37,702 bases of DNA, from positions 4,226-41,927 of the IMG/VR virus record IMGVR_UViG_3300030382_002965, one strand, 5' to 3'. The stretch comes from a virus. Under the pieces are notes generated by a model. The model did no database searches. It worked only from the letters and a program-made list of their open reading frames with translations, and was not told the DNA's origin. A program made the translations under genes and the position numbers. Of this stretch, positions 1 through 37,702 are shown one piece after another (within the stretch, counting starts at the first letter, position 1; each line of letters begins with the position of its first letter).

Positions 1-28
1 CCTTACAGAAAGAGCAAAAAACAAAAAA

Positions 29-99
29 CTCTTATAGAGCCCTATGATTATTATCTATATATTAATATATCTATATATACCAATCATACTCTTACAGAG
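29..99. repeat. Nested dyad with paired CTCTTAYAGAG copies
   Basis: Two near-identical 11-mers, CTCTTATAGAG at 29-39 and CTCTTACAGAG at 89-99, lie symmetrically about position 64, and each is itself palindromic. Between them are a perfect 14-base AT palindrome (57-70) and the inverted pair TGATT (45-49) / AATCA (82-86). The whole stretch is therefore a nested dyad directly upstream of the replication genes. An operator, an early promoter region or an origin would each fit; the sequence does not decide between them. Confidence 0.45.
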
Positions 100-105
100 A
101 AACTA

Positions 106-191
106 AATTAGTCTGTTTTTATAGCTAATATATTTACTATCCTCCAAATGTATTAGCTTTATAAACAGATTAATTAATAAAGGAGGATATA
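106..191 (+). promoter_or_regulatory. Leader hairpin with anti-Shine-Dalgarno loop
   Basis: Arms 106-130 and 151-175 form an imperfect inverted repeat of 25 bases around a 20-base loop. The loop holds TATCCTCC (138-145). This is the exact complement of GGAGGATA (182-189), the ribosome-binding site of the first gene, whose ATG is at 192. The loop could pair with that site over 8 bases to give a pseudoknot that hides it. What is seen is the complementarity and the hairpin; translational control of the early unit is inferred. Confidence 0.5.
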
Positions 192-335
192 ATGCGTGAT
201 AATTACCAATGTGAGGAATGCAAGAACACAACTAAAGCAGATGAATTTACTTGTTTGTGTTTGTGTTTAAATTGTGGTCCTTGTGATGAGAATGGATGTA
301 AATATGGCGAAGAAAAAGATGAAGAACTTTGTTGA
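192..335 (+). CDS. Cys-rich mini-protein, probable zinc-binding knuckle
   Basis: A 47-residue protein that starts at an ATG 5 bases after a near-perfect GGAGG site, which makes the start secure. It has eight cysteines: a CxxC pair (C7, C10) near the N-terminus, a run CLCLCLNC (21-28), then C31 and C36, and ends in Cys. The tail is acidic. This layout suggests a small metal-binding knuckle, but I do not recognise the family. It is the first gene of the replication unit, sits under the anti-Shine-Dalgarno hairpin, and overlaps the next gene by 32 bases in another frame. A second Cys-rich mini-protein lies at the far end of the late unit. Confidence 0.6.
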   Translation: MRDNYQCEECKNTTKADEFTCLCLCLNCGPCDENGCKYGEEKDEELC

Positions 336-432
336 ACGGCCAAAGCCTAAAAAACGAATTGGTGTTCATAAAAAGTCTTTAAATAAAGATGAGAAAAGAA
401 GTTATAAAAAATATAACAAACAAGGAAGATAA
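304..432 (+). CDS. Small basic protein ahead of the ssDNA-binding protein
   Basis: A 42-residue, very basic protein (about one third Lys/Arg) that begins MAKKKMKNF and ends KKYNKQGR. Small lysine-rich proteins with a similar end occur next to ssDNA-binding protein genes in marine podovirus-like genomes, from my knowledge of such genomes; the function is unknown, and nucleic-acid binding is inferred from charge only. The start overlaps the Cys-rich gene by 32 bases, and its GAAGAAAAAG lead is a poor Shine-Dalgarno site, so translation may be coupled to the upstream gene. The stop lies 20 bases before ssb. Confidence 0.6.
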   Translation: MAKKKMKNFVERPKPKKRIGVHKKSLNKDEKRSYKKYNKQGR

Positions 433-452
433 TATAAAAGGAGAAAATAAAT

Positions 453-920
453 ATGTTATTAAATGACGTAGAGTTAAACTGGATAAAGTTGGATCCTAAA
501 AATCCTGATATGGGTTTTGATAAACAAAGTCCACAATATTCAGTTACTGTAAAAACATCAGATAAGAAAAAAGCTGATGAATGGAAAAAAGCTGGTATCA
601 ATGTAAAACCAGTTGAGGAAAATGGTGCTGTTGTGTATAGTGCTGGACTGAAGAAAAAGATTTATTCTGACGCTGAGGGTAAATATAATACTTCACCTCC
701 ACCAGTTGTAGACAAAAGTTTACAACCTATTCTTGATACCACTACTTTAGGTAATGGATCAAAAGGTAATGTTCAGGTTAAATTTAAACCATACACATAT
801 ATGGGTAAATCTGGAATATCTGTACAACTTTTAGCATTACAAATTACTGAAAAAGTTGAGTATACAGGCGGAGACAAACTTGAGTTTGCTGCAATTGATA
901 CTGAAAAAGAAGTAATTTAA
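453..920 (+). CDS. Single-stranded DNA-binding protein (T7 gp2.5-like)
   Basis: A 155-residue OB-fold type protein that coats single-stranded DNA during replication and recombination. The opening pattern (LNWIKLDPKNPD, then VTVKTSDKKKADEWKKAG) and the later VQVKFKPYTYMGKSGISVQLLALQI strand pattern are typical of gp2.5/DUF2815 proteins of T7-like phages. The C-terminus is moderately acidic (about DTEKEVI) but does not end in the aromatic residue that T7 gp2.5 uses to contact its polymerase and helicase. An AAAGGAG site precedes the ATG. A hairpin follows the stop codon, which could favour higher expression of this gene than of those downstream. Confidence 0.8.
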   Translation: MLLNDVELNWIKLDPKNPDMGFDKQSPQYSVTVKTSDKKKADEWKKAGINVKPVEENGAVVYSAGLKKKIYSDAEGKYNTSPPPVVDKSLQPILDTTTLGNGSKGNVQVKFKPYTYMGKSGISVQLLALQITEKVEYTGGDKLEFAAIDTEKEVI

Positions 921-931
921 TATTAAACTTA

Positions 932-957
932 TTGGCTGGGTGTAAAAGCCCAGCTAA
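932..957 (+). terminator. Intercistronic hairpin after ssb
   Basis: TTGGCTGGG (932-940) pairs with CCCAGCTAA (949-957) through nine pairs, one of them G-U, around an 8-base loop. No long T run follows, so it is more likely an attenuator or an mRNA-stabilising stem than a full terminator. It sits between the ssb stop and the next ribosome-binding site. Confidence 0.5.
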
Positions 958-972
958 TTAATAAAGGAATTT

Positions 973-1281
973 ATGAATAAAACAGACTTTCATGTTTTTA
1001 ATATTGATGATAAATGGTTAAAAATGATTTTAAGTGGTAAGAAAAGATCTGAAATTAGACGGTATGCTTTGCCATTAGAAGGCAAGGAAGTTGGTTTAAT
1101 GAATAATTCTACTGATAGAATAGAAGCTATTGTAACAATAGGAATGATTTTAGATTTAAGAGGATTAGAGGAAGATGATATTAATATGATTTTATCTGAA
1201 GCAAAAATAGATGATGAATTTAGAAAGCATTATCCTTGTAATTATTTATATCAAATTAAAGCTGTAAAAAGAGTACATTAA
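973..1281 (+). CDS. ASCH/PUA-like domain protein
   Basis: A 102-residue single-domain protein. Residues 22-29 (GKKRSEIR) fit the GxKxxExR signature of the ASCH superfamily, a PUA-like fold associated with RNA binding, and WLKMILSGKK just before it is the usual lead-in helix. The end, YLYQIKAVKRV, fits the final strand. The function in the phage is unknown; modified-nucleotide hydrolysis or RNA recognition are possibilities known for the superfamily. It lies between the ssb hairpin and a dNMP kinase, in the nucleotide and replication unit. It has an AAAGGA site close to the ATG. Confidence 0.65.
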   Translation: MNKTDFHVFNIDDKWLKMILSGKKRSEIRRYALPLEGKEVGLMNNSTDRIEAIVTIGMILDLRGLEEDDINMILSEAKIDDEFRKHYPCNYLYQIKAVKRVH

Positions 1282-1299
1282 AAATAAAAGGAGAATAAA

Positions 1300-1833
1300 A
1301 TGATCATAGGAATCGCAGGTTATAAGGGATCTGGAAAAGATACAATAGCAAATGTATTACAAAAAGGTTTTGAATTTGAAAAAATGTCATTTGCACAACC
1401 AATTAAGGATATTGTACATCATACATTTGGAATTGATAAAGCAATATTATCTGGTGATAATGGTGATAGAGAATTTAGAGAATTATCTATGCCTGATTGG
1501 TTTTATTTATCTCCAAGAGATATGTTACAAAAAATAGGTATGGCTTTTAGAGATGAATTACACAAAGATATATGGGTTAAAGTATTAGAAAATAAAATTA
1601 AAAATACAAAAAAGAATATTGTTATATCTGATGTAAGATTTAAAAATGAATTAGAAATGATTAACAATTATGGTTTTTGTGTTGGTGTTAAACGCCCGGG
1701 GCATGAAGGTGATGAACATAGATCAGAACATGCATTAGATGATGTAGCATTACCTATTGTTTTTAAAAATGATGATACACAAGCAATGCTTTACGCAAAA
1801 GCATTTAACTACTTTAAGGATAAATTAAAATGA
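1300..1833 (+). CDS. Deoxynucleoside monophosphate kinase (P-loop)
   Basis: A 177-residue P-loop kinase. The Walker A motif GYKGSGKDT spans residues 7-15, with the Lys-Asp-Thr typical of T4 gp1-like deoxynucleoside monophosphate kinases. A long helical middle with FRDELHKDIWV and the strand NIVISDVRFKNE near residue 107 are also family features. The enzyme phosphorylates dNMPs released from host DNA to feed phage replication. This matches the ribonucleotide reductase encoded on the other strand. The stop codon overlaps the polymerase start as ATGA, so the two are probably translationally coupled. The substrate range cannot be read from sequence. Confidence 0.8.
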   Translation: MIIGIAGYKGSGKDTIANVLQKGFEFEKMSFAQPIKDIVHHTFGIDKAILSGDNGDREFRELSMPDWFYLSPRDMLQKIGMAFRDELHKDIWVKVLENKIKNTKKNIVISDVRFKNELEMINNYGFCVGVKRPGHEGDEHRSEHALDDVALPIVFKNDDTQAMLYAKAFNYFKDKLK

Positions 1834-3653
1834 AACTAATATACGATATAGAAACTAACGGTTTAATAGAGACAGTAGATAAAATTTGGTTAGCAGTAGT
1901 TAAAAATATAGATACAAATGAAATAATAACATTTAGTGATTATGATGCTGATAGTAAACCATTAAAAGAATTAGTACCTTATTTAAATAAAGCAACTGTA
2001 TTAATTGGCCATAACATTATTGCTTATGACAATGTGGTTCTTAATAAAATACTTAACTGGCAACCACCTACAACCATCAAAATGATAGATACAATGGTTA
2101 TTAGTCAAATGAATAACTTTAGAAGAGAGGGTAAACATAGCTTAAAGAATTTTGGTTTATTATTAGGTGATGCAAAAGGTGAAAGTCCTGACTTTACTAA
2201 ATTTAGCCCTGAGATGAAAACTTATGCAATTCAAGATGTTAATTTGAACCATAAGGTTTATAAATATGTAACAAATGAGGCACAAACATTAATTAAAAAT
2301 AGACCTACATTTAAAACTGCATTACAAACAGAGCATGCTATTGCTCAAATTTGTGCTGGTCAAGTTATTAATAAATGGAAGTTTAATACAAAATTAGCTA
2401 AAAAGCATTATGAATATTTAACTTCAGAAATGAAGAAAATTGAGGATAAAATAAATCCAACATTAAAGCCTAGAAAAATTTTAATAGATAAGGAGCCTAA
2501 AAAAGCTAAATATATTCAAGATGGTAGATTTAGTTCAGTTAGTGCCAGAATGTTATCACAATTTTTAGATAAAGAAGTTAAACAAGAAGATACCCATTTA
2601 TGGGATCCTAATAAAACATTTCAAAGATTTAAAATGATTGAAGCCGATCTGGGTAATATGGATCAAGTACGTGGTATGTTATTAGATGCAGGTTGGCAAC
2701 CAAGTCAGTTCACCCCAAAAGGAGAACCGAAAATAACACCGGACAGTGTACATACAATTGAGGGTGATTTAGGAAAAGAAATATTACACTATTATAGTTT
2801 AAGAAGTAGACATAGTGTTTTAAAAACCTGGATTGAATTAGCTGAACAAAATAATGACAGAATTTATGTTGAAGCTTTTAATATAGGTACACCAACATAT
2901 AGACAAAGACATTCAAAAGTAGTAAATGTACCTAATAGTAATTCATTTTTTGGTAAAGAGATGAGAGAATTATTTATAGCTGATGAAGGAAAAGTAATGG
3001 TAGGTTGTGATAGTTCAGGTAACCAAATTAGAGCCTTAGGCCATTATTTAAATAGTAAAGATATAAATGATCATATTTTAAATGGTGATATACATCAAAG
3101 GACTGCTGATATTGTAGGTGTTCCTAGACAATTAGCTAAATCATTATTATATGCTACAATATTTGGCGCTGGTTTTGCTAAGTTAGGTAAAATGGTTACA
3201 GGCGTTGAGGATATGGAGAAAGGTAAAGAAGTAAAAGGTAAACTATATACAGCCTTTCCAGGATTAAAGGAATTAAATTTAAGATTAAATAAATTCTTTT
3301 ATCAAACACAAAATAAATCAGGATTAGGTTTTGTACCTGCTCTTGATGGTCGTAAGGTTTACGCCGAGTCATCTTTTAAATTGCTTAATTATTTATTACA
3401 AGCATTTGAAGCAATTACAGTTAAAACTGCAGTTGTTAATGCTTTTAAAATGTTTAAAGAAGAACATTTAAATGTAGATATATTAGGTTTAATACATGAT
3501 GAAGTTCAGGTTCAAACTGATCCTAAAAATGTAAATAGAGTTAAAGAAATACTAAGTTATTCTTTTGGTGATTTTATTACTAAAGAATTAAAATTAAATA
3601 TAAAAATGGCAGGAGATGCCAAAGAAGGAAATAATTGGAATGCAACACACTAA
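1830..3653 (+). CDS. DNA polymerase, family A with 3'-5' exonuclease
   Basis: The replicative polymerase, 607 residues (T7 gp5 is about 700). Exonuclease residues are intact: D6 and E8 in YDIETNG, the GHNIIAYDN block near 60-67, and Y132/D136 in YAIQD. Polymerase motif A is CDSSGNQIRALGHY with D394. Motif B is RQLAKSLLYATIFGAG with R433, K437, Y441 and F445. Motif C is H556-D557-E558. Y441 corresponds to T7 Tyr526 (E. coli Pol I 762), a residue linked to dideoxynucleotide acceptance and, in viral surveys, to lytic phages. F445 replaces the usual Tyr (T7 530, Pol I 766). It starts within an ATGA overlap with the kinase. Confidence 0.95.
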   Translation: MKLIYDIETNGLIETVDKIWLAVVKNIDTNEIITFSDYDADSKPLKELVPYLNKATVLIGHNIIAYDNVVLNKILNWQPPTTIKMIDTMVISQMNNFRREGKHSLKNFGLLLGDAKGESPDFTKFSPEMKTYAIQDVNLNHKVYKYVTNEAQTLIKNRPTFKTALQTEHAIAQICAGQVINKWKFNTKLAKKHYEYLTSEMKKIEDKINPTLKPRKILIDKEPKKAKYIQDGRFSSVSARMLSQFLDKEVKQEDTHLWDPNKTFQRFKMIEADLGNMDQVRGMLLDAGWQPSQFTPKGEPKITPDSVHTIEGDLGKEILHYYSLRSRHSVLKTWIELAEQNNDRIYVEAFNIGTPTYRQRHSKVVNVPNSNSFFGKEMRELFIADEGKVMVGCDSSGNQIRALGHYLNSKDINDHILNGDIHQRTADIVGVPRQLAKSLLYATIFGAGFAKLGKMVTGVEDMEKGKEVKGKLYTAFPGLKELNLRLNKFFYQTQNKSGLGFVPALDGRKVYAESSFKLLNYLLQAFEAITVKTAVVNAFKMFKEEHLNVDILGLIHDEVQVQTDPKNVNRVKEILSYSFGDFITKELKLNIKMAGDAKEGNNWNATH

Positions 3654-4386
3654 TAAAGTAATTGGATTAATTGATGGTGACGTAATAATTTATCGTGCTA
3701 TTAATAAATCAGAAAAAGATAATATAACTCCAAAAAAAGCTTTTGATATGACAATAGAAAATATTAAAGCTGAAACAGCATGTCAAGAATATCAATTGCA
3801 TGTAAGTGGTAAAGGTAATTTTAGAAAAGAATTAAAGCAACCATATACTGTTTATAAAGGTAAGAGAAAAGAGAAACCACCTCAATTTAAACCATTAAAG
3901 GAATATGTAATTAAAAAATATAAACCTATAATGCAAGATGGTTTAGAGGCGGATGATACAATTTCAATTCAAGCCACGAAATATTTAAAAGAAAATCAAT
4001 TATATATGTTAATTACAATTGATAAGGATCTTAAAACTATTGGTGGTCTATTTTATAATTTAATGTATAATAATTTAATTGCTGTGTCTAATATTGGTGC
4101 AGTTGAGTTTTTCCACGAGCAACTATTAACTGGGGATCCTGTAGATAATGTTCCAGGTGTAGAAGGAATTGGTAAAGTTAAAGCAGGTAAAATATTAAAA
4201 GGTAAAAATATAAAAGATCAATTTAAAGCAATTGTCAATACCTATAAAAAACATTATGGTAAAGACCATAGACATAGATTAGAAACTATGGGTAAGATGC
4301 TTTATTTATTAAAGGATATAAAAGATAAATGGACAATTAATTTTTGGAAAGGTTATGTCAATGGCATTCAACCAATCGGAATATAA
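3640..4386 (+). CDS. 5'-3' exonuclease (T7 gp6-like, FEN family)
   Basis: About 248 residues. The N-terminal GLIDGDVIIYRA supplies the first metal-binding Asp pair. LEADDTISIQA and ITIDKDLKTI give the central acidic cluster. GDPVDNVPGVEGIGKVKAGKIL is the helix-hairpin-helix DNA-binding segment with its metal Asp residues. The enzyme removes primers and resects ends during replication and recombination. The start chosen is the ATG at 3640, which has AAGGA ten bases upstream. An ATG eight codons earlier at 3616 has its purine run almost touching it, so it is less likely. The gene overlaps the end of the polymerase by 14 bases. Confidence 0.88.
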   Translation: MQHTNKVIGLIDGDVIIYRAINKSEKDNITPKKAFDMTIENIKAETACQEYQLHVSGKGNFRKELKQPYTVYKGKRKEKPPQFKPLKEYVIKKYKPIMQDGLEADDTISIQATKYLKENQLYMLITIDKDLKTIGGLFYNLMYNNLIAVSNIGAVEFFHEQLLTGDPVDNVPGVEGIGKVKAGKILKGKNIKDQFKAIVNTYKKHYGKDHRHRLETMGKMLYLLKDIKDKWTINFWKGYVNGIQPIGI

Positions 4387-4771
4387 TAAAACTATTAGAG
4401 GTATTGCTGTTACCGCATGCAAGGCCTCTAAAAGAAGAGCCAGGGTAAAAAATTTACCATTTAATTTAACATCAAATTATTTGGAAAGTATTTTTCCTAA
4501 AAATTTTAGATGTCCAATTCTTAATTATAAAATGAGAGTATCTAATAAGTCTTTAGGTAGATTAAGCCCAACATTAGATAGAATTAATCCAAGAAAAGGA
4601 TATATAAAAGGTAATGTAGAATTTGTGGCTAATATAGCAAACCTAATGATGTCTTCTGCAACAGGAAAAGATATTGAAAGGTTTGTTAAATGGGCAACAA
4701 AAAAATATAATATAACAAGAGAGGAAATTTATGGGAAAAGATACAACATTTATAAAACACACAAACTGTGA
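4361..4771 (+). CDS. HNH-type endonuclease
   Basis: A 136-residue protein. CPILNYKM (51-58) is followed by SPTLDRINPRKGYIKGNVEF (69-88), the D-R-I-x-P-x-K-G-Y-x-x-G-N-V pattern of small phage HNH endonucleases; D73 and N85 are the expected active-site positions. Only one Cys is present in this region, so the usual Cys4 zinc frame is lacking. It lies between the exonuclease and the primase-helicase and overlaps both (26 and 41 bases), so it may do the branch-resolving job of T7 gp3 or endonuclease VII. A mobile homing enzyme is the alternative. The ATG at 4361 is preferred to that at 4355 because the GGAAAGG site is then 8 bases away. Confidence 0.7.
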   Translation: MAFNQSEYNKTIRGIAVTACKASKRRARVKNLPFNLTSNYLESIFPKNFRCPILNYKMRVSNKSLGRLSPTLDRINPRKGYIKGNVEFVANIANLMMSSATGKDIERFVKWATKKYNITREEIYGKRYNIYKTHKL

Positions 4772-6365
4772 GCCTTGTGGTAGCAGTGACGCTAATGCTG
4801 TTTATAGTGATGGTAGTACATATTGTTTTAGTTGTAAGAAAACTAATCCAAGTGGGACAGAGGAAACAACGCTTGAGTTTAATGTAGTACAAAAGCATTT
4901 AAGTTTAGAAGAAATAGAACAGTTACCTATAGAAAGTTTTAGAGGTATTAGTAAAAAAGTTTTATATAATGCTGGTGTTAAAGTTGAGTATGATGAAAAT
5001 AGAAATATTATTAATCATTATTATCCACTTACTGTAAATAAAAAAGTTAAGTCATATAAGAAAAGAATAGTAGCTACTAAAGAATTTAGAGCTGTTGGTA
5101 AAATTGAAGTACCTGAATTATTTAATCAATGTAATAGTGGTAAAAGAAAAAATTTAGTTATTACTGAGGGAGAAATAGATTGTTTATCTATATTAGAAAT
5201 GCTTACAAAAGCTAAAGCACAATTTGATGTAGTTAGTATTGTTAATGGTGCACCAAGTGCTAGAAGAAATATTGCATCTAATTTAGATTTTATTAATAAA
5301 TACGAGAAAGTATTTTTAGCATTTGATAATGATGAGCCCGGTATTGAGGCCGCAAATGATGTAGCACATATAATTAAGCCTGGTAAATCACATATTGTTA
5401 ATAGTATATTTAAAGATGCAAATGAAGCATTAGTTAAAGAACAATCTAATGCATATTTACAAGATATATGGAGCGCTAAAACATATAAACCTGATAACTT
5501 TGTTAGTGGTGAAAAGATTTGGCAAGCATTTAAGGAAAGATCTGAAGTTAAATCAGTACCGTACCCTGATTGTTTAAAAGGTTTAAATGATAAATTATTT
5601 GGAATGAGATTAGGTGAGATAACTTTATTTACATCTGGTACAGGTAGTGGAAAATCAACAGTTGTTAAAGAGACAATATTAAACTTATTAGATAAGACAG
5701 AAGATAAAATTGGTTTAATTTCTTTAGAAGAAAGTATTGGTGATACAGCAACAAGATTAATTGGTATGTCTATTAATAAAAATATTAGATTTCCAGATGA
5801 TGTTACTGAAGAAGAAGCTAGGGTTGGTTATAATAAAGTATTTAAAGATGAAAGACTTATCTTATTAGACCACCAAGGATCTGTTCAAGATACTTCTTTA
5901 TTAGATAGGATTGAATATTTGGCTGCATTAGGTTGTACTTATTTAATACTTGACCATATTACTATAGCCGTTTCAGAAGGAATTGATGGTGCTACAGGTA
6001 ATGAAGCAGTTGATAAGGTTATGAGTTCTTTATTAAAAATTGTTAAAAGATATAATATTCACTTAACATTAATATCTCATTTAAGAAAAAGTTCAGGTGA
6101 GGGAAAAAGTTTTGAGGAAGGTGTTATGCCTAATTTAGATTCTATAAAAGGATCTGGATCAATTAAACAAATAAGTTTTGACATTATAGGATTTGCTAGA
6201 AATATGATGGCAGCCGAGAAAGCTGATAGAAGTATAGTAAAATTTGCTGTACTAAAATCACGATTTAGCGGTGAAACAGGTCATTGTGGACAGGCGACTT
6301 ATAATGTAAGTACAGGAAGGCTAAATTATAATGAAAGTAATTTAGCTTTTAAAGAAGTACTATAA
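4731..6365 (+). CDS. Primase-helicase (T7 gp4-like)
   Basis: A 544-residue fusion that unwinds the fork and lays down lagging-strand primers. The N-terminal zinc finger uses C13, C16, C32 and C35. The TOPRIM primase domain shows VITEGEIDCL (about 143-152) and FLAFDNDEPG (about 196-205). The RecA-like helicase has Walker A TSGTGSGKST (301-310), an acidic Walker B block YLILDHI (D408) and the ISHLRK block after it. All parts of both enzymes are present. It lacks the long acidic C-terminal tail of T7 gp4. GAGGAA precedes the start, which overlaps the HNH gene by 41 bases. It is the last gene of the plus-strand unit. Confidence 0.93.
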   Translation: MGKDTTFIKHTNCEPCGSSDANAVYSDGSTYCFSCKKTNPSGTEETTLEFNVVQKHLSLEEIEQLPIESFRGISKKVLYNAGVKVEYDENRNIINHYYPLTVNKKVKSYKKRIVATKEFRAVGKIEVPELFNQCNSGKRKNLVITEGEIDCLSILEMLTKAKAQFDVVSIVNGAPSARRNIASNLDFINKYEKVFLAFDNDEPGIEAANDVAHIIKPGKSHIVNSIFKDANEALVKEQSNAYLQDIWSAKTYKPDNFVSGEKIWQAFKERSEVKSVPYPDCLKGLNDKLFGMRLGEITLFTSGTGSGKSTVVKETILNLLDKTEDKIGLISLEESIGDTATRLIGMSINKNIRFPDDVTEEEARVGYNKVFKDERLILLDHQGSVQDTSLLDRIEYLAALGCTYLILDHITIAVSEGIDGATGNEAVDKVMSSLLKIVKRYNIHLTLISHLRKSSGEGKSFEEGVMPNLDSIKGSGSIKQISFDIIGFARNMMAAEKADRSIVKFAVLKSRFSGETGHCGQATYNVSTGRLNYNESNLAFKEVL

Positions 6366-6369
6366 CCAG

Positions 6370-6516
6370 TTTCGGTTAGTATTAGAACTGCACGTAAGAC
6401 CAGATATGGCAACAGCTAATAGCAATGATACATAATGGATTAATAGGCGATCCTCTCTCAAGCCTACCATTTGTATTAGTAAACCGAAGTAGCTGAGCAC
6501 CTACTAAAAAGGCTCA
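6370..6516 (+). ncRNA. Candidate structured RNA with H-type pseudoknot
   Basis: No reading frame of note. TTCGGTT (6371-6377) closes with AACCGAA (6482-6488). Inside, TATTAG (6380-6385) pairs with CTAATA (6416-6421). ATACA-t-AATGG (6428-6438) pairs with CCATTTGTAT (6467-6476), extended by TAGGC (6444-6448) with GCCTA (6462-6466). Next, AGTAG (6488-6492) pairs with CTACT (6501-6505), while loop bases TGAGC (6494-6498) match GCTCA (6512-6516), an H-type pseudoknot. It begins just after the helicase stop and ends ten bases before a terminator, so it would form the 3' end of the early transcript. I do not recognise a known RNA family. The structure is read by eye. Confidence 0.45.
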
Positions 6517-6525
6517 CGGAATTTA

Positions 6526-6549
6526 AAAGGGGGGCATTAAACCCCCTTT
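6526..6549. terminator. Bidirectional Rho-independent terminator
   Basis: AAAGGGGG (6526-6533) pairs perfectly with CCCCCTTT (6542-6549) around an 8-base loop. T-rich sequence follows in both directions. It lies between the ends of the two convergent transcription units, one base from the last minus-strand stop codon, and should end transcription from both sides. Confidence 0.85.
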
Positions 6550-6550
6550 A

Positions 6551-6772
6551 TTAATTATCTAAAATTAGTTTTTCAATTGTATGTGAACCATCGATATTAA
6601 TTTCGAGTTCTGCCTTAGATTTGATACATTGATACTTAACACTGCTATTAGATTTTAAACTTCTTTTAGCAATACGTTGTCCTTTAAGACATTCACTCAT
6701 TGTCGGCTGAATTCTCGCCTCTTTAATTTCCCCATTAATTATCATCAATAATGCTACAACTACTTCAACCAT
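6551..6772 (-). CDS. Conserved small phage protein, unknown function
   Basis: A 73-residue protein at the very end of the late unit. Its N-terminus is hydrophobic (MVEVVVALLMIING), like a short signal or anchor. A central SECLKGQRIAKR segment follows, then YQCIKSKAELEIN. Short proteins of this look are common near the lysis genes of marine phages, but I know no function. The two Cys residues (SEC and YQC) could form a disulfide if the protein is exported. The start codon overlaps the stop of the upstream gene as TAATG, and the terminator follows at once. Confidence 0.6.
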   Translation of the reverse strand: MVEVVVALLMIINGEIKEARIQPTMSECLKGQRIAKRSLKSNSSVKYQCIKSKAELEINIDGSHTIEKLILDN

Positions 6773-7137
6773 TATAGACCTCCATTCTTATTTGCTCTTA
6801 CTTTATCTTTTAATACTTCTACATCTTTTAAAAGCTTATCAGTTTGTTTTTGTAAAAACGATATATTTACTTTATTATTCATCATATCTTCAATTCTTTT
6901 TTCAATCATCTCTACAGATTTATATAAATCCTCAATCAAAAAATGTTGCTCCTGATCAGTAGGAACTTGTTCACTTCTTTTTAATAAATCATTTTCAAAT
7001 AACTCTCTTGATGTTTCTAAGGAAACCAATCTTGAAGTTAATTCTGTGTAAGCGAAGATACCCATTGATACTGCAATTATAATTCCAATCATATTCTTAA
7101 TTGGCATACTTACAGCAGTGTTTTCATTTATTTTCAT
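6772..7137 (-). CDS. Membrane-anchored coiled-coil protein, possibly lysis-related
   Basis: About 121 residues. It begins MKINENTAVSMPIKNMIGI, crosses the membrane once (about residues 17-35), and continues as a long charged helix with heptad-like Leu/Ile/Val spacing (from SRLVSLE to KLLKDVEVLKDKVRANK). One transmembrane segment plus a periplasmic coiled coil resembles an inner-membrane spanin, but no partner is seen, so this is only a suggestion. The start at 7137 is preferred to an ATG eleven codons upstream because TTTGGAGG lies nine bases ahead of it. It overlaps a 24-codon membrane peptide gene as ATGA. Confidence 0.55.
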   Translation of the reverse strand: MKINENTAVSMPIKNMIGIIIAVSMGIFAYTELTSRLVSLETSRELFENDLLKRSEQVPTDQEQHFLIEDLYKSVEMIEKRIEDMMNNKVNISFLQKQTDKLLKDVEVLKDKVRANKNGGL

Positions 7138-7208
7138 TGTTGATTGCCTCCAAAGATAGCAAGTAAACACAACATAACTATTAATATACTAGTAAATTTA
7201 TAATTCAT
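7134..7208 (-). CDS. 24-residue membrane micropeptide
   Basis: A short frame with a good GGAG site six bases before its ATG. The product is MNYKFTSILIVMLCLLAIFG plus four more residues, essentially one transmembrane helix. It starts 11 bases inside the end of the Cys-rich gene and ends in an ATGA overlap with the next gene, which is the same coupling seen throughout this unit. Its place between a holin-like gene and a membrane coiled-coil gene suggests a lysis accessory peptide. It is too short for a homology claim, so the evidence is the ribosome site, the overlap and the hydrophobic sequence. Confidence 0.4.
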   Translation of the reverse strand: MNYKFTSILIVMLCLLAIFGGNQQ

Positions 7209-7341
7209 TTTGAACTCCGTTTTTATCTTTTTTCTTTTCATCACATTTACACCTTTCACAAGTACAGATTCCATATTCATCTGCATGTAGTGGATCTTTA
7301 CAATGACATTTATGATGGCATTTTTTACATTTCTTATTCAT
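7198..7341 (-). CDS. Cys/His-rich mini-protein
   Basis: A 47-residue protein with eight Cys and three His. The N-terminus is CKKCHHKCHC (C5, C8, C12, C14) and the middle is CTCERCKC (C26, C28, C31, C33), linked by a DPLHADEYG spacer. The tail is lysine-rich. The two four-Cys clusters suggest metal binding of the knuckle or metallothionein kind; the family is not recognised. Its start overlaps the stop of the holin-like gene as TAATG. It resembles the Cys-rich protein at 192-335 in size and cysteine count but does not obviously align with it. Confidence 0.55.
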   Translation of the reverse strand: MNKKCKKCHHKCHCKDPLHADEYGICTCERCKCDEKKKDKNGVQNEL

Positions 7342-7733
7342 TATTTTTTGCCACCCTTAAATATTTGTGTTCCTTTAATACCATAAATAGATGCTACTAC
7401 TAATATCCATAAATTAGTAAACCAACTTGGTAGTTGTTGGAATTGTTCAAAGAATTCTTTTATCTTTGAAGCTGCACCAGGGTCGTCACTAAAAACACCA
7501 TAAGCAATTACTAATATTGGTAATGTAAGTACAATCAAAACAAATTCATCTTTCCAATCTTCATTTCTAGATTCCAATAATTTACCTTGATACGCAGTTT
7601 CTCCACGAGCCATTTTAGCTGCGGCCATGTGCTGAGCATCAGCCATAGCCATTTTTGTTTCTTGTTTCTTTTTATATATATGTGATCCTGCATTTAATGC
7701 TAATTTAAGCGCACCTAAAATTGGAAATGCCAT
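7341..7733 (-). CDS. Holin-like membrane protein
   Basis: A 130-residue protein. The N-terminal half is a helix rich in Ala, Met and Lys (KMAMADAQHMAAAKMARGE). Two hydrophobic segments follow: DEFVLIVLTLPILVIAYGVF (about 63-82) and WFTNLWILVVASIYGI (about 104-119). The charged, Lys-rich end fits a holin. The layout recalls the three-segment holins of gene transfer agents and their relatives, and similar proteins in marine phages are called holins. It would make the lesion that lets a lysis enzyme reach the cell wall, but no endolysin gene is recognisable beside it. An AAGGAGAAAAAT site precedes the start. Confidence 0.6.
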   Translation of the reverse strand: MAFPILGALKLALNAGSHIYKKKQETKMAMADAQHMAAAKMARGETAYQGKLLESRNEDWKDEFVLIVLTLPILVIAYGVFSDDPGAASKIKEFFEQFQQLPSWFTNLWILVVASIYGIKGTQIFKGGKK

Positions 7734-7746
7734 ATTTTTCTCCTTG

Positions 7747-7965
7747 TTATTTTAATTGTTTACTTTTTTCGATAGATTGAATTGTATCTTCATCACCGAA
7801 CATTTGTCTTGCTTGATTTAACCTAAATTCAAAATCATAATCTCCAGAACCTTTAGCACTAACATTACCTTGTGTGCTATTATAATTTTCCATTGTTTGA
7901 ATTTCTTCTTTAGTTAAATTAGATCTTGCATAAGTAATACCTTTATAAGTAATTGTATCCTTCAT
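7747..7965 (-). CDS. Small hypothetical protein in the tail/lysis region
   Basis: A 72-residue soluble protein with no signal or membrane segment. It opens MKDTITYKGITYARSNLTKEEI, a short beta strand pair then a helix, and ends in a charged helix (NQARQMFGDEDTIQSIEKSKQ). I do not recognise it. It starts in a TAATG overlap with the upstream structural protein, so it is probably co-translated with it, and a tail-assembly or lysis-timing role is possible but unsupported. Confidence 0.5.
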   Translation of the reverse strand: MKDTITYKGITYARSNLTKEEIQTMENYNSTQGNVSAKGSGDYDFEFRLNQARQMFGDEDTIQSIEKSKQLK

Positions 7966-8483
7966 TATGCACTAACTCCTAACACAGCTTTCGTTGTATT
8001 TTTAGTGTCTTTAAGATCTTTACCAGCGCCAGTAGTTTGTGATGCTAAATCTTTATTCCAAACAGCATCAGCAATAGCCGTGTTTGATTGACTTCCAGAT
8101 TGAACAACAGTTTGTGTTAGTGATGATGTTCTCATACCAACAATAACTTGATAACTACCAGTAGTTGGATTAAACAATCCAGCAGTATCAGGTACAGGAA
8201 ATAAGTTTCCACTAATTGATAACCTATGATCTGTTTCTTGAGGTTTTATCTTCCAACCATTTTGTAGGAAATAATAAGCACCAACAAGTGTTCCAGATCC
8301 TAAACTTTCCCCACCAATTGAATTACCAAAAGCAGGTACAAATTTACACCTTTCTACATCATCTTGTAACCAATCTTTCCATCTAGAATAAATCTCAGCC
8401 GCCGAGAACTCAAGTGTTCCTGTTGTGCATGAAATAACTTTATTCACTCCATCGAAAGTGAAGTTACCTTGTGTATTTGACAT
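7965..8483 (-). CDS. Putative tail-associated structural protein
   Basis: A 172-residue, mostly beta-strand protein. The opening (FTFDGVNKVISCTTGTLEF, then EIYSRWKDWLQDD, then NGWKIKPQETDH) matches in pattern the first 90 or so residues of the 446-residue protein at 11012-12352. The two therefore seem to share a module of a kind common in marine phage virion proteins. The C-terminus becomes Ala/Thr/Lys-rich and ends in VLGVSA. The role is probably a fibre or decoration protein of the tail. It follows the largest adhesin with a short gap and precedes the lysis region. Confidence 0.55.
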   Translation of the reverse strand: MSNTQGNFTFDGVNKVISCTTGTLEFSAAEIYSRWKDWLQDDVERCKFVPAFGNSIGGESLGSGTLVGAYYFLQNGWKIKPQETDHRLSISGNLFPVPDTAGLFNPTTGSYQVIVGMRTSSLTQTVVQSGSQSNTAIADAVWNKDLASQTTGAGKDLKDTKNTTKAVLGVSA

Positions 8484-8499
8484 AATTTAATCTTCCTTT

Positions 8500-10977
8500 C
8501 TACGGATTATCGTACTGTCTATCAAATTGTTGTGCTATTGGGAATGTCGTATCCGCAGTAGTATTAACATTTGTTAGTTTAATATTTTCATAATCTAAAT
8601 GGTGTACTACAACATCAACAGCCGAAACAGTAATAGAAAAACTAGCAGTTGTACCACTATTTTCTACACCAGCAACCTCTGTTGTTGTACCAGTTTGATA
8701 TACTCTTACTTCAGAATTAGTTCTTAAGTTTGTTAATCCTAAAGTTGAACCTGCATTAATTTGAACAGTAGCAGAACCTTTAGTAAAGTTTCCACTTCCA
8801 TTATCTGTCCAAGTTCCGTCTAGAGTTGGAGTCGCTCCACCGTTAAGAACGTTAATAGTTACAGTTCCCGTAGTGTGAGTTGCATTCAACGAAGCCGTGA
8901 AGCCTGTGAATGACAAGTCATCAAAAGAGTATGAACCAGCCGTAGCGATCTCAATCGCATGGTCAGTAGCAACATTTGCCTTGAAAGAACAACTACTCAT
9001 ATTGTGTGAAGTTGTTAATTCTAGATAACCATCTGCTCTTCCAATAGAGTCAAATGTACAGTTAGTCAAAATACAGTTATTGTGTGTAATTCCTTCACCA
9101 CCCACAAACAATAGTGAGTCGATAGTGTCCGTACTGTTGAAAGTTGCTGTACCTTGCACAAGCGTAGTACCACCAATTAGTAGAGTCGAGCTACTACTGT
9201 GAGTATTTGATATATCAAAACCAAAAGGTGCATTAGAACCTATCTGAGAGTTTCTAAATGTCATTGAATCAGTCGCAGATAGATCTATAGTTACACCAAG
9301 ATTGTTCAAGTAAGCATCAAAGTTTGTTACTCCATCAGCTAGTGGTGGGAAAGCAACAGACTTTTCAGAATCTTTAAACACCAATGGTTTATCATGATTA
9401 CCAAATTGTAAACTGTGAAGAAATAGGTACTGAAGAGCTGACGGATTAGATGAAGTGTCTGCAATTGCAATATTAAGTTCTTCAAACACTGAACCAAAAG
9501 TCACAGGAGTAGTAGAATCTCCTCCCAAAACCACAATAGGCTTAACCGTATATGGTGCTGTTATTATAGTTCTTGGTTTCTTTCCTGAAGCAGTTGGCTT
9601 AAAGAACCAACCCCAAGATGTTACTGCAGTAACGTCAAATGAGCCGAAAGTCTGGTCTGTAATAGTGTTACTAAAGTCTACAATCCTAGGCACGGGTGCT
9701 GTCATTGCAAGAAGTCCACTTCCAAGATTCCAAGATTTCCAATTATCGTTCTCATCAAAAGCAACTAGAAGTAACTTCTCGTAACCGTTGTTCACAGTTC
9801 TAAAACCTGTTCCAAACACTTCATTAGAAAAGTCTTTAGCAGTGCTTAGAGTTTGTACTGAACCTATAAAATTGTTTTCTTTATTATGGTTGCTTGATGG
9901 TCTGTCATAGTCTCCATCAGAACCAATATTCATATGTATAATTCCACTTTCAGTGAAAGTTCCCGATCCTGTAGATCCCAGAACAATAGCCGTAGGTGTA
10001 GCCCCTAAGTTAGTTGATCCTGTATCATTTCCAGCGTCAGCTATGTACATCTCACTTGAACTATTCTTCAGAAGATAGTAGTATTGACCATCTACCATAC
10101 CTGACGGCAATGAACCACCTGTGGCTTTGAACACTCTCTTGTGAGCGTGGTCTGAGATAGATATATTGATCACATCATTTATGGTATCTACATCCCCTGA
10201 CACAAAACTGTAAGTTTCTTTAGTATCACCCTCTAGAGTTATAGTTGATGTGTCGAACAATGCACGAGCACTCTGATCTATAGTATAGTCATCTGTACTC
10301 ATGACCTTTCCTGGAATAGATTCAAAATAAGTAGGTGTTCGTTCGTCTCCTCCATCTAGTAATTCTAAAACTTCAGTTTGATAACCATCACTTTGAGACA
10401 GTTTTCCATCCACCTGTCCATAGTCAGTGACGGCTTCATTTTGATATTCATAAAGAATTACAGTTCCAACTTGGTTTGCACCATTTGCAATGTCAGTCAA
10501 TCCTTGTGCTCCTGGAGTCCAAGGTCTTCTGTCTGATCCACCTATCCAGAGAATAGCCGAATGTTGAGTAGTGTTCTGAATAGTGTTCCAGAATGGAGTA
10601 ACAGATGTTCCTGCCTGAGCAGTTGCCGTATTTCCAAAAGGAGAACCCGAAGTAGGGCAACCCAAGATAGAAACGGCAGAACAAGAAAGCTCACTCGCAG
10701 TTCCACCACTATCAAAAACAAGATCTGGCATAGACTCATCGTCTGATGTGGTTCTTCTCCAGAATATGTGTTGTGAAAAAGATTTTTCAGTGTTCTGTTT
10801 TAGACTAGTCCAACCTGTAGGAACTACTAATGTTCTTCCACCATCAATAGCAATGTTTAAAACTATGATATCGTTGGTTTTGTTTTGAATACTAATCTCG
10901 TCAGAGATGGTATGAGTAGTGAGTGCAGTCGCCAAACCCTCTGTATCATAAGAGCCTGAGTCTCTTTTAAAAGCCAT
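8500..10977 (-). CDS. Large putative tail fibre/adhesin
   Basis: An 825-residue protein rich in Thr, Ser, Gly and Asn with alternating short strands, as expected for a beta-structured fibre. Repeating turns between about residues 540 and 710 (such as TFRNSQIGSNAPFGFDISNT) look like a right-handed beta-helix. It ends DRQYDNP, and the neighbouring 446-residue protein ends ERNYLNP. Base composition is unlike its neighbours: a sample line at 10081-10140 is 47% GC against 30% at 11581-11640. This suggests recent acquisition or replacement, usual for receptor-binding genes. Receptor binding is inferred from place and composition; no known domain was recognised. Confidence 0.55.
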   Translation of the reverse strand: MAFKRDSGSYDTEGLATALTTHTISDEISIQNKTNDIIVLNIAIDGGRTLVVPTGWTSLKQNTEKSFSQHIFWRRTTSDDESMPDLVFDSGGTASELSCSAVSILGCPTSGSPFGNTATAQAGTSVTPFWNTIQNTTQHSAILWIGGSDRRPWTPGAQGLTDIANGANQVGTVILYEYQNEAVTDYGQVDGKLSQSDGYQTEVLELLDGGDERTPTYFESIPGKVMSTDDYTIDQSARALFDTSTITLEGDTKETYSFVSGDVDTINDVINISISDHAHKRVFKATGGSLPSGMVDGQYYYLLKNSSSEMYIADAGNDTGSTNLGATPTAIVLGSTGSGTFTESGIIHMNIGSDGDYDRPSSNHNKENNFIGSVQTLSTAKDFSNEVFGTGFRTVNNGYEKLLLVAFDENDNWKSWNLGSGLLAMTAPVPRIVDFSNTITDQTFGSFDVTAVTSWGWFFKPTASGKKPRTIITAPYTVKPIVVLGGDSTTPVTFGSVFEELNIAIADTSSNPSALQYLFLHSLQFGNHDKPLVFKDSEKSVAFPPLADGVTNFDAYLNNLGVTIDLSATDSMTFRNSQIGSNAPFGFDISNTHSSSSTLLIGGTTLVQGTATFNSTDTIDSLLFVGGEGITHNNCILTNCTFDSIGRADGYLELTTSHNMSSCSFKANVATDHAIEIATAGSYSFDDLSFTGFTASLNATHTTGTVTINVLNGGATPTLDGTWTDNGSGNFTKGSATVQINAGSTLGLTNLRTNSEVRVYQTGTTTEVAGVENSGTTASFSITVSAVDVVVHHLDYENIKLTNVNTTADTTFPIAQQFDRQYDNP

Positions 10978-11011
10978 AATATGTTTTCCTTTTTGTAGTA
11001 GTTATTATTTA

Positions 11012-12352
11012 TTACGGATTTAAGTAGTTTCTTTCTAAAGCAGATACCAAAGATACAACATTTGAAGTTGATCTTGCAATTGTACCTGTAGCAGATACAT
11101 ACTGTCCAGTAGATAAACCAATACCAATTACAGTTATTGGAGCATCATCACCAGCAGAGGCAGCGCCCCTTTGTACGTTTGCATCATAATCATAAGTAAA
11201 TGTTAATGAACTATTACTAGACACAGATCCTGACATAGCGGCACTAGAAGCATTTTGTACAATTATTGCATTGTTAGTTCCAAAATCATCTCCGTTATTA
11301 TCACCAGCATCATCATTAGTAAAGAATACAGCATAAACTGCATCACTATCATTCTCTAAATTTGCACCAAAGTTCAAAGTTAAAGAAGCAGTAAATGGAA
11401 ATGCAATATCAAATGAAGCACCATTAGGATTGTGTAAAATATTATTAGTATCACTAGCATTAAAGTTTGTTAAATAAACTCCTTCTTCCATTTTAAGTGT
11501 ATCACCTAAAAAGAAAGCTAAACTTGAAGCCGTCTTACCATTAACAGTACCAGAACCATCATCAATATCACTATTTAATCTTAATTCATATTGTAGTCTT
11601 TCATAAATGGCAGCAATAGATTGTCCATTACCATCTACTTCAACATTAAAATTATAGCTTGTGCTACCTATCGTTCTTGCTATTGGTGAACTATGATATG
11701 TTATTGTCATAGCGTTATATGGTGTACTATTAATTGCAGTGTCACCTAAAGTAATTTTTAAATCAGCAGAAGTTGCAAGAGGGAATCTATATACTTGGAA
11801 AGTCATATCTCCAGTAACACCAATATCTGTTAGTGATGCTTGAGCAAATTTATCACCTTGTTTTCTAGCAAATAAATTTAAAGTTCCTTTATCATCAGTT
11901 CCACCATTAGTAAATATTTTAACCGCTTGGTTAACTGCTCCTGTTAATTCAAAATCAATAGCTGTTCCAGCAGTTTGAGAGTAATATGGTTGTGTTCCAG
12001 ATTCTAGAGAACCTAGAGTTATAATACCAGCCCACATTTCTTGTGTTGTTCCACCTGTATCAACTACAGCCCAACCACCAGTTCTGATTAAATGTCTAGT
12101 TGAATCATTTTTAAAATTCCAACCATCTTTAATTTCAAATTGTTCATCAGTAATAGGAGTAAATGGGAAAGCATATTTAATTAAATTAGAATCAGTTTTC
12201 CATTCCTCTTTACAGAATGAGTATAAGCATTTTAAAGTTACACCATCAGTAGACAAATTACCTGCTGCTGATAGTTCAATTGTTTTATTAGCTGTATCAA
12301 AAGTAACTTCCGTGTTTTGATTCAGATTATCTGGGTCTATTATTAAAGCCAT
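11012..12352 (-). CDS. Putative tail fibre or virion surface protein
   Basis: A 446-residue beta-rich protein. The N-terminal part (VTFDTANKTIELSAAGNL, then YSFCKEEWKTD, then DGWNFKNDSTRHLIRTGGW) shares its pattern with the 172-residue protein at 7965-8483. The middle and C-terminal parts are Ser/Thr/Asn-rich strands (for example VFFTNDDAGDNNGDDFG). It ends in RNYLNP, like the end of the adhesin upstream of the lysis genes. It lies in a run of adhesin-like genes after the tail tip, so it is probably part of the distal tail. The precise role is unknown. Confidence 0.55.
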   Translation of the reverse strand: MALIIDPDNLNQNTEVTFDTANKTIELSAAGNLSTDGVTLKCLYSFCKEEWKTDSNLIKYAFPFTPITDEQFEIKDGWNFKNDSTRHLIRTGGWAVVDTGGTTQEMWAGIITLGSLESGTQPYYSQTAGTAIDFELTGAVNQAVKIFTNGGTDDKGTLNLFARKQGDKFAQASLTDIGVTGDMTFQVYRFPLATSADLKITLGDTAINSTPYNAMTITYHSSPIARTIGSTSYNFNVEVDGNGQSIAAIYERLQYELRLNSDIDDGSGTVNGKTASSLAFFLGDTLKMEEGVYLTNFNASDTNNILHNPNGASFDIAFPFTASLTLNFGANLENDSDAVYAVFFTNDDAGDNNGDDFGTNNAIIVQNASSAAMSGSVSSNSSLTFTYDYDANVQRGAASAGDDAPITVIGIGLSTGQYVSATGTIARSTSNVVSLVSALERNYLNP

Positions 12353-12370
12353 GATTATTTTCTTCCTTTA

Positions 12371-13066
12371 TTATGTTTGAACTATTTCATCTAATGTACC
12401 ATCAGAATTATAGCTAAACGTTTTTGTTGTTGTTGCAGACCCATCCGTTAATACAACCGTATTAATAGAATCATCTGAGTTATAAGTTATTGTTTTATAA
12501 GCACTGTTATTATAGTCTATCCTAGTTAAATTACCGTTAGTGTAAGTAAATTCTGGTCCAATATAATTATTAGATGAACCAGATGGTCCTTGTATACCCT
12601 GTATACCTTGGATCCCCTGAATACCTTGATCACCAGTATCTCCTTTTTCTCCTTGAGAACCAGTTGAACCAGTTGCACCCACTGAACCTTGAGGCCCTGA
12701 CGAACCAGTATTACCTTGAATTCCTTGATCTCCAGTATCACCTTTTACTCCATCAGCCCCTTGTATTCCTTGAATACCTTGAGCACCTTGAGCACCATCA
12801 TTACCAGTTAAACCTTGTATTCCTTGAATACCTTGTTCGCCTTGTGGCCCTCTTTTAGGATATAGAGATATTTCCTCTTTAGTATTTTTTATACTAACAG
12901 GATTGACACTATGATCTTTGACACTAATAGGATTAGAAGTAACATTAGTATTTAAAGTCTGTTCATTATTTTGTATTTTAACAGCATCTTTAACTTCAAT
13001 ATTAATATTCTTCTTTGTGTTATTAACGACTATCTTGTTTGTGTTATCAGTAATATTAATAGTCAT
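12371..13066 (-). CDS. Collagen-like repeat tail protein
   Basis: A 231-residue protein in three parts. Residues 1-72 are Asn/Val/Lys-rich strands. Residues 73-163 are about 30 uninterrupted Gly-X-Y triplets with many GIQ, GAQ and GDT units. The last 65 or so residues form a short beta region with two similar lines ([18 protein letters not shown] and [15 protein letters not shown]). Collagen-like stretches in phage fibres form rigid trimeric stalks that carry an adhesive head, so this is probably a stalk or connector in the fibre system. The triplet region can expand or contract by recombination between its repeated GGNATTCAA-type codons. Confidence 0.75.
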
Positions 13067-13072
13067 AATTTG

Positions 13073-13531
13073 TTACACTTTCGGTTGATATCTTATAACA
13101 AATAAAAACCTTAGAGATTTAATATCCTCGCCACTTGTCCATTGAACCTTCATAACAACAACATAAGGCGTTGCTGAATCTGGGCTAGATGTAAAAGTAT
13201 TTCCACCATTATCAAATTTAGATAACAAGTCACTAGGCACTAATAAATCAAATGTATCTGTTGCTGCGTTTCTAATTAAATCAGTTTTACTATAACTTTG
13301 AACAGTAGCATTTGAATCTTTAGCTAAGTTATTTAAAGTTAAAGAACTTCTCTGATTTGTTGTACTTGCAGTAAATAATTCCGTGTTGATTGTAAATGTA
13401 GTATTAGCATCCGAAAAGTCTACAGACTCTGCAGTTGTAATAGTTTGTGTGAATTGATTACCTTCTAGAACCTCTTTAGCTACGACTTGATCTGCTCCGC
13501 CAAGATAATGTTGTATGTTTGATATTCTCAT
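13073..13531 (-). CDS. Hypothetical tail-region structural protein
   Basis: A 152-residue beta-rich protein with no signal or membrane segment. It starts MRISNIQHYLGGADQVVAKEV and ends LRFLFVIRYQPKV. I do not recognise a family. It lies 6 bases upstream of the collagen-like gene, so the two probably work together, for example as an anchor or cap for the stalk. Its start has an ATAGGAGAAA site and follows a 100-base gap, the largest in this part of the late unit, which is AT-rich and contains a small inverted repeat (13603-13608 with 13618-13623). Confidence 0.55.
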   Translation of the reverse strand: MRISNIQHYLGGADQVVAKEVLEGNQFTQTITTAESVDFSDANTTFTINTELFTASTTNQRSSLTLNNLAKDSNATVQSYSKTDLIRNAATDTFDLLVPSDLLSKFDNGGNTFTSSPDSATPYVVVMKVQWTSGEDIKSLRFLFVIRYQPKV

Positions 13532-13632
13532 GTTTTCTCCTATAGGTTATTTATGAGTGATATTGCTATGGCATATATCATTTTTGTTATTATTATTTTT
13601 ATAGTATTTTATTAGGTAATACTTATTTTATA

Positions 13633-14709
13633 CTATCCCGCCGTACATGGTACGTTATTTGAGCCAACTAGTGGTGCTTCTGCGAAAGCCATGTAGATAT
13701 AATTAAAATTACCATTATGTCCACTAGATGAACTTCTAAGTTTAAAACCATTACTTAAAAAATCCATAGCTTCTGTATTAGTTTGTTCTGCATCACTTAG
13801 ATTTGGAAATAGTCTATAAGCATTTGCAGTATTCATATCTGATTTTCTTTTTGAATCTCTGATTTCCCAGTTTTTTCCAGTTGTATTGGTGCATTTAGTA
13901 ATGACCATAACTGGTTTAAATCCGAGCCAGATCATAGGCCCATCGACATTTCCTGAACCCTGATACGATCCAAATTTTGAGTAGCCTTGTTTTTCTGCGA
14001 AGCAGTAGGCTATGTGTGTATCACCTGAATCATTTACATCACCACTTGTATTAACAGTAAATACAGAACTTGTCGGTGCAGTATCATTCCATCTTGTTGC
14101 AGAAGTTCCTGATGCACTAGTTGAATTTAAAAGCATATATTTAGTAGCACCTAATGATTTATGATAACAATTCCATTGTCCACCATCTCCACCATCTATT
14201 CTTTTTATTACATAAAAAGATGGAGCAACCCCTAATCCATGACCGACTGTTGCAGTTGCACCTGTACCTGTAAATTTAACTATTGAAAATCCACTTGTTG
14301 TATTAGCACTAACAGTAGAATTTATAGAACCATCTGTGTTAGCTACACCTGTGCCATTTGCTTTCCAGTTCCAAGCTACATAGGTTGCACTATTATTATT
14401 CCAATATGCGTTGTCAGAACTTCCAGCAGTTACAGTAAAACCGTCTGATGTAAAAGCAGACAAGTATCCAAAAGTTGCTGGTAATCCACTCCCCTCTACA
14501 CCTGTACCATTTGATTGTAAATTTTTATCACTTCCAGCACCTCTAACTGTATCAAATAAATTGTGTCCAGCAGCATCATCTCTCCGTTTGCTCCAGACCA
14601 GATCAGGTTGAAATTCCAAGCCACTTAAACTTCTTGGTGAACTTCCATTACCAGTCCAAAGCTTAGTATTAAAATGCTCAGAAGATTTATTAATATTTGT
14701 ATATGACAT
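13633..14709 (-). CDS. DUF7483-like tail adhesin
   Basis: A 358-residue protein. The repeated pattern LWTGNGSSPRSLSGLEFQPDLVW, then HNLFDTVRG, then FTSDGFTV, and later a second round (FKPVMVITKCTNTTGKNWEI, then LSNGFKLRS) matches the tandem units of DUF7483-type proteins. These are common in marine phage tails and likely bind cell surface glycans. The final block YIYMAFAEAPLVGSNNVP is typical of the family. It overlaps the SPRY-like gene upstream by one base, and these two proteins are often encoded side by side, so they probably form one adhesion complex. The binding target is unknown. Confidence 0.7.
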   Translation of the reverse strand: MSYTNINKSSEHFNTKLWTGNGSSPRSLSGLEFQPDLVWSKRRDDAAGHNLFDTVRGAGSDKNLQSNGTGVEGSGLPATFGYLSAFTSDGFTVTAGSSDNAYWNNNSATYVAWNWKANGTGVANTDGSINSTVSANTTSGFSIVKFTGTGATATVGHGLGVAPSFYVIKRIDGGDGGQWNCYHKSLGATKYMLLNSTSASGTSATRWNDTAPTSSVFTVNTSGDVNDSGDTHIAYCFAEKQGYSKFGSYQGSGNVDGPMIWLGFKPVMVITKCTNTTGKNWEIRDSKRKSDMNTANAYRLFPNLSDAEQTNTEAMDFLSNGFKLRSSSSGHNGNFNYIYMAFAEAPLVGSNNVPCTAG

Positions 14710-16043
14710 TATAAGTTAAGTCCTTTCGTAGATAAAGCCGTGTATCCATTTGGGCAATCGAATTCAAAGATCCCGTTACCACTTGCATTAGTTCCTTCGC
14801 TAGTTATCTGAGTAGAACCGAAGTAGCCATTGCCGAAGTTAAATTGTCCTGTTTGTGAATTACCACTTGTTGATTGAAAATTAACTGATGGTGCTACAGC
14901 ATATCCTTTAGATAATAAAATACTACAATTACTAGCACCTGCAAAACTATAAGCATTAACTTCTAAAACTCCATTTTTATAAATTGAGATTGTGTTGTTA
15001 TCTCTATCAAGAGCCATTCCTAAAATATCACTAGTAGTAAAACTCAAATCTCCACCACTAATCGCAGTCATTTGAACAGCATCAGGAGAATAACCACTAT
15101 GACCATTAATACCACCTCTTAATATTCCAGTTAAACCACTATAATAGCTATCATCTCCATAATTAATATTATCAATGCTATCCCAACCAACTCTATTGTT
15201 AAAAGAAGCTATTGCTGTACATTTCCATTCATAAAACCATTTACCTTTATAAGCACCTAGTGTTCCATAAAGTCTTTGCCAATCTCCGTGATTGCCTTCA
15301 TAAGATGTATTTCCATTACTGAAATCATTAGGTTGGGCTACAAATGGTTTTTGTAAAGGATTTAATGTAGCAAAAACATTACTTGGACAATCCTCAGTCT
15401 TTGTAAGTGTACCACCACCAACTGTCCAGTTATTACCATTACCAGATTGGTCTGTACCAGAATTTCCATCTTTTAAAATAAAGAAACCATTGTTTCCATA
15501 AGTTACACTTGGAGAAGTATTTATTTTCCATTCTCCAGTTGTGCTGTCTGTTGAGCCAAATGCTGATGCGTCATAAGCTGTTCCATCTATAAAGTGAATG
15601 TGAGACATCAAGCCGTCAAAGTATTGACTAGATGCACCTGTTTGACCTATATAATTAGGATAATCATTATTAAATGAATTAGTTTCATTTTGAGAATATT
15701 CGTTTGTAGTTGAAAAAGATGTTTCTTTAACTCCATTTACATATATTTCGGTTTCTGGAGAAGCAACAGAATTATCATTTGAAACAACAATATGATACCA
15801 AGCTGATAAATCTCTAAATAATCTTGAAGTAATTTTTTGAAGTATAAAAGAATTTCTATAATCATATACTTCTAAAGCATCTCCAGAAGTAAATCTAATA
15901 ATACCATTGAAACTACCACTAAATCTAGCACCTGTTATTACTTTTTCTCCTAAACTACTTCTCTTTACCCAAAAAGAGTATGTCCATTTATATACTCCAC
16001 CATGTGGAACTGGTAAAGTTTTTGATAAATATGTACTAGCCAT
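14709..16043 (-). CDS. LamG/concanavalin-like and SPRY-like tail adhesin
   Basis: A 444-residue protein with two jelly-roll type domains. The first half carries a LamG/pentraxin-like pattern: YKWTYSFWVKRSS, then WYHIVVSNDN, then EIYVNGVKETSF and YIGQTG, ending in an FDGLMSHIHFIDGTAYD block. The second half is SPRY-like: GKWFYEWKCTAI, then DILGMALDRDNNTISIYKNGV, which is the typical SPRY core, then PSVNFQSTSG. Such folds bind carbohydrates or proteins, so it probably touches the host surface. It sits two bases downstream of the tail tip gene and overlaps the DUF7483-like gene. Confidence 0.72.
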   Translation of the reverse strand: MASTYLSKTLPVPHGGVYKWTYSFWVKRSSLGEKVITGARFSGSFNGIIRFTSGDALEVYDYRNSFILQKITSRLFRDLSAWYHIVVSNDNSVASPETEIYVNGVKETSFSTTNEYSQNETNSFNNDYPNYIGQTGASSQYFDGLMSHIHFIDGTAYDASAFGSTDSTTGEWKINTSPSVTYGNNGFFILKDGNSGTDQSGNGNNWTVGGGTLTKTEDCPSNVFATLNPLQKPFVAQPNDFSNGNTSYEGNHGDWQRLYGTLGAYKGKWFYEWKCTAIASFNNRVGWDSIDNINYGDDSYYSGLTGILRGGINGHSGYSPDAVQMTAISGGDLSFTTSDILGMALDRDNNTISIYKNGVLEVNAYSFAGASNCSILLSKGYAVAPSVNFQSTSGNSQTGQFNFGNGYFGSTQITSEGTNASGNGIFEFDCPNGYTALSTKGLNL

Positions 16044-16045
16044 GA

Positions 16046-19000
16046 TTAGTTAAATTGCCCTCCACCTGTTGCACCGTAAGTTGAAGTCATAGAAAATGAT
16101 CTATCTGCTGTTTGGCTTTCGGCATCTGTTAATCTTAATGTAAAATTGTATGTAGTTGGTGTAGTTGAACTAGCACCAAAATCTGTTGTTGTTAATGCAC
16201 CTGTTGATGTATTTAAAGTTACTCCTGCACCACTTAATACTGAAGTAGTTTCTGAATATGCAACTGTACTATCTGAAGTACCTGCAACTGTAGCAAGTGT
16301 ACCAGAGAAATTACCTGCAAAAGTTCCAAGTGAACCTGAATTTGTTGTCCATGTAGGCGCTGTAGATGCTGTAATAATATTATTTGTACTTCTACCTGCA
16401 TTACCATCTGGGTTTTCTACTCTTACATAATAATTACCAGTTGCTAAAGTAGCATTTACTGAAAGTGATAGTGAACTTGTAAATGAAACTGTATTCGCAA
16501 GTGTAACTGAACCATCAGTTTTAATAAATTCTACTATTGGTATTGAATCAAAATTTGTACCTGTAATAGTAATTGTTGTAGCTGTAGCAGGTGCAATTGT
16601 TTGTGATACGTCTGCTACTGTTGGTTTATTCTGAAGATATCTATCATCAGAGGCCGAAGTAGTTAATACTGTAACTTCATCTACTGTATGTGTTGGATGT
16701 TCAGCAGTTGTTACCAAAAATGAATTTGATATTTGACTAGCTCCTATTGCGCCAGTTTGAATTGAATTTGAACCTACTGCACCAGGGCCAACATTAGTAC
16801 TAGCGTTAGCAGGTGCCCAATTACCAACTGATAATCCTGTAGAATAATTACTTCTTGCAAAAGCATTATAAGATCTAATCCAAATATATAAATCAGAACT
16901 TGTTGGGATATTTTGTATATTAAAAGATTCAACAGACCCTGTAGTATAAGTTCCTGAGGAAGCATTAAAATTACCCATAAAGTACCTAGTACCACTTGAT
17001 GTATCTGAATAATAAACTTCAATACCTTCAACACCATCTGGCATAGTCATAGATATATCAATATATGGAATTGCTGCATTTGGATAAGTATTATTTAAAG
17101 TCAAAGTATTAGGAGGACTAATATTAGTATATCCCCTACTTGAATTAATATTGGGAGCCACAGCCTTAGCCGTTAATACACCAACTGTATAATCAGCAGA
17201 GTTATATTCTTGAGCAGTTATATAATAACCTTGTAAACCACCATCTAATTCAGTTTCAGATATACTATTAACCTTAAATAGCGAACCATCTCTTGCGCCT
17301 GCTGCTTCAATACCAACAGACCAAGTAGTATTATGAATATTAGTAATATTTTCAAACCGAACATCATTTGGGCTGTTTTTATAAACCATTGAATAATTAT
17401 TTAAATGGAATATAAAACCACCACCATAAGTGCCTCCAGTAGTATAATCTTCATTATTAATTACCAAATTAACTAATTCACCTAATTTATTATTTTGTTT
17501 TTCTTGTTCTTTAGTTAATGTAAATGTATTATCTTCATATTGACCATTAATACATTCTTTAAAAAATGTTAATAATTGTGTATGTGTAGATGCATTATAT
17601 GGCATAGACAACATAGCTTCAGTACCATCTTTGTACAGTACAGTTTGATATTCATCATTATCACGAAACCTCATTTGTCCAATAACATTATTATCAGATA
17701 AACCGTTATTACTACTATTAGATAAATTAGCATATAATTTACGTTCAGTATTTAAATTATAATAAGTATCTTGAACTGTAATAACATCATTAACTTGAAG
17801 ATTAGCAGCTCTTGTATCTGTTTTAAAGGATATAAGATTACTACTTCTAGATTTATTTACTAAAACAGTTCCTAATCTTTGTGCCTCAACATTCGTATTA
17901 ATAAATTTAAGATCTAAATCTTTTGATAATATAGGTTCATTAAAATAAATATCTGCAAAATCTAAAAATACTTGATCATCTTGATAATTTTGACTTTTAG
18001 ATTTAAACCTTAAAGTAACTTGATTTAACGCAGAATTAAAACCATCATCAACTACTGTTACATTACCATAAATATTTGTATCATCAAAAGTTGCTTGATT
18101 GTTTCCAACAGTATCAGATATCATTTGAAATTTACCTAATGTATAACTAAATATAGATTGAGAATTACTTACTATATCAGATATATTTAAATCTTTAGAA
18201 TCATTTGTATTAGCAAAACCATTACATTGATATCTTTTACTTGTTACAGAAGCACCATCTGGGTCATTATGCGTAACTAAATCATCACAAAATAATTTAT
18301 GATCATAAAATGTGTCTATATCTATATCAGTATCTTCAATGGATAATCCACAACCATATATTTTATTAGTCATATAATCCAATAAACATTCGGCTGGATT
18401 ATTAGAATAAAATCCTCTAGCTGCTTCTCCAACAACATAAGGCAACTTAGCTGTAAAATATTGTTGGTGTTCAATGTATATTGGCTCATTATTTACATAT
18501 GGATCTCTTTTTCTTCTAATACCATAAGTTTCGGGATCATTCCCATAAGCACTTGAGAATACTGAATTAATTAAAATATTAGCTTTACCTGCATCAGTAG
18601 TCTGATTACTATTATTAAATTCAGCAGTACCTAAAGAATAAGCCGTTTTGTAAGTTGCTCCATGTACATCAGTATAAGTATAAATAGCATGAACCCTAAG
18701 TTGATTAGATCCAGTTGAAAAATTAGATACACTATAATTATTTCCCCAGCTTGTAATTTTTAATCCATTAACAATTCTATATCCATCATCAGAATGAACA
18801 ACACCTGAGTTATCAGTATATGGCGTAGGTACAAATGCTGAATATGATGTAGTATTTGAATTATGATTATCAGTGTGGTATTCACCAGGTTCAAGAAAAA
18901 CCAATTCAGCAGTAGCACCAGTTCCACTACCATACGCACTACCAGTACCATTCATATAAGCGGTTACGCTTGCTGGTGATCCTGTATTTGGATCATCTCC

Positions 19001-19846
19001 TAGATCTACAATTTGTAGTGTTCCACCAATAGCTACTTTAGCATGGGGAGAACCTCTTCCTATTGACTGAGAAGGTATAATTCCTCCTGAAGACCAATGA
19101 GTAATTTGATTTCCACTAAAATCACTAAATGATACATTTTTATCAAATATATCTAAATTAAAAATATCTCTTAATGGGGTAGTCCGAGGGGCTGGCCCAT
19201 TTAAAGTTCCATTACTATTAATAGTTCTAATTAATTTACCTTCAATATCAAAACCTAATTTATTAGTTAAACCAGTAACATTATTTTCTCTATCATATTT
19301 TAATTCACAATAAGCATATGCAGCGTCTGGCATTGCTCTATTCTCAGCATTACTAGCCCATTTTGAACTAAATGCTTCCATTTGAGTACATCTGCCACCA
19401 TCAGGGTATTTATGAATAGTTAAATTTCCATTTAACCAATCATCAGTAGATCCATCTGTATGTGTAGCATTTGAAACTTCATTATTTCCATCTAATGTTA
19501 ATTTATAATCTTCCCAGAAAACATCTCCTATATGATTGATAGGCCCTTCACATAAAGCTATTATAAATGCCATTGTTTTATTATCAGAACTAATATCAGC
19601 ATATATAATACTTCCAAATATTCTTTCTTCTCCATAAATAACAGGCAATTTATTAGCAGGATCTGAAGGTATTCTTTGTTTAACACCGGGATCCTTTTGT
19701 GATTGATTACCGCCAGCACCAGGCTGTTGATCACCAAATACTCTTTGAGTAATATATGATATTGCAAGTGATAAAGCGAATCGAAGAATTGCTCCTTTAA
19801 TATTATTTGCTACTATTGCGCTTATAATAGGTGCGGCTGCTGCCAT
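16046..19846 (-). CDS. Tail tip / host specificity protein (gpJ-like)
   Basis: The 1266-residue central tail tip protein. The N-terminal helix with a hydrophobic segment (about 5-35) is followed by KLPVIYGEERIFGSIIYADIS and LCEGPINHIGDVFWEDY. These are marks of gpJ-like baseplate hub proteins, which close the tail tube and carry fibres. A fibronectin-like part precedes an IPT/TIG-like domain (ITITGTNFDSIPIVEF through NYYVRVENPDG, about 1100-1170), then a cadherin-like C-terminus (FNFTLRLTDAESQTADRSF type). Around residues 730-800 it shares a YKDGTEAML to QNNKLG stretch with the distal tail protein at 20926-22716. Confidence 0.85.
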   Translation of the reverse strand: MAAAAPIISAIVANNIKGAILRFALSLAISYITQRVFGDQQPGAGGNQSQKDPGVKQRIPSDPANKLPVIYGEERIFGSIIYADISSDNKTMAFIIALCEGPINHIGDVFWEDYKLTLDGNNEVSNATHTDGSTDDWLNGNLTIHKYPDGGRCTQMEAFSSKWASNAENRAMPDAAYAYCELKYDRENNVTGLTNKLGFDIEGKLIRTINSNGTLNGPAPRTTPLRDIFNLDIFDKNVSFSDFSGNQITHWSSGGIIPSQSIGRGSPHAKVAIGGTLQIVDLGDDPNTGSPASVTAYMNGTGSAYGSGTGATAELVFLEPGEYHTDNHNSNTTSYSAFVPTPYTDNSGVVHSDDGYRIVNGLKITSWGNNYSVSNFSTGSNQLRVHAIYTYTDVHGATYKTAYSLGTAEFNNSNQTTDAGKANILINSVFSSAYGNDPETYGIRRKRDPYVNNEPIYIEHQQYFTAKLPYVVGEAARGFYSNNPAECLLDYMTNKIYGCGLSIEDTDIDIDTFYDHKLFCDDLVTHNDPDGASVTSKRYQCNGFANTNDSKDLNISDIVSNSQSIFSYTLGKFQMISDTVGNNQATFDDTNIYGNVTVVDDGFNSALNQVTLRFKSKSQNYQDDQVFLDFADIYFNEPILSKDLDLKFINTNVEAQRLGTVLVNKSRSSNLISFKTDTRAANLQVNDVITVQDTYYNLNTERKLYANLSNSSNNGLSDNNVIGQMRFRDNDEYQTVLYKDGTEAMLSMPYNASTHTQLLTFFKECINGQYEDNTFTLTKEQEKQNNKLGELVNLVINNEDYTTGGTYGGGFIFHLNNYSMVYKNSPNDVRFENITNIHNTTWSVGIEAAGARDGSLFKVNSISETELDGGLQGYYITAQEYNSADYTVGVLTAKAVAPNINSSRGYTNISPPNTLTLNNTYPNAAIPYIDISMTMPDGVEGIEVYYSDTSSGTRYFMGNFNASSGTYTTGSVESFNIQNIPTSSDLYIWIRSYNAFARSNYSTGLSVGNWAPANASTNVGPGAVGSNSIQTGAIGASQISNSFLVTTAEHPTHTVDEVTVLTTSASDDRYLQNKPTVADVSQTIAPATATTITITGTNFDSIPIVEFIKTDGSVTLANTVSFTSSLSLSVNATLATGNYYVRVENPDGNAGRSTNNIITASTAPTWTTNSGSLGTFAGNFSGTLATVAGTSDSTVAYSETTSVLSGAGVTLNTSTGALTTTDFGASSTTPTTYNFTLRLTDAESQTADRSFSMTSTYGATGGGQFN

Positions 19847-19849
19847 TAT

Positions 19850-20299
19850 TTATCTCCATTCATAAGTTTTTTCAGCAAGTTTGTAACCTAGCTTTTCAAA
19901 TTTAATATTTGTTTTATTAGGTAAACAAGCCATAAGAACTCGATCAATTTTGTTTTGTTGTTTTAATTTTGTGTATTCGTCTTTATATAATTTATGCATT
20001 CTATAAAATGCTGAACTATTTCTTTTATCTTTATGCACCCAAGTAACAATAGTTACCAATTCTTGCATAGCGGTAAAAATATTATTATTTATTAATCCCA
20101 TTAAGCACCCAATAATTTTATTATCTTCTTCGGCAATAATAATCATTCCATTTTCAAAGCATAAATTAATTAATTGTTTATAATAATCATTAGTTACAAA
20201 TAACCCTTTTATTGTAAACTCAGGGAATTCTTTAACCGCTGTTATTATTTCTTTTATACCATTTTGTATATCATTTTCATTTGCCATTCTTATTTTCAT
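19850..20299 (-). CDS. GNAT-like acetyltransferase in the tail module
   Basis: A 149-residue protein with a GNAT-like layout: the N-terminal MKIRMANENDIQNGIKEI, then MIIIAEEDNKIIGCLMGL (strands 2-4), then LVTIVTWVHKDKRNSSAF, and the end FEKLGYKLAEKTYEW. The usual R/Q-x-x-G-x-G/A loop that holds acetyl-CoA reads R-N-S-S-A here, with both glycines lost, so catalysis is doubtful. It occupies the place between hub protein and tail tip where many siphoviruses encode an NlpC/P60 peptidase. Either modification of a virion protein or a non-catalytic assembly role is possible. Confidence 0.62.
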   Translation of the reverse strand: MKIRMANENDIQNGIKEIITAVKEFPEFTIKGLFVTNDYYKQLINLCFENGMIIIAEEDNKIIGCLMGLINNNIFTAMQELVTIVTWVHKDKRNSSAFYRMHKLYKDEYTKLKQQNKIDRVLMACLPNKTNIKFEKLGYKLAEKTYEWR

Positions 20300-20320
20300 A
20301 TTTTATCCTTTTATATTTTA

Positions 20321-20926
20321 TTAATCTTGACCAAATTTAGGATTAAATGTAGTCATAGCAGCAATAAATTCCATAGACCTATCATTATTAGAAGTTCTTT
20401 TAAATGAACTATCTGAAGTATATCTTCCATGCGTACTTCCTAATATAGTAGCCAATATATTTTTACATTCTAAACTTATTTTAACTTTCCCTGATTCTTG
20501 ATTTTCTTCATCAACAGAATGCGATTGTATAACACCTTTCCATTTAATATGAATACCTGTAACAGGATTATCTTCATCTATATCTTGATCTTGGTCTTCC
20601 ATCCAACCTTGATAAACAGTTACAATACCACCAATACCATTATATTTTTTTAATACTGGAATAATTGTATTTGGTACACCATTTAATTCTACTGTTATTT
20701 GATTAGTTTTAACATCTTTTGTTTCTTCAATAGCTGTTAAATTTAAAATACCAGCAGCAGGATAAGTAATTTTTTGACCTCCTTCACCATGAGTTATTTT
20801 TAATTTTCTATATGATGTATTCAAATATAAACTATTATTGTCATCACTATCAGGTTGTATAACTATAAATTGTACAGGATATCCTCCTGTAGCATCTGTA
20901 TAATTATTATATATACTTCTAGCCAT
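20321..20926 (-). CDS. Tail hub-region protein
   Basis: A 201-residue beta-rich protein (for example IYNNYTDATGGYPVQFIVIQPD, LNLTAIEETKDVKTNQITVEL and GIVTVYQGWMEDQDQDIDEDN). The alternation of strands with a short acidic insertion, and the end RSMEFIAAMTTFNPKFGQD, look like the small hub proteins between the distal tail protein and gpJ in gene-transfer-agent-like and lambda-like tails. The exact family is not recognised. The start overlaps the stop of the upstream tail gene by one base, so expression is coupled. Confidence 0.62.
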   Translation of the reverse strand: MARSIYNNYTDATGGYPVQFIVIQPDSDDNNSLYLNTSYRKLKITHGEGGQKITYPAAGILNLTAIEETKDVKTNQITVELNGVPNTIIPVLKKYNGIGGIVTVYQGWMEDQDQDIDEDNPVTGIHIKWKGVIQSHSVDEENQESGKVKISLECKNILATILGSTHGRYTSDSSFKRTSNNDRSMEFIAAMTTFNPKFGQD

Positions 20927-22716
20927 TATAATACCTCCATAAATTCAAATGCATCATATTTATATAAATTTTCTGATTCATTTCTAGGTATAATAGTTAC
21001 GGCTGGTTTTTTATTTAACATTAATTTCATATTAACTTCTGAACCTGTTTTAACATTTACATTACTTTTATAAAGAGTACCACTTGTGAATTTCATTGGG
21101 TATAAAACATTTGTTGCAGTTGAAAGAACATCATTTTGATGTTTTGCAAATCCTGTATTAGTACCAGTATCATACCAACCAGAAGTTCCAGAAGAAAAAG
21201 TAGTATCAAAATTAATTGTAGTTGTAGTACCATTAACAGAAACACTTAAAATTTTTTTAGTATAACTAATACCAGGTAAAGCCCAAGTAGGTTGAATAAA
21301 TTCCGCAGCAGTATATGTATGATAAGAATTTTCTATTTCAATTCCATTAGTTATTAAATTAGAAACTTTATCATCTAATATTGTATAATTATTATAATTA
21401 ACTGCAACTGGCCCAACAGGTGTAGTAAATTTTATAGTACATCCATCATATTCTGGCCCCCATATAATATTAAATGTACCTACATGATCAAGATCCGTTT
21501 CACCCCAATATTCAGTAAAGTTACCACTACTGATACTTGTCCAAACACCTTGTGTTTTAATAGGATGAGTAGAATTTGAAGCCATAATTGTAGTGGTTAA
21601 ATAATTATAAATATCTTCTACATCAAATAATGATGATGGTAAATTAATTGTTAAATCATCACCGTTTGCATCTGTAGTTGTAGTAATTCCATCAGAATTT
21701 TTAATAGTCATTAATCCAGATTGATATGGAGTAGTAATTGTAGTAAGGACTGTTTCATTAGTCATACTTTGGCTATCCGCAGACGTTATAGTTAATTCAG
21801 CTATTACATCAGGTACGAGAAAATCCCATGTTAAGACACCACTTGCGTTACTTCCAGTACTAGTTACAGTATTTAATATTTGACCTAATTTATTATTTTG
21901 ATCTTTTTGAGCCTGGCTTAAAGAGCTATTACTGTCATTACCTGCAATACCACCATTGGCTATAGATTTAATTTCAGTAGTCCAATAATAGTTCTGCCAA
22001 ATATTTAATTCAGCAGCGGTGCCATCAGCATATAAATATTGATTACCTGTATTTGAATTTTTAAATATAATTTTACCAACTTGAGGATTAGTATTTGTAC
22101 TAGCCCAATCATAACTTACTTGTTCACTTTGATCAGCTTTACCTGAAACTAAATAATATGTTTCAGTACGCCCTGTTGAAGTATTAGTAGATAAACCTAA
22201 ATTACTTAACACAGGAGATGATAATCTAACTCTAGTTGTACCTGCATTTGATGTTTTAAAATTTGTACCTGTTTGCCCAACAGGTTTATATATTTGATAT
22301 ACTTTATCATTATTATCAAATTGTATAAAATCCCCAACTTTGAATATACTATTATTATTAGGTTCAAGATTACATAAAGTAAATTGATTTAATTTAGAAT
22401 AATCTTGTTTAACAATTTTAATACTTGTTTCACCAGATTTTAACGGAACTGTAGCTTTAGACATAATGTTATTACCATTATTAGAACTTATATTTGCAGT
22501 TAAAAATTGAATACCATCTTCCATTTGAAACAATTCACCTTCAACTTCATCATATTGTTCTTTAGTCAATATAGGTAATTCAGCTTTCATATTATACAGA
22601 GTTGGCCCTGTTCTATGTGTTCTAGCATAACCACCAGTTGTAATTGACCTTGCAGAGGTTGTATTACGATTATAAGTTATGTTATTAGCATATTTAAATA
22701 TTTTACTATCAGCCAT
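20926..22716 (-). CDS. Distal tail protein
   Basis: A 596-residue beta-rich protein encoded directly after the tape measure, the place of distal tail proteins that join tube to tip. The N-terminal 120 or so residues (YARTHRTGPTLYNMKAELP, then EGELFQMEDGIQFLTANIS) look like a distal-tail N-domain. The remainder is longer than in simple Dit proteins and includes YLYADGTAAELNIW and, about 45 residues on, QNNKLGQILNTV; the same pair occurs in the gpJ-like protein. This suggests an inserted domain used in both. The start overlaps the tape measure stop by one base. Confidence 0.65.
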   Translation of the reverse strand: MADSKIFKYANNITYNRNTTSARSITTGGYARTHRTGPTLYNMKAELPILTKEQYDEVEGELFQMEDGIQFLTANISSNNGNNIMSKATVPLKSGETSIKIVKQDYSKLNQFTLCNLEPNNNSIFKVGDFIQFDNNDKVYQIYKPVGQTGTNFKTSNAGTTRVRLSSPVLSNLGLSTNTSTGRTETYYLVSGKADQSEQVSYDWASTNTNPQVGKIIFKNSNTGNQYLYADGTAAELNIWQNYYWTTEIKSIANGGIAGNDSNSSLSQAQKDQNNKLGQILNTVTSTGSNASGVLTWDFLVPDVIAELTITSADSQSMTNETVLTTITTPYQSGLMTIKNSDGITTTTDANGDDLTINLPSSLFDVEDIYNYLTTTIMASNSTHPIKTQGVWTSISSGNFTEYWGETDLDHVGTFNIIWGPEYDGCTIKFTTPVGPVAVNYNNYTILDDKVSNLITNGIEIENSYHTYTAAEFIQPTWALPGISYTKKILSVSVNGTTTTINFDTTFSSGTSGWYDTGTNTGFAKHQNDVLSTATNVLYPMKFTSGTLYKSNVNVKTGSEVNMKLMLNKKPAVTIIPRNESENLYKYDAFEFMEVL

Positions 22717-25073
22717 TATGTATTTCTCCCCCTAATTCCTCGAGTATTTGATTGGTATGTTCTATTAGCGCCACCAACTTCAGCAGAGGATTGCGCAATT
22801 ACAGCTTTAATTTGTTCAATTGATCTTTGATCAACATTACCACTTATATTTATATTAGTTATATTTGTGTTACCTGATTCATTATTAGATTTATTTCTAG
22901 GTATAACAACTTCACCAGGAGTTAGCATAGCAGGTACTCTATCAGTATAAGGTGCACCGCCTGGTACAACACCACCTTCATTAAATCCAAATATTTTCTT
23001 AATACCTCCAAAGAAACCACCACCACCAAGACTAGCACCACCAGCAGCTCCCGAAGATAAAAATCCACCTCCGCCTCCACCACCAAACATACTACCTAGT
23101 AATGAACCACCTTTAGATATTAAGCTTTGCATAATACTACCTTGTTGTGAAGTAGCAGCATTCAACTGCTTCTGTTTCATAATTCTTTGATCAAGTAAGG
23201 TATTAAATAATCTTTCAACTAATAATTCAGCAGATCTTTTAACCATAGTATTAGTTATGCTTAATAGAACATTTTTAAATGAGTTCTTAGTTGTTTCTAA
23301 TAATGAGTTACCTTCTTTTATTCCTTGAATCCATGTATCACCAATTATTCCACCAATTTCTTTACTATCAATACCAATTAAAGATAGTTTTTCTCTATAT
23401 GCTTTTACTTGTGCTAATTTATCTCTATGTAATTGGCCTGCTTCCATACCGTCTAATTGTCTCTGTCCTCTGTTTTCAGCCCAAGCTAAATTTTGTGCAT
23501 CAGCTAATTTTTTAACTCTATCTAATTCAGGATTACTACTACTACTACCATCACCAACACCATAATGTTTCTTTCTTTCAGAAAATTTCCATTGTGAAAA
23601 AGCGTCTTGTTCTGCTTTTTGTCTCTTTTTAAGAGCAGCTTTAGCACCGTTAACATGATCTTTTCGGAAACTGTTCAAATGCTGTTTTTGAGCCTTTAGT
23701 GATTTTTCAAGAGCTTTAGTGTGGTCAATCCATCTACTACCATCAACCTCTAAATATGCAAACTTAGCCTTTGTAGCCTCATCCCAAGAATTCTCTAATC
23801 CTCTTAACTCGGCTCTTACTGTTTCTATACCTGCAAGATTAACATCTTCATCGCCTATATTAAGAAAGTTTATAAATTTTCTAATGCCAATTTCAACATT
23901 TTTAAATGTTTTAATAAGCAAGCTTAAAGCACCATTTATAAGCTTCATAATTTCTTTACCAAAGAAAGCAAAAGCTAATACTAGACCTTGTATAGCCGTT
24001 ACAACTAGACCTATTGGGTTTGCTCTCATAGCAACATTTAAACCATGAAAAGAAAGTGTCGCACCTCTAACACCAAGAATCATTGATTTTAATAAAGCTG
24101 CAAAATTACCAAAAAAACTAGCAATTTTTATACCTATTAATATTTTAATAACTCTTACAAGCAAATCAAAATTTTCAACAACAGTTTTTATAAATTTACC
24201 TAAGTTTTCAAAACCTCTTGCAAGTGATTCACCTACTCTTTTAGCGAAGACTTTTAATTGTTGATCATTCTCTTTAAAATTACCAACTAGTGCTTTAACT
24301 TGTTCAGTAACACCTTCAAATAAAGGCTGAGCAGCAGCCTGTCTAAATCTGAAATAAGCATCACCAACAAATGAAACTTGGGCTTCTAATGTTTTCTCAA
24401 ATTCTGCTGTTGCTTTTGAGTATTGACCACCATTAGCAAATACTTCAAAAAATCTTTTCTTAGTTTCTTCAATAGATACTTTAGCACCAGCCTCAAAACC
24501 TAACATTGCTCTAACACCACGCTCTCTGAATATATCAGCAGAAGCGATACCACCAGCAAACGATCTTTGTATTTGTGTTGCAGTTTGAGCAAAATCAAGA
24601 CCAGTAGCCGCAGCAACATTACCTGTTACTTCTAATATTTTATTTAATTCACCAGCATCTTTAGATATAACAGCTAAGTTACCAGATCCTTGAGCAATAG
24701 CTTCAAGTGAGAAAGGTACTTTACCAGCAAATTTATTCATCACCTCAAATGCTTTTGCACCCTCTGTTGCTGAATTAAATAATAATTTAAATCTTACTTG
24801 TAATGATTCAGTAAGCTTACCAGCAGCAAAAGTATCTTTAACAAATTTACCAATACCAACAGTAACAGCAGCTAAACCAACACCAACACCTACTTTAAGA
24901 GTAGTACCTAGTGCAGCGAAACTTGCTTTTGCACGAGCTGCTCCTGCTTGTAATGCTTTTAATTTTCCTTTAGCAATTTGTGCTTGTGTACCTAAACTTT
25001 TTAAACTAGAGTTTAATTTTCTTAACTGTTGCTGTCCTTTTACATTTGCTTGTACATTAAGCTTTACAGCCAT
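22716..25073 (-). CDS. Tail tape measure protein
   Basis: A 785-residue protein that sets tail length and is ejected ahead of the DNA. The N-terminal part is Lys/Ala/Leu-rich helix, followed by VGVGVGLAAVTVGIGKFV and AFEVMNKFAGKVPFSLEAIAQGS, standard for the family. Two hydrophobic segments lie about residues 305-370. The C-terminus is Gly-rich and ends with GFNEGGVVPGGAPYTDRVPAMLTPGEVVIPR, the lambda gpH-like signature. At about 0.15 nm per residue, the known rule for such proteins, the tail should be about 115-120 nm long. It follows the chaperone genes with one gene in between. Confidence 0.93.
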   Translation of the reverse strand: MAVKLNVQANVKGQQQLRKLNSSLKSLGTQAQIAKGKLKALQAGAARAKASFAALGTTLKVGVGVGLAAVTVGIGKFVKDTFAAGKLTESLQVRFKLLFNSATEGAKAFEVMNKFAGKVPFSLEAIAQGSGNLAVISKDAGELNKILEVTGNVAAATGLDFAQTATQIQRSFAGGIASADIFRERGVRAMLGFEAGAKVSIEETKKRFFEVFANGGQYSKATAEFEKTLEAQVSFVGDAYFRFRQAAAQPLFEGVTEQVKALVGNFKENDQQLKVFAKRVGESLARGFENLGKFIKTVVENFDLLVRVIKILIGIKIASFFGNFAALLKSMILGVRGATLSFHGLNVAMRANPIGLVVTAIQGLVLAFAFFGKEIMKLINGALSLLIKTFKNVEIGIRKFINFLNIGDEDVNLAGIETVRAELRGLENSWDEATKAKFAYLEVDGSRWIDHTKALEKSLKAQKQHLNSFRKDHVNGAKAALKKRQKAEQDAFSQWKFSERKKHYGVGDGSSSSNPELDRVKKLADAQNLAWAENRGQRQLDGMEAGQLHRDKLAQVKAYREKLSLIGIDSKEIGGIIGDTWIQGIKEGNSLLETTKNSFKNVLLSITNTMVKRSAELLVERLFNTLLDQRIMKQKQLNAATSQQGSIMQSLISKGGSLLGSMFGGGGGGGFLSSGAAGGASLGGGGFFGGIKKIFGFNEGGVVPGGAPYTDRVPAMLTPGEVVIPRNKSNNESGNTNITNINISGNVDQRSIEQIKAVIAQSSAEVGGANRTYQSNTRGIRGRNT

Positions 25074-25090
25074 GTTTATTCCTATTAATT

Positions 25091-25110
25091 ATACACTATT
25101 TATTGTGTAT
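25091..25110 (-). other. Short hairpin upstream of the tape measure gene
   Basis: ATACAC (25091-25096) pairs with GTGTAT (25105-25110) around an 8-base AT loop, in the 56-base gap between the gp10-like gene and the tape measure gene. No T run follows. It may be an RNA processing or stability element; its position is the only support. Confidence 0.25.
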
Positions 25111-25129
25111 TATGTTCGGTTAAAATTTT

Positions 25130-25510
25130 TTATCCGTTAGTTACTTGTACTTCAACGGAATCGAAGTATTTTAAAAAAGCACTTTCTATAAATTTAGTAG
25201 GTGCTTGTTTTGAATGTCCATTATTAAGAAATTGAATATAAGTAACACCATTAGTTACAATAATTTCTTGTGGTTTATCCTTAGGTACAAGTACAGTAAC
25301 ATTTGAATTACTACCTTCACCATCAGAATACTTTTCAGTATATCCAATATACCATGATGATCTTGCTTGACCTGTATCAACTGGAGTCATTAATTTAACA
25401 TCAGCAAAAGCCTTTAAAGATCTAGCTCTTAATTCTTTTTCTACTTCTTTATCTGCATCTTTTTTTAATTTATCAATTGATGAATTTAAATTAACTACTG
25501 TTATTGACAT
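25130..25510 (-). CDS. HK97 gp10-like tail completion protein
   Basis: A 126-residue protein. After the helix SSIDKLKKDADKEVEKELRAR comes VKLMTPVDTGQARSSWYIGY, the TPVDTGxARxSW signature of HK97 gp10-like proteins. Then FLNNGHSKQAPTKFIESAF, the NxGH block, confirms the family. These proteins finish the head-tail or tail end junction. In most phages this gene lies before the tail tube gene; here it lies after the chaperones, which is unusual. The start at 25510 has AAGGAAAG eight bases upstream; an ATG 13 codons earlier is possible but has no ribosome site. Confidence 0.8.
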   Translation of the reverse strand: MSITVVNLNSSIDKLKKDADKEVEKELRARSLKAFADVKLMTPVDTGQARSSWYIGYTEKYSDGEGSNSNVTVLVPKDKPQEIIVTNGVTYIQFLNNGHSKQAPTKFIESAFLKYFDSVEVQVTNG

Positions 25511-25554
25511 ATTACTTTCCTTTAAAAGATAGGCGGTTTTATCCGCCATATCTA

Positions 25555-25839
25555 TTATTTTTTAGATTTTTTATTTACCATTGCCTTTAAGCCTTCATAT
25601 CCAACTCTATTTTTATTAGCTTGTACAGCATCACTATCTTGTAATACTTTTAAAGATGGAAATAATTCCTTAATGTTTAAAGGTTTAGTTCCTTGGTATG
25701 TTGTCTGGGCAATGATAGCAGATCTATGATCTTCTCTCCAACCATAAGGTCTTTGTTCAAAATATTTATTCCAACCATTATATTCTGCAAACGGCATATT
25801 ATGTACTTCATTTAAAGTTAAACCTAATAGGTAAGCCAT
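25555..25839 (-). CDS. Tail assembly chaperone, T part (frameshift product)
   Basis: A 94-residue frame with the mark of lambda gpT/DUF4035-like domains: LGLTLNEVHNMPFAEYNGWNKY, then GWREDHRSAIIAQT and a C-terminal KELFPSLKVLQD. It lies in the -1 frame relative to the chaperone at 25851-26168. It is open upstream of its ATG only back to a TGA at 25871-25869. A -1 frameshift at 25860-25866 would fuse the two as in lambda gpG-GT. Independent translation from the ATG at 25839 is also possible, as a GAAATG lead is all that precedes it. The protein coats the tape measure during tail assembly. Confidence 0.72.
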   Translation of the reverse strand: MAYLLGLTLNEVHNMPFAEYNGWNKYFEQRPYGWREDHRSAIIAQTTYQGTKPLNIKELFPSLKVLQDSDAVQANKNRVGYEGLKAMVNKKSKK

Positions 25840-25850
25840 TTCATATTCTG

Positions 25851-26168
25851 CTAGCTCTTCTTCCCCAACTCAGCACCTGTTTTATCATCTTTAGCACCTA
25901 AGCCATTATAAATAAGTATCTCATTAGATAGGTTTGTAAGGGCTTGGATTGGAAAGTTTTCAAAGTCTTTATCTTTCATATCTGCAGCACCCATTACAGT
26001 TGCCTTAAAAATAGCGCTTAGTGTTTTTAATCCAGATAAATCATCTTTATGTTTATCTAGAGTTAATTGTAATTCTTTTACACCCTTTACAGTAAGTTGT
26101 CTTATTTCAACTTCTTGTTCCATAAAAGGTATCTTTTTTGTAATGTCTTTTATTATTATGTGTTTCAT
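25851..26168 (-). CDS. Tail assembly chaperone, G part
   Basis: A 105-residue protein encoded between tail tube and tape measure, as tail assembly chaperones are. The pattern (MEQEVEIRQLTVKGVKELQL, a charged middle, then an acidic end KDDKTGAELGKKS) fits the phage TAC proteins with a conserved EIRQLT-type strand. It ends in TAG at 25853-25851 just after a GGGGAAG heptamer (25866-25860). It would be made alone and, at a small fraction, as a G-T fusion with the frame at 25555-25839. Its ATG is one base from the preceding stop. Confidence 0.72.
   Translation of the reverse strand: MKHIIIKDITKKIPFMEQEVEIRQLTVKGVKELQLTLDKHKDDLSGLKTLSAIFKATVMGAADMKDKDFENFPIQALTNLSNEILIYNGLGAKDDKTGAELGKKS
25860..25866 (-). 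promoter_or_regulatory. Candidate -1 frameshift heptamer GGGGAAG
   Basis: Read on the minus strand, the heptamer is G GGG AAG in the zero frame, five bases before the TAG stop of the G part. The -1 frame is open only from just after a TGA at 25871-25869, so this is nearly the only place the switch could occur. Slippage at GGG re-pairs fully; at AAG it does not, so this is a weaker form than lambda GGGAAAG. Confidence 0.5.
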
Positions 26169-26169
26169 A

Positions 26170-26481
26170 TTATTTATTTACCTCATTTTCATACGTTTTA
26201 TCTTCATGTGTATTATCTTCTACTTTAGTATCAGCCTTAGTATCTTCTGGCTTTTTATAAAGATGTTTATTATTCGCTTCAAAATCTTCCATAAGTTTTC
26301 TTATTTTATGTAAGACATCTAAAGTTTCAAAAACTTCAGCTTTACCACTAGCCAATACATCTTTCATTCTATCGTAAGTTTTACGAATAGAAGTATCTAT
26401 TGCTTTCTTTATATGTAAACTTGTAATTCGTAACACATAAAATTTATTAAATGGTTTATCGAACTTTTTATTTTCACTCAT
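26170..26481 (-). CDS. Hypothetical protein between tail tube and chaperone
   Basis: A 103-residue, mostly helical, highly charged protein. The middle is a possible coiled coil (SIRKTYDRMKDVLASGKAEVFETLDVLHKIRKL) and the last 30 residues are acidic and low in complexity (Asp/Glu/Thr/Lys). It has no membrane segment and no recognised family. It lies one base upstream of the chaperone gene and after a hairpin that follows the tail tube gene. By position it may be a further assembly factor for the tail. Confidence 0.55.
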   Translation of the reverse strand: MSENKKFDKPFNKFYVLRITSLHIKKAIDTSIRKTYDRMKDVLASGKAEVFETLDVLHKIRKLMEDFEANNKHLYKKPEDTKADTKVEDNTHEDKTYENEVNK

Positions 26482-26519
26482 ATTTATTATCCTTTTTATT
26501 ATTATTATTTATAATGTAA

Positions 26520-26537
26520 TGGGGAGATTAATCCCCA
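26520..26537 (-). terminator. Hairpin after the tail tube gene
   Basis: TGGGGA (26520-26525) pairs perfectly with TCCCCA (26532-26537) around a 6-base loop, 20 bases after the tail tube stop. Instead of a clean T run there is an AT-rich stretch. It probably trims or partly stops transcription, so that the abundant tube protein is made in excess over the later genes. Confidence 0.5.
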
Positions 26538-26556
26538 CCACAAAATTGTTTAATTA

Positions 26557-27054
26557 TTATGCATCAGCGAAAGGACCAACGTAGTCACCTTCAGTTGTCA
26601 TAGTAATAGTTGCCTGGTTACTGTCTGTTAATGATGGAGTTACTTCAAACGAAGCAAAAGCACCTTTAACATAGAACGCACCATTGTCGCCAGTTTCAGC
26701 ATTTTTGACATCAATTTGGAACACATAAGTGTTACCGTCTTGAACCAAAGCTTGAATTGCAGCATGTGCACTCGGTACATAGTTAATAGTAAATTCCATA
26801 GTTGGAGCATCAGCTTGTCCTTGTATTTGAGAACTTACCGATTGTCCGTAGTTAGGAACATTGACTATGTTAGCAGGTTTTCCAAAAGATGGAAATTCTC
26901 TGATTGAACTTACAGCAGTTGCACCATTGAAGTCACCACCACCACCTATAAAGGTTTGGTGAGTACCATCAGAAGTTGGTAAAGTGTAAGTAGAATCCGC
27001 TTTGTATTTCAAAGTTGTGAAAATTCCAGCACCTATATTTGATATTAGAGCCAT
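26557..27054 (-). CDS. Major tail tube protein
   Basis: A 165-residue protein that should form the stacked rings of the tail tube. The sequence is beta-rich (IGAGIFTTLKYKADSTYTLP, then IREFPSFGKPANIVNVPNYGQ, then PTMEFTINYVPSAHAAIQAL and GAFYVKGAFASFEVTPSL), as in lambda gpV-like and gene-transfer-agent tube proteins. Its length and its place, after the tail terminator and before the chaperones, agree. A hairpin follows the gene. Codon use is richer in GC third positions than in its neighbours, as expected for a highly expressed gene; this is a visual judgement. Confidence 0.8.
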   Translation of the reverse strand: MALISNIGAGIFTTLKYKADSTYTLPTSDGTHQTFIGGGGDFNGATAVSSIREFPSFGKPANIVNVPNYGQSVSSQIQGQADAPTMEFTINYVPSAHAAIQALVQDGNTYVFQIDVKNAETGDNGAFYVKGAFASFEVTPSLTDSNQATITMTTEGDYVGPFADA

Positions 27055-27095
27055 TGTATTTGTTTTCCTTATATTGTTGTTGGTTAATTGATCTA

Positions 27096-27494
27096 TTAAA
27101 TTGATCTGAAGTTGGCGGTATAATTCACGTTATATAAACTTGAATCTTTCTCGTCAACTCCTATATTAGTTATAAAGCTATTAGTTGTTTGCAGATACCC
27201 AGAAATTTCTTTCCGATCTAGTAAGTTTTTTAATATATCAGCAATCTCATAAGCACGTTTCATTCCAGCACCAGAAGGTACAAAAATTTGACATACTACT
27301 TGACCGTTTGAATATATATCTTCATTAAAAACTAACTCTGAAGAAAAAGGCAAGACACTAACCCTAACCCATTCATCTGCGCTTATCGCGCCTTGATAAT
27401 TGGCAGGGAATGCTTTGATATTATGTGATGTCCATTCAGTAGTAGTAAATAGAGATTCAACAGAAGTTAACAATTGTGTTATTGTTGCAGTCAT
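27096..27494 (-). CDS. Putative tail terminator protein
   Basis: A 132-residue protein. A helix (TATITQLLTSVESLF) is followed by strands WVRVSVLPFSSELVFNE, VCQIFVPSGAGMKRAYEI and IGVDEKDSSLYNVNYTANF. This alpha/beta order, WVRVSVLP, and the place just before the tail tube gene fit the lambda gpU/DUF4128-like tail terminators, which cap the tail and join it to the head. I assign it from position and pattern, not from a clear signature. Confidence 0.6.
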   Translation of the reverse strand: MTATITQLLTSVESLFTTTEWTSHNIKAFPANYQGAISADEWVRVSVLPFSSELVFNEDIYSNGQVVCQIFVPSGAGMKRAYEIADILKNLLDRKEISGYLQTTNSFITNIGVDEKDSSLYNVNYTANFRSI

Positions 27495-27495
27495 A

Positions 27496-27852
27496 TTAAG
27501 CCTCTCTTCCTACTTGAACGTTTATTATAAAACCATTATCCTCATATTTATTAATTGCATAAGTTTTACTTCCAAAAACGACACTGTCGTAATTATCAAT
27601 AACTTTAGAATCAATATCAGAAGATTTTAATATTATATCAGCATTTATTCTTGGTTTATCATCATTGGTTTTATAACTATTTGTTACAATACCTTTGATG
27701 GTTATTGGATCAGCAGTTGATGAATCTACAGTTTGTGTTCCAAAATTATAACCAGTAACGGTTATATTTGTAAACTGTATATCATCAGCTAAATCTCCAA
27801 CCAAAGAAAATGCATTAGTGACGTTGCTATTAATAAGTGTTTTATAACTCAT
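27496..27852 (-). CDS. Putative head-closure / neck protein
   Basis: A 118-residue beta-rich protein (DIQFTNITVTGYNFGTQTV, then ADIILKSSDIDSKVIDNYD, then KTYAINKYEDNGFIINVQVG). It has the size and strand content of head-closure (stopper) proteins such as SPP1 gp16. It lies between the connector and tail-terminator genes where that protein is expected. The start overlaps the connector stop by one base. No unique motif is visible, so the call rests on order and size. Confidence 0.55.
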   Translation of the reverse strand: MSYKTLINSNVTNAFSLVGDLADDIQFTNITVTGYNFGTQTVDSSTADPITIKGIVTNSYKTNDDKPRINADIILKSSDIDSKVIDNYDSVVFGSKTYAINKYEDNGFIINVQVGREA

Positions 27853-28394
27853 TATGCACCTCCACTAACTTTAACACCACGTGGCTGAGTAGCAGATACT
27901 TCATTTAAATATTTATTACACAAATTAGTAATACTATCAGGTAATTCTTTAAAGTTTTTAATTCCACTATTTAAATCGAATATTAATCTTACCGATCCAA
28001 CAGTTAAATCTTTTACTTTATTCTCACCTGTAGCATTAGCCTCTTGTGTCTTCATGTTATTTAATAGATGTAAAGCTAACTCATAAGTTGCCTTTTTGAT
28101 ATCAACTGGAATTGTTCCCTCAGAAGTAGCAGATCTATCATCTTCTAAATCTTCAAAAGAACCCGACTTACTATCATAAAAAGTAATGTCCCTTGGCCAA
28201 GATAACGGATATGAGGTAGTAGGCGTAGCCGTACCACCCCAATCCATGTCATCGAGAATTCCAGTGGCTGTTACTAAAGCTTGTTCTACTAACGCATCAC
28301 TAGCAAACCAGTTTTCTGAGTTCAATCTATTTTCAAAATATTCATCAGATTCTAGTATACTAACAAACGAGTTAGTTCCTTTTTGTAAAGCCAT
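27852..28394 (-). CDS. Head-tail connector (adaptor) protein
   Basis: A 180-residue mainly helical protein. SILESDEYFENRLNSENW, then LVEQALVTATGILDDMDW, then YELALHLLNN fits the small head-tail adaptors (gp15/Ad1-like, sometimes listed as DnaT-like), with the helix that follows a 'YPLSWPR' turn. It attaches to the portal from outside and receives the closure protein. It lies immediately downstream of the major capsid gene. The start has a GGAGAAA site. Confidence 0.7.
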   Translation of the reverse strand: MALQKGTNSFVSILESDEYFENRLNSENWFASDALVEQALVTATGILDDMDWGGTATPTTSYPLSWPRDITFYDSKSGSFEDLEDDRSATSEGTIPVDIKKATYELALHLLNNMKTQEANATGENKVKDLTVGSVRLIFDLNSGIKNFKELPDSITNLCNKYLNEVSATQPRGVKVSGGA

Positions 28395-28424
28395 TATTTT
28401 CTCCGTATCTAATAGTTATAATAA

Positions 28425-29486
28425 TTAACCGTGGAATATAGGGAATATACCCATTTGGTTAACATTAGTTGCATGAACAGTCCATGAAGCACCATCAGCT
28501 AGGTCAGTATTTGCAGGATATGCAGTTGCAGATCCAGCCCACGAGAACCCTTTAGGATGCATGATATTACCCCATCTTGATAGGATAGTTACAGCACCAC
28601 CACCGTTACCAGCTAATTCATCTCTGTCAACCGCAGTTGGGTTAACTTGAGCAATTTCGCTGTAATGGAATGCAGAAGGTTTAGCTAAGTAAGATACTTT
28701 TAAACCTGCAGGCATGTTAGCAGTTAGTACTTGGTTGTTAATAACTAATCTAATTTTTCCACCTAGAATAGTGTTAAAATTAAAGTTACCATCAACTACA
28801 GGAGCAGTATCAAGAACGTTTTGTTTTCTCATGATATTGTATGTAGCAGTGTCAACTACTAAGTAGTAGAAAGGCTCTTCGTATTCACCTTTAACAGCAG
28901 TCATTGCGTCAAATAGTTTATCGAAGAATGCAGATCTATGATTAGCATTAGTTTCAGTTGCAAACAATGTTAATGGATCAGATGAACCGTCAGAACCAAC
29001 GTAGTAACCGAAGTCACTTACGACAGCCGCAGCATCTGAAGCACCAATAGAAGTAGATGCCCAAATTTTATCAGACACACCATTTAAGATAGATCTTAAT
29101 TGTAGATCTTCTTTTCTTGCTCTTACAGCAGCAAATTGGCTACCTAAGTAAGAAAGACCATCTACTTTAGATACTAGTTTTTGAATTGAAGCTTCTTGTG
29201 CAGCTACGTGATCAATGTTTTTAACATAAACAGCAGATTTATTTGAAGCTGATAGTAAGTTAATATTCTTATCAGTAATTGTTTCTGATTGTTTATGAGT
29301 AGTTGATGGATCAGCAAAATCTAACCATCTTAGTGTACCAGTATAATTTTCACCAGCGTCAGTGATTCTAGCATCAGAACCGACTAAAGCAGTTGAAGTT
29401 AATAACCCTGCATCTGCTCTTTCAGCTTGTGAATAAGCCGAAATTGCCTTTGCAATATTATTAAAATTTGAACTTGTTACAGTCAT
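28425..29486 (-). CDS. Major capsid protein
   Basis: A 353-residue protein with no signal or membrane segment. Ala- and Asp-rich helices at the start (IAKAISAYSQAERAD) lead to the long segment KNIDHVAAQEASIQKLVSKVDGL and to FAAVRARKEDLQLRSILNGVSD. Strands such as FYYLVVDTATYNIMRK and IRLVINNQVLTANMPAG complete a pattern that fits HK97-fold capsid proteins made without a fused protease. It lies directly after a scaffold gene, with a hairpin in the gap, and its codon use looks adapted to high expression. It is the most abundant product expected of this unit. Confidence 0.85.
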   Translation of the reverse strand: MTVTSSNFNNIAKAISAYSQAERADAGLLTSTALVGSDARITDAGENYTGTLRWLDFADPSTTHKQSETITDKNINLLSASNKSAVYVKNIDHVAAQEASIQKLVSKVDGLSYLGSQFAAVRARKEDLQLRSILNGVSDKIWASTSIGASDAAAVVSDFGYYVGSDGSSDPLTLFATETNANHRSAFFDKLFDAMTAVKGEYEEPFYYLVVDTATYNIMRKQNVLDTAPVVDGNFNFNTILGGKIRLVINNQVLTANMPAGLKVSYLAKPSAFHYSEIAQVNPTAVDRDELAGNGGGAVTILSRWGNIMHPKGFSWAGSATAYPANTDLADGASWTVHATNVNQMGIFPIFHG

Positions 29487-29511
29487 TTGTTTTTTTCCTT
29501 TTATTATTATT

Positions 29512-29527
29512 GAACCATAATTGGTTC
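29512..29527 (-). other. Hairpin ahead of the capsid gene
   Basis: GAACCA (29512-29517) pairs with TGGTTC (29522-29527) around a 4-base loop, in the 65-base gap between scaffold and major capsid genes. The same GAACCA start occurs in the hairpin ahead of the portal gene. It is likely an mRNA end or processing site that separates scaffold from capsid expression. Confidence 0.4.
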
Positions 29528-29551
29528 GGTTATTAGTATAAAAGATTAAGC

Positions 29552-30199
29552 TTATTCAGCCCAGTTTCCGTCAACTTTGACATTACCCTTTTCTATATTA
29601 GCAAGTAGTTCGTCAGTTGACATCTCTTTTATATTTTTGACAGGATTGTTTCCTGAAGCAGGTTTAGCTGGATTAATTCCAGAACCTACATTTGCTTTAA
29701 CTGAGAATAAAAACGAATTATTATCGTCTTTAGCATATGATGACACGGCATCAGAAATACTTAGGCCATTTTCATGTACCCAATTTCCAGTAGCATCTTT
29801 CTTTAAACTTCCTACAATATCTTGATAGGCCATAGTAGCGGCTTTATCAGATTTGAAGTTTAAAGAGTTAAGTTGAGTTCGCACGGCGTTATCTCTGCTT
29901 AATTCTGTATTCTTTTGTTCATATTGTTCAAGCCTAGCATTAACTTCATTTAGTTTCATTTGCATAACTTCTGAATGTTTACCAGCTTTTTCTAAAGCTT
30001 CTATTTCAGCTTTTTGTTTTTCAGCCTTAGTTTGTTGTACTTGGGCTAAAGCTTCATCACGTTCTTTATATGCAGAATCTAAATTAACTTTTATATTTTT
30101 AATTGCTTTAGAAACTTCAGCGTCTACAAGAGATTTAATATCTACTTTTTCTTCTTTAGTTTCTGTTTTTGTTTCTTGAACTTTTATTTCTTCACTCAT
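29552..30199 (-). CDS. Capsid scaffolding protein
   Basis: A 215-residue, strongly charged protein whose residues 20-100 form a continuous coiled coil (SLVDAEVSKAIKNIKVNLDSAY, then AQVQQTKAEKQKAEIEALEKAG). It ends in a short acidic stretch (TDELLANIEKGNVKVDGNW). The composition, the location directly before the capsid gene, and the lack of enzyme motifs are typical of phage scaffolds, which guide capsid assembly and then leave or are cut. No protease partner is encoded separately. The MuF fusion upstream has a metallopeptidase domain that could act here, which is speculative. Confidence 0.8.
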   Translation of the reverse strand: MSEEIKVQETKTETKEEKVDIKSLVDAEVSKAIKNIKVNLDSAYKERDEALAQVQQTKAEKQKAEIEALEKAGKHSEVMQMKLNEVNARLEQYEQKNTELSRDNAVRTQLNSLNFKSDKAATMAYQDIVGSLKKDATGNWVHENGLSISDAVSSYAKDDNNSFLFSVKANVGSGINPAKPASGNNPVKNIKEMSTDELLANIEKGNVKVDGNWAE

Positions 30200-30271
30200 T
30201 TTTTTCTCCTTGGGACACGGCCCTTGTTATATTTATTAATGAACTTATACTTATAAACAAAATATAAATTC

Positions 30272-30445
30272 TTAATTACTTGAAGTAAGTCGAAGTAATT
30301 CAATACCTTCTCCTACTTCCCAGTATTTATGTTTGTCTTGCTTAGACATTTTTGTTTTACCATATTCTTGGAACTCTTTATATTGTTCATCAGTAATAGG
30401 TTTATTAGCTCTAAGCCAACTAATAAATTTAGTCAAATTTGCCAT
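30272..30445 (-). CDS. Small hypothetical protein downstream of MuF
   Basis: A 57-residue soluble protein: MANLTKFISWLRANKPITDE, then a charged middle (EFQEYGKTKMSKQDKHKYW), and a short end. It has a good AAGGAG site seven bases before the ATG and overlaps the end of the MuF gene by 17 bases in another frame, so it is probably a real co-translated gene. It matches no family I know. It sits between the MuF and scaffold genes and may be an assembly factor. About 70 bases follow without a gene before the scaffold. Confidence 0.55.
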   Translation of the reverse strand: MANLTKFISWLRANKPITDEQYKEFQEYGKTKMSKQDKHKYWEVGEGIELLRLTSSN

Positions 30446-32306
30446 CTTCAATCTCCTTAATTAATTTTAAGAATATAGGATGAACATTATCTTTTCTGCC
30501 CATAGCATAATTAGAGAATTGTTCAGCAAACCATTCTTTATAGTTTTTTTGTCCATATGTAGAATTACCTTGATTCCATAATTTATGTTTTCTCCATAAA
30601 CCAGCTAATTCTCTTTCTACAACAGGATGAAAACCACCATTATATAATTTAACTTTAGTTAATCCTTTTTGTTGATGTATATGGTGTCCAAACTCATGAT
30701 AGAAAGTATGTCTAATTCTTTCTCCACCTTCTTCATATATTAGTGAAGCACTTGCTGGTAAATTATATTGTTTTCTACCTTTATAAGTCCAACCACTAAG
30801 ATCCCAATCTTCAATATCAAAATCATTAGCTAAATCATTTAACCAAGCTCTATTAACTGATAATACACCATCACCCATTGAAGCTGCATAACTAGCATCT
30901 CTTTTAATTTTTAAACCTCTAAGATTTGGTATTCTATATTTAGAAGATAAATCACCTAATTCATCCCATAAAGATGCAATAATAAATGCTTCTTTATTAG
31001 ATAAAGGTCCACCCTCAATACTTAATTTACCAACCTGCTCTCTAGCACCTCTAAATCTATATCCTAATGGATATCTTGTATCTGAATGTGCTGCTTTAGT
31101 TAAAGTTTTAAGTCTTAATTTAAATTGTGCACCAGTAATAACATTATCTGACAATTGCATATCTGAATCAGATACTGGATTTGCATAAGAACTTAATTTC
31201 TTACCAGCTTTAACTGTTGGTATTTTAACTTTTATTTTCTTAGCTCTTTTAAATATAATAGGTTTAACTTTAGTAACAGTAGATGTTGATACACCTAATA
31301 ATTCTTCTAACTTTGAAATAGAAACTAATTGACCACTCTTTGTACTAAATTGTGAAAACTTTAATTTACCTAGATCAAATATTTCAACTCTTCTTTTATT
31401 ACCTAATATAGCTAATTTAAAAGACTGATCTTGTTGTCTTAAAAATTGTTCAAAATTTGTTTTAGCTGGAACTTGTCCACTAAAAGATGCACGTTTATTT
31501 GTGCTTAATCTACTTAATCTTCTTTTACTTATTCTTGAACTTGATGTATTTTTAATATCATCATAAGATTTAACAAGAGGAACAGTTGTTGATCTACAGT
31601 TAAAATGCTGAGGAGGTCTTACGCCCCGGGAGTCATCTAACCTGAAAACCTTACCATCTAATCTTGAACAAATTAAAGAAGTTCTTGAATCTAAAGTTGC
31701 TACATATTGATAACCATCAATTACATCTTCATTTAACTTATATGTTGCATTTGCTACATTAGTTGATGTTTCAGTTATAGCAGTTCTAGATAAAGTTTTT
31801 AATTGTGCTGTTGGTAGATCAGTTAAACCACCTACATTCTTTGCAATTTTATTAACAGCTAAATTATTTATCATACCTTGTTTAACAGCATCTTTAATTC
31901 TTCTTTGTTGACCTAAACTAATAGATGTAAGTTGTTGAGAATATGTTCCTGCTGAATTGATTATCAAATCATTAACTTTCAACCCAGTATATACTTTACT
32001 TCTATAAATTTTGCCTAAACTTTGCTTTAAAGTATTGCTATGAAATTTAGAACTAGTAGCAGCCAAGGCGCCTAATTCTTTCATTCCATTTTTGTATATT
32101 TTACGATAAGTTTTTCTAGTCTCTAAAGTTAAAGCACGGTTTAAAGCATTAACACTTTTATTACCATTTTTTAAAGCAGAGTTTACTAATCGTTTTTTAT
32201 GGGATGACATGACTTTTGTTAAATCATTCTCTAGATTCTTCTCGTAAAGACTTAATAGAGCACGGTGTTTCAGCTCTCTAGATAATATATCATCGTTTAT
32301 ACTCAT
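30429..32306 (-). CDS. MuF head-morphogenesis protein fused to a zinc metallopeptidase domain
   Basis: A 625-residue protein. Residues 1-170 are basic and helical. A MuF (SPP1 gp7-like) domain covers about 170-245: TAITETSTNVANATYKL, then VATLDSRTSLICSRLDGKVF, then RPPQHFNCRST. It is a minor head protein that binds the portal and travels with the DNA. A Lys-rich linker follows. The C-terminal domain (about 400-625) has a zincin motif HEFGH at 537-541 after RIRHTFY, and a KEWFAEQFSNYA block about 60 residues on that could supply a third zinc ligand. Such MuF fusions with extra enzyme or toxin domains are known in phages. What it cleaves is unknown: the cell wall, the scaffold or a host protein. 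Confidence 0.82.
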   Translation of the reverse strand: MSINDDILSRELKHRALLSLYEKNLENDLTKVMSSHKKRLVNSALKNGNKSVNALNRALTLETRKTYRKIYKNGMKELGALAATSSKFHSNTLKQSLGKIYRSKVYTGLKVNDLIINSAGTYSQQLTSISLGQQRRIKDAVKQGMINNLAVNKIAKNVGGLTDLPTAQLKTLSRTAITETSTNVANATYKLNEDVIDGYQYVATLDSRTSLICSRLDGKVFRLDDSRGVRPPQHFNCRSTTVPLVKSYDDIKNTSSSRISKRRLSRLSTNKRASFSGQVPAKTNFEQFLRQQDQSFKLAILGNKRRVEIFDLGKLKFSQFSTKSGQLVSISKLEELLGVSTSTVTKVKPIIFKRAKKIKVKIPTVKAGKKLSSYANPVSDSDMQLSDNVITGAQFKLRLKTLTKAAHSDTRYPLGYRFRGAREQVGKLSIEGGPLSNKEAFIIASLWDELGDLSSKYRIPNLRGLKIKRDASYAASMGDGVLSVNRAWLNDLANDFDIEDWDLSGWTYKGRKQYNLPASASLIYEEGGERIRHTFYHEFGHHIHQQKGLTKVKLYNGGFHPVVERELAGLWRKHKLWNQGNSTYGQKNYKEWFAEQFSNYAMGRKDNVHPIFLKLIKEIEDGKFD

Positions 32307-32331
32307 TGTATTTTTTTAATCTTTCCACATA

Positions 32332-32427
32332 TTATTTTCTTTTACCTTTTTTCTTTTTAGTTTTTTTCTTCTTCTTCTTTTTCTTATACTCAGGTTCTTT
32401 TTTATTTTTCTTTTTCTTCTTTGGCAT
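32332..32427 (-). CDS. Lysine-only mini-protein
   Basis: A 31-residue frame: MPKKKKKNKKEPEYK, then an eight-Lys run ending in T, then KKKKGKRK. 21 of 31 residues are lysine, with a single acidic hinge (EPEY). It has an AAGGAG site eight bases before its ATG and lies two bases after the upstream stop, so the signals for translation are as good as for other genes here. It may bind nucleic acid or charged host components. A chance frame from the A-rich strand is the alternative; the ribosome site argues against it. Confidence 0.45.
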   Translation of the reverse strand: MPKKKKKNKKEPEYKKKKKKKKTKKKKGKRK

Positions 32428-32429
32428 TA

Positions 32430-32678
32430 TTATACTCCTTTCCCTTTTTCTTTTAATTTATCTATTTCACTTTGTTCAGAACACCCAAATTTAATATAAA
32501 TTTTATATTCATTTACACCATCTTTACCTAGTTCAATAGTTTTATCACTTGCTTTATTATAACCATCTATCATGCAATCATAATAATCATTATATGTATT
32601 CTCAAATGTATGTGGTTTAACACAAACTGGTTCACCATCTATTATAGAACACAGCACTACTGTTAATAACATTTTCAT
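32430..32678 (-). CDS. Small conserved marine-phage-type protein, possibly exported
   Basis: A 82-residue protein that opens MKMLLTVVLCSIIDGEPVC, a short hydrophobic start resembling a signal or anchor. Its body is helix/strand with NTYNDYYDCMIDGYNKASDK and YKIYIKFGCSEQ. The Cys residues could form disulfides outside the cytoplasm. Proteins of this kind lie near RNR genes in marine phages, but none has a known function. The ATG at 32678 is two bases past the nrdB stop. A GTG four codons earlier is less likely because it lies inside nrdB. Confidence 0.55.
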   Translation of the reverse strand: MKMLLTVVLCSIIDGEPVCVKPHTFENTYNDYYDCMIDGYNKASDKTIELGKDGVNEYKIYIKFGCSEQSEIDKLKEKGKGV

Positions 32679-32680
32679 AT

Positions 32681-33634
32681 TTATTCCCACAAACTTCCTG
32701 TGATAGTTCCTTTATTATATTCAGTTGCTCTATTCTCAAAGAAGTTAGCGTGTTCAACACCATTAATAACCCAATCAAGCCAGCTTAAGGGATTTTCTTT
32801 AACTTTATAATTTGGTTTTAATGATAATTGTAATAATCTTCTATCAGCGATATATCTTATATATTGTTTAACATCTTCTGATTTTAAACCTCTAATACCA
32901 CCTTGAGCAAAAGCTAAATCAATAAATTTATCTTCTAAATTTACCATATCTCTAGCTGTTTGATATATTTCAGCTTTAAATTTCTCAGTCCATACTTCAG
33001 GATTCTCTTTTATTAATTCTTGAAATAATTTAATCATTCCTTCAACATGAAGTGTTTCATCTCTTATTGACCAAGTAACTATTTGGCACATACCTTTCAT
33101 TCTACCAAATCTTTGAAAATTTAGTAGCATAACAAATGATGCAAATAATTGTAAACCTTCACCAAAAGCACTAAAGCAAGCAATATCTTTTATAAGACCT
33201 GCTGTACCAGTACCTTTAGATTTAAACAAGTAAGCATGTTTATCAGACATTTCTTTATATTCTTGAAATGCCTTATAATCAGTTAAACTTGGTTCACCTA
33301 TAGTATCATTTAATAATGAATAACTATGGGCATGATTAGATTCTGAATTAGCAAATGCTGTAAGCATCATTCTAACTTCAGGTGGTTTAAATTTAGGTAC
33401 ATACCTATCTAAATAGGCTTGTGCTATATCAACATCACCTTGTGTAAAGAATTTTAATATACTACTAATAAGATTCTTTTCTTCATCAGTTAATCTTTCA
33501 TTCCAATCTCTTATATCTTCGTGTAATGGAACCTCACTTGGTAACCAATGCATTTTCTGCATAGTGTCATAAGCTTCAAACGCCCATTCATAATCAAATG
33601 GCTTATAATGTGTTCTTGCCTTAAACAAACTCAT
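32681..33634 (-). CDS. nrdB: Ribonucleotide reductase small subunit, class Ia
   Basis: A 317-residue beta subunit that makes the tyrosyl radical for dNTP synthesis. All metal and radical residues are in place: D67 in FFTQGD, E98 and H101 in ANSESNHAHSY with Y105 as the radical tyrosine, E159 in AFGEG, and E193 and H196 in RDETLHVEG. The protein is compact, lacking an N-terminal extension. It lies 17 bases after nrdA. It supplies deoxynucleotides with the dNMP kinase on the other strand. That it is transcribed with head genes means dNTP supply stays up late in infection. Confidence 0.95.
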   Translation of the reverse strand: MSLFKARTHYKPFDYEWAFEAYDTMQKMHWLPSEVPLHEDIRDWNERLTDEEKNLISSILKFFTQGDVDIAQAYLDRYVPKFKPPEVRMMLTAFANSESNHAHSYSLLNDTIGEPSLTDYKAFQEYKEMSDKHAYLFKSKGTGTAGLIKDIACFSAFGEGLQLFASFVMLLNFQRFGRMKGMCQIVTWSIRDETLHVEGMIKLFQELIKENPEVWTEKFKAEIYQTARDMVNLEDKFIDLAFAQGGIRGLKSEDVKQYIRYIADRRLLQLSLKPNYKVKENPLSWLDWVINGVEHANFFENRATEYNKGTITGSLWE

Positions 33635-33651
33635 ATTCTCTTTCCTTTTTA

Positions 33652-35406
33652 TTATCCCTCACAAGCTAAACAATCAGCTTCGGGTATTATTGTTCTTTCA
33701 ACTTTTAAACTTACTAATTCAGCACGTTTAATAGCTTCACTTCTACAGTAGTATAAAGTTTTTAATTTTTTCTTCCATGCTAACATATGAATATCATGTA
33801 ATTCTTTTATATTAACATCAGCAGGTACAAATACATTTAAAGATTGTCCTTGACAAATAAATTCTTGTCTATCTGCTGCGTGTTCTATGATCCATTGTTG
33901 ATTTATTTCGATACTAGTTTTGAATATATCTTTTTCGTAATCTGACAGATCTTTGATATGCAATATCGAACCCCTGTTAGCAAGTATTGAAGTCCACGTT
34001 TTATCATTATTTATTCCTTTTTGTTCTAATAGTTTTTCTAAGTGTTTATTTTTAACCAGGAAACTACCTGACATTGTTTTTTGTACATAAGCATTAGCTC
34101 TGTATGGTTCAATTGCAGGCGATGTAGTCCCACAAATAATAGATGATGAAGCATTTGGAGCAATAGCTAATAAATGAGCATTTCTCATTCCAGTGCCTTC
34201 CATATCAGGAGCTTCACCTCTCTTAACACCTAATCTTTTAGACTCGGCTACAGCCTCAGCCTTAATATGTTTAAATATATTTAAATTCTTAGCTTTAGCT
34301 AAAGCAGACTCAAATGGTATACCACACTTTTGTAAATAAGCATGAAATCCCATAGCACCCAATCCAATAGATCTTTCTTGCATTGCACTAAATTTTGCTC
34401 TAAAAGCTCCTTCTGGAGCATTTTCAATAAAATGAGTTAATACATTATCTAAAAACCTAACTAAATCTGGAATGAACATTTTGTCATCTTTCCATTCATC
34501 ATAAGTTTCTAAATTTACACTTGATAGACAGCAAACAGCAGTCCTATCTTCTGCAGTAGGTAAAGTAATTTCAGTACATAAATTTGAATGATGTACTTCT
34601 AATCCTAGTGCTTTTTGTGTTTCAGGTAATGCATCATTAATATGATCTATAAAAGATATATAAGGTTCACCTGTTGCAACTCTATTTTCTAATATTTTTT
34701 GCCATAATTCTCTAGCTGAAACAGTTCTTACAGTTTCTTTAGTATGTGGATCAATTAACTTCCAACTATCATCCCAAGTTGGTTCTTTAATACAGTTTTC
34801 TATTAGTTCCATAAAATCGTTACTAATATTAACACCGTGATGTAAATTAAGACATTTACGATGAATATCACCACCTGAAGGCTTTCTGATATCTAAAAAT
34901 TCTAATATTTCTGGATGTGATATATCCATGTAAGCGGCATAACTTCCTCTTCTAGTTTTACCTTGACTAAATGCCATTATTTCACTATCAACTACGTGTA
35001 AAAATGGAATTGAACCTGAAGATTGAGATCCACCAGATGTCATTGTGCCATCACTTCTAACATCTCCCCAGTAACCACCAATGCCTCCTCCTATAGAAGT
35101 GAGCCAGGCGTTTTCCGTGTAATGATTAGTTAATCCTTCTCTACTATCACCTACATAGTTAAGAAAACAACTAATTGGCATTCCTCTTTTAGTCCCGCCA
35201 TTTGATAATATTGGCGTACTAAACATAAACCACATTTTACTTGCATAATTATAAATTCTTTGTGTCATTTCTTCGTTATCTGAAAATGCTTTTGCTGCCC
35301 TCATAAAAGCTTCCTGTGGGCTGTCTTCTTCTGGTAATAAGTATCTATCTTTAAGTGTTGTCTTACCAAATTCGGTTAACAATTCATCTCTGTCCTTGTT
35401 TATCAT
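33652..35406 (-). CDS. nrdA: Ribonucleotide reductase large subunit, class Ia
   Basis: A 584-residue alpha subunit, much shorter than E. coli NrdA (about 760), because it lacks the N-terminal ATP cone. It may therefore escape dATP inhibition, which is common in phage enzymes. Catalytic residues are conserved: C80 in PISCFL, N275, C277 and E279 in NLCTEI, C292 in AVCCLSS, the Tyr-Tyr pair in KTLYYCRSEA, and the reducing pair C579/C582 in CLACEG at the C-terminus. The pattern QGKTRRGSYAAYMDI is the substrate-loop region. It is read just after speD and before nrdB. Confidence 0.95.
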   Translation of the reverse strand: MINKDRDELLTEFGKTTLKDRYLLPEEDSPQEAFMRAAKAFSDNEEMTQRIYNYASKMWFMFSTPILSNGGTKRGMPISCFLNYVGDSREGLTNHYTENAWLTSIGGGIGGYWGDVRSDGTMTSGGSQSSGSIPFLHVVDSEIMAFSQGKTRRGSYAAYMDISHPEILEFLDIRKPSGGDIHRKCLNLHHGVNISNDFMELIENCIKEPTWDDSWKLIDPHTKETVRTVSARELWQKILENRVATGEPYISFIDHINDALPETQKALGLEVHHSNLCTEITLPTAEDRTAVCCLSSVNLETYDEWKDDKMFIPDLVRFLDNVLTHFIENAPEGAFRAKFSAMQERSIGLGAMGFHAYLQKCGIPFESALAKAKNLNIFKHIKAEAVAESKRLGVKRGEAPDMEGTGMRNAHLLAIAPNASSSIICGTTSPAIEPYRANAYVQKTMSGSFLVKNKHLEKLLEQKGINNDKTWTSILANRGSILHIKDLSDYEKDIFKTSIEINQQWIIEHAADRQEFICQGQSLNVFVPADVNIKELHDIHMLAWKKKLKTLYYCRSEAIKRAELVSLKVERTIIPEADCLACEG

Positions 35407-35422
35407 TATATTTTCCTTTTTA

Positions 35423-35785
35423 TTATTCTATTCTTAATTCTGTTTTTCTATCAATTACAAAATGTTTAATATTACTTGGTTCAAACTGTTCAATATGTTT
35501 AAATACAATATTTTTATCTAATTTACCACAAGTATATACATCAAGTTGTAAAACCGCCGGGTCGCACTCATCCCATGTATGAATTGCAATATGTGAGGTA
35601 TTTAAAATTGCTAAACAAGTTAATCCTCTATTGCCTTTTTTATCACAATAAACAGCTAATGGTTGTCCACCTAATCGCTTCATTCCAATAGCTGTTATTA
35701 ATTTATTTATCCATTTTTTAATTTTACGAACATCTTTAGGTGGTCTGTTTATATTTGCTCTTATAATTATGTGTTTATGTTCCAT
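35423..35785 (-). CDS. speD: S-adenosylmethionine decarboxylase-like (pyruvoyl, SpeD/SpeH type)
   Basis: A 120-residue proenzyme of the short bacterial type. The cleavage region reads NTSHIAIHTWDE with S64 as the residue that would become the pyruvoyl group, H69 for processing, and C86 in DVYTCG as the catalytic Cys. The residue before S64 is Thr where Glu is standard, and the H69-C86 spacing is two residues longer than in Thermotoga SpeD. The enzyme makes decarboxylated SAM for spermidine, which could neutralise packaged DNA. Some SpeD relatives instead decarboxylate ornithine or arginine, and that remains open here. Confidence 0.8.
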   Translation of the reverse strand: MEHKHIIIRANINRPPKDVRKIKKWINKLITAIGMKRLGGQPLAVYCDKKGNRGLTCLAILNTSHIAIHTWDECDPAVLQLDVYTCGKLDKNIVFKHIEQFEPSNIKHFVIDRKTELRIE

Positions 35786-35786
35786 A

Positions 35787-35882
35787 TTACATCATTCCTA
35801 TTTTTTCATAAGCCATCGTGGCTATGGTTAAAAGATATATTATCAATGCACCATAAATTGCTATTCTAACTGATTTTCTCAT
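35787..35882 (-). CDS. 31-residue membrane micropeptide
   Basis: MRKSVRIAIYGALIIYLLTI followed by ATMAYEKIGMM: a basic end, one transmembrane helix and a short tail. It begins 17 bases inside the end of the portal gene, after a GAAGAGG run, and stops one base before the speD start. The tight spacing on both sides supports a real gene. Function unknown. Membrane location is inferred from the hydrophobic stretch. Confidence 0.5.
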   Translation of the reverse strand: MRKSVRIAIYGALIIYLLTIATMAYEKIGMM

Positions 35883-37485
35883 CCTCTACCTCTTCTTCTG
35901 AGGACGACTTTTCTAAAGAAGCTAGTTCTTGATTAAATTGTTCTCTTGGTGATATTATTCTATCATCTCTTGTAATTTCATCTTCACCTTTAATATCATC
36001 ATAATCTGTAGGAATTGCATCATTGTTTTTAGCAACTTCTAAGAATGTAGTTCTAGGTATTAAACCATTTTGATACCATTCAGTTATTAATCTCATCCAT
36101 TCAGCACCTCTTGGAGCCGCAGTGAAATCCGCAGATAAGTTAAATCTAATATCATTTTCTTTTATATTTAAATCGTATCTCCAGTTTACTAAATGTTTAA
36201 TTATTTTCTTCATTGCTTCAGAAACTTTAGCATTTAATGTAGAAAGTGCGGCGTTTTGAGCTGCATTTCTTAAACTTAAAGCAACACCAGACGCATCTGA
36301 GTTATTAGGTTCTAAACTTAACATTTTAACACCAATTCTAGTTAATTCATCATAACCACCTTTAATAGCGGCTTCCATATCTTTTAAAGCCTCTGTTGGT
36401 GTTTGTAATGTCTCAACAGTATCATCTTTATTAACAAATAACCAAGTTCCTAAGCCTTGTCTAACTAAATCATTCTTTTCAGTTTCTGTTAATGAATCAG
36501 ACTTAACTACTGGTGTATATGTAGCTGATAAATATAATAAGTGGTTTCTTCTACTTATTTTATTATATAATGATATTTCTCTATTAACAATTGGTGTCAT
36601 CATAGGATCTACTGTACCAACTGAACCATTTAAAGGATAGAAAGGAATAAAATTCATTCTTTCACCATTTTTAAATAAGTTCTCATTAGTACCTTTAGAA
36701 ATCCAGACATCTGTTAATTGATCAAAGTCATAATTAATAGCACCATCAATAAATGAAGGAGTATCTGTTGTGTTTCTAATAAAGTTTTCTATAACATATA
36801 AACCTTGTTCATTTATTTTATGAACTTGAACACTATCAACATATTTTGGGTGATATGGTGAATTTGGATCATAATCTAAGGTAAAATATCTAGTAATTAA
36901 TGTATCTAATTTTACTTGGCCTTTAACATCTGTTCTTGTAGACCAATTAATAATATTTTCAGCAGTATGTAAGACAGGATAAGGTTTAACTTCTCGTCTT
37001 TCTTCTGGTGTTAAATTTTCTAAATCAACAGTTGGATAGTCTATTTGTATCCAGGCTCTTGAAGTTTGTAATTCTTCCCATAAGGCACTGCTTAAAAATG
37101 ATAATAAGTTTGATTTATCACCACCAATATCATCTAATATCCATGATTTAGCTGATTCAGGGGCATTATCAATTTCTAATAGAGGTTGTTTTCTTAATAA
37201 ACCACCAATTATCATTTTTGAGAATTCTGATGTAACGCCTGGCACTTCGGCCTCGGCTTTATAGAAATCGTATTGAGCTTGAGACATTGTAGGGTTAAAA
37301 GGTAATAATAAATTATCACTACTAGGTACTGTATCATAATCTTTTGTGTATGATGGACCTTGTATAATAGCTCTGTTACGTTTCCATTCGTTTACTTGAC
37401 TAAGGTATTCATCATTTGGATACCCTGGTCCTTTTTTAACTTGCGTAGATTTAACTATGCTTGAGTTGATATTTTTGATTGACAT
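35866..37485 (-). CDS. Portal protein (DUF4055 type)
   Basis: A 539-residue protein that would form the dodecameric DNA channel at one capsid vertex. The pattern NEWKRNRAIIQG, then FYKAEAEVPGVTSEFSKMIIGGLLRK, then NREISLYNKISRRNHLLYLSATYTPV and GYDELTRIGVKMLSLEP, is that of the DUF4055 portal family. The C-terminus is acidic (SSSEEEVEDEK). An AGGAAACACAA lead precedes the start. It is the first gene of the late unit seen here. The terminase gene expected near it is not in the window. Confidence 0.88.
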   Translation of the reverse strand: MSIKNINSSIVKSTQVKKGPGYPNDEYLSQVNEWKRNRAIIQGPSYTKDYDTVPSSDNLLLPFNPTMSQAQYDFYKAEAEVPGVTSEFSKMIIGGLLRKQPLLEIDNAPESAKSWILDDIGGDKSNLLSFLSSALWEELQTSRAWIQIDYPTVDLENLTPEERREVKPYPVLHTAENIINWSTRTDVKGQVKLDTLITRYFTLDYDPNSPYHPKYVDSVQVHKINEQGLYVIENFIRNTTDTPSFIDGAINYDFDQLTDVWISKGTNENLFKNGERMNFIPFYPLNGSVGTVDPMMTPIVNREISLYNKISRRNHLLYLSATYTPVVKSDSLTETEKNDLVRQGLGTWLFVNKDDTVETLQTPTEALKDMEAAIKGGYDELTRIGVKMLSLEPNNSDASGVALSLRNAAQNAALSTLNAKVSEAMKKIIKHLVNWRYDLNIKENDIRFNLSADFTAAPRGAEWMRLITEWYQNGLIPRTTFLEVAKNNDAIPTDYDDIKGEDEITRDDRIISPREQFNQELASLEKSSSEEEVEDEKIS

Positions 37486-37508
37486 TTGTGTTTCCTAAAC
37501 ATTAAGAT

Positions 37509-37527
37509 GAACCAAGACACTTGGCTC
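37509..37527 (-). other. Hairpin ahead of the portal gene
   Basis: GAACCAAG (37509-37516) pairs with CTTGGCTC (37520-37527) with one mismatch around a 3-base loop, 24 bases upstream of the portal start. It begins with the same GAACCA as the hairpin ahead of the capsid gene. It may be an mRNA 5' end or processing signal. Confidence 0.35.
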
Positions 37528-37540
37528 GTTAAATTAAAAT

Positions 37541-37702
37541 AATTTGGCTTTGGCCGATCCCAAATTGAAAGAATTGGAATTGGTCTGACTGCAGATGGCC
37601 ACCTTTGTAGAACGTAAAAAGGGACTTCCGTCTGACGACCACAGCCTTTCCGCCCGTACGCCCTGCTATCCCGACCTATTTACAGTCAGTTCTATAGGAG
37701 CC
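37541..37702. other. GC-rich non-coding segment with inverted repeats at the window edge
   Basis: No reading frame longer than about 50 codons on either strand and none with a ribosome site. GC rises sharply: positions 37621-37680 are 62% GC in a genome that is about one third GC. AATTTGG (37541-37547) pairs with CCAAATT (37560-37566), and CTGACTG (near 37588) can pair with CAGTCAG (near 37685). A packaging or cos-type site, a structured RNA, or foreign sequence at a contig end are all possible. Confidence 0.45.

Follow-up and report, generated by a model that had tools for sequence, protein, structure and literature searches.

A conserved leader hairpin with a loop complementary to the first ribosome-binding site of the replication operon in a phage related to Kolga, a siphophage of SAR11

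The replication operon and its upstream region

The stretch of viral DNA analysed here (the window; 37,702 nucleotides) extends from base 4226 to base 41927 of a virus record that is 41,927 bases long. Its plus strand carries a set of replication genes that encode an SSB, a dNMP kinase, a DNA polymerase, an exonuclease, an endonuclease and a primase-helicase. Alignment of these genes with those of Pelagibacter phage Kolga EXVC016S, which has been described as the first siphovirus to be isolated on SAR11 (PMC8163748), gave 73% identity. Judged by sequence, the window phage is a relative of Kolga, and this relatedness makes SAR11 its probable host.

The operon is preceded by a leader that contains a long hairpin, and the first gene (ORF1) and the SSB gene follow (Table 1). 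ORF1 had no match among PHROGs. ORF2 overlaps ORF1, to which it is possibly translationally coupled, and the SSB gene carries an SD of its own (AAAAGGAG). Further copies of the promoter-like core CTTACAGA occur at window positions 2-9 and, in divergent orientation, upstream of the window. In relatives, the motif reads AATAAGG-N-CCCTTACAGA and is likewise found both before the leader and in divergent orientation; in Kolga, copies lie at L075:31439+ and 31329-, divergent in the early region, and at 36624+, before the terminase region. The motif is probably the promoter for a phage single-subunit RNA polymerase. In the source record, ten N directly precede window base 1 (L003:4216-4225), and an inverted copy of window positions 80-98 is located some 65-80 bases before that base; the assembly of the divergent promoter region may therefore be imperfect.

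Table 1 Features of the leader and first genes in the window
Feature	Position	Strand	Remarks
Promoter-like motif, core CTTACAGA	91-98	+	Repeated motif just upstream of the leader
Stem S1, 5' arm	106-135	+	28-bp stem; 6 compensated pairs in 17 window-group leaders
Hairpin loop, 10 nt	136-145	+	L1 = 2 nt, L2 = 0
Proposed S2, 5' strand, TATCCTCC	138-145	+	3' side of the loop, flush against the S1 3' arm
Stem S1, 3' arm	146-175	+	Stem pairing, covariation
Linker L3, stem to SD region	176-181	+	Must lengthen, through opening of about 5 bp of S1, to span the stem
SD region of ORF1, GGAGGATA; proposed S2, 3' strand	182-189	+	Exact complement of TATCCTCC
ORF1, 47-aa Cys-rich protein, first cistron of the replication operon	192-335	+	Conserved in relatives
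SSB (Gp2.5-like), third cistron	453-920	+	phrog_112, E 3e-16

A conserved plus-strand RNA hairpin

The original prediction described a 25-base imperfect inverted repeat at this position; the repeat is present, and its arms proved somewhat longer, forming 28 pairs (two of them G-U) interrupted by two U.U mismatches. The hairpin alone has a folding energy of -26.6 kcal/mol, and the region 90-260 folds with z = -2.97 relative to shuffled sequences.

We compiled 33 leaders through searches with the SSB, dNMP kinase and polymerase, one pattern scan and the genome of Kolga, and sorted them into 11 groups by our own grouping. In all 33, the same operon opens with a hairpin, which has CCTCC in its loop (CCTCTC in L041) and is followed by a purine-rich SD-like element. 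The stems differ in sequence between groups (for example, GAGCC...GGGCTC, TTTTGGC...GCCAGAA and ATTTATAGCC...GGCTATAAAT) and in length (about 11 to 28 bp), and across groups the loop is more conserved than the stem. Given that the leader recurs in relatives with different stems, coincidence is excluded for the combination of a hairpin and a pyrimidine loop beside an SD. Stem-pattern scans yielded a single further leader (L277), a scan of genome contigs found two more loci with window-group leaders, and a pattern scan for ACCTCTC/AGAGG leaders matched the L041 contig and further contigs. Within the loci inspected, the hairpin is found only in the rightward replication leader. Several relatives have an additional small 5' hairpin.

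Across the alignment of 17 window-group leaders, both partners have changed at six stem pairs—a number reached in 0 of 500 shuffles—and 96.8% of the stem cells of the alignment are paired. On the plus strand, G-U pairs outnumber A-C mismatches by 57 to 2, and in 26 of 26 leaders the hairpin is more stable than its own reverse complement. Stem covariation and the bias towards G-U together indicate that the folded molecule is the plus-strand RNA, and we regard the hairpin, from comparative sequence data, as a conserved RNA of that strand.

The genes that follow this RNA are not constant. The Cys-rich ORF1 is the first gene in the window and in L071, L125, L203, L207, L209 and L211, a gp38-like gene takes this place in Kolga, L111, L041, L194, L197 and L242, and L136 has a first gene of another family. 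Because the leader is retained across unrelated first-gene families, it belongs to the operon and not to one gene, which disfavours autogenous control by the first product.

Loop complementarity and proposed capture of the ribosome-binding site

As originally described, the loop is exactly complementary to the ribosome-binding site of the first gene, the start codon of which (ATG) occupies 192-194. The strands TATCCTCC and GGAGGATA form eight Watson-Crick pairs (-13.6 kcal/mol). An 8-bp match to the window leader arises in 1.2% of shuffles of the 17-nt loop region (p ~0.012); with a pyrimidine loop facing a purine SD, the match is no more than moderately surprising and would not be persuasive alone. 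A mechanical search of 939 kb of related loci for hairpins with loops complementary to the bases preceding a start codon gave approximately four matches other than leaders. In the window, the ribosome site of ORF1 is the best partner of the loop, ahead of those of the 39 other listed genes with 60 aa or more (-13.6 versus -11.7 kcal/mol for the next best), and among the listed sites the own one also ranks first of 20 in the L041 contig and first of 55 in Kolga.

Loop and downstream bases share at least six contiguous Watson-Crick pairs in 28 of the 33 leaders, with a maximum of ten. The SD-complementary core of the loop, ATCCTCC, is invariant in 17 of 17 aligned window-group leaders. GGAGG follows the hairpin even in L125, L136, L207 and L209, in which the real gene has a second SD in front of it. 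Pairing is weak in L197 (4 bp) and L242 (5 bp), and in L203 and L211 the partner GGGGGA pairs with UCCUCC through one G-U. In L203 (4180-4210), L211 (4145-4165) and L277, GGGGGA overlaps an in-frame upstream ATG (AATGGGGGAT), and in this subgroup the pairing might cover a start codon instead of an SD.

Inspection by eye identified a four-codon ORF (ATG-x-x-x-TGA) with its own SD downstream of the loop partner and ahead of the real start in L125, L136 and L207 (MEFI at L125:2600-2625, MEEI near 3030 in L206, which is the same contig as L136, and MGEV near 970 in L207). The stop of this ORF overlaps the next start (ATGA), and it is possibly a reinitiation minicistron. In L209, the SD is duplicated.

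The original prediction proposed a search for compensatory changes between 138-145 and 182-189. Such a change was found in L041 only, in which the loop reads TACCTCT and the SD AGAGGTA, as compared with TATCCTCC and GGAGGATA in the window (by loop shuffling, the loop/SD match in L041 has p = 0.07). The S2 core has no covariation within the window group, as six of its eight pairs are invariant and the other two deviate through unpaired cells only. When loops were combined with the ribosome sites of other groups, pairing was not significantly worse (p 0.1-0.3; 0.19 for 23 leaders and 0.11 for 12), although this test has little power because both sides are near consensus in most groups. A cross-group ranking of loops against ribosome sites showed no signal (mean ranks of 5.8 and 6.25 of 12).

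The geometry of the leaders fits a classic H-type pseudoknot. In the 14 leaders analysed, the complementary bases occupy the 3' part of the loop, where they abut the stem or nearly do so, and the connecting segments measure 1-5 nt for L1 (9 in L194), 0-2 nt for L2 (4 in L194) and 5-11 nt for L3. Stems of 11-19 bp can be spanned, or almost spanned, by the linker; in the window, however, the 6-nt linker is too short for the 28-bp stem, and the predicted knot could close only if about 5 bp at the stem base opened, which counts against it. In a rough in-house estimate (Dirks-Pierce-like), the window pseudoknot reaches -30.5 kcal/mol compared with -26.6 kcal/mol for the hairpin, as the 8-bp helix repays the opening, and the same crude energy model favours the pseudoknot by 1-9 kcal/mol in 14 of 14 leaders.

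We infer that the leader acts in cis as a 5' RNA element of the replication operon in Kolga-like SAR11 siphophages. The transcript, probably a product of the phage's own polymerase, would start near CTTACAGA, and the long hairpin would fold first, exposing a (U/A)UCCUCC loop. Once transcribed, the SD of the first cistron would be captured by the loop (6-10 bp) to form an H-type pseudoknot that, when closed, would hide the SD from the ribosome and that would be opened by 30S binding or by some factor. We assign a probability of roughly 0.6 to the reading in which SD capture by the loop reduces translation of the first cistron until a 30S subunit or a factor opens the knot. The loop/SD pairing (-13.6 kcal/mol) is closely matched to a typical 16S anti-SD pairing (-12.0 kcal/mol), a balance that would keep translation low in the default state and yet openable. 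Switching of the whole replication unit, as first envisaged, is unsupported because the SSB gene has its own AAAAGGAG; only the SD of the small first cistron would be masked, and the first gene is unrelated in other relatives. We also put forward, tentatively and at odds clearly below even, that these leaders constitute a new phage pseudoknot family, ancestral in Kolga-like SAR11 siphophages, in which an anti-SD-like loop covers the first SD of the replication operon transcribed by the polymerase; release by free 30S subunits or by a phage factor (SSB or S21) would let the operon sense the state of translation or replication.

The principal rival to SD capture is that the conserved RNA presents its pyrimidine loop as a binding site for a protein (for example, phage SSB, phage S21 or another), and the SD match would then be a by-product because such a pyrimidine loop always matches an SD. 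The loop does vary less than the SD, the non-significant swap test is in line with a protein site, the loops of L197, L203 and L211 are merely pyrimidine-rich (CUCUCCUCCUC), and Kolga encodes an S21 (PMC8163748). We nevertheless consider a protein site the unlikelier explanation, at perhaps one chance in five, given the joint loop/SD change in L041, the position of CCTCC at the 3' side of the loop and flush with the stem, as a pseudoknot requires, and the loop U ahead of CCUCC, which lengthens the match to GGAGGA(U). It is improbable that the hairpin merely protects or processes the 5' end, as a 5' stabilizer or RNase III substrate with a loop devoid of function: the long stem is promoter-proximal and the small extra 5' hairpin of several relatives would suit such a role, but the loop is the better conserved part across groups and the stem varies more than twofold in length. 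We give very little weight to the loop acting in trans as an antisense to the SDs of other phage or host messages; many phage SDs have bases in common with GGAGGATA, and 9 of 39 listed ribosome sites of the window match by at least six bases, but in three genomes no listed site pairs better with the loop than its own, and both the placement beside the SD and the linker length are kept. An inverted repeat that works as DNA (a replication origin, primase or cruciform site) would accord with its position between divergent promoter-like motifs and ahead of replication genes, but is most unlikely because of the G-U/A-C asymmetry and the lower stability of the complement in every leader compared.

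Relation to known leader RNAs

A pseudoknot that hides an SD belongs to a mechanism class known from riboswitches; in the class I preQ1 and the SAM-II/SAM-V riboswitches, the SD forms part of the knot or is close to it. The leader proposed here resembles these in placing a simple pseudoknot beside the start codon, but conserves only its pairing elements, has no apparent ligand pocket and possesses a far longer stem. In Rfam 15, no family (including preQ1, SAM-II, SAM-V and the rpsB leader) reached its gathering score in the window or in 16 related loci. A SAM-V-type motif has been described in SAR11, and the rpsB leader motif occurs in SAR11 and other bacteria (PMC2704228); the latter differs from the window leader in its three-stem junction and its association with a ribosomal protein gene. 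Permissive Rfam matches consisted of generic microRNA hairpins and a sub-threshold match to caiA RNA (RF02934; 18.7 bits, E 0.3-0.56, compared with a gathering score of 55.5), which we rejected as its stem does not fit. The caiA RNA is nonetheless the nearest in architecture, with a consensus hairpin that has AUCC in the loop region and GGAGGA downstream. Such a leader is undescribed in the literature that we searched, to which a 2017 collection of candidate structured RNAs did not belong.

The closest phage counterpart is the gene 32 translational operator of T4, RB69 and T2, a 5' pseudoknot in a phage leader (PMC535899, PMC3014915). Both would be leader pseudoknots that control translation with an SSB gene nearby, but the T4 knot lies about 67 nt upstream, nucleates gp32 binding and has no SD inside (PMC535899, PMC3014915), whereas in the window the SD is inside the proposed knot and the SSB gene is the third (in relatives, the third or a later) cistron. 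We therefore did not assign the leader to the T4 gene 32 type, in which a separate, upstream knot directly precedes the SSB gene and is bound by the SSB. Pseudoknots that control translation are rare in DNA phages, and a 2010 review considered the T4-type gene 32 knot as possibly the only viral example in translational autoregulation (PMC3014915). If SD capture is true, the leader would add a second case, different in structure, of a phage leader pseudoknot that controls translation, found in phages of the most abundant marine surface bacteria, SAR11, with Kolga as a cultured representative for testing.

Follow-up and report, generated by a model that had tools for sequence, protein, structure and literature searches.

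Position and architecture of the RNA

About 150 nt directly after the primase-helicase gene of this phage carry no reading frame, and the locus raises the question of whether they encode a conserved RNA and, if so, what that RNA would do. The window, the whole stretch of DNA analysed (37,702 nt), comprises bases 4226-41927 of the 41,927-base virus record IMGVR_UViG_3300030382_002965. Its resemblance is to the siphophage Kolga, a Pelagibacter phage isolate which has SAR11 strain H2P3-alpha as its host. SAR11 are the commonest bacteria in the ocean and their phages rank among the most abundant marine viruses.

On the + strand of the window, genes for an Enc34-type ssDNA-binding protein, DNA polymerase A, a 5'-3' exonuclease and the primase-helicase follow one another in this order. 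The main genes from 6551 onward are on the - strand, and therefore the RNA is placed at the end of the replication operon, facing convergent genes. Among the - strand genes, a small gene without an assigned function (6551-6772) has DNA similarity in Pelagibacter phages of other groups (HTVC111P, HTVC010P, HTVC103P, and others), a collagen triple-helix repeat protein is encoded amid structural genes (12371-13066), and an S-adenosylmethionine decarboxylase gene (35423-35785) adjoins ribonucleotide reductase genes. A conserved promoter at the 3' end of the helicase gene was considered and found no support, there being no + strand promoter-like site just upstream; synonymous conservation in the last 16 helicase codons rises only slightly (0.16 vs about 0.22). 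The features of the locus are as follows.

4718-4725, + strand: Shine-Dalgarno sequence AGAGAGGA of the primase-helicase, the proposed loop partner; 8 Watson-Crick pairs to 6451-6458, duplex -13.2 kcal/mol
4731-6365, + strand: primase-helicase gene (Toprim and DnaB_C), 544 aa; open reading frame with Pfam PF13155 and PF03796
6371-6488, + strand: three-way junction closed by P1; compensatory change in P1 in relative L416, 99.7% of alignment cells paired
6380-6421, + strand: arm P2 (6380-6385 with 6416-6421, 6388-6390 with 6413-6415, 6400-6402 with 6407-6409); compensatory changes in 8 of 11 modelled pairs
6426-6478, + strand: arm P3 (6426-6432 with 6472-6478, 6434-6438 with 6467-6471, 6444-6448 with 6462-6466); compensatory changes in 11 of 15 modelled pairs
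6451-6458, + strand: putative anti-Shine-Dalgarno apical loop UCCUCUCU of P3; probability of being unpaired at least 0.93, complementarity to the helicase Shine-Dalgarno sequence kept across phages
6489-6516, + strand: H-type pseudoknot directly 3' of the junction (stem 1, 6489-6492 with 6501-6504; stem 2, 6494-6498 with 6512-6516); stem variants among copies
6526-6549, + strand: intrinsic terminator, present in only a minority of relatives

The RNA begins 5 nt past the helicase stop codon (TAA, 6363-6365), with P1 starting at 6371, where the first-pass annotation had already placed a structured, frame-free RNA directly after the gene. The closing stem, to which it gave 7-8 pairs, is the 7 bp P1 (6371-6377 with 6482-6488), and its two internal helices correspond to arms P2 and P3; minimum free energy folding of the window RNA alone returns the same three-way junction. 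The hairpin that it described downstream needs partial revision: the pairing of the loop UGAGC (6494-6498) with GCUCA (6512-6516), 5 bp, stands, and the supposed five-pair hairpin is a stem of 4 bp (GUAG/CUAC) that forms stem 1 of the pseudoknot. Strongly conserved unpaired bases are found in the junction (about 6378-6379, 6422-6425, and 6479-6481) and in the internal loop of P2 (6391-6399). The folding energy is only mildly unusual (z of -1.5 for 6366-6525 and -2.9 with the terminator included), therefore proof of the structure has to come from covariation.

Covariation among relatives

Relatives were gathered by helicase similarity and with two DNA patterns, and covariance model R1 aligned 43 distinct copies. 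In this alignment, which is fitted to the model, 98.0% of the cells at the proposed pairs are paired, and 25 of the 42 pairs, pseudoknot included, have changes on both sides. None of 500 shuffles matched the observed values, and pairing falls to 26-43% when partners are slid by one to three columns. Aligning 38 copies with plain MAFFT leads to the same conclusion, with 96.0% paired and 14 pairs changed on both sides.

For example, UUCGGUU/AACCGAA in P1 is UUCAGUU/AACUGAA in L416, a change from GC to AU, and UGGUAG/CUACUA in P3 is replaced with UGAUAC/GUAUUA, UGAUGU/GCAUUA, or UCUUAG/CUAAGA. Likewise, the outer pair of pseudoknot stem 1 occurs as GU, GC, CG, or AU and its second pair as CG or UA, and stem 2 occurs as UGAGC/GCUCA, UGGGU/GCCCA, UGGGAC/GUCCCA, or GGGG/CCCC. 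The covariation to which the first-pass annotation had looked for a decision is present, every helix that it named being held by compensatory changes. GU wobbles exceed AC mismatches (94 vs 12 cells), therefore the constraint is on the + strand RNA. Judged by these comparisons between copies, the conserved folded RNA is real and it acts as + strand RNA.

Distribution and neighbouring genes

In related phages, where the first-pass annotation proposed to look, the same structure is found downstream of the helicase genes: approximately 50 related phage contigs, the isolate Kolga among them, carry the RNA after the primase-helicase gene. Upstream of the RNA there is nearly always the helicase gene, and the gap between its stop codon and the RNA is 0-20 nt in most relatives and about 500 nt in L416 and L418. 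In these two, a GIY-YIG type gene is inserted between the helicase and the RNA (4601-5155 in L416), the RNA is retained, and the last codons of the inserted gene form the 5' strand of P1.

The 3' neighbours vary, being a SET-domain gene, an HNH gene, a membrane protein, proteins of 66-85 aa, tRNA-Asn, or a terminator. The terminator is found in the window, L005, L347/L358, and L381/L383, and a gene or tRNA is in its place in most relatives; it is therefore outside the conserved unit, and the earlier description of a unit ending in a terminator holds for the window and a minority of the family. In L392 (4825-4900) and L384 (13339-13413), tRNA-Asn (GTT) begins within a few nucleotides of the pseudoknot end, therefore RNase P would set the 3' end of the RNA. 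The RNA of L408 is reduced to P1, one hairpin with the loop AUUCUCUC, and the pseudoknot, without the conserved P2 arm and junction; a gene similar in appearance to the S-adenosylmethionine decarboxylase gene of the window comes after it.

Where helicase identity is about 54% or lower, coding sequence comes next and the RNA is absent, and covariance model R1 gave no convincing match among those of these relatives that were searched. A number of other candidates were rejected. Two loose DNA patterns run against viral contigs gave chance matches among the matches listed (L068-L307), an Oligoflexia match of the tight DNA pattern (L482) contains no RNA by the covariance model, and matches at E 0.5 in L455, L458, and L460 were rejected as chance.

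Complementarity to the helicase Shine-Dalgarno sequence

Nearly all copies have a UCCUCUC-rich apical loop on P3, including L416, in which the underlying stem has been replaced. A search for its complement leads to the Shine-Dalgarno sequence of the helicase itself, AGAGAGGA, which is predicted to be mostly unpaired in its local fold; this match to the helicase's own ribosome binding site was missed in the first-pass annotation and is new here. The loop complement is not enriched over the window as a whole. Among the 38 gene starts of the window, AGAGAGGA/UCCUCUCU is the best combination, and among the 60 gene starts of Kolga the helicase has the longest perfect match, 7 nt.

Across the relatives, perfect matches of 7 nt or more occur at 31 of 41 helicase starts and at 4 of 277 other ORF starts in the same loci. 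At least 6 contiguous pairs are present in 38 of the 41 distinct loop/Shine-Dalgarno combinations, and the helicase start is strictly the best in 34 of 41 loci. In helicase relatives that have no RNA, the match is at most 5 nt in 20 of 21 and 6 nt once. Own loop/Shine-Dalgarno pairs beat swapped pairs, with none of 20,000 permutations reaching the observed value. Because the relatives are not independent, the swap test was repeated after thinning by helicase identity, giving P values of 0.00005 (28 representatives), 0.0017 (12 representatives), and 0.067 (7 representatives), so that it is weak after the strictest thinning.

Loop and target have changed jointly in several phages: loop UUCUCUCC is found with GGAGAGAA in L408 (the final C being counted from the hairpin closing pair), ACCUCUCU with AGAGAGGU in L005, UUUUCCUCU with AGAGGAAAA in L426, and UUUCUC with GAGAAA in L392. 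In L391/L388 the match is 5 nt (6 with GU), and in the L010/L400/L338 lineage, which has kept the RNA, the helicase Shine-Dalgarno sequence is AAAGG and the match is 3 nt only. Taking the lineages together, the sequences indicate that the loop/Shine-Dalgarno complementarity is conserved and partly co-varying.

Other gene starts also match the loop. Three Kolga genes (RNA polymerase, gp41, and gp20) surpass the helicase in Shine-Dalgarno duplex energy through GU pairs. In the window, the gene at 27096-27494 has a 7-nt match at its Shine-Dalgarno sequence (27501-27506, - strand); in the Kolga gene at the corresponding position, the match is apparently absent.

Proposed function

Probably, the RNA at the 3' end of the transcript represses translation of the helicase by pairing of its anti-Shine-Dalgarno loop with the helicase Shine-Dalgarno sequence, as negative feedback. 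The three-way junction would display the apical loop and the 3' pseudoknot would cap the RNA. The loop would pair with the Shine-Dalgarno sequence of the upstream primase-helicase gene, either in the same transcript or in trans as a released RNA, and the duplex would block ribosome loading and limit helicase synthesis when transcription has reached the end of the operon. We infer that the duplex would form in cells, that the helicase would be repressed, and that the pseudoknot would protect the 3' end. Counting against this model are the L010 lineage, which is without the complementarity, the capacity of a CU-rich loop to pair with many strong Shine-Dalgarno sequences, and the conserved junction and internal-loop bases, for which it does not account.

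It is possible, but unlikely, that the phage RNA instead stands alone, acting in trans mainly on other mRNAs, of phage or host, that have GA-rich Shine-Dalgarno sequences; the helicase would then be one target of several. The better duplex energies in Kolga and the 7-nt match of the window gene at 27096-27494 would fit such an RNA, as would its persistence after the GIY-YIG insertion and in L010 despite the changed helicase Shine-Dalgarno sequence. However, conservation is lacking for the other matches, with an ordinary GGAGG at the RNA polymerase gene in relatives, and a 7-nt match is rare at other ORF starts (the 4 of 277 given above).

Less probably, the RNA would be a stabiliser or processing element at the 3' end of the helicase operon mRNA, with the loop match as a by-product, a reading for which we see about one chance in ten. 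Its 3' position and compact fold agree with this, and the tRNA that immediately follows in L392 and L384 would leave the RNA with a clean 3' end, but the complementarity of the loop to a site 1.7 kb away, kept despite the replaced stem in L416, L392, and L408, is left unexplained. A cis-regulatory element for the next gene downstream, either a riboswitch or an autogenous protein site, is highly improbable; a start codon does follow about 20 nt after the pseudoknot in most relatives, but the gene in that position is not constant, which makes a riboswitch for it unlikely. A catalytic RNA, such as a self-cleaving ribozyme, to which the strongly conserved unpaired bases of the junction and P2 internal loop might point, is scarcely credible given the lack of any Rfam ribozyme match and the loss of the P2 arm and junction in L408. 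A hammerhead-like string in L384 (CUGAUGA..GAAA) does not occur in other members.

Relation to known systems

The favoured function, repression of the helicase through its Shine-Dalgarno sequence, has precedents. In icaR of Staphylococcus aureus, the 3'UTR motif UCCCCUG pairs with the Shine-Dalgarno sequence of its own mRNA and blocks ribosome loading, cleavage by RNase III has been shown, and it is established that such antisense pairing blocks 30S binding (PMC3868564). The phage RNA likewise has a pyrimidine-rich motif 3' of the gene that is complementary to the Shine-Dalgarno sequence of the same mRNA; unlike that of icaR, the motif (UCCUCUC) is displayed in a loop by a dedicated scaffold that covaries and is unrelated in sequence. 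In Vibrio cholerae, the 3'UTR-derived sRNAs OppZ and CarZ demonstrate that RNAs from the 3' end of an operon can repress their own transcript, OppZ being 52 nt and released by RNase E (PMC7398697). Similarly, the phage RNA comes right after a stop codon, and its proposed target is translation initiation of a gene in its own transcript, which it would repress; it differs in being about 150 nt long, in having a three-way junction and pseudoknot, and in being mostly without its own terminator.

Phage-encoded small RNAs that regulate by base pairing have been reviewed (PMC12197685), and the present RNA resembles them in being phage-encoded and a proposed base-pairing regulator; a term search of that review found no mention of a pseudoknotted, helicase-linked, or autoregulating RNA. 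The first-pass annotation could assign no known RNA class, and this is borne out by Rfam 15, in which neither the window nor any member tested has a match at the gathering threshold, three members having only sub-threshold chance matches. Literature searches found no relevant pelagiphage non-coding RNA and no description of the RNA family. This is a new RNA family whose proposed mechanism varies a known theme, 3'UTR/anti-Shine-Dalgarno control.

Being absent from Rfam 15 and having strong covariation, the family can be added to it as it stands. The loop/Shine-Dalgarno pairing makes a compensatory-mutation test simple, and the isolate Kolga, with its host H2P3-alpha, carries the RNA. To our knowledge, and judging by the literature searches, little is known about post-transcriptional control of a phage replication module by its own structured RNA. 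By analogy with icaR and OppZ/CarZ, the RNA should lower helicase synthesis in these phages once the operon has been transcribed.
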